Shown here: one piece after another, positions 1-64,000 of the stretch
Layout of the letters: each line of letters begins with the position of its first letter
Position numbering within the stretch: the stretch's first letter is position 1
Source of the DNA: Haloferax elongans ATCC BAA-1513
GTDB lineage: Archaea > Halobacteriota > Halobacteria > Halobacteriales > Haloferacaceae
Assembly (NCBI RefSeq): GCF_000336755.1
Contig: NZ_AOLK01000011.1
Location: 507,103 to 571,102, forward strand
Reading direction: 5' to 3'
Length of the DNA stretch: 64,000 nt
Notes under the pieces: generated by a model
The model's database searches: none
What the model was told of the DNA's origin: nothing
The model's input: only the letters and a program-made list of their open reading frames with translations
Program-made: the position numbers and the translations under genes

Positions 1-970
1 GGAGCGTCTGTGCGACGACGAACTCGGTCCATCCGGTGAGGAACGTGAAGATGAACACCGTCGCCAGTCCCGCCGTCGAAAGCGGGAGGATAATCTCGAC
101 CACGACGCGCCACGGAGGCGCACCGTCGACGAGCGCGGCCTCTTCGTAGGAGACCGGAATCCCGTCCATGTAGGTCTTCAAGAGCCACGTGTTGAACGGG
201 ACTGCCGTCGCCGCGTAGTACACTGCCAACGCGAGTTTGCTGTCGTTGATGCCGAGTTGGACGTACACCGTGTACAGCCCGATGAGCAGCGCGATTCCGA
301 GTCCACCGCCGACCTGCGTCAACAGGACGTAGATGAACAGAATCTTCCGGCGGAAGATGAACTCGCGGCGCGACAGCGCGTAGGCGGCCGGGACGATGAG
401 AATCATCGCGATGATGACCGTCGGAATCGCCACCGTCAGGCTGTTCCAGAAGAACGACTTGAACGACGACGGATTCTCGATGGGTTCGACGCCGAAGCCG
501 GGGAACAACTCGACCGACCCGAACGCGATTCGCCCGACAGTTCCGGGTTGTAAGGCGCTCACGTCGAGGAACGCGAGTTGCGGCGTGCTCAACACGATGG
601 CTGAGTTCGTCGCCGGGATGTTGAACGAGATGTCGTATCCGGGGACGATGAGGTCGCCGACGACCCAGAGGAACGGCACCAGAGACGGTGCCTCCGGGAA
701 GAGCTTCAGCCCGCTCGACGAGTATATCGACCCGCCCGTTCCCGACAGTCCGGCGATGAGAATCCAGTAAATCGGGAACAAGAGCAGACAGACCAGCACC
801 AACGCGCCCAGCGTCGCACCGACCGTCTTCAGCGGCTCTATCGGCGAGATGTCGCCGCGTCTGACCGCTTCAGCGGTGTACCGCATGTCTTGTGCCGCTT
901 CCACTGGGGCTTTCGCCACGTTCGTGGCGTCTTCTTTCACCTTCTTGCCGACCGTCTCGAGGAGGCTCAT
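1..970 (-). CDS. Sugar ABC transporter permease, MalG type (partial, runs off the window)
   Basis: Inner-membrane permease of a binding-protein-dependent sugar importer. About 323 codons are visible and the C-terminus lies outside the window. A hydrophilic N-terminal stretch of about 50 residues precedes the first membrane segment. The EAA loop that docks the ATPase is seen as YEEAALVDGAPPWRVV, near the window edge. The ATG at 970 overlaps the TGA of the upstream permease gene in an ATGA arrangement, so the two are translationally coupled. It is the last visible gene of the binding protein - permease - permease operon. The context (glucoamylase, TrmB regulator) suggests maltodextrin or a related glucan-derived sugar as substrate, which is inference. 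Confidence 0.9.
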   Translation of the reverse strand, partial: MSLLETVGKKVKEDATNVAKAPVEAAQDMRYTAEAVRRGDISPIEPLKTVGATLGALVLVCLLLFPIYWILIAGLSGTGGSIYSSSGLKLFPEAPSLVPFLWVVGDLIVPGYDISFNIPATNSAIVLSTPQLAFLDVSALQPGTVGRIAFGSVELFPGFGVEPIENPSSFKSFFWNSLTVAIPTVIIAMILIVPAAYALSRREFIFRRKILFIYVLLTQVGGGLGIALLIGLYTVYVQLGINDSKLALAVYYAATAVPFNTWLLKTYMDGIPVSYEEAALVDGAPPWRVVVEIILPLSTAGLATVFIFTFLTGWTEFVVAQTL

Positions 971-1986
971 GCGTCGTTCACCCCGTCGGCGAGTCGGCCC
1001 CGCTTGACGTTCAGCCACATGAACGCGCCGATGAACATGAGGGCGATGATGCTAATCGCCGCACCACGCCCGTACTCGGCGAACGAGAGGGCTTCGCGGT
1101 AGCCGTAGACGACGATGAGTTCGTTCTGGCGTGCCGGACCGCCTTCGTTGAACACGAAGGGGATGAGGAACTGCTGGAACGACGCCGCCGCGGTCAGGAT
1201 GGACGCGAAGAACACGGGCCGTTTGATAGACGGCAGCGTGACGTGGAAGAACCGCGAGAGGTACCCCGCGCCGTCGACGATTGCCGCCTCGTGGAGTTCG
1301 TCGGGCACGTCCTGCAGCGCGCTCACCGTGATGATGACCATGAACGGGTAGGCGAGCCACATCTCGGTGACGTTGTACGCGGCGAACGCCAGCCAGCGCT
1401 CGCTGAGCCACGAGACGGTGTCGAAGCCGAACATCCCGAGAATCTGGTTCGCCAGCCCGAACTCTGCGGAACTGAAGATACCGCGCCAGACGGTGATGGT
1501 GAAGATTGACGGCAGTCCCATCGGGAGGATGATAAGCGAGCGCATGAGTCGCTTGCCACGGACGCGCTCGCTGGTCACGACGAGGGCGAGCGCGAGGCTG
1601 AAGACAATCTTCAACGTGACGCTCGTGGCGACGAACAGCCAGGTGACTCCGAAGGAGTTCCAGAACTGCCCGTTGATTGGGAGCGTCACGATGGTGCGGT
1701 CGAACAGGACGATACTGAACGTCCCGCCGAACAGCACGTCTGCGTAGTTCTCGATGCCGATGAACGTCGCCTCGCCGAACGTCAGGACAGAAAACGCGCC
1801 ATCGCCAGCGAACAGGTTCGCCGGAGCTGCATCGGTAAACGAGATACCGATGAGGTAGACGACCGGGAACAACATGAACGCCGAAAAGACGAACAGTCCC
1901 GGCAGGACGAACAGGAGCGAAGCGTCTCGCTTGTCGAGAAACGGAATGTCCTCGACGCGGCGGGCAACACGTGATGCGGTGCTCAT
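967..1986 (-). CDS. Sugar ABC transporter permease, MalF type
   Basis: 339-residue membrane protein, the second permease of the sugar importer. After a short cytoplasmic N-terminus (about 25 residues) there is a hydrophobic first segment (LLFVLPGLFVFSAFMLFPVV) and then further membrane segments. The EAA motif DELHEAAIVDGAG near residue 230 is the contact site for the ATPase. It lies 12 nt downstream of the solute-binding protein gene and overlaps the next permease by 4 bp, so it belongs to that operon. Haloarchaeal sugar importers of this class (CUT1) normally have two such permeases and one shared ATPase, here the divergent gene at 3583. Confidence 0.93.
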   Translation of the reverse strand: MSTASRVARRVEDIPFLDKRDASLLFVLPGLFVFSAFMLFPVVYLIGISFTDAAPANLFAGDGAFSVLTFGEATFIGIENYADVLFGGTFSIVLFDRTIVTLPINGQFWNSFGVTWLFVATSVTLKIVFSLALALVVTSERVRGKRLMRSLIILPMGLPSIFTITVWRGIFSSAEFGLANQILGMFGFDTVSWLSERWLAFAAYNVTEMWLAYPFMVIITVSALQDVPDELHEAAIVDGAGYLSRFFHVTLPSIKRPVFFASILTAAASFQQFLIPFVFNEGGPARQNELIVVYGYREALSFAEYGRGAAISIIALMFIGAFMWLNVKRGRLADGVNDA

Positions 1987-1998
1987 TGGCTTAGGTCG

Positions 1999-3300
1999 TT
2001 ATTCGAGGTTGCTGCGAATCTCTGCGTCGGCGGTCTCCATCGCCTTCTTTACGTCTTTGCCGTTGAAGGCTTTCGTGAGCGCGGCCTTGACCGGGTCCCA
2101 CACCTTGCCCATGTCCGGGTGGGTCGGCATCGGCTGTCCCTGCTGGACGGCTTCGGAGAAGCCCTGCACGTTCTCCGGCAGGTCGCCACTCTCGACGAGG
2201 TTCTTGAGGACCGGAATACTGCCCTGTTCTTCGGCGGACTTCAGCGCGAGGTCCTCGTTGGTCGCGAACCACTCGATGAACGAGCGACCGGCGGCGGCGT
2301 CGGCACCGCCTTCCTCCATCGCCTTGGCGAAGTACCACATCGTGATACCCGTAAACGGCTTCGGCGAGCCACCTTCGGGGGTGGGGAGCTTGGTCACGCC
2401 GTAGTTGACGCCCTTGTCGTTGAGCGTCGAGAGGTACCACGGGCCGTTGATTGCGAACGCGGCGTTGCCTTCTGCGAACGCGGCCGCCTGCGGCTCGTAG
2501 GCCGGGTCGTTCGGCATGTACGGGACGAAGTTGTCGACGGTGAACTGGACGCCCTTGATAGTCTCGGGGAGTGCCACGCCGATGCGCTCGTCCGCCGAGT
2601 CGTCGAAGTAGTACCCGCCGAAGGCGTGCGCCCACGCGCTGAGGAAGTACCCGTCAGCGTAGGGCATGCCTAGACCGTACTGGTTGTTGTCCGGGTCGTG
2701 GAACTCTTCCATCACGGAGACCATGTCGGCCACGGTCTCTGGCGGTTCGTCGACGATGTCCTTGTTGTAGACGAGCGCCACGGTCTCGGCGTCGTGCGGG
2801 AGACCGACGAGGTTGCCGTTGAACTGGATTGCCTCGCGGGCGGCACCCGTGAACACGTCGAGGTCGACATCGACCTGGTCGCTCTGGTCGACGACGAACC
2901 CGCGCTGGTAGTAATCACCGGCCCAGTCGTGCGCCCATTCGAACGACTGCGGACCCTGCCCCGCGGGAATCGCACTCGTCGTCTTCTTGCGCATGTCGGA
3001 GATGTCGGAGCCTTTGATGGTGTGCTTCGACTCTTCGTTGAACAGTTCGAGTGCCGACTTGCGACCGGGAATCTCCGGTTCGGGAAGCGAGTACCAGACC
3101 GAGGCCGTTCCGGCTTCGACCGTCTCGTCCGCACTGCTTTCTGTGGTCTCGTCGCTCGAACTCCCGGAGTCTCCGGAGCTACCGGAGTCGCCGTCAGACT
3201 CGCCGGAGGAGCTCTCTTGGACGCCAACACAACCTGCGAGCGCAGCGGCAGAGCCAGCCACGCCGAGGTTCTTCAGTAGGGTTCTGCGATTCAGTGCCAT
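1999..3300 (-). CDS. Extracellular sugar-binding lipoprotein (Tat-exported, MalE-like)
   Basis: 433 residues. The N-terminus has a twin-arginine motif (NRRTLLK), a hydrophobic core and a lipobox LAGC at about residues 21-24, so the protein should be exported folded by Tat and anchored through the cysteine. A Ser/Asp/Gly-rich linker of about 40 residues follows, typical of haloarchaeal binding lipoproteins, then a type 1 extracellular solute-binding domain. It is the first gene of the importer operon. A TATA-like box (TTAATATG on the minus strand, about 3331-3340) is about 26 nt before the probable transcription start, so the mRNA has a very short leader. The sugar specificity is inferred from context only. 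Confidence 0.93.
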   Translation of the reverse strand: MALNRRTLLKNLGVAGSAAALAGCVGVQESSSGESDGDSGSSGDSGSSSDETTESSADETVEAGTASVWYSLPEPEIPGRKSALELFNEESKHTIKGSDISDMRKKTTSAIPAGQGPQSFEWAHDWAGDYYQRGFVVDQSDQVDVDLDVFTGAAREAIQFNGNLVGLPHDAETVALVYNKDIVDEPPETVADMVSVMEEFHDPDNNQYGLGMPYADGYFLSAWAHAFGGYYFDDSADERIGVALPETIKGVQFTVDNFVPYMPNDPAYEPQAAAFAEGNAAFAINGPWYLSTLNDKGVNYGVTKLPTPEGGSPKPFTGITMWYFAKAMEEGGADAAAGRSFIEWFATNEDLALKSAEEQGSIPVLKNLVESGDLPENVQGFSEAVQQGQPMPTHPDMGKVWDPVKAALTKAFNGKDVKKAMETADAEIRSNLE

Positions 3301-3327
3301 GGTGTGAATAGATGATGAATAAGTAGT

Positions 3328-3342
3328 TCACATATTAAATCA
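3328..3342 (-). promoter_or_regulatory. Core promoter of the sugar importer operon
   Basis: TATA-like element (minus-strand TTAATATG) centred about 35 nt upstream of the binding-protein ATG. It sits in an unusually AT-rich patch of about 60 bp in otherwise GC-rich DNA. The regulator is presumably the TrmB protein at 7055, but I found no clear TrmB operator. Confidence 0.5.
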
Positions 3343-3503
3343 TTCGAATACACCACAAACTTTCATTCTCGATTCCACGCGACACGCGTGCTCCCCGCTC
3401 GCCGCACGACCGACTCGCGGGTACAAAGAAAGTGCCAGAAGTGCGTCTTGGTCCCCGGACAGGGACGGACTCTCTCATTCAGACGCGTCTCACGCTCTCT
3501 CGC

Positions 3504-3516
3504 CCCGGTATAAAAC
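3504..3516 (+). promoter_or_regulatory. Core promoter of the importer ATPase gene
   Basis: A clear TATAAAA box at 3509-3515 faces the ATPase gene. Transcription should start near 3537, giving a leader of about 45-55 nt. With the divergent box at 3331-3340 this makes 3301-3582 a two-way control region. Confidence 0.5.
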
Positions 3517-3582
3517 TACTACGAAATTGTGCTTCACACATTCGAAAAATAGGGGAAGAACTATACTTTGGCACACCGAGTC

Positions 3583-4728
3583 ATGGAGATAATGGCAACA
3601 ATCACGCTCGAAATGCTCCGGAAGGAGTACGACAGGGGCCGCGTCGTCGCCGTCGATGACCTCTCGCTCGAGGTGGACGACGGCGAGTTCATCACCGTCG
3701 TCGGACCGTCGGGGTGTGGGAAGTCGACGACGCTTCGAATGGTCGCCGGTCTCGAATCGCCGTCCGACGGGACGATTCGCATCGGCGACGAGGACGTAAC
3801 CGAACAGAGCGCCCGCACGCGCGACGTGGCGATGGTGTTCCAGAACTACGCGCTGTACCCGCACAAGACCGTCATGCAGAACATGGCGTTCGGCCTGCGG
3901 ATGAGCACCGACCTCTCGAAGGACGAACGCGAAGCGCGCGTCCGCGAGACGGCCAGCATGATGGGCATCGAAGACCTGCTCGACGACAAACCGGACGAAC
4001 TCTCCGGCGGGCAGAAACAGCGCGTCGCGCTCGGCCGCGCCATCGTGCGCGAACCCGACGTGTTCCTGTTCGACGAACCGCTGTCCAACCTGGACGCCAA
4101 ACTTCGGACAACGATGCGCACCGAGATTCAGCGCCTCCAAAACGAGTTCGGCATCACCTCGCTGTACGTCACCCACGACCAGGAGGAGGCGATGACGATG
4201 GGCGACCGTATCGTCATCCTGAAAGACGGTAAGCTCCAGCAGGTCGGCCGCCCGAAAGACGTCTACGAGAACCCCGCCAACGAGTTCGTCGGTGGGTTCG
4301 TCGGCTCGCCGTCGATGAACTTCGTCGACGTGACGCTCGACCGCGAGGGCGATTCGACGGTCCTCGTCGCCGACGACGGCCCGTTCTCCTACGAACTGTC
4401 CGACGACTTCGCCGCCCACCTCCGCGACGAAATCAGTGAACCAGCTGTTCGCGTCGGGATTCGGCCCGAGGACATCACCACCACGACCGACGACTCGAAG
4501 GCTATCCGAACCACCGTCGAAGTCGTCGAACCCATCGGGTCCGACAACTACCTCCACCTCGACGTCGCGCCCGACTTCATCGCCCGCGTCGACTCCGGCG
4601 TGGAACCGTCGGCTGGCGACTCGATTCGCGTCACGTTCGACGAGTCCGACCTCCACGTCTTCGACAAACAGACCGGCGAATCGCTGCTCTACCGCGAGTC
4701 GAAGCAGACAGCCGCCCCAGTCCAGTAA
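3583..4728 (+). CDS. Sugar ABC transporter ATP-binding protein (MalK/UgpC type)
   Basis: Energises the importer encoded divergently. Visible motifs in order are Walker A GPSGCGKST (about residue 37), Q-loop FQNYALYPH, signature LSGGQKQRVALGRA, Walker B VFLFDEPLSNLDA and switch histidine THDQEEA. After the nucleotide-binding domain there is a C-terminal OB/TOBE domain (about residues 245-375) as in MalK, which regulates the subunit and often serves several importers. I chose the ATG at 3583. An ATG three codons later (3592) is equally good, and the upstream TTG at 3568 is less likely. It is divergent from the permease operon across a 280-bp promoter region. Confidence 0.92.
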   Translation: MEIMATITLEMLRKEYDRGRVVAVDDLSLEVDDGEFITVVGPSGCGKSTTLRMVAGLESPSDGTIRIGDEDVTEQSARTRDVAMVFQNYALYPHKTVMQNMAFGLRMSTDLSKDEREARVRETASMMGIEDLLDDKPDELSGGQKQRVALGRAIVREPDVFLFDEPLSNLDAKLRTTMRTEIQRLQNEFGITSLYVTHDQEEAMTMGDRIVILKDGKLQQVGRPKDVYENPANEFVGGFVGSPSMNFVDVTLDREGDSTVLVADDGPFSYELSDDFAAHLRDEISEPAVRVGIRPEDITTTTDDSKAIRTTVEVVEPIGSDNYLHLDVAPDFIARVDSGVEPSAGDSIRVTFDESDLHVFDKQTGESLLYRESKQTAAPVQ

Positions 4729-4806
4729 GCGCGGCTGTTAAGAGACGCTACCTGAACTGACTGCGTCGAAAAATCGGCGTTTCGCTGTTCTCGGTACTGC
4801 TCCCGA

Positions 4807-6828
4807 TTAGCGGGTCGCGTCCGTCGCCTCGACCTCCGTCGCTTCGACTTCCAGTGTCGCCAGCGTCGCCAGCCGAAGCGCGTGCGGCCAGCCGAGCGGG
4901 GTCGCGCTGTCGGGCGTTCCGTCGTCGAAGAACTGCTCGGCGAGGTAGCCTTCGTCAGTGCAGAGGGGACCGCCGGGAAGGACGAGCGAGAGGAGCGACC
5001 GACTCTCGTCGAAGAAGTCGCCCGCGCGCTCGTCGCCGTGGGCAGCGAGTAGCGCGCCGAGTTCGACGGCGGCGTTCGCACCCCACGCGGTCGAGACCGT
5101 CCAAATCTTCTCGGAGGACTGCTCGCGCATCCGCCAGTCGTCGCCCTCGAAGCGGACAAGCCCCTTCACGTCGCTCTCGTCGGGGTCGTGCCAGAGGCCG
5201 TCGAAGACGGACTTGACGTGGGTAACGAGGCGGTCGACGCGCTCGTCGCCGACGGCTTCGAGGCGGTCGTAGGCGCGGTGGGCAGACACGAGCGCAAGCG
5301 CGGCAGAGTCGTACCGGTCGTCGAGTTCGCCGTCCGCGAGTCGGAGTCCGTAGCAGTCGCGCTCGTCGCTCCAGAGCAGGTCCACGCCGTCGTACACCTC
5401 GTGGGCGCGCGTAGCGGCCCGGTCGGTGAGGTTGTCGTCGAGGCCCGAAGTGGCGAGCGCCGCGTAGGCTTCGAGGAACGTCGCCGCCGTGTGGCTGAAC
5501 CGCCCGGTCATGTTCTCCCACGCGTTCTGGCACTCGACTGGGAGCCCATCTTCACCGAGCGTCTCGTCGAGGCTGTCGAGCGCGGCCTCGAGCGTCGTTT
5601 CGATGTCGGCGCGCAGGGATTCGTCGTCGCACTCGTCGTAGAACGTCGCGAGGAAGGCGATGACGCTGCCCGTCTGGTCGGCTTGGTAGTCGGCGTCGTC
5701 ACCCGATTCGAGCCGCGCGTTCGCCCAGCCGGGCGCGAGCGAGCCGTCGAACGGCCAGACACGGTGGGGCCACGACCCGTCGTCGCGCTGGGTCCGACAG
5801 TAGGCGCGGGCGCTGCGGGCGTGCCAGTCGTCGAGGTCGAGGCCGAGTCGTTCGTCGGATTCGAAGAGGAACCGAGAGATTTCCGCATCGTCGCGGAACC
5901 ACGTGTAGCCGTAGCCACCGGAATAGGCGTAGTAGGGGTCGAAGTCCGGGCCGGCGATACGAAGACCGAGCGGGCCAGAGAGAAGTGAGAGAACGCGTAG
6001 GTCGTCGCGCATCGCGCTCGCATCGGCGTGGTCGGGGACGGTCCCGGCGATACCAGCACCAGCGCGCGCTTCGAGTTCCTCGCGGTCAAGGCTGACGAGC
6101 GACCGGACGGTTTCGAGCGCTTCGTCGCGGTCTGTCTCGCTCTCGTCGGTGACGAGCGAACCGACGGTCGCCGCCCCGGATTCGAACGGGATGGTCGCGA
6201 CCACGGCACCGCTCAGTTGTCCTTCTTCGTAGCGGTCGTCGGAGCGCGGTCGGGGGAGTTCGACGTGCGTGTCGGCGAGGAGTTCGTCGAACTGCTCCGG
6301 GACGCGGCCTTCGACGGTGTCGAATGCGGGCGACGACGCGACGAAATCGTGTTCCTCGGTGTGGTACACTTCGACCGCGTCGCCGTGGGTGAGTTGCCCG
6401 ACGAGTGTGTCGCGGCCGTCCGGGTGGAAGTGGACGAAGGCGACGAGTTCGACGTCCGCGTCCGTCTCGAAGTGCGTGACGTGCGCGTCGTCCGTCGTCA
6501 GGTCGTACTGCGTTACGTCCCCGAGGGTCGTCTCGTGTTCCGTGACGACGAGCCCGCCGTCACCGGCGTACGACTGGGTCGCGTCGTCGTCGAACCACTC
6601 GACCTCGGTGTCTTCGTCTCGCGGTCGGACGCCAAATCGGGAGCGCTCGACACCCCAGCGTCCGGTCAGGGGGAATCCGAAATCGCGGACCGAGCCGTCG
6701 GTCTCGACGTGGACGAGTCTGTCCCCGAGTCCAGAAAAGCGGCCGCTCGTCGTTCGTCGTTCGCCAGGGAACCGCGTCGGGTGGTCCGCATGGCGTTTGT
6801 AATCGGCGAGTGCGTCACGGAGTTGCAT
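4807..6828 (-). CDS. Glucan 1,4-alpha-glucosidase (glucoamylase), glycoside hydrolase family 15
   Basis: 673 residues with no signal peptide, so it should act in the cytoplasm, releasing glucose from imported malto-oligosaccharides. The first ~270 residues form the N-terminal beta-sandwich region of prokaryotic GH15 enzymes. The (alpha/alpha)6 catalytic domain follows, with YSGGYGYTWFRDD near residue 300, a WPHRVWPFDG loop, and LPVECQNAWENMTGRF near residue 435, whose Glu after Trp fits the general acid of GH15. The region DSATPLGWPHALRL near the C-terminus corresponds to the second catalytic segment, though I cannot assign the base residue. It lies convergent to the ATPase gene and divergent from trmB. 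Confidence 0.88.
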   Translation of the reverse strand: MQLRDALADYKRHADHPTRFPGERRTTSGRFSGLGDRLVHVETDGSVRDFGFPLTGRWGVERSRFGVRPRDEDTEVEWFDDDATQSYAGDGGLVVTEHETTLGDVTQYDLTTDDAHVTHFETDADVELVAFVHFHPDGRDTLVGQLTHGDAVEVYHTEEHDFVASSPAFDTVEGRVPEQFDELLADTHVELPRPRSDDRYEEGQLSGAVVATIPFESGAATVGSLVTDESETDRDEALETVRSLVSLDREELEARAGAGIAGTVPDHADASAMRDDLRVLSLLSGPLGLRIAGPDFDPYYAYSGGYGYTWFRDDAEISRFLFESDERLGLDLDDWHARSARAYCRTQRDDGSWPHRVWPFDGSLAPGWANARLESGDDADYQADQTGSVIAFLATFYDECDDESLRADIETTLEAALDSLDETLGEDGLPVECQNAWENMTGRFSHTAATFLEAYAALATSGLDDNLTDRAATRAHEVYDGVDLLWSDERDCYGLRLADGELDDRYDSAALALVSAHRAYDRLEAVGDERVDRLVTHVKSVFDGLWHDPDESDVKGLVRFEGDDWRMREQSSEKIWTVSTAWGANAAVELGALLAAHGDERAGDFFDESRSLLSLVLPGGPLCTDEGYLAEQFFDDGTPDSATPLGWPHALRLATLATLEVEATEVEATDATR

Positions 6829-7054
6829 TGGTAACTCGTCTCTTTCCGGTGAGTAATAACTTTGGTGTAATGCTCATTCAAACTTTCATGGATTCCCGAA
6901 ACGCTATCAAACCCGTCGGTGAACGTCGCAGTATGATACGTCACACTGCTATCACCAGATGTACGGGAGGCGCAGTGCCGCAGAACCGTCGCAGAACCGT
7001 CGCCGACGCGTCGGAGTCGAGTGATTAAGTACCGTGGTCGATGACACTCCCACC

Positions 7055-8104
7055 ATGGACGACCGCGAACTCGCCGACCACTTGGAGCAGTTCGGCCTCT
7101 CCGAGAAGGTCGTCGACACGTACCTGACCCTCCTCGAACTCGGGGAGGCGAAGGCGAGTCAAATCGCCGACGCGGCGGGTGTCTCCAAGCGCTACGTCTA
7201 CAGCGTGAGCAAGGAACTCGAAGAGCGGGGCTTCGTCGAGGTCAACGACCACGTTGTGCCGACGACGATTCGCCCCCGCCCACCGGCCGAAGTCATCGAA
7301 TCGCTCTCCGAAAACGTCGCGTCGATGCGACCCGCGCTCGAAGCGCGATACACGGCCACCGCGCGCGACGAAGAGCGATTCGAGGTCATCAAGTCGCGCG
7401 TAACTGTCATCAAGCGCATCGCCGAACTCGTCGGTCGTGCGGAGTCGGAAATCACGCTCTCGCTGCCGTACGACGTCATCGACGAAGTCGAAGACGAACT
7501 GCGTGCCGCTCGCGAACGCGGCGTTCTCATCTCGCTCGTCATCAGCGGCGTCGAACCCCACGACGAACTCTCGCTCGATGGGCTCGCGTCGCTCGTCCGC
7601 GTCTGGCACGAACCCATGCCGACGATGCTCACCGTGGACTCTCGAATCGGTCTCGTCGCGCCCGGTGAGATGGTCGCGCGGTCGAACACCGACTCGCAGG
7701 CTATCGTCTTCGCACAACCGCATCTCGGCCCGGTCATCGTCGGGTCGTTCTTCGGGAACTACTGGCCGATGGCCGCCGAGGCGTACATCTCCGAGCCGGA
7801 CCCGCTTCCGACGACCTACTACAACTTCCGCCACGCCGTCTTGCAGGCCGCGCTCTGTGCTCGCGAGGATCTCGACCTCGAAGTGACTGCCCACGGTCGG
7901 ATGGTCCACACCGACGGCCCGACCGAACTCCACGGCCGAATCGTCGATATCCGCCAGGGGCTGCTCGAACCTGCGAACAACTCCTTCCCGGTCGAGAACA
8001 CGCTCGTCATCGAGACGGACGACGGCACGTACAGTATCGGTGGACTCGGCGCGTTCGTCGAGGACTTCGAAGCCGAGTACGTCGAACTCAAGCGCGTCTC
8101 CTGA
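7055..8104 (+). CDS. trmB: TrmB-family sugar-sensing transcriptional regulator
   Basis: About 349 residues from the ATG at 7055 (a GTG at 7034 gives seven more). The N-terminal winged helix (residues ~5-75, with LLELGEAKASQIADAAGVSK as helix-turn-helix) precedes a short linker and a C-terminal sugar-binding domain, the usual TrmB layout. TrmB proteins in archaea repress or activate sugar transport and glycolysis/gluconeogenesis genes in response to glucose or maltose. Its position beside the glucoamylase and importer suggests it controls this locus. It is transcribed divergently from the glucoamylase gene, with a 226-bp shared upstream region. Confidence 0.9.
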   Translation: MDDRELADHLEQFGLSEKVVDTYLTLLELGEAKASQIADAAGVSKRYVYSVSKELEERGFVEVNDHVVPTTIRPRPPAEVIESLSENVASMRPALEARYTATARDEERFEVIKSRVTVIKRIAELVGRAESEITLSLPYDVIDEVEDELRAARERGVLISLVISGVEPHDELSLDGLASLVRVWHEPMPTMLTVDSRIGLVAPGEMVARSNTDSQAIVFAQPHLGPVIVGSFFGNYWPMAAEAYISEPDPLPTTYYNFRHAVLQAALCAREDLDLEVTAHGRMVHTDGPTELHGRIVDIRQGLLEPANNSFPVENTLVIETDDGTYSIGGLGAFVEDFEAEYVELKRVS

Positions 8105-8226
8105 GTCGGCGCTGTTTCAGTCGCAGCGAGTGATTCCCCCGCCGGTCGAAGTCGCATTTGCAGCCCGTGTGGTCGTCTTTTCAGTTGCAATCGTGGTCTG
8201 GTACGAGGCCTGTGTAGTGTTTTAGG

Positions 8227-8239
8227 TAGTTGACAACTA
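8227..8239. promoter_or_regulatory. Palindrome TAGTTGACAACTA upstream of the UbiA-cyclase fusion gene
   Basis: Two perfect 6-bp arms around one central base end 9 nt before the ATG at 8249. The position fits an operator overlapping the transcription start. No matching copy was recognised elsewhere in the window. Confidence 0.35.
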
Positions 8240-8248
8240 TGATAGTGT

Positions 8249-9457
8249 ATGTCTATCTCACGACACGGCACGGGAGCGAAAGCGGCGCTCGGCGCGCTCG
8301 CATCGCAGGTCCATCCGGTGTTTATGCTTCCGCCACTGGCGGCGTCGTGGTTCGGTGCCATCCTCGCGGGCGAGTTCTCGCTCTTGCCGGGGGCGCTCCA
8401 CGCCGCCGCGGTGTTCTTCGGCGTGTACACCGCGCACGTGAAAGACGGCTACATCGACTTCTATCACCGCGGCGAGGACGACGACCACCCGATGACTCGA
8501 CGCGGGTGTTATCTCGGCCTCGGCGGCGCGACGCTCGGGTTCGCGCTTTCGACTGCGGCGCTCGTCGGCGTGGTTGATATCGGCATCGTCTTTCTCACCC
8601 TTCCGGGGTGGCTCCTCGGCTTCTTCCACGCCCCGCAACTGGACACGAATCCCGTGACGGCGACGGTCGGCTATCCACTCGGCATCGCGCTCAGTATCCT
8701 CGGCGGGTTCTACGTCCAGACGGCCACACTCGCCGCCGCCCCGCTCGCGTTTGCTGGTGTCCTCCTTCTCGTCCTCGCTGGCATCAAAATCATCGACGAC
8801 GCGGACGACTACGAGTACGACCGGTCTATCGACAAACGAACCGTCTCGGTGGTCCTCGGAATCGACTCCGCGTTTCAACTCGCCTACGTCCTCATCGGCG
8901 CTGGTCTCTTCTTCGTCGTCGCGGGGTCGATAACGGGCCAGTTCCCGCCCTTCGCGGCGGTTGCGACCCTCCCGTTCGCACTCGTCGTGCTCGTCGCCCG
9001 TGGTGCGACGCCGAAACTGGCGACGATGCTGCTCGTCCGCGGGTCGTACGTCTTTCTCGCGCTTCTCGTCGTCGCCGTGGCGTTTCGCCCGCTCTCTGGT
9101 GTTCGACTTCCCGATATCGGCGTGCTCGGCCCGTACACCTATCTCGCGACGGAGATCTTCTTCGGGGGCGTCGCCGCCGTCGTTCTCGCCCGCGCCGGGC
9201 GCGAGGCGGCCCGTCGGGTTTTCCGGACCATCGCGGTCGTCTACCCCGTCGCGTACGTCTGGGACTGGTACTCGCTCGAAGTGGGTATCTTCGCCATCCA
9301 GTTGCGGACGGGCATCGACTTGCTCGGCATCCCGCTCGAAGAGCACCTCTTCATGGTCGTCGTCCCGGCGTTCGTCCTCGCGGTTCACGAGACGCTCGGT
9401 CAAACGCGCCAAGCGAATCCGAAAGCGTCCCAGCGAGAGCAGCACATCCGAGAGTGA
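8249..9457 (+). CDS. Fusion of a UbiA-type prenyltransferase with a lycopene-cyclase-type domain
   Basis: 402-residue polytopic membrane protein. The N-terminal ~270 residues look like a UbiA prenyltransferase: an acidic first motif (KDGYIDFYHRGEDDD, about residues 65-80) and a second one (DDADDYEYDRSIDKRT, about 180-197). The C-terminal ~100 residues carry the hallmark of heterodimeric/archaeal lycopene cyclases, WDWYSLEVGIF...GIPLEEHLF, at about residues 338-370. Substrates are therefore expected to be isoprenoid or carotenoid related, but the reaction is unknown. Its start lies downstream of a 13-bp palindrome at 8227-8239. It is convergent with the chemotaxis transducer gene. Confidence 0.78.
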   Translation: MSISRHGTGAKAALGALASQVHPVFMLPPLAASWFGAILAGEFSLLPGALHAAAVFFGVYTAHVKDGYIDFYHRGEDDDHPMTRRGCYLGLGGATLGFALSTAALVGVVDIGIVFLTLPGWLLGFFHAPQLDTNPVTATVGYPLGIALSILGGFYVQTATLAAAPLAFAGVLLLVLAGIKIIDDADDYEYDRSIDKRTVSVVLGIDSAFQLAYVLIGAGLFFVVAGSITGQFPPFAAVATLPFALVVLVARGATPKLATMLLVRGSYVFLALLVVAVAFRPLSGVRLPDIGVLGPYTYLATEIFFGGVAAVVLARAGREAARRVFRTIAVVYPVAYVWDWYSLEVGIFAIQLRTGIDLLGIPLEEHLFMVVVPAFVLAVHETLGQTRQANPKASQREQHIRE

Positions 9458-9470
9458 CCCAGCGGGAGTT

Positions 9471-11741
9471 TTACTCCGAGTCGGTTCCACCGTCGCTGAC
9501 TGCGGGTGACTGTGCGGCCTGTCCAGTCGCCACGTCGGGAACAGCACTGGAATCGTCACTACCATCGCTCACTGAACCCGCTTCGTCGGTCGCCACCTCG
9601 AACTGGTCGAGGAACGCTTGCAGTGCTTCGGCGTTCGACGCCAACTCCTGCGCGCTCGTGGTGACCTGCGTGAGCGAGGCAGCCTGTTCTTCCGCGGCCG
9701 CAGAGACCGTCTCCGCTTCGGCAGTCGTCTCTTCGCTGACGCTCGCGACCTCTTGGACCATGCCAGTCACGTCCTCTGTAGACGACGCCTGCGCGTCCGT
9801 GGCCTCGGTGACCTCGTGGACGCTCGCGTTGTTCTCTTCGACGCGTTCGGTGATGTCGTCGAGCGCCCCGATTGCCGCTTCGACCGACTCGGACTCTTCG
9901 GTGACGCGGTCTTCCATCCGTTCGACGCCGTCGACCACCGCGTCGCGCTGGTCGTGAATCTCGTCGATGAGTGACTCGACTTCGGTGGCGGACTCGGTCG
10001 TCGCTTCGGCCAGTTGCTTGACTTCGTTCGCGACGACGGCGAAGCCTTCTCCTGCCTCGCCGGCGCGCGCGGCCTCGATGTTGGCATTGAGTGCGAGCAG
10101 GTTCGTCTGCTCGGCAATGTCCGCGATGACGCCGACGATATCGCCGATTTCCTCGGTAAGCGCACCGAACTCCGCGACCTCTGCGGCCGTCTCGTGTGTC
10201 TCCTCGCGGATGGCGTCCATTCCGTCGAGTGCGTCTTCCGCGGCGACGCGCCCGTCTGCCCCGATTTCGGCTGCCTCGGCGGAGTTCGCGGCCAACTGCT
10301 CTGCGGCGGTGGCAATCTCCTCGACCGATGCCGAGAGGGTGTCCATCTCTTGGGACACGCGGGTGAGGCTCGTCGCCTGTTCGTTGGCACCGTGGGAGAT
10401 TTGTTCGACCGACTGCGCGACTTGCTCGCTCGCCGTATTGACTTCTTTCGCACCCGCTGCGACGTGGTTGCTCTGAGTCTCTACGTCTTCGGCGAAGTCT
10501 ATCACGGCACCGACGGTCGATTCGAGGTCGTCCATCATGGCGTTGAACGACGTCGCGATGGTCTGCATGTCGTCGGAGTTGCTCTCGGGGTCCATCCGCG
10601 CGGTCAGGTCACCACTGGCGGTGACGTCCATCACGTCGCTGTAGTCGCTCGCATCGCGTCGCTGGTCGAGCAGGTCCTCGCGCAACTCGTGGACAGACCT
10701 GAGCACCGACCCGAACTCGTCGCGGCGGTCGGTTCTGAGGTCGATTTCGAGGTCTCCACCACGAAGTCGTGACAGCTTGACCTGAAGGTCGTCGAGTGGG
10801 TCGAGCATACTTCGCTTGAGCGCAATCGCCACCCCTCCGAGTCCAAAGAGCAGAACCACAAGCAGGATTCCGAGGTCGGTCGCGACGGTCTGCTGGATGT
10901 GGTACGCCGTACTGGTTGGCGCGTGAACGACGAGGACCATCTCGCTCGCCCCCGCGTACGCGACGACGTGTTTCTGGTCGAAGACGCCGTTTGCTTTTGC
11001 CTCGTATGCACCAGCACCGCCACTGAGTCCGTCGGTGAGTGCGTTGGCGTCCTGGGCGGCGTACGCTTCGCCTTCGTCCTCGCCGCGTTCGTCGAATTCC
11101 ACTACACCATCGCTGTCGATTATCTGGACAAACGAACCCTCGAACGGTGCGTGAAACACCTCACGGAGGTGTGCCACCGACGAGACCACGACGACGGCTC
11201 GGTTTTCGGCATCGGGAACTGGGCTCACGAAGGACATGTATCGCCCGTCGCCGCGGTCGTACATCTCGGTGATTGCAACGCTGTCGGCGTCGGAGAACTC
11301 CGCAGAGCCGTGGACGTAGCGGCGGTCAGCGCTGATTGCAGTCTCGCCGATACGTTCGCGCGACGAACTCGCGAGAATTTCGTTCGAGTCCGTGTCGATG
11401 TAGTGGATTGCAGTGAAGTCGCCCGGAAGATTCGACATCTCGTGGTCGAAAAAGGTCGAAATCTCAGTCGGGTCTTTGGTGTCGAGGATGCTGTATCCCG
11501 AGAGCATTCGGGCTATTTGCGAGCGCTCGTCCAGCCACACGGAGAATTCGTCTGCCTGAAGTGTCGCCGTCGACTCCAACTCTCCTTTTACTGAGTCGTG
11601 TAACTCGTCGCTCACACTCACGTATGTGTACGCACTGATTCCCGCGGTGAGCACAATGAGTACACTCAGCATTGCTGCGAGTTTGTACAGGTACCGCTCG
11701 TGGAACCGTTCCGGTACGAGCTGCGAAATTGTTCGTAACAC
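9471..11741 (-). CDS. Methyl-accepting chemotaxis protein / haloarchaeal transducer
   Basis: 756 residues. A membrane segment at about residues 20-42 is followed by an extracellular sensor of about 240 residues (Cache-like by position). A second membrane segment (about 287-310), a HAMP domain and a long cytoplasmic signalling domain follow. The conserved tip is [20 protein letters not shown] (about 545-565), the contact site for CheA/CheW. The C-terminal part has the long heptad coiled coil rich in Ala/Glu expected of the methylation helices. No che gene is nearby, so it is an orphan transducer. The ligand is unknown. An AT-rich leader lies upstream of the ATG. Confidence 0.92.
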
Positions 11742-12106
11742 ATCTACGAATATGGAATTGGTAACATAACCTCCGGGTTCAAAATATCATCCACAATAAT
11801 TCGAGAAATTGTGGCTTTATTGGTCATGGACTATTTATGTAGTAGTGGGAAATTCTATATTATTAGACATTTGTCTATTTCTCACTGCGCTTTGTCTGTA
11901 CCATCGCCGTGCCTTCACCGGTCGTGTCATCGATTTCTTATCGCAATATATGATATAAGAGAAAGAACGGACTGCAATGGCTGGACAGCCGAAAAATGCC
12001 GATTCTGCGGTACTAGAGCGTCTCGACGACGAATTCAGTTTCCGGACTCGACTCACTCGAAGCTACTGTGGGGACCTGTTCAGCGGCCCACTGCGCGGCC
12101 GCGAAA
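11742..12106. other. AT-rich intergenic region without a recognisable gene
   Basis: About 365 bp between the transducer and the FMN reductase gene. It holds the transducer promoter region (AT-rich, with ATAT stretches at 11880-11960). Open frames crossing it show no conserved motif. Confidence 0.6.
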
Positions 12107-12703
12107 TCACTCACCTGGCCCAGCAGCCGCTTGCTCGCTTCCGTGCCTGGCCAACTCTGGGTAGTCGGATACACCAGCGAACCTCACAAGTTCACGCCCC
12201 AAACGGGCGGTTCGCTCTGCAATCGCCTGTTCTTGGATTCCCGCTTCGGTGACTATCGTGTGCGAATCAGGGATTGCGACTTCGGTCGGAAGCGTCCACG
12301 CGCGGAGCGTTCGACAGACTGTTCGAAGGTGAACGAGGGCAGTGCCCGGGAACTGGCCCGCCGCAACTTCGAGCAGTCCGACAACCGTCTCGGAAAACTC
12401 GTCGCGACCACAGTAATCGAGTGCATTCTTCAACACGCCCGAGTACGACCCGTGGTAGTTGGGCGTCCCGAGGAGAATGCTGTCCGCGTCGCTAACGATT
12501 TCTCGGAGTCGCTCTGCATCCGGAACGTCAGAGTCGACTGCCTTCAATGCCGGTAGCTCGTAGTTACGTAAATCGACGAGTTCCGTCGATGCACCCGCGC
12601 TATTCGCCGAATCGAGCGCTTCTCTGAGGGCAATACGGGTCTTACTGTGGTCGCGCAGACTGCCACAGATAGCGACAACGCGAGGCTCTGCTGTGTGATG
12701 CAT
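12107..12703 (-). CDS. NADPH-dependent FMN reductase family flavoprotein
   Basis: 198 residues with a flavodoxin-like fold. The FMN phosphate loop is GSLRDHSKTRIAL near residue 14, and the isoalloxazine-contacting segment GTPNYHGSYSGVLKNALD is near residue 79. Members reduce FMN, quinones, azo dyes or metal ions with NAD(P)H. The physiological substrate cannot be read from the sequence. It is a single gene with non-coding DNA on both sides, so no operon partner suggests a role. Confidence 0.88.
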   Translation of the reverse strand: MHHTAEPRVVAICGSLRDHSKTRIALREALDSANSAGASTELVDLRNYELPALKAVDSDVPDAERLREIVSDADSILLGTPNYHGSYSGVLKNALDYCGRDEFSETVVGLLEVAAGQFPGTALVHLRTVCRTLRAWTLPTEVAIPDSHTIVTEAGIQEQAIAERTARLGRELVRFAGVSDYPELARHGSEQAAAGPGE

Positions 12704-12853
12704 TACCGGGTCCTACGGTAATCAGCTACAAAAGAAGTCGCTGAACTGATATTTTGTAAGCGAGATTCCTATAGCTTATTTTTGAAAACGTGCTGACTAT
12801 TTGGCTGTTTTTGAACCCGAAGTACACCACGGAAGGGGCGGTAACCCGGCGTC

Positions 12854-13765
12854 TCAGGCGTCGAAATCAGCTATACGCTCGAAGTCGTTGTGGGCGATGG
12901 CGTCGGTCAGCGAGTCGAAGTCGACTTCGTCGGGCATCTCGCCGGGATACTTTCGGCGGAAGTAGCGGACGATGTTCTTCACGTCGCGCGCGAGGAGTTC
13001 GCGGGCGTTATCGTGGTCGGTGGGGACTGCCTGCGGCCAGTCGAAGATGGTGATTCCTCGCTCGCCGACGGCGACGTTGTACTCGGACATGTCGGCGTGG
13101 ACGTATCCAGCCTCGTACGCCGAGGCCATCTCGTCGAGAATCAACTCTAACACGCCCGTCACCTGTTCGGACGCGAGTTTCGCCTTCGAGAGTTCGACGC
13201 CGTCGAGTTTCGCCATCACGATGGCGTGGCGGTTGTGGTCCACCGGCCGGGGGACGGACACGTCGGGAAAGAGCGTCTCCAGCGCGTCGTACTCGCGTTC
13301 GGCCGCCTTGCGTGCGGTGTAGAGCCACGAGACGTGGTGGTTGTCGGAGGTGTAGTCCCGTTCGCGGCGAACCTCGCGGAAATTGGTGTAGCCCTCGCGG
13401 TGGAACTTCAGGGCGAGGGGCTTGAACGACTGCACTTCGAGGACGTCGCTTTCCTTCCCGACGCCGAGGGGTGCGCCGACGCCTTGAATGGTATCTCGCT
13501 GTGAGAAAGTCCGCAGCGCAAGCGCGTCGTACCCCTCGACCGTGAGTTTGTACCCCTCGTACTGGATGGTCTTGCGCTCGATGAGTTCGCGGGTCATACA
13601 GCGGTCGATGCGGTAGTCGACCTCCTCTTTCGTCAACCCGGAGTTCTTCGGTAGCTTCTCGCGGTTGACCCACTCGCTGAAGCGCATGCCCTGCTCGACG
13701 CCCGAGAGGAGATAGAAGTCCTCGGCGTCGAGTTCGGCCATCACGCCGGCGACGTTCCGTACCAT
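12854..13765 (-). CDS. rio2: RIO-type serine kinase/ATPase Rio2
   Basis: 303 residues with the complete archaeal Rio2 layout. The N-terminal winged helix (about residues 1-90) is followed by the kinase core, with a glycine loop GVGKESDVL near residue 101, a catalytic loop VHADMSEYNV near 222 (Asp and Asn present) and the metal-binding Asp in IFDWPQ near 240. Rio2 acts in maturation of the small ribosomal subunit. The usual short reading is from MAELDAEDF, eight residues in. I kept the longer frame, and the exact start is uncertain. It stands alone between two AT-rich stretches. Confidence 0.92.
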   Translation of the reverse strand: MVRNVAGVMAELDAEDFYLLSGVEQGMRFSEWVNREKLPKNSGLTKEEVDYRIDRCMTRELIERKTIQYEGYKLTVEGYDALALRTFSQRDTIQGVGAPLGVGKESDVLEVQSFKPLALKFHREGYTNFREVRRERDYTSDNHHVSWLYTARKAAEREYDALETLFPDVSVPRPVDHNRHAIVMAKLDGVELSKAKLASEQVTGVLELILDEMASAYEAGYVHADMSEYNVAVGERGITIFDWPQAVPTDHDNARELLARDVKNIVRYFRRKYPGEMPDEVDFDSLTDAIAHNDFERIADFDA

Positions 13766-14096
13766 GTGAGGTGTTCCGCGACCAAGGGGTAAAAGGCCCG
13801 CGAGTCGGCGAGTCGACAGGCGATAAATTCCATGTGGCGATACAGAATCAAGGTGTTGCGCTGAAACACAACCTCGGATGATAGGAATCTTTGCGCTATT
13901 TTGTCGAGAATGGTGAGCGTATCTTCAAGGCTGTCGAGGGGCCCGATGTGGATGCCGCCGTTATTCACGAACACTAAGTAGAGGGTTACTGGAGACCGAT
14001 AATGACTGCCGAGTGTACGGTGTGTATAAGACTGTACTCCTCAAACCGGACGTATTGATTCTGCCCTAAAACCACTACAACCGCCCCGAAAGCGCG
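13766..14096. other. Intergenic region, no supported gene
   Basis: About 330 bp between rio2 and an AT-rich lipoprotein gene. A 77-codon open frame (13741-13974, minus) overlaps the rio2 start and has no recognisable domain. The GC content falls here, marking the edge of the AT-rich insert at 14.1-15.7 kb. Confidence 0.5.
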
Positions 14097-14600
14097 TCAG
14101 GTTCCTGTTGATTCTCGTGTGTTGGAATCTGCTCCAACACCACTACTACTAGAGCTAGACCTAATGTTACCAACTTGGTCTCCATCGACAGTCACCGTGA
14201 CACGGTATTGATCACTGATGTTGTTCAATTCTATGATTGTCTCATATTTAACGCGGCCAGAACACCCAGTCGAGTTGCCCACGGTTCGGAACGCCAGCTC
14301 GTACGACAAATCGCCACTGGTTGTGGTATTTTTGAGATCCGCTTTCAAGCGGGCCGATCGACTCGGTACTTCATAGCTCCAATTCAGGTGTAAGCGCCGG
14401 CCGTTAGGTGTTTTAATATCCTCTGTTTCCCGTCCGAGACCACTCTTGTCCAGGCACTCAGAAGTAACACGTTCGGACGAAAGTATTGATGCGGATGGTG
14501 TTTTATCATCTTGACTGTTTGAAGAGTTAACTATACCCAAGCAGCCACAACTAATCAACAATAAGCCAACAACGACAACTTGGAGTGTATGTTGTTTCAT
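14097..14600 (-). CDS. Predicted lipoprotein of unknown function
   Basis: 167 residues. A Sec-type signal with a cysteine cluster (VVVGLLLISCGCLG) gives a lipobox at about residues 16-21. The mature part is Ser/Thr rich and ends in a serine run and Gly/Thr tail. I recognise no domain. The codon use is markedly AT-richer than the neighbours, as is that of the gene just upstream (54 nt away, same strand), so the two probably form one transferred two-gene unit. Confidence 0.65.
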   Translation of the reverse strand: MKQHTLQVVVVGLLLISCGCLGIVNSSNSQDDKTPSASILSSERVTSECLDKSGLGRETEDIKTPNGRRLHLNWSYEVPSRSARLKADLKNTTTSGDLSYELAFRTVGNSTGCSGRVKYETIIELNNISDQYRVTVTVDGDQVGNIRSSSSSSGVGADSNTRESTGT

Positions 14601-14654
14601 TATTTTATTGATTGGAAAAATTCCTCAGGTTGATCCTGTTGCCGATACTACTTC

Positions 14655-15629
14655 CTAATCCTGAATACTGTTATCTAGATATACATTCCAATTATGGTAT
14701 AGATAATGGTCTTCCAGCGACATACCGTTCTCGAAGTGACCTTCAAAACGAAGGTTGGTTAGTTTCCGTTCACCATCAATATCATCGTCCATGATCATTA
14801 CTGACCCTGGTTCCAATTCCTGAGTTTGTGAGAGGGGAGCGCCCTTGATCTCGTGAACCTCCCAGATAGGACGTTGCCCATCAATTGATTTGTATACACT
14901 ACCGTTGGTATCGAATGACCAACTCCATGATGCGTTTTTATACTCAATTCCTACGTCAATTGTCCTACCACTATCGTCATCGGGAGATGATTGGAATAAT
15001 GATACGTTGTTGAATTCTGATTGATCGTAATTGTTCACTGCCTTCATCCATTCGTTATGCCACCAGTCATCGTCACAGTCACTATATTTGTTTTTACCTG
15101 GGGTCATTGAACAAATTTGCTTGAAGGCAAACACGTCTTCACCATCATCATCATCTTCTTCGCTCCGTTTCCTCCATCTGAAGTTATGTTTTATTTCGCC
15201 ATAAGGACACTTTTCGAAAGTTGCGGTATCGTCGAGCATGTGAATCCAGTCACTCGAGAGCAATTGTACTCCGCCACTGGATTGCTGACGTATCTGAGCT
15301 GCTTTCTCATCTGCATCTTTCTGAACTGATTGTACAGAGTCTGGGCAACCAGCCCAAGCCGCATGCTGGGTCGGGCGACCATTAGGGAGTACGCCAACAA
15401 TGTAATCAACCAGTCGAGCCTCCCCTGAGGCTTCGGGTGTGGCCATAATCTGTACATCTGGCATTGTTTTCTGCCCAGCTGCGCTCGCACGTTCGGTTAG
15501 TAGAGTTTGCTTCTCACTCATCATCTCACCCACATTAAGTGGGCTATCCCAGGAACCTTGCCACCTCTTAACCGGTGGGTCCTCTGGTGGGTTCGCAGAA
15601 GCATTGCCAACTACGAACGGAATAGACAC
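14655..15629 (-). CDS. Unknown exported protein; Tat signal peptide lies in another frame upstream
   Basis: The open frame gives 324 residues starting at a weak GTG. Upstream, an ATG at 15695-15697 followed by a run of nine A (15682-15690) is out of frame by one base. If the run had ten A, the protein would start MTEKKNSNSHFTRRNILRAS and read through GSVSIPFVVGNASA into this frame, a complete twin-arginine signal peptide. So the true gene is probably 14655-15697, frameshifted here. The mature part has four or five Cys and many Trp/Asp and matches no family I know. AT-rich, co-directional with the lipoprotein gene downstream. Confidence 0.65.
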   Translation of the reverse strand: MSIPFVVGNASANPPEDPPVKRWQGSWDSPLNVGEMMSEKQTLLTERASAAGQKTMPDVQIMATPEASGEARLVDYIVGVLPNGRPTQHAAWAGCPDSVQSVQKDADEKAAQIRQQSSGGVQLLSSDWIHMLDDTATFEKCPYGEIKHNFRWRKRSEEDDDDGEDVFAFKQICSMTPGKNKYSDCDDDWWHNEWMKAVNNYDQSEFNNVSLFQSSPDDDSGRTIDVGIEYKNASWSWSFDTNGSVYKSIDGQRPIWEVHEIKGAPLSQTQELEPGSVMIMDDDIDGERKLTNLRFEGHFENGMSLEDHYLYHNWNVYLDNSIQD

Positions 15630-15681
15630 ACTGCCTGCACTCGCACGAAGTATGTTTCGTCGAGTGAAGTGGGAATTGGAA

Positions 15682-15690
15682 TTTTTTTTT
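15682..15690 (-). repeat. Nine-base homopolymer (A9 on the coding strand) at a probable frameshift
   Basis: Poly-A run directly after the ATG ACA G of the predicted Tat signal peptide. One extra A restores a continuous frame with the 14655-15629 gene. Confidence 0.75.
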
Positions 15691-15697
15691 CTGTCAT

Positions 15698-16029
15698 TGG
15701 TATTTGATTTCCCAATTACATCCTTGAGTTACATGATGGTATATCTACTGGCCAAAGACTACACTAAATCATTTACTCGGTTCTTAATTGGGAATCGTCT
15801 AGTTAACCTTCTGAGTTTGTGTCACTCAGAAAATTTCTCTGTGTTTTCTCACCGTGGTTAACAATGTGAAATTAGGCGCGCAACGGAACCCAAAATCCGA
15901 AACTGTGGCTGAAAAGCGGCTATCGGTACACAGAGACTCAGAAAGAGGTGAGGACCACACCGTCTCAACTCTCCAAAGGAGTATCAAAATGGAAGCCACT
16001 ATCCTTGGTTCGAAGTATCACTCAGTCAC
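15698..16029. other. AT-rich intergenic region
   Basis: About 330 bp between the unknown Tat protein gene and the divergent Nudix gene. I see no gene. It presumably contains both promoters and the right boundary of the AT-rich insert. Confidence 0.5.
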
Positions 16030-16473
16030 ATGGACCAGTACGCCTACATCGTGAACGTCGAGGGAGCGGTCGTCCGAGACGGCAAGTATCTCCTCATCGA
16101 GCGCGCAGCAGAAGAAGAACACGCGGCTGGCATGCTGGCGTTCCCCGGTGGGAAGGTCGAGCAGTCGCCGGGACACACCGCACCAATCGAATCGACCGCC
16201 CGCCGCGAACTGAACGAAGAAGTCGGTGTCGAGGTTGGGTCGGTCGAATACGTTCTCAGTCGGACCTTCGAGGCCGTCGGCACGCAGTGCATCAACGTCG
16301 TCACGGTGTGCGAGTACGAAAGTGGAGAAGCACACGTCCGCGCGCCGGACGAGGTAGCCGCGGTTCACTGGCTCTCACCCGAGGAGATTCAGCGCCACGA
16401 CGACGCGCCCGAGTACCTCAAACGCGATGTCGAGCGCGTCGAAGCCTACCGAGACGAATCCACGAAGCAGTAG
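16030..16473 (+). CDS. NUDIX hydrolase
   Basis: 147 residues. The Nudix box is present but stretched: GGKVEQSPGHT and then ESTARRELNEEVGVEV, i.e. the helix with RELxEExG is intact while the loop before it is a few residues longer than usual. Nudix enzymes hydrolyse nucleoside diphosphates linked to another group (mutagenic nucleotides, NADH, ADP-ribose, nucleotide sugars). The substrate is not predictable here. It is transcribed alone, convergent with the VOC protein gene 27 bp away. Confidence 0.88.
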   Translation: MDQYAYIVNVEGAVVRDGKYLLIERAAEEEHAAGMLAFPGGKVEQSPGHTAPIESTARRELNEEVGVEVGSVEYVLSRTFEAVGTQCINVVTVCEYESGEAHVRAPDEVAAVHWLSPEEIQRHDDAPEYLKRDVERVEAYRDESTKQ

Positions 16474-16500
16474 TCGGAGACGCTGCTGTTCGAGATAGAA

Positions 16501-17151
16501 TTACTGTTCGACGTTCACGCGGTGCGGTAACCCCTCAGGTTCGAAGGTTCCAGTCGCGTCGCACTGCACGGACACGGGAACGACGGTTGCCGGGGTGTCC
16601 GTCGGATACCACGGGCGGCCCTCTGCTGCGACGACGAACCGTGCGGTCTGGTCGCCGACGAAGACGACACTTCCCTCGCCGAAATCGCTCCACACGTCCA
16701 CGTCGAGGGCGTCGGTCAGCGCGGTGACGAACGCATCGACATCCCGAGCGACCATCCCGACTTCTGTGACGCCTACGAGGTCCGTCGCCGGGTCGAACTC
16801 GCCGGACGACTGCCCATCGTAACAGACGTATTCTACGATGTTTCCTTCGGGGTCCTCGAAGTAGACCGAGTCGGCTTCCATGAACTCGAATCGGATGCTC
16901 GCTCCCTCGTCGGTTTCGAGGATGTCGATATCGTGGTCGTCGAGCCATGCCACCACGGAGTCGATGTCGGCGTCGGCGGTGAAGGCGAAGTGGCCCGGGT
17001 CCGTGTCACCGAGTTCGAACCAGACTGTCGTCTCGCCAGCGGTCACGGAGCGTTGCGACCCCGGAACGGTAGCGAATCCGAGCGTCTCGGCGTAGAACTC
17101 GCACAGGGAGATTGGGTCTCTCGCGGCGAAGGCGACGCGGTGGAAGTGCAT
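16501..17151 (-). CDS. VOC (glyoxalase/bleomycin-resistance) superfamily protein
   Basis: 216 residues consisting of two VOC half-modules. The first (residues 1-~118) begins HFHRVAFAARD and ends VYFEDPEGNIVEYV, containing the usual first His and last Glu metal positions. The second (from ~126, LVGVTEVGMVARD) is more divergent and ends with RPWYPTDTP and LPHRVNVEQ. VOC proteins are metal-dependent lyases, isomerases, dioxygenases or binding proteins. No specific function can be assigned. It is divergent from the lipoate ligase gene. Confidence 0.85.
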   Translation of the reverse strand: MHFHRVAFAARDPISLCEFYAETLGFATVPGSQRSVTAGETTVWFELGDTDPGHFAFTADADIDSVVAWLDDHDIDILETDEGASIRFEFMEADSVYFEDPEGNIVEYVCYDGQSSGEFDPATDLVGVTEVGMVARDVDAFVTALTDALDVDVWSDFGEGSVVFVGDQTARFVVAAEGRPWYPTDTPATVVPVSVQCDATGTFEPEGLPHRVNVEQ

Positions 17152-17279
17152 ACGGGAACGTCACGGCGGCGTGGTTTAATCGAATCGCTCGACTGAGGGG
17201 AGAAACGCGCTGGGCCGGTCGCGTCGGCTTCATAGCCCGCGGTCGAAATCGCTTTCCCCCAGATGTTCCATGTTCGACT

Positions 17280-18107
17280 ATGAACGACGCGCCGGATGCG
17301 ATTGCAGACCGAGAGTGGCGATTGATTCGCGAAGACGTCCACTCCGGGGCGATGCAGATGGCTCTCGACGAAGTTGCGGCGGAGACGGCTGCTGCGGGTG
17401 GTCCTCGAACGGTTCGCGTGTACTCGTGGAAGCCGAGCTGTCTCTCGCTTGGGTACGGACAAGACCCAGAGACAGTCGATTGGGACTACTGCGAACGCGA
17501 GGGAATCGACGTGACACGCCGTCCGACCGGCGGCGGCGGCATCTATCACGACAACTACGGTGACGTCGCGTACTCCATCGTCGCGCCGAAAGCCGAGTTA
17601 CCGGGCGACCTCATGGACTGTTATCACCTGCTGTGCAAGCCGATTCTCGACGCGATTCGGTCGGTCGGCGTCGACGTGGATTTCGTCGAGGACGATATGC
17701 CGGTCATCTGGCATCCGGCGTGTTACCTCCGTGCGCTCCACCCGGCCCACGACATGGTCGCCGAGGGGCGGAAAGTCGCGGGGAACGCCCAGTACCGCCG
17801 CCGCGACGCAGTTATCCAACACGGCTCTCTCACCTACTCGGTCGACGCCGAAACGCACCTCGGCGTACACGAGGGCCACGACGTGACACCCGAGGAGTTC
17901 CGCGAGCGCGTCGTCGGCATCGACGAACTCGCCGACGTCTCCCGCGAGGCGTTCGTCGAGGAATTAGAATCGACACTCGCCGACTTCGTCGAGGCCGAGG
18001 AGGGGTCGTGGACGGACGACGAACTCGACAAAGCGAGACAGCGAGTCGAAGAGAAGTACGACACTGACGACTGGGTTCGCCGGAATCCACAGTCGAAGTC
18101 GGCGTGA
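17280..18107 (+). CDS. lplA: Lipoate--protein ligase family protein (LplA/BPL-LplA fold)
   Basis: 275 residues from the ATG at 17280. The reading frame is open further upstream, but that part overlaps the VOC promoter and is not protein-like. Motifs of the family are RRPTGGGGIYHDNYGDVAYS near residue 80 (lipoate pocket) and GRKVAGNAQYRRRDAVIQHG near 160 (catalytic Lys in KVAGNAQ). These enzymes attach lipoate or octanoate to lysines of 2-oxoacid dehydrogenase E2 or GcvH proteins. No target gene is adjacent. The short C-terminal extension (residues ~215-275) resembles an LplA accessory region. Confidence 0.85.
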   Translation: MNDAPDAIADREWRLIREDVHSGAMQMALDEVAAETAAAGGPRTVRVYSWKPSCLSLGYGQDPETVDWDYCEREGIDVTRRPTGGGGIYHDNYGDVAYSIVAPKAELPGDLMDCYHLLCKPILDAIRSVGVDVDFVEDDMPVIWHPACYLRALHPAHDMVAEGRKVAGNAQYRRRDAVIQHGSLTYSVDAETHLGVHEGHDVTPEEFRERVVGIDELADVSREAFVEELESTLADFVEAEEGSWTDDELDKARQRVEEKYDTDDWVRRNPQSKSA

Positions 18108-18159
18108 GAGTCTCCAACTGAACGCGGGAGCGGCTGAAAACGCCTGCTTCGACCGACCC

Positions 18160-18684
18160 TCAGAACCCGAACGTCTCTTGGGAGTCCAAGTCGAGCGCCT
18201 CGACCACGCCTTCGTACACTTCGGTCAGCGGCGGGATATCTCGGGTGGGGTCGAGCCAGTGTTCGCCCAGCCAGCGGTAGCGGACTGTGAGTTCTTCGTC
18301 GAGGAGAAAACAGGAGCGCCGGGCGCGCTTCGAGACGCCGAAGGTTCGATAGACCACGTCGAATGCCGACGCCAGTTCGAGGTCGGTGTCAGCGTACAGC
18401 GGGAAGTTCAGGTCGTGTTCGTTCATGAATCGGCGGTGCATTCCAACACTCGATTTACTCGCGCCGACCACGTGAACGTCACTTCCCGTCGAGAACCAAT
18501 CGAAGTCGCGGATTGCACACCACTCTTTCGTACAGTCTGGACTGAAGTCGGCGGTGTAGAAACACAACAGGACGGGTTTCTCTTCGACGAGGTCTGAGAG
18601 CCTCCGCGAGACAGTCTCTCCTCCCGGCTCGACGAGCGTCTGTGTGATGTCGTCGGCGGTCGCTCCGACGGAAAGCCCAGTCAT
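18160..18684 (-). CDS. Peroxiredoxin (AhpC/TSA-BCP type)
   Basis: 174 residues from the ATG at 18684. The open frame continues far upstream on this strand only because it shadows the endonuclease IV gene. The thioredoxin fold is seen as PVLLCFYTADFSPDCTKEWC (about residues 37-56). The Cys in SPDCT fits the peroxidatic cysteine, and a second Cys five residues on fits the BCP-like resolving cysteine. VVGASKSSVGMHRRFMNEH and FPLYADTDLELASAFDV follow as in the family. It reduces peroxides using a thiol donor. Divergent from nfo with about 90 bp between starts. Confidence 0.85.
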   Translation of the reverse strand: MTGLSVGATADDITQTLVEPGGETVSRRLSDLVEEKPVLLCFYTADFSPDCTKEWCAIRDFDWFSTGSDVHVVGASKSSVGMHRRFMNEHDLNFPLYADTDLELASAFDVVYRTFGVSKRARRSCFLLDEELTVRYRWLGEHWLDPTRDIPPLTEVYEGVVEALDLDSQETFGF

Positions 18685-18777
18685 ACACAGAAATAGCTCG
18701 TGAACGCCATATCGATTCCGGCCACCGAACCGACCAACTCCGAAGTCCCTTTGTTCGGGTACCCCGTGGAGTTCGGC

Positions 18778-19620
18778 ATGCGAGTAGGAGCACACGTCTC
18801 TATCGCCGGTGGCGTCGACAACGCGGTCGGAAACCAACTCGACGTCGGCGGGAACTGTGGACAGATATTCACGCATTCGCCACAGGTCTGGCAGGACCCC
18901 AACATCGGCGACGACGAAGCCGACGCCTTCCGAACCGGGACGGGCGAGTCTCTGAAAGGACCGTGGGTCATCCACACCTCCTACCTGGTCAATCTCTGTA
19001 CGCCGAAAGACGGCCTTCGCGAGAAGTCTCTCGACTCCATGCAGAAGGAAGTCGACGCGGCGGCCAAACTCGACATCCCGTACGTCAACGTCCACCTCGG
19101 TGCCCACACCGGCGCGGGCGTGGACGGCGGCCTCGACAACGCCGTCTCCGTCCTCGATGAAATCGACGTTCCCGACGATGTGACGATTCTCATCGAGTCT
19201 GACGCCGGGTCCGGAACCAAACTCGGTGGCGACTTCGCCCACCTCGGATACGTCCTCGAAGAGTCCGAACAGGACCTCGACATCTGTCTCGACACCGCCC
19301 ACGCGTTCGCCGCGGGCTACGACCTCTCGACGCCCGAAGGCGTCGACGAGACGTTCGAGGAACTCGACGCCGAAGTCGGTCTGGAGCACCTCAAGTGCGT
19401 CCACCTGAACGACTCGAAACACGAATGCGGGACGAACAAGGACGAACACGCCCACATCGGTGAGGGCCTCATCGGTGAGGAAGGCATGCGCGCGTTCATC
19501 AACCACGACGCCATCGTCGGCAACGAGGTCCCGCTCGTCTTGGAGACGCCGACGGAAGACGGCAAGAGTTTCGCGTGGAACATCGACCGCGTCCGTGAAC
19601 TTCGCGCTGACGAGAACTAA
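18778..19620 (+). CDS. nfo: Endonuclease IV (AP endonuclease)
   Basis: 280 residues from the ATG at 18778 (an upstream GTG would add 26 non-conserved residues). A TIM barrel with three zinc sites is indicated by [10 protein letters not shown] at the start, [71 protein letters not shown] (read in parts) and LETPTED at the end. These supply the His/Glu/Asp ligands. It cleaves 5' of abasic sites in base excision repair. It is a single gene. Confidence 0.95.
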
Positions 19621-19677
19621 CGGCGTCTTGATGCCTCGGGCAACGATTATCCGGTGCGCTTTCCAAGCGCCTTCTGA

Positions 19678-20919
19678 ATGCCCTCCCCGTCGGATACGAC
19701 TCCCGGCCTGACTCGCCGGACCATCCTCCACGCTGCAGCGACAGTCCCGTTTGCTGCGTCTGTTACCGGAGTCGCCCGCGCAGAGCCATCGAGCGGCGCA
19801 CGAATCGCGACGCTGAACCTCGGTCTCGGCGTGAGTCTCACGCCAGTCCTGTTCGCGGAAGATGCGACGCAACGCCGCCGTGTCGTCGGCGACCTGTACG
19901 AATCAGTCCGGGTGAGTGACGTCCCTCGCCGGATGGCCGTGCTCGCAGACGAACTCGCCGCAACCGGCGCAGACGTCGTCGCCCTGCAAGAGGCCGCGTC
20001 GGTCGCTGCCGATGGTATCGACTCGGTCGATTTCCTCGACGAGTTGACGCAGGCACTCGACGGATCTGACGAAAACTACCGCGTCGCGGCCGTCTCCGAG
20101 ACGACGAGCGTCTCGCTTCCGGGTCTCATCGACGACGAGGAGACGACTGTTACACTCCGCGACAGAGATGCGATTCTCGTCCGTGGGGGTGTCGAATCGA
20201 CCGAGATGCCGAACGTGACGCTCGATGCTACCCTCGCCGTGCCACTCGGTGAGGAGGGCGAGACGGTCGAAATCTCCCGTGGGGTCGCCGCCGCGGGCGT
20301 GTCTGTCTCGGGTGGTCCGACGTTCGCCGTCGGTTCGACACACCTCGAACGAGCGAGTAGCGAGATTCGAACCGCACAGGCGACCGAACTCGCTGCGTGG
20401 GCCGACCAGCGCGACGGCCGAGTCGTCGTCGCGGGAGACGTCAATGCGACACCGGGTGACGAAGCCTACGACACGCTCGCTTCCTCGCTCAAATCGGTCA
20501 CTGGCGACGTTGGACCGACGTGCTGCCGAAGCAGCGACCTGACCAGTGGCGACCTCTCGCGGACGGTCGACCACGTCTTCGTCCGAGGGTTCGACGGAAC
20601 AGACCCAACTCGGTTCGTCACCAGCGACGACCTTCGAATCGAAACGCCGGAGGGAGAGCGGTGGCCGTCCGACCACGCGGGCGTCGTGGTGAATCTCGAT
20701 GCCGTGCCTATCGAAACTGCGTCGCCCTCGGCGACCCCGACACCGACTGTGACGACGCAGCCGTCGCCCGAACCGACTACGAGCAGTACGCCGACCGAGC
20801 AACCGACCAGCTCCCCAACTGATGGAACGTCGACGTCGGCAGACGCTGCTGGGTTCGGCATCCTCGCGTCACTCGTCGCACTGGTCGTCGCCGTCGTCCG
20901 CGCTCGGCAGCACGACTGA
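19678..20919 (+). CDS. Tat-exported endonuclease/exonuclease/phosphatase-family protein with C-terminal anchor
   Basis: 413 residues. The Tat signal is TRRTILHAAATVPFAASV (residues ~12-30), with likely cleavage after VARA. The EEP fold shows all catalytic motifs: ATLNLGLG, QEA (Glu), GSTHLE, AGDVNATPGD, TVDHVFVRG and WPSDHAGV. A Pro/Thr/Ser-rich stalk (about residues 345-385) leads to a C-terminal hydrophobic helix that starts GFG and ends in Arg, close to the PGF-CTERM signal for archaeosortase (here AGFG rather than PGF). So it is probably a cell-surface nuclease or phosphatase. The substrate could be DNA, sphingolipid-like or inositol phosphates. Confidence 0.85.
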   Translation: MPSPSDTTPGLTRRTILHAAATVPFAASVTGVARAEPSSGARIATLNLGLGVSLTPVLFAEDATQRRRVVGDLYESVRVSDVPRRMAVLADELAATGADVVALQEAASVAADGIDSVDFLDELTQALDGSDENYRVAAVSETTSVSLPGLIDDEETTVTLRDRDAILVRGGVESTEMPNVTLDATLAVPLGEEGETVEISRGVAAAGVSVSGGPTFAVGSTHLERASSEIRTAQATELAAWADQRDGRVVVAGDVNATPGDEAYDTLASSLKSVTGDVGPTCCRSSDLTSGDLSRTVDHVFVRGFDGTDPTRFVTSDDLRIETPEGERWPSDHAGVVVNLDAVPIETASPSATPTPTVTTQPSPEPTTSSTPTEQPTSSPTDGTSTSADAAGFGILASLVALVVAVVRARQHD

Positions 20920-21007
20920 CGACTAGCGACTGACTGCTGACGACTGACGACTGCGCCGAAGTCCTCGACACCGACTCATTTTTGCCTCGCCGTGCCCGAA
21001 TCCGGGT

Positions 21008-21808
21008 GTGCGACGCTTTTCGGAATCGTATCTCCGGCGGACGCGACAGGGGATGTGGGAGGATTCCCGCGCCTCACTCGCCGACCTCGACCTCGACGGG
21101 CGCGAGCGCATCCTCGACGTTGGCTGCGGGACGGGCGAGTTTACGCGCATCCTCGCCGAGTCGTCCGACGCGCGCGTCGTCGGCGTCGACGCCGACACCG
21201 ACCTGCTTTCGGTCGCCGCCAACCGCGAGGGAATCGAGGCTGTCGCGGGCGACGCGACGCGACTTCCCTTCGCCGACGACAGTTTCGACCTCGTCGTCTG
21301 TCAGGCGCTCCTCGTGAACCTGCCCGACCCGGCGGCCGCGCTGGCGGAGTTCGCTCGCGTCTCGACTGACCTCGTGGCGACGGTCGAACCCGACAACGCC
21401 GCCGTCGGCGTCGATTCCACGGTCGATGCCGAAGTCCAACTCGAACGCCGCGTCAGAGACGCGTTCCTCGATGGGGTGCAAACTGACGTGGCGCTCGGCG
21501 AGCGCGTGAGCAACCTGTTTTCAGACGCCGGGTTGTCGGTCGTCGGCACGCGACGCTACCACCATCGCAAGGTCGTGGAGCCACCGTACGACGGGTACGA
21601 CGTTCGGAGTGCGGCGAAGAAGGCGACTGGCGAGGGACTCGACCGCCACGAGGCGGACCTCCGGCGCGGCCTCGGTGACGACGACTCCTACGAGGCAGTC
21701 CGACGCGAGTGGCGACAGATGGGCCGCGACGTCGTCAGACAGATTCGCGACGGCGACTACCGCCGGGCAGAGGTCGTCCCCTTCGACGTGACGACGGGCC
21801 GCGTCTGA
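21008..21808 (+). CDS. Class I SAM-dependent methyltransferase
   Basis: 266 residues from a GTG. SAM-binding motif I is ILDVGCGTGEFTRIL (about residues 36-50), the acidic motif II loop is VVGVDADTDLL, and motif IV-like DDSFDLVVCQALLVNLPDP is near residue 90. The family is the Methyltransf_11 type. The C-terminal 110 residues are Arg/Asp rich with no recognised domain, and the methyl acceptor is unknown. It stands between the EEP gene and a convergent conserved haloarchaeal gene. Confidence 0.85.
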   Translation: MRRFSESYLRRTRQGMWEDSRASLADLDLDGRERILDVGCGTGEFTRILAESSDARVVGVDADTDLLSVAANREGIEAVAGDATRLPFADDSFDLVVCQALLVNLPDPAAALAEFARVSTDLVATVEPDNAAVGVDSTVDAEVQLERRVRDAFLDGVQTDVALGERVSNLFSDAGLSVVGTRRYHHRKVVEPPYDGYDVRSAAKKATGEGLDRHEADLRRGLGDDDSYEAVRREWRQMGRDVVRQIRDGDYRRAEVVPFDVTTGRV

Positions 21809-21826
21809 GAACGTATCCTGAAATTC

Positions 21827-22471
21827 CTACACAACATCGCCGCGGACAGTCGCCCCGGTCTGTTCGGCGCGGTACTCGCGCATCGCTTCGACGGCCGCGT
21901 TGGCCTCGTCAGACTCGACGCCAAGCATCTCTAGTGCCCCGGTGAGCGTCGGGAACGCGAACTCGCCGTTCCGAAGCTTCTCCATCGCGTTTGGCGAGCG
22001 CTGGCCGTCCGCGTAGAGGCAGACGCCCCGAGGGTCGAGAATCTGCTCGTACTTCTCGCGGGCCATCGCGCCCTTCAGTCGCTGTGTGACGTTGTCCTCG
22101 AACGAGGCGTTACACACTTCGAGGTGGATTGGTTCGTCGTCCGGAAGCAGGTGTGCAGCGAGGCACTTCTCTGGGGCGGCGTAGCCGTTCGAATTCGCCC
22201 GGAGCAGGTCTGGATTCTCCCGCGCCCACTCGGCACGGACGCTCTTTCCGACACCCTTCACGCCGTGGCTGGCTTCGAATTCGGCGGCCGCGTCGCCATC
22301 ACCGCGGAGCAGGATGTCTTTCGTCACGTACACGTCGAGTCGGTCGAGCGGGTCGAGACCGAGGGCGACGTCGCCGTAGACCCACACCTCGCGAACGGGG
22401 ACGGGGAGCGTTTCGGATTCGACCGCATCGACGATTGCTTCGACGCGGTCGAGGGCAGCGTCTCTGTCCAT
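21827..22471 (-). CDS. Conserved haloarchaeal protein of unknown function
   Basis: 214 residues from the ATG at 22471. The open frame reaches 22891 but that part shadows the MFS gene. The segment PVPVREVWVYGDVALGLDPLDRLDVYVTKD (seen in parts near residues 22-52) resembles a nucleotidyltransferase-like beginning but lacks a clear catalytic motif. It continues with conserved DPRGVCLYADGQRSPNAMEK. I believe this corresponds to a haloarchaeal DUF (DUF7095), from memory only. It follows the MFS gene by 44 nt on the same strand. Confidence 0.75.
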   Translation of the reverse strand: MDRDAALDRVEAIVDAVESETLPVPVREVWVYGDVALGLDPLDRLDVYVTKDILLRGDGDAAAEFEASHGVKGVGKSVRAEWARENPDLLRANSNGYAAPEKCLAAHLLPDDEPIHLEVCNASFEDNVTQRLKGAMAREKYEQILDPRGVCLYADGQRSPNAMEKLRNGEFAFPTLTGALEMLGVESDEANAAVEAMREYRAEQTGATVRGDVV

Positions 22472-22515
22472 CGCGTGACGGTGGGAGTTCGAGGGGGAAA
22501 CCGGTTTCGCGTCGG

Positions 22516-23808
22516 TTACGACGCGTCGATATCTGTCGCTGCACCCTCGCTTGCCGCCTCCTCGTCCACCGCCGGGGAGTCGTCTGGGACGAACCAGTAC
22601 AGCAGTGCCGGGTCGACCGCCCAGAGCAGGCCGATGCCCAACGCGGTCGCACCAAGCGACGCGGACGCCGTCAGGGCACCACCGAGGACTGGGCCGAGCG
22701 CACCACCCACTGATGCGGCGGTCGAGATAAGGCCGAGTGTGGTTCCTTCTCGCCCGTCGGGTGCGATTTCGTATCGGAGCGCACCCAGTGCGGGGCCAGC
22801 AAGTCCGGACCCGACCCCGCCGAGAGCGAAAAGCGCGATTGGAACGCTCTGGTGGGGTGCGAAGACGATGCCGATGGGGACGGCGACCCACACGAGTTTC
22901 CCGACGACGACGCCGCGCTTTCGCCCGAAGTCGTCCGCAAGCGACCCACCGACAGGAACCACAACCAGCATGGTCGCGCCGAGGACGCTCCAGACGAGTG
23001 CGGCGTAGGTTGGCCCGCCACCGACTGACTGTTCCAAAAGCGGTGCGAGCGTCGGTGCAAACGCGCCGTCGGCGACTGAGGCCACGAATCCACCGACGAC
23101 GAGTGCCGCGACAGTTGGGTCGCGGACGACCGACACACTGCGTCGGACGCGTTCGACGAGTGGACCGGACGGTTCGGATTCGTCCTCGTCTGACTCGGTG
23201 TCGACGGGCGGCAGAAACCCGACCATGATGAGGCCGCCGAGGGCGGTGAGACCTCCGAGTACGAGGAACGGAACTTCCGGGCCAGCGCCGTAGAGCGCCC
23301 CACCGAGCGCGGGACCGAGTGCGACGGCAGCCATTCCGGACGTCTGGTAGGCTCCCATCACCCCTGCCCGCTCGTCGTCGGAGGTATAGTCGCCGAGGTA
23401 GGCACTCGTCGCGGGACCGCGCATCGCCGCACCGACGCCATCGAGTGCCCTGAGCGCGAGCAGGGCTGGAACCGAATCGGCGACGCCGAGGCCGACGACG
23501 CTGACTGCGCCGACGAGCATGCCGACGACCATGAACGGCCGTCTGCCGAAGCGGTCAGAGAGCGACCCGAACGCAAGGGAAAATACTGCCTGCGACGCGA
23601 CTGGAAGCGAAAACAAGAGCCCCAGCGCAACGGGGCCGATACCGAAGGTCGCGGCGTAGGCCGGGAGAAGCGGGATGACAAACGAGTTCGACGCGTGGTC
23701 GAGGAGGTTCGAGACGGCGAGGACTGCTACTGTCCGGTCTCGAAGATGCGACAGGGTGGCGTAGTGACTACGAAGCGATGCGAGCAGGTCGGAGAGGCGT
23801 GAATACAT
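22516..23808 (-). CDS. MFS transporter
   Basis: 430 residues from the ATG at 23808. The frame upstream of it has no hydrophobic character. Twelve membrane segments can be traced in two halves. The diagnostic loop 2-3 motif is FGSLSDRFGRRPFMVVGMLVG (about residues 66-86), with a degenerate second-half equivalent SLADDFGRKRGVVVG. A charged central loop (DTESDEDESEPSGPLVERVRRS) separates the halves. This points to a drug/small-molecule exporter of the multidrug MFS type. The substrate is unknown. It is divergent from ncsA across about 190 bp. Confidence 0.9.
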   Translation of the reverse strand: MYSRLSDLLASLRSHYATLSHLRDRTVAVLAVSNLLDHASNSFVIPLLPAYAATFGIGPVALGLLFSLPVASQAVFSLAFGSLSDRFGRRPFMVVGMLVGAVSVVGLGVADSVPALLALRALDGVGAAMRGPATSAYLGDYTSDDERAGVMGAYQTSGMAAVALGPALGGALYGAGPEVPFLVLGGLTALGGLIMVGFLPPVDTESDEDESEPSGPLVERVRRSVSVVRDPTVAALVVGGFVASVADGAFAPTLAPLLEQSVGGGPTYAALVWSVLGATMLVVVPVGGSLADDFGRKRGVVVGKLVWVAVPIGIVFAPHQSVPIALFALGGVGSGLAGPALGALRYEIAPDGREGTTLGLISTAASVGGALGPVLGGALTASASLGATALGIGLLWAVDPALLYWFVPDDSPAVDEEAASEGAATDIDAS

Positions 23809-23995
23809 CCGTCGTTGTGACTGTGGTGTGGTCGGAGTCGGCGCGAGAACGAGGACGGGCTGACCAACACGTGAACGCGCAGTCAGACGCGGACGGAGAG
23901 GGTCTCCATGCACCGTACTGTCTCCCGCGTTGACAAAAGTATTCCGCCACTCCGAGGCGAAACCCGTATCCCTCCTGCCGGGCAAGCGACCGGCA

Positions 23996-24961
23996 ATGGA
24001 GTGCGACAAGTGCGGCCGCGACGCGGTAATGCACGCGGCTTACTCCGGGGCACATCTCTGTGAGGACCACTTCTGTGCCTCGGTCGAGAAACGAGTCCGC
24101 CGCCGCATCCGCGAGGACGATATGCTCCCCCGAGACGCGAGCCCCGAAAACCCCCAAACGTGGGTTATCGGCCTCTCGGGCGGCAAAGACAGCGTCGTGC
24201 TCACCCACATCCTCGACGAGACGTTCGGGCGCGACCCGCGAATCGAACTCATCGCGCTCACCATCCACGAGGGCATCGAGGGCTACCGCGACAAGTCCGT
24301 CGACGCCTGTGTCGAACTCTCCGACGACCTCGACATGCGTCACGAGATGGTGTCGTACGAAGACGAGTTCGGCGTTCGGATGGATGACGTGGTCGAGAAA
24401 GACCCCGAAAACATGGCCGCGTGCGCCTACTGCGGCGTCTTCCGACGCGACCTACTCGAAACCTTCGCCGACGAGTACGGCGCAGACAAACTACTGACCG
24501 GCCACAACCTCGACGACGAGGCCCAGACGGCGCTGATGAACTTCCTCGAAGGCGACGTCAGACAGGTCGCGAAACACTTCGACGCCAGTATTGGGTCATT
24601 CGACAAGCGCCGAGACGAAGGTGATTTCATCCCGCGAGCCAAGCCGCTGCGCGATATTCCCGAGAAGGAAGTCGCGCTCTACGCTCACCTCAAGGACCTC
24701 CCCGCGCATATCACGGAGTGTCCCCACTCCTCGGAAGCGTACCGCGGCGAGATTCAACAACTGCTCTTGAAACTCGAAGAGAACCACCCGGGTACCCGTC
24801 ACTCGATTATGGCGGGCTACGAGGAACTCGCCGAGTTGACCGCCCGCGAATACCGCGGTGACGGACAAGTGAACCTCAACGACTGCGAACGCTGCGGGTC
24901 GAAGACGGCGGGTGACGTATGTCGGAAGTGCCGTCTTATTGAGTCGATAGAGGCTGTCTGA
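23996..24961 (+). CDS. ncsA: tRNA 2-thiolation enzyme NcsA (TtuA/Ncs6 family)
   Basis: 321 residues from the ATG at 23996. An N-terminal zinc finger (CDKCGRDAVMHAAYSG..CEDHF) is followed by the PP-loop ATPase motif GLSGGKDSVVLTHIL near residue 58, the catalytic CxxC-type segment CAYCGVFRRDLL near 145, GHNLDDEAQTALMN near 170, and a C-terminal zinc finger CERCGSKTAGDVCRKC. The family adenylates U34 and transfers sulfur, giving 2-thiouridine in Lys/Glu/Gln tRNAs. In Haloferax it works with a ubiquitin-like SAMP protein (established knowledge). Its placement next to ftsZ2 matches H. volcanii as I recall it. Confidence 0.92.
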   Translation: MECDKCGRDAVMHAAYSGAHLCEDHFCASVEKRVRRRIREDDMLPRDASPENPQTWVIGLSGGKDSVVLTHILDETFGRDPRIELIALTIHEGIEGYRDKSVDACVELSDDLDMRHEMVSYEDEFGVRMDDVVEKDPENMAACAYCGVFRRDLLETFADEYGADKLLTGHNLDDEAQTALMNFLEGDVRQVAKHFDASIGSFDKRRDEGDFIPRAKPLRDIPEKEVALYAHLKDLPAHITECPHSSEAYRGEIQQLLLKLEENHPGTRHSIMAGYEELAELTAREYRGDGQVNLNDCERCGSKTAGDVCRKCRLIESIEAV

Positions 24962-25111
24962 CCGAGCAACGCAGTCCGTCTCGGCTGCGCCTGTTCTGAC
25001 AGACGCTACTTCAAAGCCGCACAGCTCACAGTTTGAAAATCGAACAAAGAGAGGTAATCCGCGGCCGTGTCGGACGGACGCGGCGGTATCGAAAGCGGGG
25101 CCGACAGGGCG

Positions 25112-26311
25112 TTACCGGATTACGTCGAGACCGTTGTTCTTCTCGACTTCGTCGCGACCGCCATCGGACCACGTACCGCTCTGCGCCGTCTCGACACGTT
25201 GCGAACTATCGAATTCCTGACGCTGCTGGCTCTGACCCTGTCCCTGTCCTTGGATGCTCTGGCGGGACTTGTCTGCCTGCTTTTGCGTCGTCGGACCGAG
25301 GACCTGTGCCGACTGGACACCGGTCATGATAGCCATTACGCGAACCTTGCCTTTGTACTCGTCTTGGATGCGAGCGCCCCAGATGACGTTCGCAGCCGCC
25401 TCGAGTCGTTCGGTGATGTTGCTCGCGATTCCCTCGGCCTCCTTCAGTGTGAGGTCGGGGCCGCCCGTGATGTGGACGAGACCACCGGATGCACCCCGGT
25501 AGTCGACGTCCAAAAGCGGGTGGTTCATCGCGTCGTTGACCACTTCTTGGGTCTTGTTCTTGTCCTGTGTCTCACCGACGAGCATCACCGCGACGCCGCC
25601 CTGATTCATGATAGTAGACATGTCGGCGTAGTCGAGGTTGATGAGCGACGGTTGAGTGATGGTCTCCGAGATACCCTTGACGGTCTCGGCGATAATCTGG
25701 TCCATGACCGAGAACGCCTTACCGATGGGCAGGTTCGGGACGTAATCGAGGAGACGGTTGTTGTCGAGGACGATGATGGAGTCGGCTTCGTTGCGAAGCT
25801 TCTCCAGACCTTCCTCTGCTTTGACCGTCCGGGCACGCTCGACGTTGAACGGCGTCGAGACCATGCCGACCACGATAGCTCCCTGTTCTTTGGCAATCTT
25901 GGCGACGACCGGTGCCGCACCAGTACCGGTTCCGCCACCCATGCCGGCGGTGACGAACACGAGGTCGGCGTCGCCGAGGACGTCCTTGATGGTACCTTGC
26001 GCCATCTCCGTAGCGCGCTCGCCCATCGAGGGGTCGCCACCGGCACCGAGCCCCTGCGTCAGGGACTTGCCGACGAGTATCTTCGTGTCCGCTTCGATCA
26101 TCTTCAGGTGCTGCTTGTCGGTGTTGATAGCGACCGTGTCAGCACCTTCGACGCCAATATTGTAGAGCCGGTTGATGGTGTTGTTACCGGCACCACCAGC
26201 ACCAACAATGACGATACGCGGGTCACCAAACTGGTCGTCGTCGTCAGACGACATCTGCGATTGGCGTTCTGCTTCGTCCCGCTCCATCGCCTCGCGAACA
26301 ATATCCTGCAT
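25112..26311 (-). CDS. ftsZ2: Cell division tubulin homologue FtsZ2
   Basis: 399 residues. The GTP-binding tubulin signature [10 protein letters not shown] is near residue 123, after [19 protein letters not shown]7-loop region [15 protein letters not shown] is near 225. An N-terminal acidic extension (about 30 residues) and a Gln-rich C-terminal linker ([13 protein letters not shown]) end in a short conserved tail NNGLDVIR. Haloarchaea use two FtsZ proteins; FtsZ2 drives constriction. The gene follows cdrS by 2 nt, so the two are co-transcribed, and it is convergent with ncsA. Confidence 0.95.
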
Positions 26312-26313
26312 AA

Positions 26314-26499
26314 TTACACCTTTGCCCAGCTGCGCTTGCTGGTAGATTCGCGCTGGCGGTTGTCGGCTGTCTGTTCGTTGAGCATATCGCGGACGGCGGA
26401 TCGAATGGCTTCAGATCGGTTCGGGAATTCTCCCGTCTCGACCATTCGCTCGACCTCCTCGATCTGCTGCTTCGGAATTCGTAGTGTCACACGCTCCAT
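26314..26499 (-). CDS. cdrS: CdrS, short ribbon-helix-helix cell-division regulator
   Basis: 61 residues from the ATG at 26499. The upstream part of the frame is promoter DNA. A single RHH domain is present: [20 protein letters not shown] (beta strand and first helix), then [14 protein letters not shown]. In Halobacterium and Haloferax, CdrS is co-transcribed with ftsZ2 and controls cell division genes (published work). Its coupling to ftsZ2 (2-nt gap) is seen here. The upstream region carries three copies of GTAAGAC, one as a perfect inverted repeat, which may be its own or CdrL's operator. Confidence 0.93.
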
Positions 26500-26514
26500 G
26501 TTTACATTCCCCCG

Positions 26515-26672
26515 GTAAGACGGCGCGCCGCACGTGAGTGCGAGTGTCATACGTCCCAAAACCGACGGACAGCACCCGTTTCGGGGTGCCCATCGGGAGG
26601 GTGTAAGACAACCGTCTTACGCGATAGTCACCACAAAGCGACGGGATATAAATGTAACGGCGGTTGTAAGAC
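26515..26672. promoter_or_regulatory. cdrS-ftsZ2 control region with repeated GTAAGAC motif
   Basis: GTAAGAC occurs at 26515-26521, 26603-26609 and 26666-26672 on the plus strand, and its reverse complement at 26614-26620. The middle pair forms the palindrome GTAAGACAACCGTCTTAC. A minus-strand TATA-like box (TTTATATC, about 26644-26652) lies between the upstream single site and the palindrome, so transcription would start around 26622, just before the palindrome. The layout is that of an RHH-type autoregulated operator. Confidence 0.55.
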
Positions 26673-26710
26673 AGTACTTGAATGGGTTATATACAGTATT
26701 TAATAAGGGA

Positions 26711-27334
26711 TTATGGGCCTTCGAGGACGTTTGCTGCTGGCGTCCGACGGCCGCAGTCTGGGCAGAACGCCCAGTCAGAACGAAGTTCGGCATTACACTC
26801 ACAGAATACTCGTTGGGTCGCTTTCTCGCCGCAGTTCGGGCAGTAGACGTGGTCTCCGTCGATGGACTCGCCGCACTGCCCACACGTTAGTTCGGTCTCT
26901 TCGGGGACGTTGCCTACTCTCGCCGTGTCGTGGTGGGTGTCGTCACCCGGTCCATCGGGCGTCTTACGTTTTGCATTCGCCGTTGTATCGGGCTCATACT
27001 CCGCGTTTACGCCAGAATCTCCGTCTGCACCGTCGACGTTGATGTTGACAGTAACTTCAGACGAGTTGCCATGCTCGTGGTTGGGGAGTGCGTCGTCGAG
27101 ATACGCGGGGAGTCGCTCTTCCAATCGGCGTTCCACGAGTTCGTCGACTCGGGCAGTCAGCACGTCGTCGAAGTCCGTCGGCTGACTGTCGGACTCGTCT
27201 GCGTCAGTCTGGTCACGTTCCATCTGGTCGAGGTACTGGCGCAGGGCTTCGCGCATCACCTCGCTCTTGGAGGTGTCGAGGTCCTCCAATCGCCCGACGA
27301 GAGCGTCGTCGGCGCGGAACGTGATTTTCGTCAT
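26711..27334 (-). CDS. cdrL: CdrL-like regulator: ribbon-helix-helix plus double zinc ribbon
   Basis: 207 residues. The N-terminal RHH domain (MTKITFRADDALVGRLEDLD, then SKSEVMREALRQYL) is followed by an acidic linker of about 90 residues with a predicted valine-rich strand (SEVTVNINVDG). Two zinc ribbons are at the C-terminus: CGQCGESIDGDHVYCPNCG and CECNAELRSDWAFCPDCG. The order cdrL-cdrS-ftsZ2 is the one described for haloarchaea, where CdrL (the larger partner) regulates the cdrS operon. A perfect palindrome CCGAGATTATCTCGG lies 5 nt before its ATG. Confidence 0.85.
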   Translation of the reverse strand: MTKITFRADDALVGRLEDLDTSKSEVMREALRQYLDQMERDQTDADESDSQPTDFDDVLTARVDELVERRLEERLPAYLDDALPNHEHGNSSEVTVNINVDGADGDSGVNAEYEPDTTANAKRKTPDGPGDDTHHDTARVGNVPEETELTCGQCGESIDGDHVYCPNCGEKATQRVFCECNAELRSDWAFCPDCGRRTPAANVLEGP

Positions 27335-27339
27335 CTGTT

Positions 27340-27354
27340 CCGAGATTATCTCGG
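27340..27354. promoter_or_regulatory. Palindromic operator candidate of cdrL
   Basis: CCGAGATTATCTCGG: two perfect 7-bp arms around one base. A minus-strand TATA-like TGATAAGG lies just upstream (about 27356-27364), so the palindrome fills the space between the box and a leaderless start at 27334. This suggests repression by steric block. Confidence 0.5.
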
Positions 27355-27451
27355 CACCTTATCAATGTTCGCTCCCGTCGGACGTGAGTCACACGTCTGG
27401 TGCGCGGCGAATGAAAATGGTTAAAACTGCCGACCGGATAGGATTCAGTGA

Positions 27452-27525
27452 CCGCTCTTAGCTCAGCCTGGCAGAGCAGCCGACTGTAGATCGGCTTGTC
27501 CCCCGTTCAAATCGGGGAGAGCGGA
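27452..27525 (+). tRNA. tRNA-Tyr (anticodon GTA)
   Basis: Full cloverleaf. Acceptor stem CCGCTCT/AGAGCGG with discriminator A; anticodon arm GCCGA-CTGTAGA-TCGGC with anticodon GTA; T arm CCCCG-TTCAAAT-CGGGG. CCA is not encoded and no intron is visible. A TTAAAA box about 26 nt upstream fits a promoter. It lies divergently downstream of cdrL. Confidence 0.95.
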
Positions 27526-27563
27526 CTTTCTCACCAGTTCAACTCTGAGAGCCAGAGCCGTCG

Positions 27564-27651
27564 ACTTGTCCCCCGCTCCCGTGAGCGAAGCGAACGGGAG
27601 GCAGCGAGCAACGCGAAGCGTTGCGAGTGAGTTCAAATCGGGGAGCGTGGA
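27564..27651 (+). repeat. Interrupted copy of the tRNA-Tyr 3' end with two inserted hairpins
   Basis: The T-arm region of the tRNA is repeated about 85 bp downstream: ACTTGTCCCCCG (27564-27575) and GTTCAAATCGGGGAGCG (from 27631). Between them are about 55 bp holding two stem-loops, CTCCCGT/ACGGGAG (27576-27600) and GCAACGC-GAA-GCGTTGC (27608-27624). This looks like a tRNA remnant from an integration or recombination event. Confidence 0.6.
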
Positions 27652-27758
27652 GTCGTTTCTGCCCATCGAAGCACTGCTACCGCAACTGTTCCGATTGAAT
27701 TATCAGCCAGTCATCATTCATCAGCCGATTTATCAACACGTATCGACGTTCTCCGAGT

Positions 27759-28967
27759 ATGTCTCCCAGCCTCTCGTCGAGTGAATTCGCCACTCGACTC
27801 GACGCCGTTCGCGGCAACCTCGCCGACACAGCTGCCGATGCGGGCGTCTGGTTCAGTGCGACGAGTATCGAGTACCTGTCTGGGTTTCACCATATTCAGA
27901 CCGAGCGTCCCGTCGCGCTCGTCGTCACCGACGACCGGGTCGAACTCGTCGGACCACGACTCGAACTCGAACGAGCGAGTAACGTCCGACAAATCGACCG
28001 CGTGCGTACGTACTTCGACTACCCCGGTGGGAATCCGATGGGAACGCTCGCTAACACCCTCGACGCGCTCGGTGTAGACCACGTCGCGGCCGACGCCGAC
28101 GGCGCACCGGGAGTGATGGGCTATCAGGGTCCCGCTCTTTCGGAGTTCGTCGAGGTGACGACGCAGCAGTGGGTGCCGCGAATGCGTTGGGAGAAGACCG
28201 ACGCCGAAATCGCCTGCATTCGTGAGTCTGCCCGATGGGCCAATCTGGGACACCGATACCTCGCCGACTTCACCGAAGTTGGCGCACACCCGGTGACGGT
28301 CTCACAGCGTGCTTCCATGGAGGCGTCGCGGGCCATGCTCGACACTCTCGGCGACCGGTACGTTCCTCGCACCCGTGGTGGTGGCCCAGTCCACGCGGGC
28401 TACATCTCCGGGTCCGAAACCGCGCTCCCGCACGGACACACGCCGAACGAACGACTCTCGGAGGGCGACGCTATCATCACCGGCGCGACGGCCATCGTCG
28501 ACGGCTACTACTCCGAACTGGAGCGAACGATGTTTGTCGGCGACCCCTCTGACGAGGACGAACACTACTTCGAACTCATGCTGGAGGCGCAAGACATCGC
28601 CATCGACGCGCTCGCTCCGGGCGTTCCGGTCGATTACGTCGACCACCTCGTCTGGGAGTACTTCGAAGAACAGGGCGTCACCGACCTCGCACAGCACCAC
28701 GTCGGCCACAACATCGGCCTCGGCGCGCACGAACCGCCGTACATCGACCGCGGCTGGGCTGACCACTGCCTCGACGACGAGACCGACTTCACCGAGTCGG
28801 ACGCCGAAATCGCCGCCGGACAGGTCTACACCATCGAACCGGGACTCTACACCGAGACGACCGGCTATCGACACTCGGACACGGTCGCTATCACCAACTC
28901 GGGGACGGAGATGCTCACGTACTTCCCCCGCGATATCGAGTCGAACACACTCTCTGTCGAACGCTGA
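27759..28967 (+). CDS. M24-family protein (Xaa-Pro peptidase/creatinase fold) with altered metal site
   Basis: 402 residues. N-terminal creatinase-like domain (1-~150), then the pita-bread domain. Of the five metal ligands expected in Xaa-Pro peptidases, the His (HHVGHNIGLGAHE) and the first C-terminal Glu (YTIEPGLY) are present. The positions usually Asp, Asp and the last Glu read as Thr (IITGATAIVDG, near residue 241), Glu (YSELERT, near 253) and Ser (GYRHSDTV, near 373). The protein may thus resemble metal-independent creatinase-type members rather than an active aminopeptidase. Downstream by 80 bp begins the cobamide salvage operon, probably separately transcribed. Confidence 0.85.
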   Translation: MSPSLSSSEFATRLDAVRGNLADTAADAGVWFSATSIEYLSGFHHIQTERPVALVVTDDRVELVGPRLELERASNVRQIDRVRTYFDYPGGNPMGTLANTLDALGVDHVAADADGAPGVMGYQGPALSEFVEVTTQQWVPRMRWEKTDAEIACIRESARWANLGHRYLADFTEVGAHPVTVSQRASMEASRAMLDTLGDRYVPRTRGGGPVHAGYISGSETALPHGHTPNERLSEGDAIITGATAIVDGYYSELERTMFVGDPSDEDEHYFELMLEAQDIAIDALAPGVPVDYVDHLVWEYFEEQGVTDLAQHHVGHNIGLGAHEPPYIDRGWADHCLDDETDFTESDAEIAAGQVYTIEPGLYTETTGYRHSDTVAITNSGTEMLTYFPRDIESNTLSVER

Positions 28968-29047
28968 CGCTTACCTCTCTTCTCGACGAGCGGTGTGGGA
29001 CCACCCGCTTCGCTATCTTCAAGTAGAGTTTCACCAATGCAATTCTA

Positions 29048-29683
29048 GTGGCCATCACGTTCGACCTCTTCGGCACGCTCGTCGACGCCGAGTATCCTGA
29101 CAGCCCCAGTTCGGCCGTCGCAGACGAACTCTCCGAACTTGGCGTCTCGGTCCCAGACGATTGGGACGATGCGTACCGTGAGGTCCACATCGATGCCCCC
29201 GACGGTGCGGAAGTCCCGCTTCCGGCGCACGTCGCTGCGGCGCTTCGCTCGCGCGGCGCTACGTCTCCCGACAACGCCGCCCGCCGAGCGGTCGTCAACG
29301 CGTTCGATCCCGAAGTGACGACGCGCCCCGGTGCGGTCGATGCGGTCAAGACTGCCCGTGAGTGTGGTTCAGTCGGCTTGCTGTCGAACTGCTCGGTCCC
29401 GGAACTCGTCTCACGGACGCTCATCCGGTCGGACCTCGGCCGACGCGACTTCGACGACATCACGACGAGCGTCGCCTGCGGATGGCGAAAACCGCACGAA
29501 CAGGCGTTCGAAGCCTCGGCCCGTGGACTGGGTGTCGCCCCGTCGGACGTGACCCACGTCGGCGACGACCCGGCGACGGACGGCGGTATCGAGGCCCTCG
29601 GCGGACAGTTCGTGAACCTCCGTGAGACGACGCTGGACGCGTTCGCTGCCCGAATACGGCGAGGTGACGGCCCATGCCCGTGA
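29048..29683 (+). CDS. HAD-superfamily hydrolase, first gene of the cobamide salvage operon
   Basis: 211 residues from a GTG. HAD motif I is FDLFGTLVD at the N-terminus, motif II is in LLSNCSVP, motif III Lys in GWRKPHEQAF and motif IV HVGDDPATDGG. It overlaps cbiB by 10 bp, so it is part of the operon. Archaeal cobinamide salvage needs a phosphatase for the adenosylcobalamin-5'-phosphate or alpha-ribazole-phosphate step, and no cobZ/cobC gene is present here. A HAD phosphatase in this position is a reasonable candidate, which is inference. Confidence 0.85.
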   Translation: MAITFDLFGTLVDAEYPDSPSSAVADELSELGVSVPDDWDDAYREVHIDAPDGAEVPLPAHVAAALRSRGATSPDNAARRAVVNAFDPEVTTRPGAVDAVKTARECGSVGLLSNCSVPELVSRTLIRSDLGRRDFDDITTSVACGWRKPHEQAFEASARGLGVAPSDVTHVGDDPATDGGIEALGGQFVNLRETTLDAFAARIRRGDGPCP

Positions 29684-30624
29684 CTGCCGCGGTTGCTGTC
29701 GCCGCCGCCGCACTGCTCGACCGACTGTTCGCCGAACCACCGGCCAGCGTCCACCCTGTCGCCCTGTTCGGGCGTCTGGTCGCACTCTTCGACCGCGAGT
29801 GGTCGTCCCCGACGGTTGTGGGTGCCTGTGCCGCGTTTACGCTGCCTGCGCTGGCTGCGGGTGTCGTCGCGGCCGCGACGTGGGCCGGGTCGTCCGTCTC
29901 TCCGTGGGTTGGTGCGGCCGTCGCCGCGCTCGTGCTCTTTTCGACGACGAGCCTCCGAATGCTCCTCGACGCGACCGAGGCTGTCGTCTCGGCGACCGCC
30001 TCAGACGTCGATGCGGCTCGAACGGAACTCCGTGCGCTCGCCGGACGCGACCCTGCGTCGCTCTCGGCGGGCGAGATTCGCAGTGCTGCCGTCGAGAGCG
30101 CGGCCGAGAATCTCGCGGACGGGCTGGTCGCGCCGCTTCTCGCGTTCGCGCTCGTCGTGCCGTTCTCACTTCCCCTCGCAACCGGCGCGGCAGCGTGGGT
30201 GAAGGCCGTAAACACGCTCGATTCGATGCTCGGTTACCATCACAAGCCGGTCGGTCGCGTTCCGGCCCGACTCGACGACGCGACGATGTGGCTTCCCGCC
30301 CGTGTGTCGGCTGTCTTACTCGCCGCCGTCGGCGGGTCTCCGAGTGTCCTCGGACGCGTGGGGTCGCTGGCGCGACGACCGGCTTCGCCCAACTCTGGCT
30401 GGCCGATGGCGACGCTCGCGGTCCTCTTGGAAACGCGACTTGAGAAGCCCGGACACTACTGTCTCGACGGCGGCCCCGACTTCCCGGACTCGGAGACGGC
30501 TGCACGAGGTGTTCGACTCGTCTCACGTGCAGGCCTGGCCGCGTTCGCGCTTGCGGGCGTGGTCGCGTGGCTGTCGCCAACGGGGAGTGCGCCCGTGCCT
30601 GTGGAGGTGTTTGCATGGTTCTGA
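29674..30624 (+). CDS. cbiB: Adenosylcobinamide-phosphate synthase CbiB
   Basis: 316-residue polytopic membrane protein that joins aminopropanol (phosphate) to adenosylcobyric acid. Typical features are the N-terminal LLDRLFAEPPASVHPV (LDxxxGDPxxxxHPV-like), the helical region with ESAAENLADGLVAPL, NTLDSMLGYH and RLDDATMWLPAR, and the C-terminal LLETRLEKPGHYCL. Works with the CobD enzyme encoded four genes downstream, which makes the aminopropanol phosphate. Overlaps its neighbours by 10 bp on each side. Confidence 0.93.
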   Translation: MPVTAAVAVAAAALLDRLFAEPPASVHPVALFGRLVALFDREWSSPTVVGACAAFTLPALAAGVVAAATWAGSSVSPWVGAAVAALVLFSTTSLRMLLDATEAVVSATASDVDAARTELRALAGRDPASLSAGEIRSAAVESAAENLADGLVAPLLAFALVVPFSLPLATGAAAWVKAVNTLDSMLGYHHKPVGRVPARLDDATMWLPARVSAVLLAAVGGSPSVLGRVGSLARRPASPNSGWPMATLAVLLETRLEKPGHYCLDGGPDFPDSETAARGVRLVSRAGLAAFALAGVVAWLSPTGSAPVPVEVFAWF

Positions 30625-31379
30625 GCGCAATTCGCGGTGGGCTTGGGTTCCTCACGCGACTCCCGGTTGGCGGTGGCGAGACCGAGTGGAACGCCTTCAG
30701 ACGCTCACCAGTCGCGTTTCCACTGGTCGGCTACGTCGTCGGCGGACTCGCAGCCCTGCCGCTTATCGCTCCCCTGCCGGTCTCGACGGCCGCCGCGCTG
30801 TACCTCGTGACGCTGTATCTCGTGACCGGTGTCACCCACGCCGACGGCCTCGCCGACTTGGGCGACGCCGCTGTCGTCCATGGGGACGACGAACGCCGGA
30901 TGTCGGTACTGAAAGACTCGCAAACGGGTGTCGGCGGCCTTCTCGCGCTCGGGCTGACGCTGGTCGTCCTCGCACTCGGGGCGCTCGGCCTCGCGGGTGC
31001 CGCCGGGCGCGTGGCGCTCACCGCGGGCGTCGCAATCGCGGTCGCTGCCGAGGTCGGCGCGAAAGCCGGGATGGCGACGCTCGTCTGTCTCGGCGACCCG
31101 GCACACGAAGGCATGGGTTCCGCGCTGGTCGGCGCAAACGGCCCACTCGGACTGTTCCGCGTCGCTGTCGCGTGCCTCCCGGTGGTCGCACTCGCCCCGC
31201 TGACGGGCGAGGTTGCTGTGTTCACCGCGCTCGCCTGCGGCCCGCTCGTCGCCCTCGTGGTTCGCTCGTGGGGACGGAAACACCTCGGCGGCGTCTCGGG
31301 CGACCTCATCGGCGCGACGAACGAACTCGCGCGGGCAACTGCAATTCACGTGGGGGTGGTGACGTGGACGCTCTTGTGA
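30615..31379 (+). CDS. cobS: Adenosylcobinamide-GDP ribazoletransferase (cobalamin synthase) CobS
   Basis: 254 residues from the ATG at 30615, with many hydrophobic helices. The signature near residue 75 is THADGLADLGDAA, with DERRMSVLKDSQTGVGG after it. The enzyme condenses adenosylcobinamide-GDP with alpha-ribazole (phosphate) in the membrane. The start overlaps cbiB by 10 bp and its end overlaps cobY by 16 bp, so translation is coupled along the operon. Confidence 0.93.
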   Translation: MVLSAIRGGLGFLTRLPVGGGETEWNAFRRSPVAFPLVGYVVGGLAALPLIAPLPVSTAAALYLVTLYLVTGVTHADGLADLGDAAVVHGDDERRMSVLKDSQTGVGGLLALGLTLVVLALGALGLAGAAGRVALTAGVAIAVAAEVGAKAGMATLVCLGDPAHEGMGSALVGANGPLGLFRVAVACLPVVALAPLTGEVAVFTALACGPLVALVVRSWGRKHLGGVSGDLIGATNELARATAIHVGVVTWTLL

Positions 31380-32059
31380 TGTGCGGTGGCCTCGGAACCC
31401 GCCTCGACGCACCGGTCGAAAAGCCCCTCGTCGAGGTGTGTGGCCGACCGATGTTCGACCGCGTCGTAGACGCGCTTCGCCAGTCGCGTATCGACCAGAT
31501 TCACGCAGTGGTCTCACCACACACGCCCGACACGCGCGCTCACGCGAACGCGAGAGATATCTCGGTCATCGACGCGCCCGGCGAGGGCTACGTCGCCGAC
31601 CTCGGGTTCGCCCTCGAACAAGTCGGTCGCCCGGTTCTGACCGTCGTTTCCGACCTGCCACTCTTGGAGGCGAGTCACGTGAACGACCTCATCGACGATG
31701 CCGCCGGCGCGACCCGGACGGCGTGTGTTCCGGTGTCGCTGAAGCGGTCGCTCGGTGCCAGCATCGACGAATTGGTAGTCTTCGAACACCGCGGGCGCGA
31801 GGTGTGTCCGACTGGACTGGGCATCGTCGGGGCCGAGACAGCAGAACGGACAGACTCCGAACCACGTCCCGACGCGGCGACCGCGGACAGTAGCACCGAA
31901 GCGACCACAGACAGCACAGATTCACCGACCACAGACAGCACAGACTCACCGACTACAACCACTTCCGATTCAACCGTGTACCTCACTGCAGACCCGAAAC
32001 TCGCACTCAACGTGAACCGTCAGACAGACATCGCACTCGCGGAGGACCGATGCGAGTAA
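31364..32059 (+). CDS. cobY: Adenosylcobinamide-phosphate guanylyltransferase CobY with low-complexity insert
   Basis: 231 residues from the GTG at 31364; the frame upstream is a shadow of cobS. The nucleotidyltransferase start [20 protein letters not shown] and the catalytic segment [13 protein letters not shown] are typical of archaeal CobY, the non-orthologous replacement of bacterial CobU. It makes AdoCbi-GDP for CobS. Unusual: near residues 170-205 there is a Ser/Thr/Asp-only insert, partly encoded by two copies of a 24-bp repeat (31903-31950), before the conserved C-terminal [15 protein letters not shown]. CobY proteins are usually about 200 residues. Confidence 0.92.
31903..31950 (+). 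repeat. Two tandem 24-bp units inside cobY
   Basis: The unit begins GACCACAGACAGCACAGA, with one base difference between copies, and a third degenerate start follows. It encodes repeated TTDSTDSP in frame (24 bp = 8 codons). Confidence 0.85.
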
Positions 32060-33057
32060 TCCTCGTCGCCGGTACGACCCAGACCGCGAAGATTCCCGGC
32101 ATCAGCGCCGCCGGTGCCGACCCGTCGCTCGTCGGCCACACGCCGAGCGCCGACGCCGAAATCGTCGAGTTCGGCCAGACCGTCCGCTCGCCGGTGACGC
32201 CCGTCAGTCCGACAGGGTGTCCGACGCCCGCAGCCATCACGCGCGCCGTCCGAGAACTCACTGGATTCGACGCGCTCGTGGTCGACGGCGGGCTCTCGGA
32301 GCCGACTGGCGCGCCGACTATCGACGTGGGCGCGATGCCCGGCCGCGACATCCGCGAGGAACAGCCGGTTCCGACCGCACCGGGTGCGTTCGAGGCCGCC
32401 CGCCAACTCGCCACCACACTTCCAGAAGACGAACTCGTCATCGGCGAGACCGTCCCCGGCGGGACGACGACGGCGATGGCCGTCCTCCGCGCGCTCGGCG
32501 AGGACTTCGGCGTCTCCTCGTCGCTCCCGGAGAATCCGACCGACCTCAAAGAGGAGGTCGTCGCCGACGCGTTCGACGCGAGCGGTCTCTCGCCGGGCGA
32601 CGCAGCACACACCCCAAAGCGCGCCGCTCGGTACCTCGGCGACCCCGTGCTTCCCGTCGTCGCCGGGCTGACCGTCGGCGCGCTCGAATCGGGTATCGAG
32701 GTGACACTCGGCGGTGGCACGCAACTGCTCACGGCCGCGGCGCTCGCCCGCCACGCCGGCGCAGTCGGCGACCTGTCGCTTGCGACGACCAGCTATCTCG
32801 CTGACGACGTGCCACACCTCGAAGACGCGGCCGAGGCGTTCGACCTCGACCTCGTCGTCACCGACCCCGAGTTCGAGTCGCACCCGCTCGACCGATACGC
32901 CGCTGGCGAGGCCAAGGAAGGCGCGTGTATGGGCGGCGCGCTCATGCTCGCCGACCGGATGGGCGTCCTCGACGACGTCGAGGCGGCGACGCTGGACGTA
33001 CTCTCGCGTCTCGACCCGGAGGCAGTCGACGCCGACGCGGTCGAAGACGATGCCTGA
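32050..33057 (+). CDS. cobT: Archaeal CobT: nicotinate-nucleotide-dependent phosphoribosyltransferase for the lower ligand
   Basis: 335 residues. [20 protein letters not shown] at the start, [20 protein letters not shown] (near residue 135) and [15 protein letters not shown] (near 220) are typical of the archaeal CobT-like family. It activates a lower-ligand base to its alpha-riboside phosphate for CobS. Overlaps cobY by 10 bp and is followed by cobD after 8 nt. No separate base-synthesis gene is in the operon, so the lower ligand must come from elsewhere. Confidence 0.9.
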
Positions 33058-33065
33058 GGTCGCCG

Positions 33066-34097
33066 ATGGACCCTGACGCCGTCTCCCGGGCGAGTCGCGT
33101 GCCACACGGCGGAACCACGGATACGTCCGTCCTCGACTTCAGTGCGAACACGAACCCGGAGCGTCCCGAGGGTGTTCGAGACGTGTACGCGGCCGCCTTC
33201 GACGACGCCACTCGCTACCCGGACGACGAGTATCGGGAGTTTCGGGTCGCCGCCGCCGAGTACGTCTCCCGCGACCAAGCTGAGGCAGCCTGTTCGCCCG
33301 ACGACGTGATTCCGACCGCGGGTGGTCTCGAAGCGCTTCGCCTCGCGTTCGAGGTCACGCTCGGCCCGGGCGACTCGGCACTGGTTCCGCAACCGAGCTT
33401 CGGCGAGTACGACAGAGAAATCCGTCTGCAGGGTGCCGAGCCGGTTTCGGTCGCACACGACGCGATTCTCGACGCAGACCCCGAGCGCCACGAGGTCGCC
33501 GTCGTCTGCACGCCGAACAACCCGACCGGAGCGGTCGCATCCCCCAATGAACTCCGGGAATTTGCCGCCCGGTGCCGCGAGTCGGACACTGTTCTCGTCG
33601 TTGACGAGGCGTTTCTCGACTTCACCGACGTACCCAGTCTCGCTGGTACTTCGGGCGTCGTGGTCGCGCGTTCGCTGACCAAGATGTTCGGGCTGCCGGG
33701 AATCCGTGCCGGGTTCGCCGTCGCGGTCGGGGAACTCCGCCAGCGACTCGCAGTTGCCCGGCGCTCGTGGTCGCTTTCGACTCCCGCCGCCGCAGTGGGT
33801 GCCCACTGCATGCGCGACGAGGCGTTCGTCTCCAGGACTCGCGAGCGAGTCGCGGCCGAGCGCGAACGACTCCGCGAGTCCTTGTCGGACGACTTCGACG
33901 TGTTCCCGTCGGATGCACCGTTTCTCCTGCTCGACGTTGGCGACCGCGACGTCGCCACCGTGGTCGAAACGGCACGCGAGCGAGGCGTCGCAATCCGCGA
34001 CGCGACGACGTTTCCGACGCTCGATTCGCACGTCCGCGTGGCCGTGAAGCGCCCGGACGAAAACGACCAGTTGCTCCGCGCACTCGCCGATGTTTGA
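33066..34097 (+). CDS. cobD: L-threonine-O-3-phosphate decarboxylase CobD
   Basis: 343 residues from the ATG at 33066. Fold-type I PLP enzyme: SANTNPERP near the start, CTPNNPTGAVASP (PLP-ring Asn), VVDEAFLDFTD (Asp to the pyridine N), ARSLTKMFGLPGIRAGF with the PLP Lys at residue 206, and the C-terminal substrate-carboxylate Arg in DSHVRVAVKRP. It makes (R)-1-aminopropan-2-ol phosphate, the linker used by CbiB. Overlaps cbiZ by 8 bp. A paralogue lacking the Lys lies two genes downstream. Confidence 0.92.
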   Translation: MDPDAVSRASRVPHGGTTDTSVLDFSANTNPERPEGVRDVYAAAFDDATRYPDDEYREFRVAAAEYVSRDQAEAACSPDDVIPTAGGLEALRLAFEVTLGPGDSALVPQPSFGEYDREIRLQGAEPVSVAHDAILDADPERHEVAVVCTPNNPTGAVASPNELREFAARCRESDTVLVVDEAFLDFTDVPSLAGTSGVVVARSLTKMFGLPGIRAGFAVAVGELRQRLAVARRSWSLSTPAAAVGAHCMRDEAFVSRTRERVAAERERLRESLSDDFDVFPSDAPFLLLDVGDRDVATVVETARERGVAIRDATTFPTLDSHVRVAVKRPDENDQLLRALADV

Positions 34098-34827
34098 GGT
34101 CACGTGCCGCGACGGCGTCTGCCGAATCTTCCGGCCCGAGACGCGGTGGCTCTCGACTGGCTACGACGGCGGTGAGTCGCACGGGAACGTCGCGTACAAC
34201 ATCTCTGTTCCCGAGGGCTGGCCGGAGACGGACCTCGATACGTACGTCGAGGGGCGACTCGCCGATGCAGGGTTTACTGATGGTGGTCCGGCACTGCTCA
34301 CCGGCGTCGACCAGCAACATGCTCGCCGGGCACGGTTCGGACCCGTCGAGGTCGTCGCGACGGCGGGTGTCTCGAACCCCGCCGAACTGCCGGTCGAGGG
34401 CCTTCGTGACGGAGGGCGCGAGAACGAGCCGGTCGATGGTGTCGCTGACGACTCGTCGGACTCCGACGAGCCGCAACTCGGCACCGTGAACGTGGTCGTC
34501 GGAACGACGCGGTCGCTCGCGCCCGGTGCGTTGCCGAATCTCGTCGCAGTGGCTGCCGAGGCGAAGGCGGCGACACTGCTTTCGCGCTGTGGGTCGCCCG
34601 GAACGACGACCGACGCCATTGTGGCCGCCTGCGACCCTGCGGGTGAGGCAGCATCGTTTTCGGGGAGCGCGACCGAGATCGGAAACGCCGCCCGCGTCTG
34701 CGTTCGCGACGCGATTCTCGCCAGCCTCGACTCGCGATACGCCGACAGAGAACTGCCGACGTCGGTCGAAGACGCACAGTACGGAGTCGTCGCAGACGAA
34801 CACGCGACCGTCTCGAACGTCGACTAA
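34090..34827 (+). CDS. cbiZ: Adenosylcobinamide amidohydrolase CbiZ
   Basis: 245 residues. Conserved segments are RWLSTGYDGGESHGNVAYNISVP (seen at residues ~18-40), TAGVSNPAE near 95 and GTVNVVVGTTRSLAPGALPN near 133. CbiZ cleaves imported adenosylcobinamide to adenosylcobyric acid, feeding CbiB. This is the archaeal salvage route shown in Methanosarcina and Halobacterium. A short acidic insert (DGVADDSSDSDEPQ) is a haloarchaeal extra. Last gene of the tightly overlapping operon; the next gene is 161 bp away. Confidence 0.92.
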   Translation: MFEVTCRDGVCRIFRPETRWLSTGYDGGESHGNVAYNISVPEGWPETDLDTYVEGRLADAGFTDGGPALLTGVDQQHARRARFGPVEVVATAGVSNPAELPVEGLRDGGRENEPVDGVADDSSDSDEPQLGTVNVVVGTTRSLAPGALPNLVAVAAEAKAATLLSRCGSPGTTTDAIVAACDPAGEAASFSGSATEIGNAARVCVRDAILASLDSRYADRELPTSVEDAQYGVVADEHATVSNVD

Positions 34828-34988
34828 CCGGCGAGGTACGCGCGACTGCTCCCGAGTGGGTGGCCGCCAAGAGCCGTGAGCGGAACACAGATTAGACAGA
34901 AAAAACCTGATTTTTCCATCGAATCGTCGGTGGTACCCAGTCGGTCTGTGAAGAAGATTTGAATATGGTTCATATCTAGCATGTACTC

Positions 34989-36002
34989 ATGGACTCCAGT
35001 TCCGTTTCAGACGTCGACCCAGTGACGCACGGCGGAACTGCCGACTACTCGCTCGTCGATTTCAGCCTCGGGTCGAATCCCGAGCGACCCTCAGGGCTCG
35101 CAAGCGTCTACGAATCAGCCCTCTCTACGTCTCGGCGGTACGCGTTGGACGACTACGCTGCGTTCCGCGTCGCGGCCGCTGACTTCGTTGGCTGCGACCC
35201 TGAACACGTCGTTCCGGCTCCGGGCGTCATCGGGGCACTGCGCCTCGCTATCGGCGTGACTGTCTCGCCCGGCGAATCGGTGGTAATTCCAGAACCCTGC
35301 TCCGGCGAGTACGCCCGCGAGGTCAGATTGCAGGGCGGTGAGCCGTACCACGTCCCGTACGAGGACATACCCACCGACGTCGACCCCGAAGCGCACGCCG
35401 CAGTCGTGCTGAGCTATCCGAGTGACCCACTCGGGGCGGCGTATTCGGCGGACGAACTTCGAGCGTTCGTCGATATGTGTCGCTGTGCAGGTACTCCACT
35501 TCTCGTCGACGAGTCGCAACTCGGGTTCACCCGACTGCCGAGTACGGCCGGTCTGGACGGTGTCATCGCACTCCACTCGGTGACGAACGTCTTCGGCGTC
35601 CCGTCACTCAGAGCGGGATTCGCTGCGGCCACAGGCGACCTCCGAGACAAACTCGACCGCGCGCGCTGTACGTGGGTGCTGTCGAAGCCCGCTGTGGATG
35701 TCGCAACGTTCTGCCTGCGCCAAACTGAGTTCCTCGAAGCGACTCGCAAGCGAGTCGAGACCGAGCGCCCCCGAATCGTCTCCGAACTTCGGCGTCTCGG
35801 CTACGACCCGTCCCCGTCCGACAGCGCCTTCGTCTTGTTCGAAGCACCGGATGTCGACCGCGTCCTTCACGAGACGCGGAAGCGTGACCTCGCAGTCCGC
35901 GACGCCAGATACTATCGGTCGCTGGACTCACACGTCCGAATCGCGGTTCGCCGACCGCACGAAAACGACAGGCTCCTCGACGCGCTCACCGAGGCGATTT
36001 GA
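34989..36002 (+). CDS. CobD-like paralogue lacking the PLP lysine (predicted pseudoenzyme)
   Basis: 337 residues, clearly homologous to CobD (33066) over its whole length: THGGTADYSLVDFSLGSNPERP, EYAREVRLQGGEP, DSHVRIAVRRPHENDRLLDAL. The key catalytic positions differ. The PLP Lys region reads LHSVTNVFGVPSLRAGF, with Asn at about residue 200 in place of Lys. The CTPNNPTGA motif is SYPSDPLGA, and VVDEAFLDFT is LVDESQLGFT. It therefore probably cannot form the internal aldimine. It has its own TATA-like box (TTTGAATATG) about 30 nt upstream and a leaderless ATG. A role as regulatory subunit or binding protein is possible. Confidence 0.85.
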   Translation: MDSSSVSDVDPVTHGGTADYSLVDFSLGSNPERPSGLASVYESALSTSRRYALDDYAAFRVAAADFVGCDPEHVVPAPGVIGALRLAIGVTVSPGESVVIPEPCSGEYAREVRLQGGEPYHVPYEDIPTDVDPEAHAAVVLSYPSDPLGAAYSADELRAFVDMCRCAGTPLLVDESQLGFTRLPSTAGLDGVIALHSVTNVFGVPSLRAGFAAATGDLRDKLDRARCTWVLSKPAVDVATFCLRQTEFLEATRKRVETERPRIVSELRRLGYDPSPSDSAFVLFEAPDVDRVLHETRKRDLAVRDARYYRSLDSHVRIAVRRPHENDRLLDALTEAI

Positions 36003-36092
36003 ACGCCGTCTGCGTCGCGTTCGACCGCAGCGGCGGCAGTGGTGGCTAGTTCCTTCCGAACACTTAACACCCGACACCGGCCACCAGAGAGC

Positions 36093-36866
36093 ATGGTAGA
36101 GGCGTTCGCCGTCGCCAGCGGGAAAGGCGGGACGGGCAAGACCACGAGTACGCTCGCGCTCGGGATGGCACTCGCAGAGGAGTACGACGTGACGGTCATC
36201 GACGCCGACACGGGGATGGCGAACCTGCTGTTCCACGCCGGGTTGGACGACGCCGACGTCACCTTACACGACTTGCTCATCGCCGACCGAGACGTGGCGG
36301 TCGAAGACGCCGTTTACGACCGGTTCGGCATGTCGGTCGTCCCCTGTGGAACCAGCCTCACGGCGTTCGAAGCGGCCGACCCGAAGCGCCTGCGCGACGT
36401 AGTCGCCGAACTCGCCGCCGACACCGACGTCCTCCTTCTCGACTCACCCGCCGCACTCGGCTCGAAGAGTGCCGTGCTTCCCATCGTTCTCGCGGACCGA
36501 ATCGTCGTCGTCCTCCAACCGACGGTGCCGTCACTCTCTGACGGGCTGAAAGTCCAGGAGTACGCTCACTCCTACGGCACCGAGACGGCGGGTGTCGTGT
36601 TCAACCGCGTCCGCGCCGACGAGGACGTAGAGCGAATCGCCGAGCAGGCGGGTCGGTACTTCGGTGGGCAGACGCTCGCGTCGGTCCCGGAGAGTGACGC
36701 CGTCCGCGCTGCGCGGCGGTCGGGTGAACCGCTCTTGGCGCACGCCCCCGACGACCCGGCGGCAGACGCCTTCAGAGAGGCGGCGGCACGGCTCGACGTT
36801 CGCGATGGCGACGAACACGACGTCGCCGAGCGCTTCCGAAGCGCCGTCGTCCCCGAGCGCGTATGA
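36093..36866 (+). CDS. minD2: MinD/ParA-family ATPase (MinD2-like)
   Basis: 257 residues from the ATG at 36093. Deviant Walker A SGKGGTGKTTSTLAL (residues ~8-22), Walker A' VIDADTGMANLLF and Walker B-like DVLLLDSPAALGSKSAV. I see no obvious C-terminal amphipathic membrane helix of the bacterial MinD kind. In H. volcanii, a MinD homologue with a downstream overlapping partner affects cell shape and motility (published; I recall MinD2/HVO_0595). The same arrangement is seen here: the next gene starts inside the last codons (4-bp overlap). Confidence 0.85.
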   Translation: MVEAFAVASGKGGTGKTTSTLALGMALAEEYDVTVIDADTGMANLLFHAGLDDADVTLHDLLIADRDVAVEDAVYDRFGMSVVPCGTSLTAFEAADPKRLRDVVAELAADTDVLLLDSPAALGSKSAVLPIVLADRIVVVLQPTVPSLSDGLKVQEYAHSYGTETAGVVFNRVRADEDVERIAEQAGRYFGGQTLASVPESDAVRAARRSGEPLLAHAPDDPAADAFREAAARLDVRDGDEHDVAERFRSAVVPERV

Positions 36867-37468
36867 GAATTCCACGTGGTGCACTACTTCGGTCACGCGT
36901 CGTCGACGACCCCGGCGACGCGCTCGCCGAGGTTCTCGACGAGGGGCTGACCGGCTACGTCGTGTTCGAGCCACAGGACGCACTCCTGCTTGGTGAGTCG
37001 ACCCGCGGTATCGTGACGTTCGAAGATGGGATTCCCGTTCTCGCGTACGACACCGAACGAGACGAGGGTGGTCGCGACGGACTGGAGGGCTTCGCAGTTA
37101 CAGGCCCTCACCGGGTCGCGGTCCACGCCGTCGACGCCGACGACCTCGCCGAGGCGCACGAAACCGAGGCGTTCCGCGTGGCGCCGGACGAACCTGCGCG
37201 CGTCCTCGCTGGCGACGAACGGCTGGCAGACCGGACGCTCGACGCCGCCCCTGAATCGAGACGCGAAGCGGGGCGCGACCAGAGCGCGCTCGAAGCGTTT
37301 CTCTCCGACTCGGAGGCTATCGAGCAAATCCAGTCGGAGGCGCGGGCAGAGGCACAGGCACGGGCCGAAGAATGGGGCCTCGAATCGGCCCTCGTCGATG
37401 ACGACGACGAGCAACTGCCCGGGCGCGACGAGGCAGACGATGTCGCACACGGCGGAACGCGGTACTGA
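36863..37468 (+). CDS. MinD2-coupled protein of unknown function (HVO_0596-like)
   Basis: 201 residues, ATG overlapping the minD2 stop (ATGA). The N-terminal ~100 residues look like a small beta-rich domain (TGYVVFEPQDALLLGESTRGIVTFEDG, seen in parts). The C-terminal half is a charged helix (SEAIEQIQSEARAEAQARAEEWG) with an acidic tail. No known domain is recognised. The tight coupling suggests it works with the ATPase, and in H. volcanii the homologous pair is linked to cell shape and motility (from memory). Confidence 0.75.
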   Translation: MRIPRGALLRSRVVDDPGDALAEVLDEGLTGYVVFEPQDALLLGESTRGIVTFEDGIPVLAYDTERDEGGRDGLEGFAVTGPHRVAVHAVDADDLAEAHETEAFRVAPDEPARVLAGDERLADRTLDAAPESRREAGRDQSALEAFLSDSEAIEQIQSEARAEAQARAEEWGLESALVDDDDEQLPGRDEADDVAHGGTRY

Positions 37469-37990
37469 CCGGTAGCGTTGGCCGTCTTTGTGGCTGGCGT
37501 GTGTCCGTATGCCGTTGGTGTATACTGCCGCAATATTTAGGTGTCAGCGGTTCGTCCAACACCGTGAGATAGGCTGCCATCCGGCAAATGACAATTGAAA
37601 AATGTTTTAACACCGGAGAGCATTGGGTCGATCGCAGGTAGTTACCTGCACTTGGGTTGCGTATATGGGGTTCGTTCCCCCAGTGTCCGTGGAGTGCAGA
37701 TGGGTGCCCGGTCATCTGCACTCTCTTCTCAAACGACCCTGAGTTACCGCTATCGTCTCAGCAATCCTGACTTGTGTCGCTCTTTTCTGCCGAGCCTACT
37801 GCGTCGAGGGTTGGCAGTCTCTTTGCCGAGGTGTTTTCCCCCGGCAGGATTCGGCCCTACTTATACTGCTTATAAATGTGGTAAATAGGGATAATCAACC
37901 TGTGTCGAAATATTTGAATGTAATAAAACTAGATGTGTCAGTACCGGCGGGTGTCACGGCGGAATCCATGTCCCTCGCCGCGGGAAATAC
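37469..37990. other. 520-bp intergenic region with hairpins and promoter-like boxes
   Basis: Contains the candidate structured RNA described at 37628-37745, further weaker stem-loops around 37790-37865, and TATA-like boxes at 37600-37608 and 37868-37876 (CTTATAAATG). The open frames crossing it have no recognisable domain. Confidence 0.6.
37628..37745 (+). ncRNA. Candidate structured non-coding RNA
   Basis: Three stem-loops follow each other: GCAGGT-AGTT-ACCTGC (37634-37649), GGGG-TTCGTT-CCCC (37667-37680) and a perfect 11-bp stem GAGTGCAGATG/CATCTGCACTC with a 10-nt loop (37692-37723). A TATA-like box GTTTTAACA at about 37600-37608 would start transcription near 37630, right at the first stem. 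I do not recognise the RNA family, and the 3' end is a guess. Confidence 0.4.
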
Positions 37991-38926
37991 ATGTCAGGAG
38001 AAGCAAAAGAAGTCGCAGGCAGCGTCTCGAACCGGGCACCCTCTCAGGCAGAGTCTACGCAGTGGTTTACGAACCCTGCCGAGGGAGTGATTACGGCCTT
38101 CAGGTACAGTTCGGCGTATCTCGCCGTTATCGCGATGGTACAGGTGCTTCTCGTGACGACCGCGCTCTCGCTGGAGACCACGCTCGCGCCTGCCGTCGTC
38201 GGACTCGTTACGTTCGCCGTCTACGTGGGTGACCGCATCGCCGACGCCGACACCGACGCGACGACGAATCCCGAGCGGACGGCGTTTATCAAACGCTACG
38301 AGCGCGTGCTACAACACGCGGTCTCGCTCTCGTACGGACTCGCAATCGCACTCGCTGTACTTGGCGGCCCGGTCGCACTGGCGATTACGCTTCTCCCCGG
38401 CGTGTTCTGGATTCTCTACGCATCGGAGTGGCTTCCATCGGTCACGTCGCACTTCCGCAGGCTGAAGGACGTGCTTCTCGTCAACTCGTTTGTCGTCGCG
38501 TTCGCGTGGGCGCTGACACTGACTGTCCTCCCATTGGCGTTTGCGGATGCACCCTTCACGCCCGCTGCCGCGGTCATGTTCGTCTACTTCTTCCTCGGCA
38601 TCTTCGTCAACGTCGAGATTCCGAACGTCCGCGACGCCGCGGGTGACAGCGAGATTGGCGTCGAGACACTCCCCGTCGTTCTCGGTGTGCATCGGACGCG
38701 ACACGTCCTCCTCGGCATCGATGCGTTCACTGCGTCGGTCCTCGTCGCCGCTGCTGTCACTGGGGTGCTCGACGCCATGTTCGTAGGTGCGCTTCTCCTC
38801 GGACTTGCGTTTTCGCTGACTGTCACCTCGCTCGTCGGCCGAACGACCAAAGAAGAACTCCTCACGGTCGCCGCCGAGTCCGAGTACGTCGTCGTCGCGC
38901 TTGCCCTGGTCCCGTTTGCACTCTGA
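37991..38926 (+). CDS. UbiA-family prenyltransferase
   Basis: 311 residues with about eight hydrophobic segments after a 35-residue hydrophilic N-terminus. First Asp-rich motif YVGDRIADADTDATTNPERT (near residue 77; DxxxD pattern) and second NVRDAAGDSEIGVETLPVVLG (near 205). These bind the Mg-diphosphate of the prenyl donor. Archaeal UbiA proteins act in ether-lipid, quinone, heme or chlorophyll-type prenylation, and this one is not specifically assignable. It follows the candidate RNA region. Confidence 0.87.
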   Translation: MSGEAKEVAGSVSNRAPSQAESTQWFTNPAEGVITAFRYSSAYLAVIAMVQVLLVTTALSLETTLAPAVVGLVTFAVYVGDRIADADTDATTNPERTAFIKRYERVLQHAVSLSYGLAIALAVLGGPVALAITLLPGVFWILYASEWLPSVTSHFRRLKDVLLVNSFVVAFAWALTLTVLPLAFADAPFTPAAAVMFVYFFLGIFVNVEIPNVRDAAGDSEIGVETLPVVLGVHRTRHVLLGIDAFTASVLVAAAVTGVLDAMFVGALLLGLAFSLTVTSLVGRTTKEELLTVAAESEYVVVALALVPFAL

Positions 38927-38991
38927 CGACCACGAAACACGATAACAACTAAACAAATTTTCGCGTGTCTGCTGGTGTTTATTATACTGTG

Positions 38992-40707
38992 ATGGCCATG
39001 TACCGTCCATACATGGTGCCAATCGCCCCGCTCACTGTGGTGCTGTTTGCCACTATCGTCATCGGTGTGGCGGCGACGCTCACCGCGTGGCGTGCACGTC
39101 CAGAGCCGGGTTCGCTTCCGCTTGTCGCCATGCTCGCCGGACAGAGTTGGTGGTCGACCTGTCTCGTCTTCCAGGTACAGGCGACAACCCTCCAAGCCAA
39201 GATGTTCTGGGTCGATATCTCGTGGGTCGGCGTCGTCGTCATCCCCGTGGCATGGCTCGCGTTCGCGTTGCAGTACACTGGCCGCGACGAGTACCTCCAA
39301 TGCCGATATCTCGTTCTCGTTTCGCTCGTCCCAGCGCTCACAATCGTCCTCGCGCTGACCGGCGAGTACCACGACTTATTCTACCGCGAATCACGACTGC
39401 TCGTCCAAAACGGATCTCTCCGCATCCATCGAACCGTCGGCCCGTGGTTTTGGCTCATCACGGGCTACACCTACCTTCTCGGACTGTTCGGTGGCATCCC
39501 GATTCTCAGTCTGCTGTCGAGTGACGCACGACCGTTCCGCGGGCAGAGTTTCGCACTCCTCCTCGGAACGCTCGCGCCGTGGATGAGCAACGTGTTCTTC
39601 CTACTCGGATTCTACGACACCTCTGGACTTGACCCGACTCCCGTCGCCTTCTCTGTCTCCGGTGTGGCGTACCTCGCCGCAGTCACGCGATTCCGACTCT
39701 TCGGTGCGAGCCCCTCGCCGACACATCGGGCGCGCCGACTCGTGTTCACGAAGATGCACGACGGCGCGGTGGTCGTCGACCGCCATGACACGGTTGTGGA
39801 CATGAACGAACCGGCGACCGAGGTACTCGGCGTCTCACCGTCGGACGCACTCGGCTCACCGGCGACCAGTGTTATTCCCTCCTACGACGACTTCCCCAGC
39901 GAAGGCGCGCTGTCCACGCCACTGTCTATTGACTCGGACCGCGGTGTCGGCCGATACGACGTCTCTGTGGTTCCAATCGACGACGTTCACGACCGGCCAC
40001 TCGGCCGCGTCATCTCGTTTCACGACGTGAGCGATATCCTGCGCGAGCGCCAGCGCCTCAAAGTACTGAATCGCGTGCTCCGACACAACCTCAGGACCGA
40101 AGCGAACCTTATCGCCGGCTACGCCGACTTGCTCGCAGACGGCGACGAGGCACACGAGAGCAGCCTCATCAAGGAACGCACGCAACGAATCATCGACGTC
40201 GGCGACAAAGGTCGGGCAGTCGTCGAACTCTTCGAGCGAGACTGGTCCGAGGTCGAACCGCGTGATGTCGCCACCCTGCTCGACTCCTGTGTGACCGACG
40301 TGGCTGCCGAGTATCCCGAGGCCAGCATCGTCGTCGGCGAAGCGCCGACGAACGCCTCCGTCTTGGCCGTTCTCAAACCGGTCGTGTTGAACCTCGTCGA
40401 AAACAGCGTCGAGCACAACTCGACCGACGTGCCGTGGGTCGAGGTGTCTGCCCGCGTGGTCGAAGGCACAGTCGAGATACGAGTCGTCGACAACGGCGAT
40501 GGAATCGGTGACTACGAGCGTCGCGTTCTGGCGCAGGGTGAGGAGTCCCCGCTCGAACACGGCAGCGGACTCGGTCTGTGGCTCGTCACGTGGGGCGTCG
40601 ATATCGCCGACGGAAGCGTGACGTTCGAGAATCGCCAGCCCTCCGGGTCGGTCGCCACCGTCCGGGTGCCGAACGTGTCGGTCCCGGCCGAAGTACAGGC
40701 CCGGTAG
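38992..40707 (+). CDS. Sensor histidine kinase with N-terminal 7TM domain
   Basis: About 571 residues from the ATG at 38992. Residues ~1-225 form seven hydrophobic helices of the histidine-kinase 7TM class. A PAS-like domain follows (about 235-335, DGAVVVDRHDTVVDMNEPATE). The HisKA-type segment has LNRVLRHNLRTEANLIAGYA with the likely phosphorylated His. HATPase: N box LNLVENSVEHN, G1 VDNGDGIG, G2 HGSGLGLWL. There is no adjacent response regulator, as is common in haloarchaea. The signal is unknown. The next gene (PrimPol-like) starts 100 bp downstream. Confidence 0.9.
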   Translation: MAMYRPYMVPIAPLTVVLFATIVIGVAATLTAWRARPEPGSLPLVAMLAGQSWWSTCLVFQVQATTLQAKMFWVDISWVGVVVIPVAWLAFALQYTGRDEYLQCRYLVLVSLVPALTIVLALTGEYHDLFYRESRLLVQNGSLRIHRTVGPWFWLITGYTYLLGLFGGIPILSLLSSDARPFRGQSFALLLGTLAPWMSNVFFLLGFYDTSGLDPTPVAFSVSGVAYLAAVTRFRLFGASPSPTHRARRLVFTKMHDGAVVVDRHDTVVDMNEPATEVLGVSPSDALGSPATSVIPSYDDFPSEGALSTPLSIDSDRGVGRYDVSVVPIDDVHDRPLGRVISFHDVSDILRERQRLKVLNRVLRHNLRTEANLIAGYADLLADGDEAHESSLIKERTQRIIDVGDKGRAVVELFERDWSEVEPRDVATLLDSCVTDVAAEYPEASIVVGEAPTNASVLAVLKPVVLNLVENSVEHNSTDVPWVEVSARVVEGTVEIRVVDNGDGIGDYERRVLAQGEESPLEHGSGLGLWLVTWGVDIADGSVTFENRQPSGSVATVRVPNVSVPAEVQAR

Positions 40708-40809
40708 CTGCGCGGTATCTCGGGGCTGACGCCGAGGACCGTCTGAGACGGGTGCATCTCCGCTGGGCGCGAAACACCTTACTTGGGTGCCGTCAGACAA
40801 ACGGTATCG

Positions 40810-42192
40810 ATGACGCCACCACTCCCAACGCGGGCAGCCTTGCCGGACGAGCTTCTCGATAGACCGCAGTGGGTTGGCTGGCGCACACAGACGACCGGCG
40901 GCAACGAGACGAAAATCCCGCTGGACGTAAGCGGCGGCTACGCGTCAGCCACGGACGCCTCGACGTGGACGACCTTCGACGAGGCGCTGGCGTACGCGAC
41001 GAACGGCGAGGCCGACGGCGTGGGATTCGTGTTCACCGACGATGACCCCTACGTCGGCGTCGCGCTCGATGCCTGCCGCGAGCGCGAGACGGGCGCGACC
41101 GAAGACTGGGCACAGGTCATCGTCGACCGGTTGGACTCCTACACCGAAGTCGACCTGGCGGGGACCGGGTATCACGTCATCGTTCACGGGTCGCTCCCAC
41201 CGGGTGGTGACCGAACCGGCGGGTTGGAGTTGTACGAGCGCGCTCGCTTCTTGACAGTCACCGGCGACCGGGTGGACGAAACGCCGGACAGCGTCGCCGA
41301 CAGGACGGCCGAACTCACGGCCATCTATCAGGCCTACGTCGAGTCGGGTGAGTCACCAGACGATCCGTCATTCGTCGATGCTGATAGCGAACCACCACAG
41401 TCGACGTCGCTGGCGTCCCTCGACGCGCCTGGCAACGACCTCTCGGACGAAGCGGTCGTCGAGCGGGCGACGAACACGGCGAACAGTTTGGAGTTCAGAC
41501 GGCTGTGGGCTGGCGACGCCGACGCCTACGACAGTCGCGAAGACGCCGACAGCGCACTGTGTTCGATACTGGCGTTCTGGACGGGTGGCGACCCAGAGCA
41601 GATGGACCGGTTGTTTCGCGAGTCCGGGCTCTACCACGGGAAGTGGGACGAGGTCCACTTCGCAGACGGAGAGACCTACGGCGAGAAGTTGATTGCTCGC
41701 GCTCTCGAAGAGGCGACCGAGTTCTACGACCCGTCGGGATTCTCCAGTGCAGTCCGGCGGACGGCGTCGAAAGGCGAGCCGAGAGCGTCGGACTCCTCCG
41801 AGGAAGCGGGTCGCGACCGCAACCGCTCGGACGGGCACGACTACTCAGACGGCCACGACCACTCGGATGGCCACGACGGCACCCGAGACGTTGGCACAGC
41901 GTCAGCCGCGGACGCAGACGACACGGCGGGTGCACACTCGGATGACCATTCAGACACTCACTCCAGTGACCACTCCGGCGACAACTCAGACACTCATTCC
42001 GGTGACCACCCCGCCGACCGCGAACGCCGCCTGAACGAGTTGCAAGAGCGCGTGGAGTCACTCGTCGAGGAGAACGACCGATTACGCGACGAACTGGCAG
42101 AAGAACGCAGGCGACGACGCGAGTTGGAAGCGACCGACGACGAGGACGACGAGGACGGCGGTGGCTGGTCGCTGTTCGGCTGGTTCAAATAG
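40810..42192 (+). CDS. PrimPol-like protein (NrS-1-type primase-polymerase) with altered active site and His/Asp-rich tail
   Basis: 460 residues from the ATG at 40810. The PrimPol domain (1-~190) has QWVGWR, KIPLDVSGGYASATDASTW, GVGFVFTDDDPYVGVALDACRE and SYTEVDLAGTGYHVIVHG. The usual DxD active-site pair reads ALD: Ala85 replaces the first Asp (Asp87 kept). A helix-bundle domain follows (about 225-305, DADSALCSILAFWTGGDPEQ). Then a repetitive Asp/His/Ser region (SDGHDYSDGHDHSDGHDG and similar, ~335-400), a coiled coil and an acidic end with WSLFGWFK. Related proteins occur on haloarchaeal plasmids and viruses; this chromosomal copy has no replication genes beside it. Confidence 0.8.
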   Translation: MTPPLPTRAALPDELLDRPQWVGWRTQTTGGNETKIPLDVSGGYASATDASTWTTFDEALAYATNGEADGVGFVFTDDDPYVGVALDACRERETGATEDWAQVIVDRLDSYTEVDLAGTGYHVIVHGSLPPGGDRTGGLELYERARFLTVTGDRVDETPDSVADRTAELTAIYQAYVESGESPDDPSFVDADSEPPQSTSLASLDAPGNDLSDEAVVERATNTANSLEFRRLWAGDADAYDSREDADSALCSILAFWTGGDPEQMDRLFRESGLYHGKWDEVHFADGETYGEKLIARALEEATEFYDPSGFSSAVRRTASKGEPRASDSSEEAGRDRNRSDGHDYSDGHDHSDGHDGTRDVGTASAADADDTAGAHSDDHSDTHSSDHSGDNSDTHSGDHPADRERRLNELQERVESLVEENDRLRDELAEERRRRRELEATDDEDDEDGGGWSLFGWFK

Positions 42193-42222
42193 TAACCGAC
42201 GGTTTTCGGACGGTGCGCGCCG

Positions 42223-42960
42223 TCAGGCGTGTTTCTCGATGAGGCGTTCTAATTCCTCGCGCACCGTCGATTTATCCTCCGAGCGAATCGTCGTCTGAAC
42301 CTTCTGTTCGTCCATATCGGTGAGTTCGCTCAAGAGCCCACCGCGGCGGTCGACTTCGAGGAAGAGCGTGAGTTCGTTCGGCCCCGGTTGGGCGACGAGT
42401 TCTATCTCGTCGAGTTTGCCGCGGAAGGGACCGGACGTCGTCCGGAATTCGAACTCTTGGACGAATCGCTGCTGGGATGTGTAGCGGCCGTAGGGGTCGG
42501 CCTCGCACTCTGCACTGTGCAGCGAAAAGCCGAGGTCGTCCATCGCGTCGAAGACGGCTTGGAGTCGCGGGGTCGGCTGCACGTCGAGGTAGTCTTTGTC
42601 TTCGGGGTCGACCGCGAGGTCGATGTCGAGTTCCGTCTCGATCCAGACGTCGATTTGACCGACGGTAATCGGCGTACTGTACGGGATGTCGATGGAGACT
42701 GGTCGTCGCTCTTCTTGACCGGGCTCGATAGTCAGCCCGTCTGCAAGGCTAACCCGACCGATATCGGCCTCTTGATACCCGTCTTCGGTTCGATATCGGG
42801 TTTCGATTTCGAACTGAATCGCGCCGACTTCCTGTTCGGCGTTTCCGCCCGTGATGTGGACTTCCGCGTCGATTGTCTCTCCTGGTCGGACCGTCTCGGA
42901 GGGGAGGACGGTGTCTACAGTGGCGTTGCCGATTCCGATGCTCGCGAGGACCTTCTTCAT
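42223..42960 (-). CDS. Spo0M-family (arrestin-fold) protein
   Basis: 245 residues from the ATG at 42960. Starts MKKVLASIGIGNATVDTVLP, then beta-strand repeats (PGETIDAEVHITGG, EIETRYRTEDGYQEAD) typical of SpoOM proteins, which resemble arrestins. In Bacillus Spo0M affects sporulation control and binds cytoskeletal and division proteins. The archaeal role is unknown. The C-terminal half contains ECEADPYGRYTSQQRFVQEF, a conserved SpoOM segment. Convergent with the PrimPol-like gene (30 bp between stops). Confidence 0.88.
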   Translation of the reverse strand: MKKVLASIGIGNATVDTVLPSETVRPGETIDAEVHITGGNAEQEVGAIQFEIETRYRTEDGYQEADIGRVSLADGLTIEPGQEERRPVSIDIPYSTPITVGQIDVWIETELDIDLAVDPEDKDYLDVQPTPRLQAVFDAMDDLGFSLHSAECEADPYGRYTSQQRFVQEFEFRTTSGPFRGKLDEIELVAQPGPNELTLFLEVDRRGGLLSELTDMDEQKVQTTIRSEDKSTVREELERLIEKHA

Positions 42961-43102
42961 AGCTACGTCTGGATGTGTGCCCGTCAAGTGATATAAGCGT
43001 ACGCGACAGTCCAGTGACGATGAGAGTCACTCGACTCGCCTCTGCATCGAAAACGAACAAATAGATGACTGTTTATAATCGTGCAGACGAATATCTCTCG
43101 TT

Positions 43103-43777
43103 ATGGAACGTCCCCGCAGAAAGACAGCGGCCTTCGCCGGTCTCGCACTTCTCTTGGTTCTCGCTGGGTGTGCGCAGGTCACTGTCCACTCCGAAGTCAA
43201 GGCAAGCGGTGAGGTCGGTGAGCTAACGTATCAAATCAACATGTCCCGGACGGCCTACGGCTATCTCGAAGAGTCGGCTGAGGCAGACGGATACGACAGC
43301 GTCGAAGATTCGATTCTCGCCGATTTCAACGAGAGCGAGCAAGAGGACATCGAGTACACAGAAGAGTTCAACGGCGACGAAGTCACGCTGACGCTGACGC
43401 GTGAGAACTTCGTCCCCGACGGAAACAGCAGCATCAACGTCACGACGAAGGACGGACAGATAACGTACGAAGACACCACGTTCGCCAACGAGACGGCCGC
43501 TTCAATTGACGGGAGCGAAGGCTACTCCGGCGCGCTGTCTGGCGGATTCGCCGTCGACTACTATCTGACGATGCCCGGTGAAATCACCGACTCGAACGCC
43601 GACACCGTCGATGGCAACACTGCGGAGTGGCACGAAAGCGGCTCCGAAGCGTTCACCGACAACCGAATTTACGCCGTCAGCGAAAAGCCCACCCTCGGGT
43701 CGGTCCCCGGATTCGAAGCCGTGGGTGCGGTCGTCGCACTCCTCGTGTTAGGGCTGTTCCTCGCACGGCGACGATAG
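43103..43777 (+). CDS. Surface lipoprotein with C-terminal PGF-CTERM signal
   Basis: 224 residues. The N-terminal signal LALLLVLAGCAQV has a lipobox LAGC at about residues 19-22. The C-terminus is PGFEAVGAVVALLVLGLFLARRR in outline: PGF, a hydrophobic helix and an Arg cluster, the substrate signal of archaeosortase A. The protein could therefore be lipid-anchored at both ends, unless only one signal is used. The ectodomain is acidic (beta-rich) with several N-glycosylation sequons (NMS, NES, NSS, NVT, NET). No known domain. Confidence 0.85.
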   Translation: MERPRRKTAAFAGLALLLVLAGCAQVTVHSEVKASGEVGELTYQINMSRTAYGYLEESAEADGYDSVEDSILADFNESEQEDIEYTEEFNGDEVTLTLTRENFVPDGNSSINVTTKDGQITYEDTTFANETAASIDGSEGYSGALSGGFAVDYYLTMPGEITDSNADTVDGNTAEWHESGSEAFTDNRIYAVSEKPTLGSVPGFEAVGAVVALLVLGLFLARRR

Positions 43778-43859
43778 TCTTCGAGTTGCTCCCGGCGGTG
43801 CGATGATACACGAATTTCTTTTGGGGTATAACACGCAGCCCGTGTACTGAGTGCAGCCT

Positions 43860-45161
43860 CTACGGCCAGAGCCCTCGTGTCTCGTGGGCTGCTGCGATGC
43901 GCGACAGCGCCACGATATAGGCTGCATCTCGCCACGTCACGTCGTGGCGTTCGAACTCTGTCTGAACAGCACGCCACGCACGTTCCATCTCCGTCTCGAG
44001 TTCGTCGTACACACGCTCGAGCGACCACGCTCGTCGGTTGATGTCCTGCAACCACTCGAAGTAGCTGACCGTGACACCACCAGCGTTCGCGAGAATGTCG
44101 GGAATGACCGAGATATCTCGCGTTTCGAGGATAGCATCAGCCGTTGCGGTTATCGGCCCATTGGCACCTTCGACGACGAGGTCCGCCTCGATGTCCGCCG
44201 CGTTGTCCTGTGTGATGACGTTCCCGAGTGCAGCGGGAATGAGCACGTCCACATCGAGGGTCAGTAACTCGTCGTTCGAGATGACGGTGTCCGCGTCTCT
44301 CGTCACGGCCTCTGGCTCCTCGTCGTGAGACGGGACCGAGTCCGTGTCGATTCCATCTGGGTCGTACAGTGCACCGTTCACGTCACTGACTGCGACGATA
44401 GTCGCTCCCCACTCGTCGAGGAGACGGGCCGCGTTTGCCCCAACACTTCCGTAGCCTTGGACTGCTACGGTCGTCCCGTCGAGGTCGCGGTCGTAATATT
44501 CGCAGGCGAGTCTCGTGATGAGCGCAACACTTCGTCCGGGGGCTTCCTCACGGCCCTCGCTCCCGCCAACGATGGGCGGCTTTCCGGTGACGACGCCGGG
44601 AGTCGTCTCACCTTCTTGCATGGAGTACGCGTCCATCATCCACGCCATTGTCTGTGGGTTGGTCCCCATATCTGGGGCGGGGATGTCTTGATTCGGACCG
44701 ATTATCTCGCGAAGTTCCTCTGTGAACCGACGTGTGAGCCGCTCTTTTTCCGCCTTTGACAGCTCTTTTGGGTTGACGGCGACGCCGCCTTTGGCACCCC
44801 CGAACGGGAGGTCCATCACTGCGCACTTCCACGTCATCCACATGCTCAGCCCCACACACTCGTCTCTCGTCACCTCAGGATGGTACCGCAGCCCACCTTT
44901 GTAGGGTCCTCTGACGCTATCGTGTTGTGCTCGATACCCGCTGAACACGTCGACGCTCCCGTCGTCGCGCTTGATGGGTACTGCGACCTCTTGTACTCGC
45001 TTTGGGTGCTTGAGTCGCTCGACGATATTGGGGTCGATGTCGAGAGACTCAGCAGCGTGGTGCAACTGTCGGCGGGCAGTTTCGAGCGCCGACTCCGACA
45101 CCGGTGATTCTTTGGCCTGTTGTTCGGTGGCCTCACGACTCGCGTTCGAGTTTGACGACAT
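43860..45161 (-). CDS. gdhB: Glutamate dehydrogenase
   Basis: 433 residues from the ATG at 45161 (a GTG two codons upstream is possible). Hexameric GDH family: [20 protein letters not shown], catalytic Lys motif [17 protein letters not shown], dinucleotide-binding [30 protein letters not shown] and [15 protein letters not shown]. Interconverts glutamate and 2-oxoglutarate plus ammonia. The cofactor preference cannot be read safely. It directly follows a 47-codon zinc-ribbon gene (2-nt gap), forming a two-gene operon. Confidence 0.95.
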
Positions 45162-45163
45162 TT

Positions 45164-45307
45164 TCACTCGAGTGGCGTCCGCCGATTTCGCATCGAAGCA
45201 TTACAGTCAGGACACGTCATCGGGTGGGTTTCTGCGACGACGATAGTCCCACATTTGAAGCACTCATATGGACTCTCCTCGTCCGTCTTAGGTTCGACAT
45301 CGTTCAT
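45164..45307 (-). CDS. 47-residue zinc-ribbon protein upstream of gdhB
   Basis: A small gene with ATG at 45307 and TGA at 45164-45166, two bases before the gdhB ATG. The product begins [20 protein letters not shown] and contains CFKC (residues 16-19) and CPDC (32-35), a complete rubredoxin/rubrerythrin-like four-cysteine zinc or iron site, followed by a basic end. Similar single-ribbon proteins are common in haloarchaea. A TATA-like box (CTTATTATGG, minus strand, about 45352-45361) lies about 50 nt upstream. The coupling to gdhB suggests co-expression and possibly a redox or regulatory role. Confidence 0.8.
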
Positions 45308-45391
45308 GGTTGGGTCACGAGTGCCGCGGGGTTGGCTGGGGCACTCTGGGAGACCATAATAAGTGTATTAGGGAATAACAGCTGGTTGAAT

Positions 45392-45422
45392 AACAAACCA
45401 CACCGTGTACTACTGGTTTGTT
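45392..45422. terminator. Inverted repeat between the Bat-type gene and the gdhB operon
   Basis: Perfect 9-bp arms AACAAACCA and TGGTTTGTT separated by 13 nt, 12 bp beyond the stop of the regulator gene. It could act as a transcript end for that gene or as an operator above the gdhB operon promoter. No U-run follows. Confidence 0.4.
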
Positions 45423-45433
45423 AAATAACCCTC

Positions 45434-48304
45434 TCAGGGAGTCGTCACTGAGAGCGTGCTCTCTTCGAACAGTGTCGTAAACAGCTTTCGCTGGACGGTT
45501 CGGGCGTGTTTGTAAAACGCCGGTGGCGAAACCCCGAGTGTGTCCGCAACTTCCTCACCGCTATTTTCACGTGGCGATTCGAAGTACCCGCTGTAGTAGG
45601 CTGTTTGAATGACCTCTAACTGCCGGTCGGTCAGTTTTTCCAAAAACCGCGCGTAGAGGTCGTGTTCCATCGACTGGTCGAGTGACTGCTTCGCGCGCAG
45701 TTCCACGGACGTGAACGTCTCTTCGACGAGTTGTGTAATCGTTCGAACGTCGATACTCGTCGGGATGTCGATGACGAGAACCGTCGTCGTCGGGTCGGCA
45801 GTTGCCTCCTGGAAGACGACACCGTGGTCTGCGAGTTCGAGGGCGAAAAACGGCTGTGTGAGGCGCAAACGGAGGACTCCCTCGGTCCCATCTGCACTGA
45901 TTTGCTGTACGTCGTCGATTGCGACCAACTGTGATGCCGTTTCGGCCACCTCGTCGATAGGGGCATCAGCAACCGTCACGAACACGTAGCTCCCCTCCGA
46001 CGATTGCTGGACGCCGCCTTGGTACGATAGCGTACACGCTGCCTCCTGTGCAAGACGAGTGAGGACGAACGTTGGGTCAGTGATGGCGAACTCGACGCGC
46101 GTCATGGATGTCGTCAGAAGTGCGTTCTTTCGCTCGATTGCACTGAGTGCAGATGCAATCGTTTCTCCGAGTTCTGCGAGGACCGACTTACCAGTGTCAC
46201 CGAATGCCTCCTGGGTCGGTGCGTACACCGTCAGTACCCCGTGAGTGAGGTCATTGTAGACGAGCGGGATACTCAGTACAGAGAGGTAATCCCGAGCGAG
46301 AGCGTCCTTGCGCCATGGTTCGTCTCGGAGGCCGGATGCGACGTTGCTCACCATCGTTATCTCCCGACTCGCTGCTGTCTTGCTGGCAGGTTCCGTCGCT
46401 GATTTGGTCATGGTGAACGTCTGACTGTCCAGATATCCTCTTTCACTGCCTGCCCATGCCTGTGGCTCCACGGTGTTTGTCGTTGAATCGACCGTTCCAA
46501 CCCACGCGAACCGAAACCTATCGTCCGCGGTCAACAACTCACAGACGGTGTGATAAATCTCGTCTCGCGTTTCAGCCTGAACGAGTGCTTGGTCTATCTC
46601 TCGAATCGTCTCGTTGATTCGATTCAGTTCCGTGAGTTGCTTGTTCTGTCGCTGTAACGTCCGGTCTTGCTCACGGAGCCTCGATTCTCGGGTGACTCGG
46701 TCGAGGGCTGCCTCGGCTGTCGCTGCCAGGAGGTCCGCTAGTTCCCGAGTCACCGCTTCGAACGCGCCGACTTGTTCTGCCCCCGCGACGAACACACCGT
46801 GGTTTCCGAGGGGAATGTAAATCGCACTGCGAATATCTGTTGCCTCGTTTGCGAGACGGCTCGCTTCGTGGACGTCGTCGTACAGCAGTTCTGTCCCTTC
46901 GACGAAGCTGTAGCTCGGGAGGCTCTTACCGTCGGCACGGGCCGTTGGAAGTGGTCCGTTCAGTTCCCGCATCGCCCGCGAGTTCGCAACAGGCCGAAGG
47001 GCGTTCGTTTCTGCGTCGAAGAGGTAGACTGCACTCGCGTTTAGATTCAGCACACTTGCTGTGTCGTCGACGATTTGCTGTGCGATTTCTTGGTGTGTCT
47101 CGGCATACAGGAAGTCACGAGTCGTCTCGTGGAGGGTTGCGAGCGCCTCTTCGCGTCGTTTTCGTTTGGTAATGTCCCGACAGCTAATGAGCAGCGTCCC
47201 GTCTTGAATCGACACTTCGCGGACGTTGACTAAGAGCGTGTGTTCACGACCTGCCTTGTCGGTTGCCGTACACTCGATGTTTTTGAGGACGCCTTTGTCC
47301 GCAAGTTCGTCGCGGTCGAACAGGTCTTCACCGAGCAGTTCGTCGATAGTCCCCAGTTCGCGAATCTCTCTAGCCGTGTATCCAAATATGAAGTGCACGT
47401 TGGGGCAGACGTAGGTATACTCCCCAGATTCGTCCGTAATCAGGACCGTATCGGTCATGTTGTTCAGCGTGACCCGGTGGAGTTCCTCTGATTGTCGCAG
47501 GTCTCGTTCTAACTCGACTCGCTCAGTGATATCCACGCCTTCGACGACAATCGAAACGAGTTCGCCTTGTTCGTTCTCGACAGGGCGTACTGAGAGGTCG
47601 AAGACGCGGGGGTCGTCGAGATGCGGCGGTTGTGGGACGACGACATTTCCGAACGTACCGTCGAGCGCTCTCTCGGTGATTTGTCGTACTTCGGCCTGCG
47701 TCGTCTCGTCGTGTGTCCACCACGGAAGCGACCAGAAGGACTCGCCGACGAGCAGCTCGATATCCTCGTCGACCATCTCCTGTGCCGTCTGATTCACGCG
47801 AGCGAGTGAGCCGTCTGGGTCGAGAACCCACGTCGCCGTTCGCGAATCGTTGAAAATCGCGTCGAACTGTCGCGCCCGGTCACGCTGCGTCGACGCACGT
47901 CGTGCAGACCGAACTGCACGTTCTGTGCGGGTCAGCAACGCTTCGACCGCCGCTTCCATCGACCCAGACACGGGAACGTAATCAGTGACTCCTGCCCCAA
48001 TCGCTTCGCTTGCAATCGTCTCGCTTCCAGACGCGGTACCGATAATCACCGGGAGTGCGGCCGTCTCAGTCCGGACTTCTTTGAGTAGGTCTACTCCCGT
48101 GGTCTCTTCGAGCGCGTACCCACTGACGAGACAGTCTATCGGCTGGGTCTGGAAGTGTTCGAGCGCCTCACTTTTGTCACGCACGCGCGCCACTGTTGCA
48201 GCCGTCTCTGATTCGAGTCTGCTTTCGAACTGGTCGAGCCACTCGCCCGTCCCGGCGAGCAAGACGGTTGCTGAATCGAGGATACTATCGGAACCGGCCA
48301 TCAT
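45434..48304 (-). CDS. Bat-type multi-domain regulator (pseudo-receiver, PAS, GAF, HTH-10)
   Basis: 956 residues. An N-terminal receiver-like domain (1-~125) where the expected phospho-accepting Asp region reads DCLVSGYALE, i.e. Gly replaces Asp. Two PAS domains follow (about 145-270 and 275-385, each ending ITER/ITKR). Two GAF-like domains (about 395-530 and 580-720) are separated by a coiled coil. The C-terminal bacterio-opsin-activator HTH is LTDRQLEVIQTAYYSGYFES...EEVADTLGVSPPAF. Such proteins act as one-component sensors and transcription activators in haloarchaea. The target genes are unknown. Starts at either of two adjacent ATGs. Confidence 0.9.
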   Translation of the reverse strand: MMAGSDSILDSATVLLAGTGEWLDQFESRLESETAATVARVRDKSEALEHFQTQPIDCLVSGYALEETTGVDLLKEVRTETAALPVIIGTASGSETIASEAIGAGVTDYVPVSGSMEAAVEALLTRTERAVRSARRASTQRDRARQFDAIFNDSRTATWVLDPDGSLARVNQTAQEMVDEDIELLVGESFWSLPWWTHDETTQAEVRQITERALDGTFGNVVVPQPPHLDDPRVFDLSVRPVENEQGELVSIVVEGVDITERVELERDLRQSEELHRVTLNNMTDTVLITDESGEYTYVCPNVHFIFGYTAREIRELGTIDELLGEDLFDRDELADKGVLKNIECTATDKAGREHTLLVNVREVSIQDGTLLISCRDITKRKRREEALATLHETTRDFLYAETHQEIAQQIVDDTASVLNLNASAVYLFDAETNALRPVANSRAMRELNGPLPTARADGKSLPSYSFVEGTELLYDDVHEASRLANEATDIRSAIYIPLGNHGVFVAGAEQVGAFEAVTRELADLLAATAEAALDRVTRESRLREQDRTLQRQNKQLTELNRINETIREIDQALVQAETRDEIYHTVCELLTADDRFRFAWVGTVDSTTNTVEPQAWAGSERGYLDSQTFTMTKSATEPASKTAASREITMVSNVASGLRDEPWRKDALARDYLSVLSIPLVYNDLTHGVLTVYAPTQEAFGDTGKSVLAELGETIASALSAIERKNALLTTSMTRVEFAITDPTFVLTRLAQEAACTLSYQGGVQQSSEGSYVFVTVADAPIDEVAETASQLVAIDDVQQISADGTEGVLRLRLTQPFFALELADHGVVFQEATADPTTTVLVIDIPTSIDVRTITQLVEETFTSVELRAKQSLDQSMEHDLYARFLEKLTDRQLEVIQTAYYSGYFESPRENSGEEVADTLGVSPPAFYKHARTVQRKLFTTLFEESTLSVTTP

Positions 48305-48473
48305 CCTCGAACTTGATTTGGAGTGGGCAGTCTCTCGGTCATTGGTCGTTAGTAACCAAACCAGCGAGAACTATGGCTGTTTGGTGCTCAACCCCTCCGC
48401 GAAGAGACCGCCCACTCGACTCGCCCGGTGGGTGCCGGTATCTAATCGATACGTGAACTATCTGACTCTCTGT

Positions 48474-48505
48474 TCTCACACCGCCGTCACCGCAAGCGTC
48501 ACGTC
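48474..48505. repeat. Left copy of a perfect 32-bp direct repeat (island boundary)
   Basis: Identical to 52838-52869, which encodes the last nine codons and stop of the final pilus-operon gene. Here, read on the minus strand, it encodes the same VTLAVTAV plus stop but is attached to no gene. It lies just downstream of the Tat-lipoprotein gene. Confidence 0.9.
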
Positions 48506-48519
48506 GACCTTTTCCACAG

Positions 48520-49539
48520 TTACCGTCTCGAAAGAGAGGCGCGGTACCACGTCCCCGAAAACGACATCACTGCACCGTTCAGCGAGACGTATCCCGACTG
48601 CTCGGTCGGAATGTTGTCGGTCATCCCGAGTCGGTCGGTAATCGTCGTCAGTTCGTCAGACATCGAACCGCGCTCTTTGTATAGTCGCCCTGAGCCGATG
48701 TCAGTCGCCGTTTCGAGAATGGAAATCACACCGTCAGTGCTGTTGTCTGCGTCGAAGGTCGCGTCCACAACCGTCGAATCGACGTACGATTCCAGTTCTG
48801 CCTGTGAGGACGCAACTGGTTCGACCTCGAAGGTATAGCGGGTGAGTTGGACGGGACCACGTTCGGCGCGGGGGACAAAGTAGGCGTCACCCTGGTTCAG
48901 GTAGTCGAACGGTGCCGAGGGAACGAGTTCGCTCGCGTCGGGGTCCATCTGGTGGTGAAAAGTCGGGCCTCGACCGCCGAGTGGGCGCTCGTCGACATCG
49001 ACAGCACCCGTGTGTCCCCAGACCGGTTCGAGAGCACGCTCGACGAGGAGTTGGTCCGTCTCAGAGAGCGAAGAAGGAGGTTCGGTAACGACAGTGTCTG
49101 ACGAAGTCGGCGTTTCATCGACGAGGTCGAGATAAAACACCCACCGGGTCTCCGTGCTCTCAGTCCGTCCAGTCTCTGTCACCGAATAGTACGTCCCATC
49201 TCGTTCGATAAACTGCGGTTCCGGGTGCGTCGTCGTCCCGAACGAGCGGTCGTAGGCGAGTTGCCACTCGACGACATCGACGGTTTTCTCCTCGATGAGT
49301 GTGGCGACGATTTTGCGTTTATATGAGGCCGGATAGTCAATTGAAAAATGCGACGTGATTTGTGTTGGGTCCGCTTCGATAAAGGAATTCGTGAGTTCAG
49401 CCAGTGACTCACCAACTGGAAACGTACTGAACAGGAATTTCGTGCGGCGAACTGAGCCGAGGCATCCCGCAATCCCACCGATTCCGGATGCGATAGCGGC
49501 TTTTGACAGAAGACCGCGGCGGGTGAGATAATTAGTCAC
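48520..49539 (-). CDS. Tat-exported lipoprotein of unknown function
   Basis: 339 residues. Tat motif TRRGLLSKAAIASGIGG and lipobox IAGC (about residues 22-25). The mature protein has no domain I recognise. It contains KFLFSTFPVGESLAEL and TRWVFYLDLVDETP, and ends with YVSLNGAVMSFSGTWYRA. GC content is nearer the host than the genes to its right. It sits directly inside the left repeat of the island, so it may be cargo. Confidence 0.75.
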   Translation of the reverse strand: MTNYLTRRGLLSKAAIASGIGGIAGCLGSVRRTKFLFSTFPVGESLAELTNSFIEADPTQITSHFSIDYPASYKRKIVATLIEEKTVDVVEWQLAYDRSFGTTTHPEPQFIERDGTYYSVTETGRTESTETRWVFYLDLVDETPTSSDTVVTEPPSSLSETDQLLVERALEPVWGHTGAVDVDERPLGGRGPTFHHQMDPDASELVPSAPFDYLNQGDAYFVPRAERGPVQLTRYTFEVEPVASSQAELESYVDSTVVDATFDADNSTDGVISILETATDIGSGRLYKERGSMSDELTTITDRLGMTDNIPTEQSGYVSLNGAVMSFSGTWYRASLSRR

Positions 49540-49960
49540 TGTAGTAACATTTTGGGCCGGATGATGGCATGAATGTTGTGACTGACGAGGGGTTCCTGTT
49601 TCCCAGAAAACATTTCATCGGGCGAATGTCAGGATACGGGTGGAGAACCGGCGGTCGCCAAGGACGAAGCGTCTCCCTCCCGCGCACAATCCAATCAAAT
49701 CACTCTATCAAGACCATTCAAGATAGTTCTCAATTCTGATTGGTTCATCATTGGGTGAAAAATCCCCGAATGATGCAACTTCTTCACACTGTCAAATATG
49801 AACCACAACATACAAAATATAGTAAATAACTGGTTGCTTGAGTTATGGCAAAGAGCTGATTTTGAAGTCATTGAACGGGGTTGCGGATCAAGTTTGACCA
49901 ACTGACGCCTGGTTAGTTTGCTAAGAGCTAGAGGAGTAGGAGCTAGCCATCCTTCCGTAA
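49540..49960. other. AT-rich stretch without a supported gene
   Basis: About 420 bp in the island between the lipoprotein and the small membrane protein genes. One 68-codon frame (49695-49901, minus) has no features of a real protein. Confidence 0.5.
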
Positions 49961-50152
49961 TTAATAGTTGAAGAACATATGTGAACTAATTAAAAATAGA
50001 AGAACAGAAATGACATATCTGGTGAATCTAACTAGACCGGCAGTAGGTTCAGGATTTTTAGCACCACTCAATCTCCACCTAGCGAACTTTTCTGGGTAAA
50101 TAAACATCAATACGGCTACCAACATAAAAACCGCCCCAAATATGCTTGCCAT
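49961..50152 (-). CDS. Small two-helix membrane protein
   Basis: 63 residues: a first membrane helix at the N-terminus (FGAVFMLVAVLMFIY), a basic loop PEKFARWRLSGAKNPEPTAG, then a second helix (VISVLLFLISSHMFF). The loop pattern (W..., KNPEPS/T, R) resembles the small DUF6199-type proteins, from memory. Very AT-rich. Divergent from the next gene. Confidence 0.6.
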   Translation of the reverse strand: MASIFGAVFMLVAVLMFIYPEKFARWRLSGAKNPEPTAGLVRFTRYVISVLLFLISSHMFFNY

Positions 50153-50269
50153 ACAGAGGGGTTGGGGAGGAGGGAGGAAAATACTTTGAGTATAATTCCG
50201 CCATCATATTGGTGTAATAACCCGACAGAACGTCTTTTCACACATTATTTTAAAGGTGTCATCTGGCCA

Positions 50270-50281
50270 TCAATTATATAT
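50270..50281 (+). promoter_or_regulatory. TATA box of the island two-gene unit
   Basis: AATTATATATTGG, centred about 26 nt before the ATG at 50303, as expected for a leaderless haloarchaeal transcript. It decides the start of the downstream gene. Confidence 0.5.
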
Positions 50282-50302
50282 TGGTCCGGTACTACAACCC
50301 AA

Positions 50303-50971
50303 ATGCGTATGGTTAGAAATAGAGAAAGTAAAAATATTAAACACGAAGGTCAAGACGATGAACAGTCAATAATTAGACGTAGAAGGTTTATTCAAGGTGC
50401 CAGCGCTGCAGTAGGAGTGAGTGCAATTGGAAAATATGGTATTGAGAAGGTGTCTGCAAAAGGATCACGTAAGTACGTCGGAGTCTCATACGATACTAGA
50501 ACACATATCACACAACGGAAATGTACTGCAGATCTCAATTACAAATCCGATGGTCAATTGAGTGGGATATTGAAAATTGCAGGTTATAATATTCCTGTAG
50601 GGAATGATGGAGAGGTAGAACCAAACTCCAACGACAATATGTGGTCCTACTGGGTAGAAAAAGACGGGAAAAAGTTCGAACAGGACGGACAAAAACTTCA
50701 AATTAGACTCCATTTCGACGGTGATCGAATGGTAGGATGGATGACTCGTCCTTCACAAGAGTTCGCAAAACTCAGCTTCTCAATGAACGCTGTAGATAAT
50801 GGTGCAACTATGGATAAGGTAGAGAAAGCCCTTAATCCAAAGGACCTTTCTAAATTTGATAAAAACCCAAATATACCTAAAAAAGGAATCCCAAAAGAAA
50901 CCTCAATGCTAAATATGAAAATGAAGCCTGAAAAATCAAATACTTATCTTAAAAAGAAAGGTGAAAAATAA
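50303..50971 (+). CDS. Tat-exported protein of unknown function (AT-rich island gene)
   Basis: 222 residues from the ATG at 50303, with a second ATG two codons later. The twin-arginine motif IRRRRFIQGASAAVGVSAI is at about residues 25-43, with a likely cleavage near KVSA. The mature part is Lys/Asn rich with two Cys-free beta-like stretches and a basic, Pro-containing C-terminus ending KKKGEK. That high Lys content is unlike the acidic neighbours and suggests recent acquisition. Its stop overlaps the next ATG by one base. Confidence 0.65.
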   Translation: MRMVRNRESKNIKHEGQDDEQSIIRRRRFIQGASAAVGVSAIGKYGIEKVSAKGSRKYVGVSYDTRTHITQRKCTADLNYKSDGQLSGILKIAGYNIPVGNDGEVEPNSNDNMWSYWVEKDGKKFEQDGQKLQIRLHFDGDRMVGWMTRPSQEFAKLSFSMNAVDNGATMDKVEKALNPKDLSKFDKNPNIPKKGIPKETSMLNMKMKPEKSNTYLKKKGEK

Positions 50972-51741
50972 TGGCAGACAAAGATATCACAGTAGTCTCT
51001 GAGTTTCCTGATAGTGGTAGTGAGTCAATCGACACTGGTTCCGACGGTTGCATCCAAGATATTGAGCAAACAACTAAATGGGAATACGCGGCAGCAATCT
51101 CCGTTGAAGGAGACCGGGATGAGATCTATGTTGGAGATAGCGGTTATGTGGATATTCACATTCATGATATGTTCCCAAAACGTCCTTCAAACCTTTTAGG
51201 AGGTTGTTCGTTCTCGACTGGGGGAATCCCATTAGAACCCTCACCAGATTCAGTAACTTATACAATATCTGCTGGTGATGAAAGAATCAATCTCGCTGAA
51301 CCGGTTCCGTGGCCAAACGACGGAGATCCAGATAACAACTATGCCGACTTAGCAGCACTCGCATTGGCTGTCGGTAGTGCGTCTGCACCTCCATGGGGTG
51401 CTCTCACTGCAACTGGTATCGGTGTTTTGCTTACCGGCGACAGGCCGGACCCAATTGAGTTCTCCCGTCCCCAGGGCTCTAAAGAAACGTACATGTGGGA
51501 GTACCTTCTAGATGGTACCTCAGGCCTGGATGGACTCCCAAATACTCGGGAGGAGACAGGCGGTGTCAAAGCTAGTATACAGAATGAAAGCCTTGGATCT
51601 GGTGAGTACACGGATATCTCTGTAGACACAGCCTTCACATTCCGAATTCCGTCTTTAGGGGGCTATTGTCCTTGTGAAGACTTTGTCTTAGTTAATGAGA
51701 CTGCTGAGACTTCGTTCTTAGAGCTAGTTGAAGGCGAATAG
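50971..51741 (+). CDS. Acidic protein of unknown function, partner of the preceding gene
   Basis: 256 residues, TAATG overlap with the Tat protein gene, so co-translated. No signal peptide is seen. A central small-residue, Ala-rich hydrophobic stretch (LAALALAVGSASAPPWGALT, about residues 127-146) could be one membrane helix. Cys occur near both ends (GCIQ, GGCSF, YCPCED). No known family. Less AT-rich than its partner. The adjacency of an exported protein and an unexported or membrane partner could be a paired system, but nothing in the sequence proves it. Confidence 0.65.
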   Translation: MADKDITVVSEFPDSGSESIDTGSDGCIQDIEQTTKWEYAAAISVEGDRDEIYVGDSGYVDIHIHDMFPKRPSNLLGGCSFSTGGIPLEPSPDSVTYTISAGDERINLAEPVPWPNDGDPDNNYADLAALALAVGSASAPPWGALTATGIGVLLTGDRPDPIEFSRPQGSKETYMWEYLLDGTSGLDGLPNTREETGGVKASIQNESLGSGEYTDISVDTAFTFRIPSLGGYCPCEDFVLVNETAETSFLELVEGE

Positions 51742-52321
51742 GTTCGAAAATAAATAGTTATTTATTTCATTTCCAAATTTAGCGGACTGAAAGCTGGTGT
51801 ATGACACTGTACGCACGCGATTAGGGACAACCCCAGCTCAGATCAGTTGTTGTATCCTACTCTCCGTCTGTCGCTGGTTTGACCTACTTTGGCAGATGGC
51901 GCCAGCGTGAGAAATCATCGCCCGACGCAGCTTATGATGACATGTCTCTGAGCTGTGTCACACTACCATCCCCTTTGCAACCCGTAGACTCTGTTTAGGT
52001 TCTCTTGCGCTTAGTGTAGTCGCTGTCGCTATTCACCCACCCCGCCGATTGACGTGAGAGTGTCCTACACGAACTCATCAATCTTGAGGTCAAATCCCTC
52101 TCTTTCGACTTTTCAGGATGTTAATTCGGTAGTTTTGCTAAATATTTGTAGTGAAAATCGGATTCCGAATTAACTGCCGTGACAAAAATCTAATCACACA
52201 GCGGGTATTCCTGAGGGTAGTAGATACCCGAATAGCCGTTAAATTCAGTAAAAGGATATTTGTAGTCTTTGTGCCCCTGAGTAGTGCGGGGCGCACCTTA
52301 ACGGTGGCCTCGCTGATTCTG
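51742..52321. other. Intergenic stretch in the island, no gene seen
   Basis: About 580 bp of mixed composition. The reading frames are short and broken, possibly decayed coding sequence. Its right end leads into the ArdC-like fragment. Confidence 0.5.
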
Positions 52322-52879
52322 ATGACAACGACAGAACCCACCCAGAGAGTGGTCTCGTTCGACAATCGCGAAACTCGTGATGACGAGATGCAGACCACGG
52401 CCGAAGAGTGGATTTCAGACCTCATTGCAGACACCGAAGACGCACACAACAGCGAGGCGTTCCAACAGTGGTTAGATATCCAGCGTCGCTTTCACGACTA
52501 CTCCACCCAAAATAGTCTCCTCATTGCCCTGCAGTGTCCCCACGCCACCCACGTTGCAGGATACAGAACGTGGCAAGACGAATTCGACAGGCAGGTCTCG
52601 AAAGGAAAGTCTGCAATCTGGATTTGGGCACCGATCACCGCAAAAACGTGTCCCGTCTGTGGCGAGACGAAATCCAGACACGACGACGAGTGTACAAGCG
52701 ACGGCGTTCCGTACGACGACTGGTCGACAGCGCTGCTCAGTTTCAAGTCAGTTCCCGTGTTTGATGTCTCGCAGACCGAAAGTGAGGCGTCGAGTACAAA
52801 ACCTCAGACGAGTACAATACGTCGTAGCCCACCTCACTCTCACACCGCCGTCACCGCAAGCGTCACGTCCGTCTCGTGA
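52322..52879 (+). pseudogene. Truncated ArdC-like (ssDNA-binding N-terminal domain) gene
   Basis: From the ATG at 52322. The recognisable part is EEWISDLIADTEDAHNSEAF, RRFHDYSTQNSLLIALQCPHAT, VAGYRTWQDEFDRQVSKG and IWIWAPITAKTCPVCG...PYDDW, ending near VPVFDVSQTE at about 52780. Full-length haloarchaeal relatives continue with a metallopeptidase-like domain, as I remember them. Here the frame soon runs into the 32-bp repeat and the antisense of the pilus-operon gene. ArdC-type proteins protect incoming plasmid DNA. The fragment is evidence of past plasmid or element DNA. Confidence 0.7.
52838..52869. repeat. Right copy of the 32-bp direct repeat, in the 3' end of the last pilus-operon gene
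   Basis: Identical over all 32 bp to 48474-48505. Contains the stop and last nine codons of the gene at 52840-53385. Confidence 0.9.
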
Positions 52880-53385
52880 CGCGGCGTCGACACCACGACA
52901 TCGACCGCCACAGCGACAACCGTCGTCTCCCCGGCGCGCTCCTGCACGACGACTCCGCGGTCGGCGACACAGGGACCGAAGGCTCGGTACGGACCGCTCG
53001 GACAGTTTCTGAGCGCCCATCCGCCAGCGGCGGAGTTGTTCGTCGTTACCGCCACCCCACCAGCACCTGTGTGGGCGCGTTCGATTCGCGCGAGGTCGGG
53101 GCCGAGTTCGTCCCTGAAGTCGGAGACGGCTGCCTGTCTCGCGCCCCAACTGTACCGCCCGGCGACGTGGGCAGTCGCGGCGTGAACCGCGTCCTCGGTC
53201 GCCGCCGAGATGTCCGAGAGTTCCGGTGCGTCAGCCGACCCGCCGTAGGCGAGTTGCGCGTGTGCGAAGACGAGCGCGAGGAGCGCGACGGCGACGACTG
53301 CGCCGGAGACCAAGACAAGTTGGCCGCGGTCTGCGGCGGTGGTGTCGCCGCCTCGCTTCAAACACGCTCGCCACCGACGACTCAC
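52840..53385 (-). CDS. Pilin-like protein 5 of the type IV pilus-like operon
   Basis: 181 residues from a GTG at 53385 that overlaps the upstream stop (GTGA); the longer frame from 53415 is less likely. A class III-type signal DRGQLVLVSGAVVAVALLAL has basic residues before a G|Q cleavage site and a hydrophobic helix. The ectodomain has a Cys pair (NCPSGPYRAFGPC). Its 3' end is the 32-bp repeat sequence. Last gene of the operon. Confidence 0.75.
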   Translation of the reverse strand: MSRRWRACLKRGGDTTAADRGQLVLVSGAVVAVALLALVFAHAQLAYGGSADAPELSDISAATEDAVHAATAHVAGRYSWGARQAAVSDFRDELGPDLARIERAHTGAGGVAVTTNNSAAGGWALRNCPSGPYRAFGPCVADRGVVVQERAGETTVVAVAVDVVVSTPRHETDVTLAVTAV

Positions 53386-53828
53386 GGGTACCACACCTCC
53401 AGCGTCGCCGTACACCGCGGGACGACGACCGACGCAGACCCGACTCGCGCGTCCGCCGGTGGTGGCGTTCCTGCCTCGCCAACGTCCGTCTGGATAGAGA
53501 CGAACGCACCCGGTGAGACTCCCGATTTGGCGACCGTTCGCAACTGCGCGACGCGAGCGTCGAAGTCGCTTTCAGACGCGCACGCAACCCCGAGGAGCGT
53601 TCCGGGACCGTCTGCTGGCGCTTCAGCGACGAGTGCGGCGGCATCACGCGCTTGCTCGGCGAGCGGTGTGGACGATTGGTCCAGTGTCGCGGTCGGGTAC
53701 TCGGGCGTCAGCGCGAAGCCCGCTGCGACGGTGAGCACGAGCAGCGTCGCAACCGCAGCCTCGATGACGGTCAGCGAGAGTTGGCCGCGACTCTCACCAC
53801 TCGGCGAACTGAAGCCACGCTCACGCAT
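53382..53828 (-). CDS. Pilin-like protein 4
   Basis: 148 residues. Prepilin-type N-terminus SRGQLSLTVIEAAVATLLVLTVAAGF, with Glu at the fifth/sixth position after the cleavage site as in many type IV pilins. A Cys pair (GVACASES, VVPRCTATLEVWY). Overlaps its neighbours by 8 bp upstream and 4 bp downstream. A minor pilin or pseudopilin of the system is likely. Confidence 0.77.
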   Translation of the reverse strand: MRERGFSSPSGESRGQLSLTVIEAAVATLLVLTVAAGFALTPEYPTATLDQSSTPLAEQARDAAALVAEAPADGPGTLLGVACASESDFDARVAQLRTVAKSGVSPGAFVSIQTDVGEAGTPPPADARVGSASVVVPRCTATLEVWYP

Positions 53829-54534
53829 CGACTGTCACCTCCACGCGAGTCGGCTGTCGCTCGATGATGGTTGCCGAGACAGTCACCTGCCCAGCCGGTG
53901 CTGGGCCAGTCGCTTCGACACCGACTGTTGGGTCGGCGTACGTCGAGACGTTCACTGTGTGGGTTCCTTCGACGCCGGTCGGTCTGTGGAGGACGACCCG
54001 GTCGTTGACGGTGACGGCCCGCACAGTGGTGCCGTTTGCTGGGTCGACGTCGATGTGAAGCTGGTCGGTCCGGCCGTCGAGACTCCCGCGACTGTCGTTG
54101 TCGATGGCGAACGAAATCTGGTCGGAACGCGTGCTGACGAGTCCGACGCCACGAGTGGCGGTCGTGCCTGTCGTGTTGTTGATGTCGCCGCGAGTTGCGA
54201 CCACGTCGTCGTCGACGACGACGCGGAAGTCGGTTCCTCGAAGTGCTGGAATCGCCGACGCGAGTTTCGATGCATTGGTTTGGTTGACTCGCTCCGCAGA
54301 GAGTGTCCCGTCTGCCATGGTCAGTGGCGAATCGGTGACGAGCGCCGACGCGGCACTCTCTGCGTGGCGCTGTTCGAGCGGGTTGCCAGTCGCGTCCACG
54401 AGCGCTTGGTCCGCCAGAACGACGCTCGTGGTCGTCACCGCGGTCAAGAGAACCAGCGCGATAGCGAGGCCAGCGAGCGTCGTCTGTCCCCGGCACGAAG
54501 TGGGCTGGCTCAGGTGGCGGTGCTCTCTACTCAT
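53821..54534 (-). CDS. Pilin-like protein 3
   Basis: 237 residues from the ATG at 54534. Signal segment CRGQTTLAGLAIALVLLTAVTTTSVVL with a G|Q cleavage site. The ectodomain is Thr/Asp rich and beta-like (VTVNDRVVLHRPTGVEGTHTV). Ends with IIERQPTRVEVTVDA. Overlaps both neighbours by 8 bp. Function within the pilus or secretion apparatus is inferred from the operon. Confidence 0.75.
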   Translation of the reverse strand: MSREHRHLSQPTSCRGQTTLAGLAIALVLLTAVTTTSVVLADQALVDATGNPLEQRHAESAASALVTDSPLTMADGTLSAERVNQTNASKLASAIPALRGTDFRVVVDDDVVATRGDINNTTGTTATRGVGLVSTRSDQISFAIDNDSRGSLDGRTDQLHIDVDPANGTTVRAVTVNDRVVLHRPTGVEGTHTVNVSTYADPTVGVEATGPAPAGQVTVSATIIERQPTRVEVTVDA

Positions 54535-55087
54535 TGCCGTCCTCCACGCGGCTCGTATCAGGACCATTCAGCAGTTCGAGCGCCGTTCCGTTGTCTTCGG
54601 CGGTCACTCTGACAGCAGCGTCGCTTCCGCTGTCCCACGTCCCCGAGACGGAGACCGAATCTGGGAGCGAAACCGGAAGCTGCCGGTCGTACGCGTCTTG
54701 GGGGTGGTCGAGGACGAGCGCAGGTGTGGTAGTGTTCGAGTCAGAATCGAACGAGGTGTTCGAGACGTATCGAATTCGATAGCTATGGCCGCGAATCGAC
54801 CGTGGAAGGTCGACGATAACGGTTCGGTGGCCACGAGTCACCGAGTCGGGGAGTCGAGCGGCCGTCTCGGTTCGCTCGACTGCGGTCGAGAGCGTCCTGT
54901 CGGCGAGTTCGTCGGCGACTGCATCTCGGTGGTCGGGCACGACACCGCCGAAGAGAACGGTCGTCAGCAAGCCCACGAACAGGACGACGACCGCTGCTTC
55001 GAGCGCCTTGCTGACGACGGGAACGACTGCGCGCTGGTCGGCTCGGAGTGAGGCCAACGATTGCCGTAGGGGCCGACGGTCAGCCAC
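54527..55087 (-). CDS. Pilin-like protein 2
   Basis: 186 residues. An N-terminal charged stretch (RPLRQSLASLRADQRA) is followed by one membrane helix (VVVLFVGLLTTVLFGGVVP), then an ectodomain with SIRGHSYRIRYVSNTSFD. The cleavage motif is less clear than in the other four. Eight-base overlaps on both sides. Confidence 0.72.
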   Translation of the reverse strand: MADRRPLRQSLASLRADQRAVVPVVSKALEAAVVVLFVGLLTTVLFGGVVPDHRDAVADELADRTLSTAVERTETAARLPDSVTRGHRTVIVDLPRSIRGHSYRIRYVSNTSFDSDSNTTTPALVLDHPQDAYDRQLPVSLPDSVSVSGTWDSGSDAAVRVTAEDNGTALELLNGPDTSRVEDGNE

Positions 55088-55832
55088 GCCGCACCTCCAC
55101 CGTGAGGTCGTACTGGACGACCGTGAGCGTCTGGTCCGCCGGAAGCGTCACCACGACGCTTGGAACGCCATCGCCGTCGAAGTCAGACCGTGTCGTGTCG
55201 AACCCGCGTCGTTCGTAGGCTCGCTCCCACGCGGTGGGTGCGGCGGTTTCGACGGCGACGGTGTAGGTGTCGACCGGACGCTCACTCACGGTTCGTGTCG
55301 TTTGCGTCTGGAGTTCGGTTCCGGCGTCGAGACCGCCGCCATCGCTCGACGAGGCGTTCAGCACTGGGAGCGGGAGAAACGCTGCGTCGCCCGCGCTGGA
55401 GAGAGGCACAGGTGTCACGAGCTGTGCGTTTTCACCCGTCCCACGTACGACGGCACCGCCCACGAACGCGACTCGGTGGCTCCCGATAGTTGCGACGTAG
55501 CCGTCGGCGTCGTAGGTTCGGTTCACGCCGCTGTCGGCGATGACTCGGACCGTTCGATTCACACGGACGAGGTTGCCGTCGGTGACGCGCATGGGGTACG
55601 CGCCGTCTTCACTTGCAAACGTCCCGTCTCTGAGTGATTCGAACCCGTCCGCTGCGGCACCGGCGTCTGCCGAGGTGCGCTGAGCGTCGACGAGGCCGCC
55701 GACGCTCGCGGTCACGAGACCGATCGCGACGACGCCGATGCCGAGTAGGAGCGCGACACCGACGACGTTCGACTGGGCGCGGGTCTCGCTTCTCGAACTC
55801 GCTGTTCGGGTTCGACTCGTCGGGCCGGTCAT
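55080..55832 (-). CDS. Pilin-like protein 1 (archaeal type IV pilin class)
   Basis: 250 residues from the ATG at 55832. The N-terminus RAQSNVVGVALLLGIGVVAIG is the classical haloarchaeal pilin H-domain (A|Q-S-N-V-V-G), expected to be cut by the prepilin peptidase PibD. The ectodomain carries a conserved beta-rich part (YVATIGSHRVAFVGGAVV) and ends in TLPADQTLTVVQYDLTVEV. It overlaps pilC by 4 bp. Likely a structural or initiating subunit. Confidence 0.8.
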   Translation of the reverse strand: MTGPTSRTRTASSRSETRAQSNVVGVALLLGIGVVAIGLVTASVGGLVDAQRTSADAGAAADGFESLRDGTFASEDGAYPMRVTDGNLVRVNRTVRVIADSGVNRTYDADGYVATIGSHRVAFVGGAVVRGTGENAQLVTPVPLSSAGDAAFLPLPVLNASSSDGGGLDAGTELQTQTTRTVSERPVDTYTVAVETAAPTAWERAYERRGFDTTRSDFDGDGVPSVVVTLPADQTLTVVQYDLTVEVRRG

Positions 55833-57748
55833 ATCAGACCGACCCCCGCGTACACGACGTAACAGGCAGTGACGAGGATGGCAGAGTGGAGTAGCGCTTC
55901 GTAGCGGCCGCGACTCGCCGTCCCGGCGAACCACCCGGACGCGAGCATCGTCGCCTGTGTGACGACGTACATTCGATAGCGGTCGCGGGTCAGGTCGACG
56001 GCATCGGCGTCGATAGCGAACGACCCCGAAGACGAGAGTGTGGACAGTTGCGCGAACCCGTCGAAGACGTGGACGTTGACGGCGACGGTGATGCCGACGA
56101 CCAAGAGCGCGGTCGTCCATCCGACCGCGACGTAGACGAGTAGGCTCGACCGAAGCGCCCGTTTTTCGTGGTAGAGGCGGCCGATTTCGCTCTGGAGCGT
56201 GTCGAAGACGGTTCCCGTGTCGCTGCCGCCATCGAGCGCCCCGACGACGAGGCCAATCGTCTGTTCGGCCATCGGCGTCCCAACTCTATCGACAAAGCGT
56301 TCGAGCGCGGCGGTTCGGAGGTCGACGTCCGTTCCTGCACTCGGTGCGGTCAGTCGTAAGTTGAGCGCGAGGTCGGCCACGTCGGGGTCGAGCGGTCCGA
56401 GGTCGACATCCTGCCCGACGTGCTCGACGGCCGCAGCGAACGGCCGACCGAGACTGACGTGTCCCGACACGGCGTGGACGAAGTCTTTCAGTTCACGGTC
56501 TTTCGCGTCGTCGATGCGGGCGCGTCGGACGCCGACGAGACCAACGGGAAGCGCGTACGCCACGTACCCGGTGAGAGCCATGCCAAATGCGTCGACACCG
56601 ACGAGTGCGGCAGCAACGCTGACGACGAGCGCCGGACCGACGAAGACGACTGCGGCGCTCGCTGGATTCGTCGTCGCTGTTCCGAGTAGTTCGAGAGTCT
56701 CGCTCGGCCTCTCGTACTCGACTGACTGGTCCGGCGGACGCAGGCCAGCGATGAGGATGCTCGCCGCGAGGCCGACGCCGACGATGAAGAACGCGCTCGC
56801 GTAGACGACCACGCCGCGGACTGTCGTCGTTCCGAGCGGCGTGACGACGGGTGCAGAGAGTCCGGGCGCAATGACGCTCATCACCGTGAGGACGATGACG
56901 AGAAGCGACGGGAGGACGAGCAGGACGATGAACAGTTCCGCGAGCAGTTCGAGAAAGCCCTCGGCACGGTCGCGAGCGCGGGCCTGTCTGTGTCCGAGCA
57001 TTCTGCTCTCCATGCGGAGGTAGTTCCGGAGGGCGTCGTCACCCTGTCCGGCGTGCTCGCGGAACTTCAGGAGGAAGGGCGCGAGCATCCCTTCCGAGGG
57101 CGTGTCGCGGGCGACACGTCTGAGCCCTTCGTTCACGTTGCCGGTCAGCGAAGCAGTGTTGAGGACGCTCCGAAACGCCACGGCCGACTCGCCGTACGCG
57201 TCAGTTTCCGCGACACGGCGGAGCATCTCCCGTGGACCGTCACTCCCCGATGCGAGGACGTGGAGATAGCGAACTGCGCCGGGAAGTGTCCGCTCGATGT
57301 TCTCTCTGCGTGCCGTGGCCCGCCAGCCGAGGTACCGTCCTGCGACGGTGAGGACCACTCGCCGAGTGAGTACCGCAGTCACGAGCGCGGCCCCTGCCGC
57401 GATTGGCGTTCGCGGGACGACCGGAACCGGGACGCGGTCGAAGAATGGAACGACTGCGCGGAGCAGGTCCAGTACTGCATCGACGGCCGCGTCCGGAATC
57501 GCCATCGCGACCAACAGGGTTGGCAATGCGACGAACAGCCCCGTCGCCCACGCGAGCCCGTAGGTGCGAGCGAGATAGAGGTCGAAGCTGATTCGGAGGT
57601 CAGTGCCGCGGTACCGACGCCGGTCTCGGTCGTGTCTGTCGGCGTCGGCGTGTCGGGCGAAGAGTGCGTAGAGCGCCCTGTCGAACACCGAAAGCGACCG
57701 AATGCGCGAGACACGCCGGTCGTCGATGGAGGTGTCGAACCCAGTCAC
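55829..57748 (-). CDS. pilC: PilC/TadC-type membrane platform protein (type II/IV secretion F family)
   Basis: 639 residues. Two T2SSF modules: the first around residues 150-330 (with LPGAVRYLHVLASGSDGPREMLRRVAET and FREHAGQGDDALRNYLRMES), the second around 400-560 (DFVHAVSGHVSLGRPFAAAVEHVG). Each is followed by membrane helices. It forms the inner-membrane base on which the ATPase acts. Overlaps pilB and the first pilin gene by 4 bp each. Confidence 0.9.
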   Translation of the reverse strand: MTGFDTSIDDRRVSRIRSLSVFDRALYALFARHADADRHDRDRRRYRGTDLRISFDLYLARTYGLAWATGLFVALPTLLVAMAIPDAAVDAVLDLLRAVVPFFDRVPVPVVPRTPIAAGAALVTAVLTRRVVLTVAGRYLGWRATARRENIERTLPGAVRYLHVLASGSDGPREMLRRVAETDAYGESAVAFRSVLNTASLTGNVNEGLRRVARDTPSEGMLAPFLLKFREHAGQGDDALRNYLRMESRMLGHRQARARDRAEGFLELLAELFIVLLVLPSLLVIVLTVMSVIAPGLSAPVVTPLGTTTVRGVVVYASAFFIVGVGLAASILIAGLRPPDQSVEYERPSETLELLGTATTNPASAAVVFVGPALVVSVAAALVGVDAFGMALTGYVAYALPVGLVGVRRARIDDAKDRELKDFVHAVSGHVSLGRPFAAAVEHVGQDVDLGPLDPDVADLALNLRLTAPSAGTDVDLRTAALERFVDRVGTPMAEQTIGLVVGALDGGSDTGTVFDTLQSEIGRLYHEKRALRSSLLVYVAVGWTTALLVVGITVAVNVHVFDGFAQLSTLSSSGSFAIDADAVDLTRDRYRMYVVTQATMLASGWFAGTASRGRYEALLHSAILVTACYVVYAGVGLI

Positions 57749-60063
57749 GGTTCACCAGCTGTAGTGTCGCCACTGTTCTCGTCGGCGCGTTCGGCCATCC
57801 GGCGACGGACGCGTTCTACGGTCGCCGCCTCGTCGGTTCGGAGGTCCGAGAGGAACCCGAACAGTTGGTCGACGTTGCTCACGTCTTCTCGAACGAGGTA
57901 TTCCACGTAGCGGTGTTTGCGGTGGAACTCGCGCTCGACGGCCTCGACGTCTCTGTCCGTAGCGTTCGCGAGACGATGGAACAGACGGAGGCCGACGCGT
58001 CGGTGGTCGTCGCCGAGCTGTGGGTGTTCGTACGAGAGGTCGAACGTCCCATCTGGACGGCGGCGTGCGATGGTGTTCCAGTGGAGTTTTCGACCGTCTT
58101 TCTCGACGACGCCGCGGCGACCCCACGTCTCGTCGAACTCCGATTCGGGAACGAGTTCGACGACTTCGGAGACGTATCGCTCGCCATCGACTTTGTGCGG
58201 GAAGACCACGAGGTCGAGTTCGCGGAGGAGGTACGGCGGAAGCCCCTGTTCGATGACGCGGTTGACGAGCGTTTCGATGTCCGCAGCGTGAGTTGTTCCG
58301 ATGACACCGTGGCCGGTGTTCAGCGTCTCGGCGAACGTGGCGAACGACTCTGGCGTGTTGATTTCGGCGATGACCTCGACGTCCGGGTTCAGGTAATTCG
58401 CCTCGGTCATCAGGTCAGCCATCGAGACGCGTTTGAACTCGGATTCGTGGTCGCGGGTCGTCAGCGAGATACCCGTCTCGTGCGGGAGGTGGACTTCGCG
58501 TGAGCCCTCGTCGATGCTGATTGGGCGGTGGTCGTAGGGGATAAACGGCATGTGCGCGTTCATCAATGTCGTCTTCCCAACACCCGTCGCGCCCGAAAAC
58601 AGCACGACGCGGTGGTGCTCGTAACACAGCCACAGCAGCGTTACGAGTTCGGTCGACAGCGACCCGCCTTCGACGAGGTCCACGGGCGTCAGCACGTCTT
58701 TCGACTGCTTTCGAATCGAGACGTGCGGACCGCCTTCGGAGATAACCGGGAGTGCGACTGCACAGCGAATCGTCTCGTCGCTCTCGGTCGCCGTCGAGCC
58801 ATCGACTTCACCGGGTCGGAGGTTGACCTTCGCACTCGGGTTCGAGGCGTTCAACTCCACGCCGTCGGCGGCGGCGAGTTGGGTCACGACGTTGGTGAAC
58901 TCCGTCTCGTCTTCGAACGCGAGGTTCGTCGGCACGCGGAGGCCGCCGCGGCCGGTCACGTCGGCTCGCGGGATGACCTTCACGCGCTCGCCGACGCGGT
59001 TAGCCTCGATGTCTTCGAGGTTCGGGTCGCGGATTGGAATCGTCAGGATCCCCTCGCCCACGTAGTCCCGGAGGACGTAGTACACGAGGTCGTCGAGGCG
59101 GTCCTGTGCGAACCGGCGGTCGACCGGCGGCAACGCGAGTCCGTACTCCGAAAGCGCCGTCCTGAGTCGGAATCGCGTCGCGTCCACCCACGCCTTGGTG
59201 TTGCGGGCGGTGAGTTGCCGCGAGAGGAACTCACGCGCACGGTCGCGGACGAACCCGATTCGGTCGGCAACCACGTCGTCGACGTTGGCTTCCCAGATGC
59301 GCTCTTTACAGGCGTCGATGAGGTCCGTGTCGCCGGGGACGAGGTCGGGTTCGAGGACCGCGTACTTCGTCGCGAATCGGTCGTCGCCGAGGAGACGGTC
59401 GCGGTAGACGACCACGTCCACGTCGTACCCGGCGAACGGGACCGTGTAGTGTTGAACGCGCTCTGCGGCGATACGGTCGGAAAACGCCACGTCGGAGTCG
59501 AACGCGGTCGTCGCCGGGGCGAAGTTCTCGGTGTGGACGACGAGTCGCTCGGTGCCGTCGCCTCGACCGGCGTCGACGACTTCGATTTTCTCGTCGAGCG
59601 CGAGCGGCGTCACGTCGCCGAGCAATCGCAGGTCGGCGAGGGTGTGATACTCGACGCGCCGTCGGGCGGGTGGCGAGAGGTCGAGCAGCCGGTCGAGAAC
59701 GCGTCGATACTTGGGTGACAGTCCGTCTGCTGCGCGCTCGGCCGCACCCTCACGAGTGAGCGGGCGGCGGCGCGTGACCGTCGAGAAGTGGTCGCGGACT
59801 GTTTCGAGTGCCCGGTGTTCTCGAACACCGAGTACCGGCTCCCGCACGTCGTAGTCGAACCCGTGGTCGGCGTCGCTAATCGTGACGACCGTATCGGGAG
59901 CGACTTCGTACTGTGCACGGACGTTCGGCGCGTACCACGCTGCCGGGTCGTCCGGCGGCACTGGCGCTGGAACGGCATCCTCCTCGTTGGGTGTCGAGGG
60001 GGTGCCGAATTCGAGGGTCGGAGTGGGTGGCTCCGTCCCGTCAGACTCACCTTGGGTAGGCAT
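57745..60063 (-). CDS. pilB: PilB-type secretion/pilus assembly ATPase
   Basis: 772 residues. Long acidic N-terminal region (~1-230), then the GspE-like core. Walker A GATGVGKTTLMNA is near residue 497, the Asp-box ISIDEGSREVHLP follows, and the Walker B region is NPDVEVIAEINTPESFATF. In most relatives the last reads GEVRGxEA, so the usual Arg after the Glu is Asn here. The His-box TGHGVIGTTHA is intact. Powers assembly of the pilins encoded downstream. The ATG at 60063 is about 26 nt from a TATA-like box, so the seven-gene operon probably has a leaderless mRNA. Confidence 0.92.
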   Translation of the reverse strand: MPTQGESDGTEPPTPTLEFGTPSTPNEEDAVPAPVPPDDPAAWYAPNVRAQYEVAPDTVVTISDADHGFDYDVREPVLGVREHRALETVRDHFSTVTRRRPLTREGAAERAADGLSPKYRRVLDRLLDLSPPARRRVEYHTLADLRLLGDVTPLALDEKIEVVDAGRGDGTERLVVHTENFAPATTAFDSDVAFSDRIAAERVQHYTVPFAGYDVDVVVYRDRLLGDDRFATKYAVLEPDLVPGDTDLIDACKERIWEANVDDVVADRIGFVRDRAREFLSRQLTARNTKAWVDATRFRLRTALSEYGLALPPVDRRFAQDRLDDLVYYVLRDYVGEGILTIPIRDPNLEDIEANRVGERVKVIPRADVTGRGGLRVPTNLAFEDETEFTNVVTQLAAADGVELNASNPSAKVNLRPGEVDGSTATESDETIRCAVALPVISEGGPHVSIRKQSKDVLTPVDLVEGGSLSTELVTLLWLCYEHHRVVLFSGATGVGKTTLMNAHMPFIPYDHRPISIDEGSREVHLPHETGISLTTRDHESEFKRVSMADLMTEANYLNPDVEVIAEINTPESFATFAETLNTGHGVIGTTHAADIETLVNRVIEQGLPPYLLRELDLVVFPHKVDGERYVSEVVELVPESEFDETWGRRGVVEKDGRKLHWNTIARRRPDGTFDLSYEHPQLGDDHRRVGLRLFHRLANATDRDVEAVEREFHRKHRYVEYLVREDVSNVDQLFGFLSDLRTDEAATVERVRRRMAERADENSGDTTAGEP

Positions 60064-60450
60064 ACTACACGGGTTGCTAGGTTTTCGTATTTAATAATTA
60101 GCTGATAGAGGTCGCTGTCGATACCGCATCTGTAAAACCGGTATACGAGATGATTCGAGGGACTAAGGCGAGTGTTTTGGATTAATTCCCGTGACCCGGG
60201 ACGATTACCTACTATTGGTAGATACTGTTAAGATTATCAGAACTTGGATTGTGGTCGAGATAGTCGAGTCCCGTTCGCTACCAGATTGGTGTGAGAACTG
60301 TGGAGTGCTGTGAGTGAATACAACTCACCTACTCCTCAAGCCCCCACCCAAAGCAATTCCCCCGTTGGTCGCGCAATCCAGAATCAACCGCTCTCATAGA
60401 TATATTTTGAGACATCATTCAAGCAACAAATAACATATGGGTAGGACATC
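60064..60450. other. Divergent control region between pilB and the toxin gene
   Basis: 387 bp, moderately AT-rich. Holds the pilB promoter and, at 60397-60406 (AGATATATTT), a TATA-like box for the toxin gene with an expected start near 60428. No gene seen. Confidence 0.5.
60087..60098 (-). promoter_or_regulatory. Promoter of the pilus-like operon
   Basis: Minus-strand ATTATTAAATACG, centred about 27 nt before the pilB ATG, as expected for a leaderless start. Confidence 0.5.
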
Positions 60451-61739
60451 ATGTCAGTGATACGAATGGGATTTCGCTCTGCGAAAGGGAAGACGAGCGA
60501 GGGTCAACAGTCCTCGACTGTCCCGTCGATTCAGGAGCTGACAGGCGGGTCAGACCGCAGCCGTGGTGGTGGTTGTGAGTCACTACCAGTACAAGACAGT
60601 GAAGCTGGGTTCGGTCTTGAAGCGTATCGCCCCGGAATGGGCGTCCAGATTCAACGCCTCGTCGAGAGTCACGGCGCGAGCCAGGTTCGGCAGTGGGCCG
60701 ACGAAGGCATGACTGTGGACACGATGGGAAAACCGCGAGACATGCGCGCGTTTCGTGAACGCCAGCAGGAGCGCTCTGCTGAGGTTCCGAAAGATATCGA
60801 ACGCGGAATGCGAAGTCAGTCCAGCGCAGTCGCAACGCACACCACGAGGCGTCGAAAGCCGGTGACGCACAAGTGCCCGACTCGGTTCGGGATGTGATTT
60901 CCTCGCCCGGCCAGCAACTCGACACGAGCATCCAGCGAGAGATGGAAGAGCGAATGGGGGACTCACTCGGTGATGTGCGGATTCACACCGGACCGAGTGC
61001 TGCGAAAGCGTGTGACGACATCAACGCGCGGGCGTTCACCGTCGGCAACCACATCGCGTTCAACCACGGCGAGTACGACCCGTCAAGTGCTGAGGGACAG
61101 CACGTGCTGGCCCACGAGTTGGCACACGTTCGCCAGCAAACTGGCGGCGCGGTGTCGATGCTTCCACAGAAGGGCGAGTTGGAAATTGACCCCGATGAGC
61201 GGTTGGAACGTGAGGCTGAGGAGACCGCCGAGCGTGTGATGCGCGGTGGTGAACTCGGGATTTATCGGATACGGAAGTCCGAGGTGCATGTTCAGCGATG
61301 GAAAAACCAACCGCGTGACGCTATAGGGCGGTTCGACGAGAAGGACCAGAAACAGTACGATGGGAAAAAATACGGTAGGAGAAAGCGTCCGCCGTATGCC
61401 CCCGGCCAGGTAGAGACTGTATGGAAACAAGCTGATCAAGAAGCTAGTGAACTCCCCGATGGGCAGGTCCCAGATCCATTTGAACCGTGGCGGATTTTAG
61501 AATGGGATGGCGGCAATAGAAAGGGAGACTGGGAGATGGGTCACAAACCAGGAAGAGAATATCAGTACCTAATAGAGTATTATTTACAAGGAGTAATATC
61601 TGAAGAAGAATTTGTTCGAGAGTACCAAGACCCCAGTCACTATCACCCGCAACATCCAACAACCAATCGAAGTGGTCAATACGACCGTGAAGGCGAATAC
61701 TGGATACAGAAGTGGGGAAAACTTGGGGGTGACCAATGA
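60451..61739 (+). pseudogene. Polymorphic toxin: DUF4157 carrier domain plus GH-E-type HNH nuclease tip, broken by a frameshift
   Basis: ATG at 60451. The first 118 residues (to VPKDIER) read in one frame and the rest in another. Near 60804 the sequence CGCGG appears to have lost one C: with CGCCGG the frame continues DIERRNAKSVQRSRNAHHEA into the downstream ORF. DUF4157 (about residues 140-250) has VISSPGQQLD, MGDSLGDVRIHTG, FTVGNHIAFNHGEYDP and the HExxH-like LAHELAHVRQQ. The C-terminal ~140 residues carry WEMGHKPGREYQYLIEYYLQG...EEEFVREYQDPSHY and NRSGQYDREGEYW, matching the GH-E branch of HNH/EndoVII nucleases. That tip is much more AT-rich than the rest. DUF4157 proteins are commonly effectors of contractile injection systems. 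An immunity-like ankyrin gene overlaps the stop. Confidence 0.8.
60873..61739 (+). CDS. Intact downstream part of the broken toxin gene (DUF4157 plus nuclease)
   Basis: 288 residues from a GTG that starts just before the DUF4157 domain, so both the DUF4157 and nuclease domains could still be made if translation restarts here. No promoter or other start signal is seen at this GTG. It is an internal codon of the repaired gene, so it is probably not a natural start. The N-terminal recruitment or delivery segment (60451-60800) would be missing from the product. Confidence 0.55.
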   Translation: MPDSVRDVISSPGQQLDTSIQREMEERMGDSLGDVRIHTGPSAAKACDDINARAFTVGNHIAFNHGEYDPSSAEGQHVLAHELAHVRQQTGGAVSMLPQKGELEIDPDERLEREAEETAERVMRGGELGIYRIRKSEVHVQRWKNQPRDAIGRFDEKDQKQYDGKKYGRRKRPPYAPGQVETVWKQADQEASELPDGQVPDPFEPWRILEWDGGNRKGDWEMGHKPGREYQYLIEYYLQGVISEEEFVREYQDPSHYHPQHPTTNRSGQYDREGEYWIQKWGKLGGDQ

Positions 61740-62218
61740 CTGATACAGACGACATCTACCAGCACTCGGACTTGGAGGTTGCAGTCATACAAAACGACAT
61801 CGAGCGGTTTCACGAACTGATTGAGGATACTGAGCTAGGTCATCGCTCAGACAACGGGAGTACACTATTACATAAAGCTGCAAGCGTCGGAAATGATCAG
61901 ATGGTGGAAGAGCTTCTTAGCCACGGCATCAACCCAGACATCCAAAATCAAGGTGGGAAAACAGCACTCCACTTGGCGGTTGATGAGGGCCATAGAAACG
62001 TAATAAAGACGCTTGTGTTAGGGGGTGCTGACCTCAACATCCAAGATAACAGTGGAACAGTCCCGATACTCAAGCTAATTTATCGGGGTGATGTGGAGTT
62101 AGCGACACTGATGGTAGAGAATGGGGCAGACCCAGAGATAGAAACTGATGGTGGTGTCTCGCCTCTCGATATCGCAAAGAACATCGAAGCGACTGAGATG
62201 ATTGAAGTTCTGCGTTAG
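61736..62218 (+). CDS. Ankyrin-repeat protein, predicted immunity protein 1
   Basis: 160 residues. ATG overlaps the toxin TGA by 4 bp (ATGA), the tight coupling typical of toxin-immunity pairs. After IYQHSDLEVAVIQNDIERF, about four ankyrin repeats: GSTLLHKAASVGNDQMVEELL, GKTALHLAVDEGHRNVIKTL, GTVPILKLIYRGDVELATLM and GVSPLDIAKNIEATEMIEVL (each seen as one unit). Ankyrin proteins are known immunity proteins of polymorphic toxins. Here it would bind and block the nuclease tip. It shows close paralogy to the next gene. Confidence 0.8.
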   Translation: MTDTDDIYQHSDLEVAVIQNDIERFHELIEDTELGHRSDNGSTLLHKAASVGNDQMVEELLSHGINPDIQNQGGKTALHLAVDEGHRNVIKTLVLGGADLNIQDNSGTVPILKLIYRGDVELATLMVENGADPEIETDGGVSPLDIAKNIEATEMIEVLR

Positions 62219-62286
62219 CGAGTGCAGTAAGCAGTGCATATACTGATGGCGTCTTTGATTACGGCTTCGGCTAGGTTACGTTCGAT

Positions 62287-62790
62287 ATGAGCGACGACCA
62301 AGGAGAAGATGACATCTACATCCATACGGACTTGGAAACAGCAATCATTCAAGGGGACAAGGAGCGATATGATTCGCTGATTGAAGACGCTGATGTCCAA
62401 CACAGGTCCGATAATGGAAGCAATTTACTCCATAAAGCGGCCTTTTCTGGAGAAACTGAAATTGCCTCTGACCTTATTGAACGAGGTGTAGATATAGATG
62501 CCCAAGACGATGAAGGGTCAACACCGCTCCATAGGGCATTAAATGTCGAGAATTACGAACTCGCAAAACTGCTTGTCGAGAGTGATGCAGATCTGAATAT
62601 CGAGGACGTACATGGAAACCAGCCGCTTTGGAGGGCTGTTTTCAAAGCGAACTACGAACTGACCAAATTACTCTTGGAACACGGGGCAGACCCAACCCAT
62701 GAAAACAACGTTGGAGAGAGTCCACTGAGTATCGCTCAGGATGCTGATGCGGAAAAGTTCATTCAGCTTCTTGACCCAGACTCACAGTAG
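62287..62790 (+). CDS. Ankyrin-repeat protein, predicted immunity protein 2
   Basis: 167 residues. Same layout as the previous protein (IYIHTDLETAIIQGDKERYDSLIEDA, then HRSDNGSNLLHKAAFSGETEIA), with four ankyrin repeats including GSTPLHRALNVENYELAKLL and LTKLLLEHGADPTHENN. It is a diverged tandem duplicate 68 bp downstream. Extra immunity copies are typical of polymorphic toxin loci and can protect against related toxin variants. Confidence 0.78.
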   Translation: MSDDQGEDDIYIHTDLETAIIQGDKERYDSLIEDADVQHRSDNGSNLLHKAAFSGETEIASDLIERGVDIDAQDDEGSTPLHRALNVENYELAKLLVESDADLNIEDVHGNQPLWRAVFKANYELTKLLLEHGADPTHENNVGESPLSIAQDADAEKFIQLLDPDSQ

Positions 62791-62807
62791 GCGATGTTCT
62801 GAGTCCT

Positions 62808-62963
62808 ATGGCTGAGATAGAAATCAATTCAGATACGATCGTTTTCGACACAGACAGCGTCGTTGTTCGACATCCGGTAAAGAAATCGTTACAAAAGGAC
62901 GATGTCTTGATTGTCCTTCTGGATGTTCCAAGTGGGAGGCACTGTCTAGTTAAGCCAGTTTGA
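62808..62963 (+). CDS. Small protein of 51 residues after the immunity genes
   Basis: Starts MAEIEINSDTIVFDTDSVVV and ends KKDDVLIVLLDVPSGRHCLVKPV-like (51 residues in all). No known domain. It overlaps nothing and begins 18 bp after the second ankyrin gene. A 53-bp part of it (62820-62872) is repeated at 63471-63523, and its end coincides with an 11-bp repeat TGTCTAGTTAA (62943-62953, again at 63413-63423). It may be a truncated gene. Confidence 0.45.
   Translation: MAEIEINSDTIVFDTDSVVVRHPVKKSLQKDDVLIVLLDVPSGRHCLVKPV
62820..62872 (+). repeat. 53-bp repeat, copy 1
   Basis: Inside the 51-residue gene. Differs at two bases from 63471-63523. Confidence 0.85.
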
Positions 62964-63163
62964 GGAACGAGCAGGTCGTTGAGTGTGTTTGGGATGAAGC
63001 TCGCAGACCTGCTCAGCGAGTGCTTTGCGACGGATTTAGAAGAAACTGCGGAGCGTGAGCGGACGGCGAGGTCGACGAGACTGCTGCCACAGTCACTGGC
63101 GAGTGGTCTCGGTGGGACGCTGCAATAGACCACGGTCCTGTTGGTGACCACCTGAGCGAAGCA

Positions 63164-63373
63164 TCAACTTGTCTGTCTGGTGGGCCGCTTCTTGTATCGG
63201 TAATCGACGTATAAACGGAGGAACCCAAGAGGAGTAATCAAGAAGAATATGTAGGTGTTCGTCGCAGTAATCTCAACCACGCTAACGTGGTCTAGCGTAG
63301 CTAATACAACGACTGCGGCGAGAATACTGTCGACCACTCGTCCTGGGCGTGTTTCAGAGAGGACAGTAGCCAT
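63164..63373 (-). CDS. Small two-helix membrane protein
   Basis: 69 residues from the ATG at 63373. Two hydrophobic segments (ILAAVVVLATLDHVSVV and TYIFFLITPLGFLRLYV) and a basic C-terminus (DYRYKKRPTRQTS). No known family. It lies between the two copies of the TGTCTAGTTAA repeat, on the strand opposite to the toxin genes. Confidence 0.45.
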   Translation of the reverse strand: MATVLSETRPGRVVDSILAAVVVLATLDHVSVVEITATNTYIFFLITPLGFLRLYVDYRYKKRPTRQTS

Positions 63374-63423
63374 ATATTCAGGTGCAGTCTAAGAGCACTA
63401 AAAGTGACATTGTCTAGTTAACT

Positions 63424-63540
63424 ACCAACTCGCGAAACTGCTTGTCGGGAGTGGTGCGGGCCTAACGAAAGAAATCAATTCAGATACAATCGGTTTCGAC
63501 ACAGACAGCGTCGTTGTTCGACAGCTAGTAACCAAATTGG
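63424..63540 (+). pseudogene. Chimeric remnant: ankyrin fragment fused to a copy of the 51-residue gene
   Basis: 63424-63460 translates to YQLAKLLVGSGAGL, a near copy of NYELAKLLVESDADL of the second ankyrin protein (62550-62593). It continues in frame into KEINSDTIGFDTDSVVVR, the repeated part of the small gene (53-bp copy 63471-63523). So the end of an immunity gene and the start of the next gene were joined by a deletion in a duplicated copy. Confidence 0.75.
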
Positions 63541-63570
63541 ACGCAACGAGTGTGGTCGAACACTCCCTCC

Positions 63571-64000
63571 TCAGTTGCTGTCCGAAGCGAACTGAATCTC
63601 TTCGTAGCGACTGGTTTCTATCGAACCGCCCTCCGCAAATTCTGTCTTCGCGATAATCGTAACTGGAAACTCAGGCCGTGACTCGAACGAAAGAGTCCCC
63701 GCGAGCCCACTCTGTTCAGTCCACTGTTGCTGCCACTGGTCGACAAAATCGTCGATGACGAGATGGACCGTCGTTTGCTTCGTTCCCGAGACATGGTATC
63801 CCCCAAAGTCTACTCGTGGGGACACCAACAGCTCCACAGTTTCGTTCTTCTCGACGAGGTCCAGGATGAACACCGTCTGCGTGATACCAGATGGAACTCC
63901 GTTCCAGATGGTACTCGACCGCACGTGGTGGTGGGTCGTTTTCTCAGCCTCGCGTTCGCCAACCACCCCTGAACAACCCGCGACAGCTATCGGGGTGGAT
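63571..64000 (-). CDS. Predicted lipoprotein of unknown function (5' end outside the window)
   Basis: The frame is open from 63571 to the window edge. Upstream of the first listed start it reads STPIAVAGCSGVVGEREAEK, giving a lipobox VAGC at about 63978, so the real start lies beyond 64000. The mature part has HHHV, a central VTIIAKTEF strand and an acidic end, and no domain I recognise. Confidence 0.7.
   Translation of the reverse strand, partial: STPIAVAGCSGVVGEREAEKTTHHHVRSSTIWNGVPSGITQTVFILDLVEKNETVELLVSPRVDFGGYHVSGTKQTTVHLVIDDFVDQWQQQWTEQSGLAGTLSFESRPEFPVTIIAKTEFAEGGSIETSRYEEIQFASDSN

Follow-up and report, generated by a model that had tools for sequence, protein, structure and literature searches.

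The window, i.e. the whole 64-kb stretch of Haloferax elongans DNA that was analysed, contains a run of cobamide genes on the forward strand in the order cbiB-cobS-cobY-cobT-cobD1-cbiZ, which is followed, after 161 bases, by cobD2, minD2 and an HVO_0596-like gene. The upstream block of cobamide genes (29674-33057, +), identified from NCBIfam and Pfam matches and with a gene order conserved across the taxonomic order, comprises cbiB (29674-30624, +), cobS (30567-31379, +), cobY (about 31379-32059, +) and a cobT-like gene (32050-33057, +). The next gene, cobD1 (33069-34097, +), is the orthologue of HVO_0591 by synteny and encodes a protein with the PLP lysine in place (RSLTKMFG), while cbiZ (34090-34827, +), coding for an adenosylcobinamide amidohydrolase (Pfam PF01955, 1.7e-39), is the final gene of the conserved cob run, as also indicated by synteny. 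To the right of cobD2 (34989-36002, +) are found minD2 (36093-36866, +; NCBIfam MinD) and the HVO_0596-like gene (36863-37468, +), both in synteny in the Haloferax regions that were read. In the window species the gap between cbiZ and cobD2 (34828-34988) includes a T-rich stretch, ATTTTTCC, which may terminate the cob transcript. A tRNA-Tyr (GTA) gene lies upstream of the cob region (27452-27526, +), and two synteny anchors flank it: a gene for a CdrL-like protein (26711-27334, −) and one for an M24-peptidase-like protein (27759-28967, +), which resemble, respectively, neighbours of the lysine-less CobD copies of genomes G326 and G154 discussed below.

The cobD2 reading frame is intact from the ATG at 34989 to the TGA at 36002 (337 codons), and its translation can be aligned in full with the neighbouring CobD1 of this operon (47% identity, E 3e-101). 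The preliminary description of this gene as a CobD paralogue that lacks the PLP lysine and adjoins the cobamide operon is borne out, with coordinates, strand and quoted motifs all exact; the assignment is further sustained by the TIGR01140 profile and by 15 orthologues. With respect to the curated TIGR01140 cut-off of 290.55 bits, CobD2 falls below it (197.7 bits), whereas CobD1 is just above it (291.0 bits).

Alignment with Salmonella enterica CobD places Asn200 (codon AAC, 35586-35588, +), within the motif LHSVTNVFG, at the position of the Schiff-base lysine K216. This position is occupied by Asn in 15/15 Haloferax CobD2 and by Lys in 14/14 Haloferax CobD1, so that the orthologue survey that had been suggested found the lysine restored in none. 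Two other motifs are changed in the window sequence, namely NNPTG, which reads SDPLG (35421-35435, +) with Asp146 in the place of N157, and DEAFLDF, which reads DESQLGF (35508-35528, +) with D185 kept. The proposal that all three PLP-contact motifs are altered thus holds for the window sequence; of the three, the replacement of Lys by Asn alone extends to the whole family. Residue N157, a PLP contact, is Asn in 12 of the 15 CobD2 sequences (as SNP or ANP), Asp in the two larsenii-like ones and His in one (N146H); D185, the partner of the PLP ring nitrogen, is Asp in all 15, and the Q of DESQLGF is specific to the larsenii-like pair, so that for the family the proposal is overstated.

The pocket has, on the other hand, undergone changes beyond those initially recognized. 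With S. enterica CobD as the reference, N32G and G222S are found in 15/15 CobD2, the ring-stacking F108 is replaced by Cys or Ser in 15/15, the phosphate-loop Gly by a bulkier residue (Val in 14, Ala in one), and R212 by His in 14/15. S213, T215 and R224 are unchanged in 15/15, as are R323 and R337 (R304 and R317 in CobD2), which we take to be substrate-binding from the S. enterica structures; S197, R208, D174, R304 and R317 of CobD2 make up the retained anion-binding side of the pocket. Y51 is the equivalent of S. enterica Y56, a residue that presumably reaches over the dimer to the PLP phosphate, and is Asp in 3/15 CobD2. The roles of the PLP- and substrate-contacting residues of CobD2 are assumed from the CobD and HisC structures. 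Lysine-bearing CobDs have 81 columns with a conservation of 95% or more; every CobD2 retains 55 of these and every CobD2 lacks 13, which mostly belong to the active site or its immediate surroundings (N32, G107/F108, N156, A187, L214, K216 and G222), as opposed to none lost by CobD1 out of a comparable set of 83.

The predicted CobD2 structure (pLDDT 94.2) superimposes on S. enterica CobD (1lc5) with a Z score of 38.9 and an rmsd of 2.0 Å over 325 residues. With this L-threonine-O-3-phosphate decarboxylase (1lc5/1lc7/1lc8) CobD2 shares the fold, D185, S213, R224, R323 and R337, and like a CobD it adjoins cobamide genes; it differs from it in having Asn at K216, Gly at N32, Cys or Ser at F108 and Ser at G222, and it scores below the curated TIGR01140 value. 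Histidinol-phosphate aminotransferase (HisC) belongs to the same superfamily and gives Z scores of about 36-38; however, CobD2 reaches only 121 bits with the HisC family (cut-off 277) and is devoid of the lysine. A Porphyromonas gingivalis protein with the CobD fold, deposited as L-threonine-O-3-phosphate decarboxylase (3fkd), carries His at the lysine position as judged from the alignment (SFSHAYG), but the replacement is His and not Asn, the protein is bacterial, and F108 and the Asn pair of NNP are retained. Outside this family, the hLCB1/SPTLC1 subunit of serine palmitoyltransferase is without the PLP lysine and is retained beside its active paralogue hLCB2 (PMC3794620). CobD2 is similarly a lysine-less homologue accompanied by an active CobD1 in all 15 genomes (one assembly being frameshifted), with the difference that hLCB1 is of another family and that its heterodimer is established, while that of CobD2 with CobD1 is only proposed.

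The NG86 dN/dS medians, calculated on the same 91 genome pairs, are 0.18 for CobD2 and 0.19 for CobD1, with the caution that distant pairs are saturated, close pairs giving about 0.06-0.2. Conservation in CobD2 peaks in a 30-residue stretch (within 178-210) that includes N200 and has 27/30 invariant positions, versus 22/30 for this stretch in CobD1, a degree of conservation reached in 1 of 5000 shuffles; invariance of a single site is weak by itself since 179 of 337 CobD2 columns (53%) are invariant. A BRE/TATA-like element, AGAAGNNTTGAWTA (34952-34965, +), is located 36-37 nt upstream of the cobD2 ATG; it is exact in 14 of the 15 cobD2 upstream regions, with one mismatch in the 15th, and occurs a single time in the 64-kb window. 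Leaderless transcripts are usual in haloarchaea, and the 36-37 nt spacing fits such a transcript for cobD2. Thus, cobD2 is under strong purifying selection, has its own promoter-like element and is not decaying. The expectation of a conserved fold under selection is met by the Asn in 15/15, the close dN/dS values of the two copies, the fold match and the conservation of the lysine region, and the dN/dS check that had been recommended revealed no sign of neutral decay.

Both CobD copies are present in 15/15 Haloferax species. In one assembly (L035, from G009) the CobD1 frame shifts after approximately residue 223, with CobD2 intact, which may be a sequencing error. The window cobD2 is 97-98% identical to that of H. 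larsenii at this gene, and the location between cbiZ and minD2 is found in the window, in six more Haloferax regions and in H. profundi (L037). Among 148 genomes of the family, 129 of which have any match, a second diverged CobD copy is seen in Haloferax only, and one non-Haloferax genome has two places with identical scores; a search of 342 genomes of the order located the CobD2 motif in Haloferax alone. In the tree CobD2 forms a single clade with a long stem (0.84 changes per site) that evolves at ordinary rates within Haloferax. The free tree does not join CobD2 to CobD1 and leaves its sister open, and in AU tests, both of which are limited by the long branches, neither the union with CobD1 (p 0.10) nor a common origin of the lysine-less copies from haloarchaea (p 0.46) is rejected. 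The simplest reading is that cobD2 arose by tandem duplication no later than the Haloferax stem and then changed in a burst, although an older origin is conceivable.

Reading residue by residue 46 other haloarchaeal CobDs showed Lys in 44 and Asn in two, from G326 (RSLTNIFG) and G154 (RSLSNLFG), and a search for the RSL[ST]N pattern over the order yielded none beyond these. Both are full-length homologues (L126 of G326, 6992-8068; L127 of G154, 5989-7011) and represent the one close CobD of their genomes, in which cbiB and cobS were searched for and not found (G154 being 81% complete). The G326 copy is near cdrL/ftsZ, lipoate ligase and thioesterase genes, and that of G154 is near sfsA and an M24 peptidase gene; cdrL/ftsZ and the M24 peptidase gene also flank the Haloferax cob region. 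In a further genome, G150, the CobD of the cob cluster is ordinary, and beside gyrB lies another copy (L128, 3920-4993) in which the PLP lysine is replaced by Thr. No neighbour common to all lysine-less copies emerged when looked for, and the lysine-less copies had no counterpart in those congeners of G326, G154 and G150 that were searched. Nearly all lysine-bearing CobDs have Asn at position 32, and none of the lysine-less ones read retains it.

On balance, we favour the view that cobD2 is a duplicate, confined to Haloferax as sampled, which was fixed as a pseudoenzyme and most likely serves as a non-catalytic partner of CobD1 or as a ligand binder. That CobD2 is a maintained pseudoenzyme appears highly probable, while its specific identification as a heterodimer partner or regulator is considerably more tentative. 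The CobD duplicate would have lost the Schiff-base lysine and reshaped its cofactor pocket along the fast stem branch, and would then have been fixed as a pseudoenzyme by strong purifying selection. It could form a heterodimer with CobD1 in which it is the subunit without lysine, as hLCB1 is to hLCB2, or bind L-threonine phosphate or a similar phosphorylated ligand and so tune the aminopropanol-phosphate step. Normal PLP-dependent decarboxylation of L-threonine phosphate would not be carried out by CobD2 because the internal aldimine cannot form, making, from the sequence, a decarboxylase role very unlikely; this inactivity, as well as the dimer partner, the ligand and the regulatory role, is what we infer for CobD2. 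The kept fold, the anion-binding residues and R304/R317 are in keeping with a protein that binds a phosphorylated amino acid but does not turn it over, and the closest working precedent is hLCB1; hence our preference for CobD2 as a partner of CobD1 or as a ligand binder next to it. The Asp found at Y51 in 3/15 CobD2 makes an obligate heterodimer in which the two subunits share a site less plausible and, together with the orphan copies of G326 and G154, is the main counter-evidence.

These orphan copies, each the sole and Asn-type CobD of a genome without detectable cbiB or cobS, imply that CobD1 is not required for a lysine-less CobD to be retained and point to a function outside the pathway, so that a cobamide role should not be assumed for CobD2 either. 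CobD2 might accordingly have left cobamide synthesis, with the fold reused as a sensor, a carrier or a non-PLP enzyme and the adjacency to the cob genes surviving as a trace of the duplication. We regard such a departure as rather unlikely: the full-length state of the orphan copies, their proximity to genes found next to the Haloferax cob region as well and the position of the promoter-like element of cobD2 outside the cob run speak for it, but CobD2 co-occurs with CobD1 in 15/15 species and stands beside cbiZ in the regions read, the substrate arginines R304/R317 are kept in 15/15, G154 is incomplete and the AU test does not decide between one and several origins for the orphan copies and CobD2. 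The retained D185, S213 and R224 would also fit non-covalent holding of PLP or PMP, and CobD2 could then catalyse an altered, lysine-free reaction, in the manner of the lysine-less, PMP-dependent sugar dehydratases, ColD for example. N157, conserved in 12/15 CobD2, and the Porphyromonas homologue with His at the lysine position are in line with this proposal, which is nonetheless improbable as several contacts are gone together (F108 to Cys or Ser and N32 to Gly in 15/15, Val in the phosphate loop in 14) and Asn is no substitute for the acid/base supplied by His.

A decaying duplicate heading for loss could be invoked to explain the long stem and scattered losses such as Asp at Y51 (three species) or His at N146 (one), but the gene is intact in 15/15 species with a dN/dS equal to that of CobD1, the best conserved stretch lies at the altered site, and there are the promoter-like element and the high-confidence fold, so that this explanation deserves very little credence; neutral decay in particular is rejected by dN/dS and by the conservation around N200. 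Similarly small is the chance that CobD2 has the same threonine-phosphate decarboxylase function as CobD1, as the published annotation of its H. volcanii counterpart would have it. HVO_0593, the orthologue of the window cobD2 by name, neighbours and numbering, is listed as cobD2, isofunctional 'yes', on the basis of 51% identity to HVO_0591 (PMC8305020). The published passage and table concerned make no mention of the missing lysine and give no characterised homologue ('no GSP') (PMC8305020), and against isofunctionality are the absence of the Schiff-base lysine in all orthologues and the score of CobD2 below the TIGR01140 cut-off. Thus, judging from the residues, the label of a second working CobD is likely an annotation error, and the HVO_0593 annotation should change given that a residue essential to CobD catalysis is missing. 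According to the same paper, the haloarchaeal L-threonine kinase step (EC 2.7.1.177) lacks an assigned gene (PMC8305020). Most sampled haloarchaea are without a second CobD, so that CobD2 is not a general answer to this gap, which is haloarchaea-wide; as a general L-threonine kinase CobD2, with the second copy restricted to Haloferax in the sample, was rejected.

The favoured reading of CobD2 as a pseudoenzyme makes cobD2 a clean and genetically tractable case among archaeal PLP-enzyme relatives, as cobD1 and cobD2 are separately deletable in the model archaeon H. volcanii. With lysine-less homologues elsewhere, two of them in genomes without detectable cbiB and cobS, a non-catalytic role beyond cobamides becomes testable. 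It may even be speculated, albeit with considerable doubt, that CobD has repeatedly lost the PLP lysine and then been kept for a long time, which would have produced a family of non-enzymes whose function outlives cobamide synthesis. If so, proteins with the CobD fold would bind a phosphorylated amino acid or a related ligand without being enzymes, and Haloferax CobD2 would be the best-populated branch.
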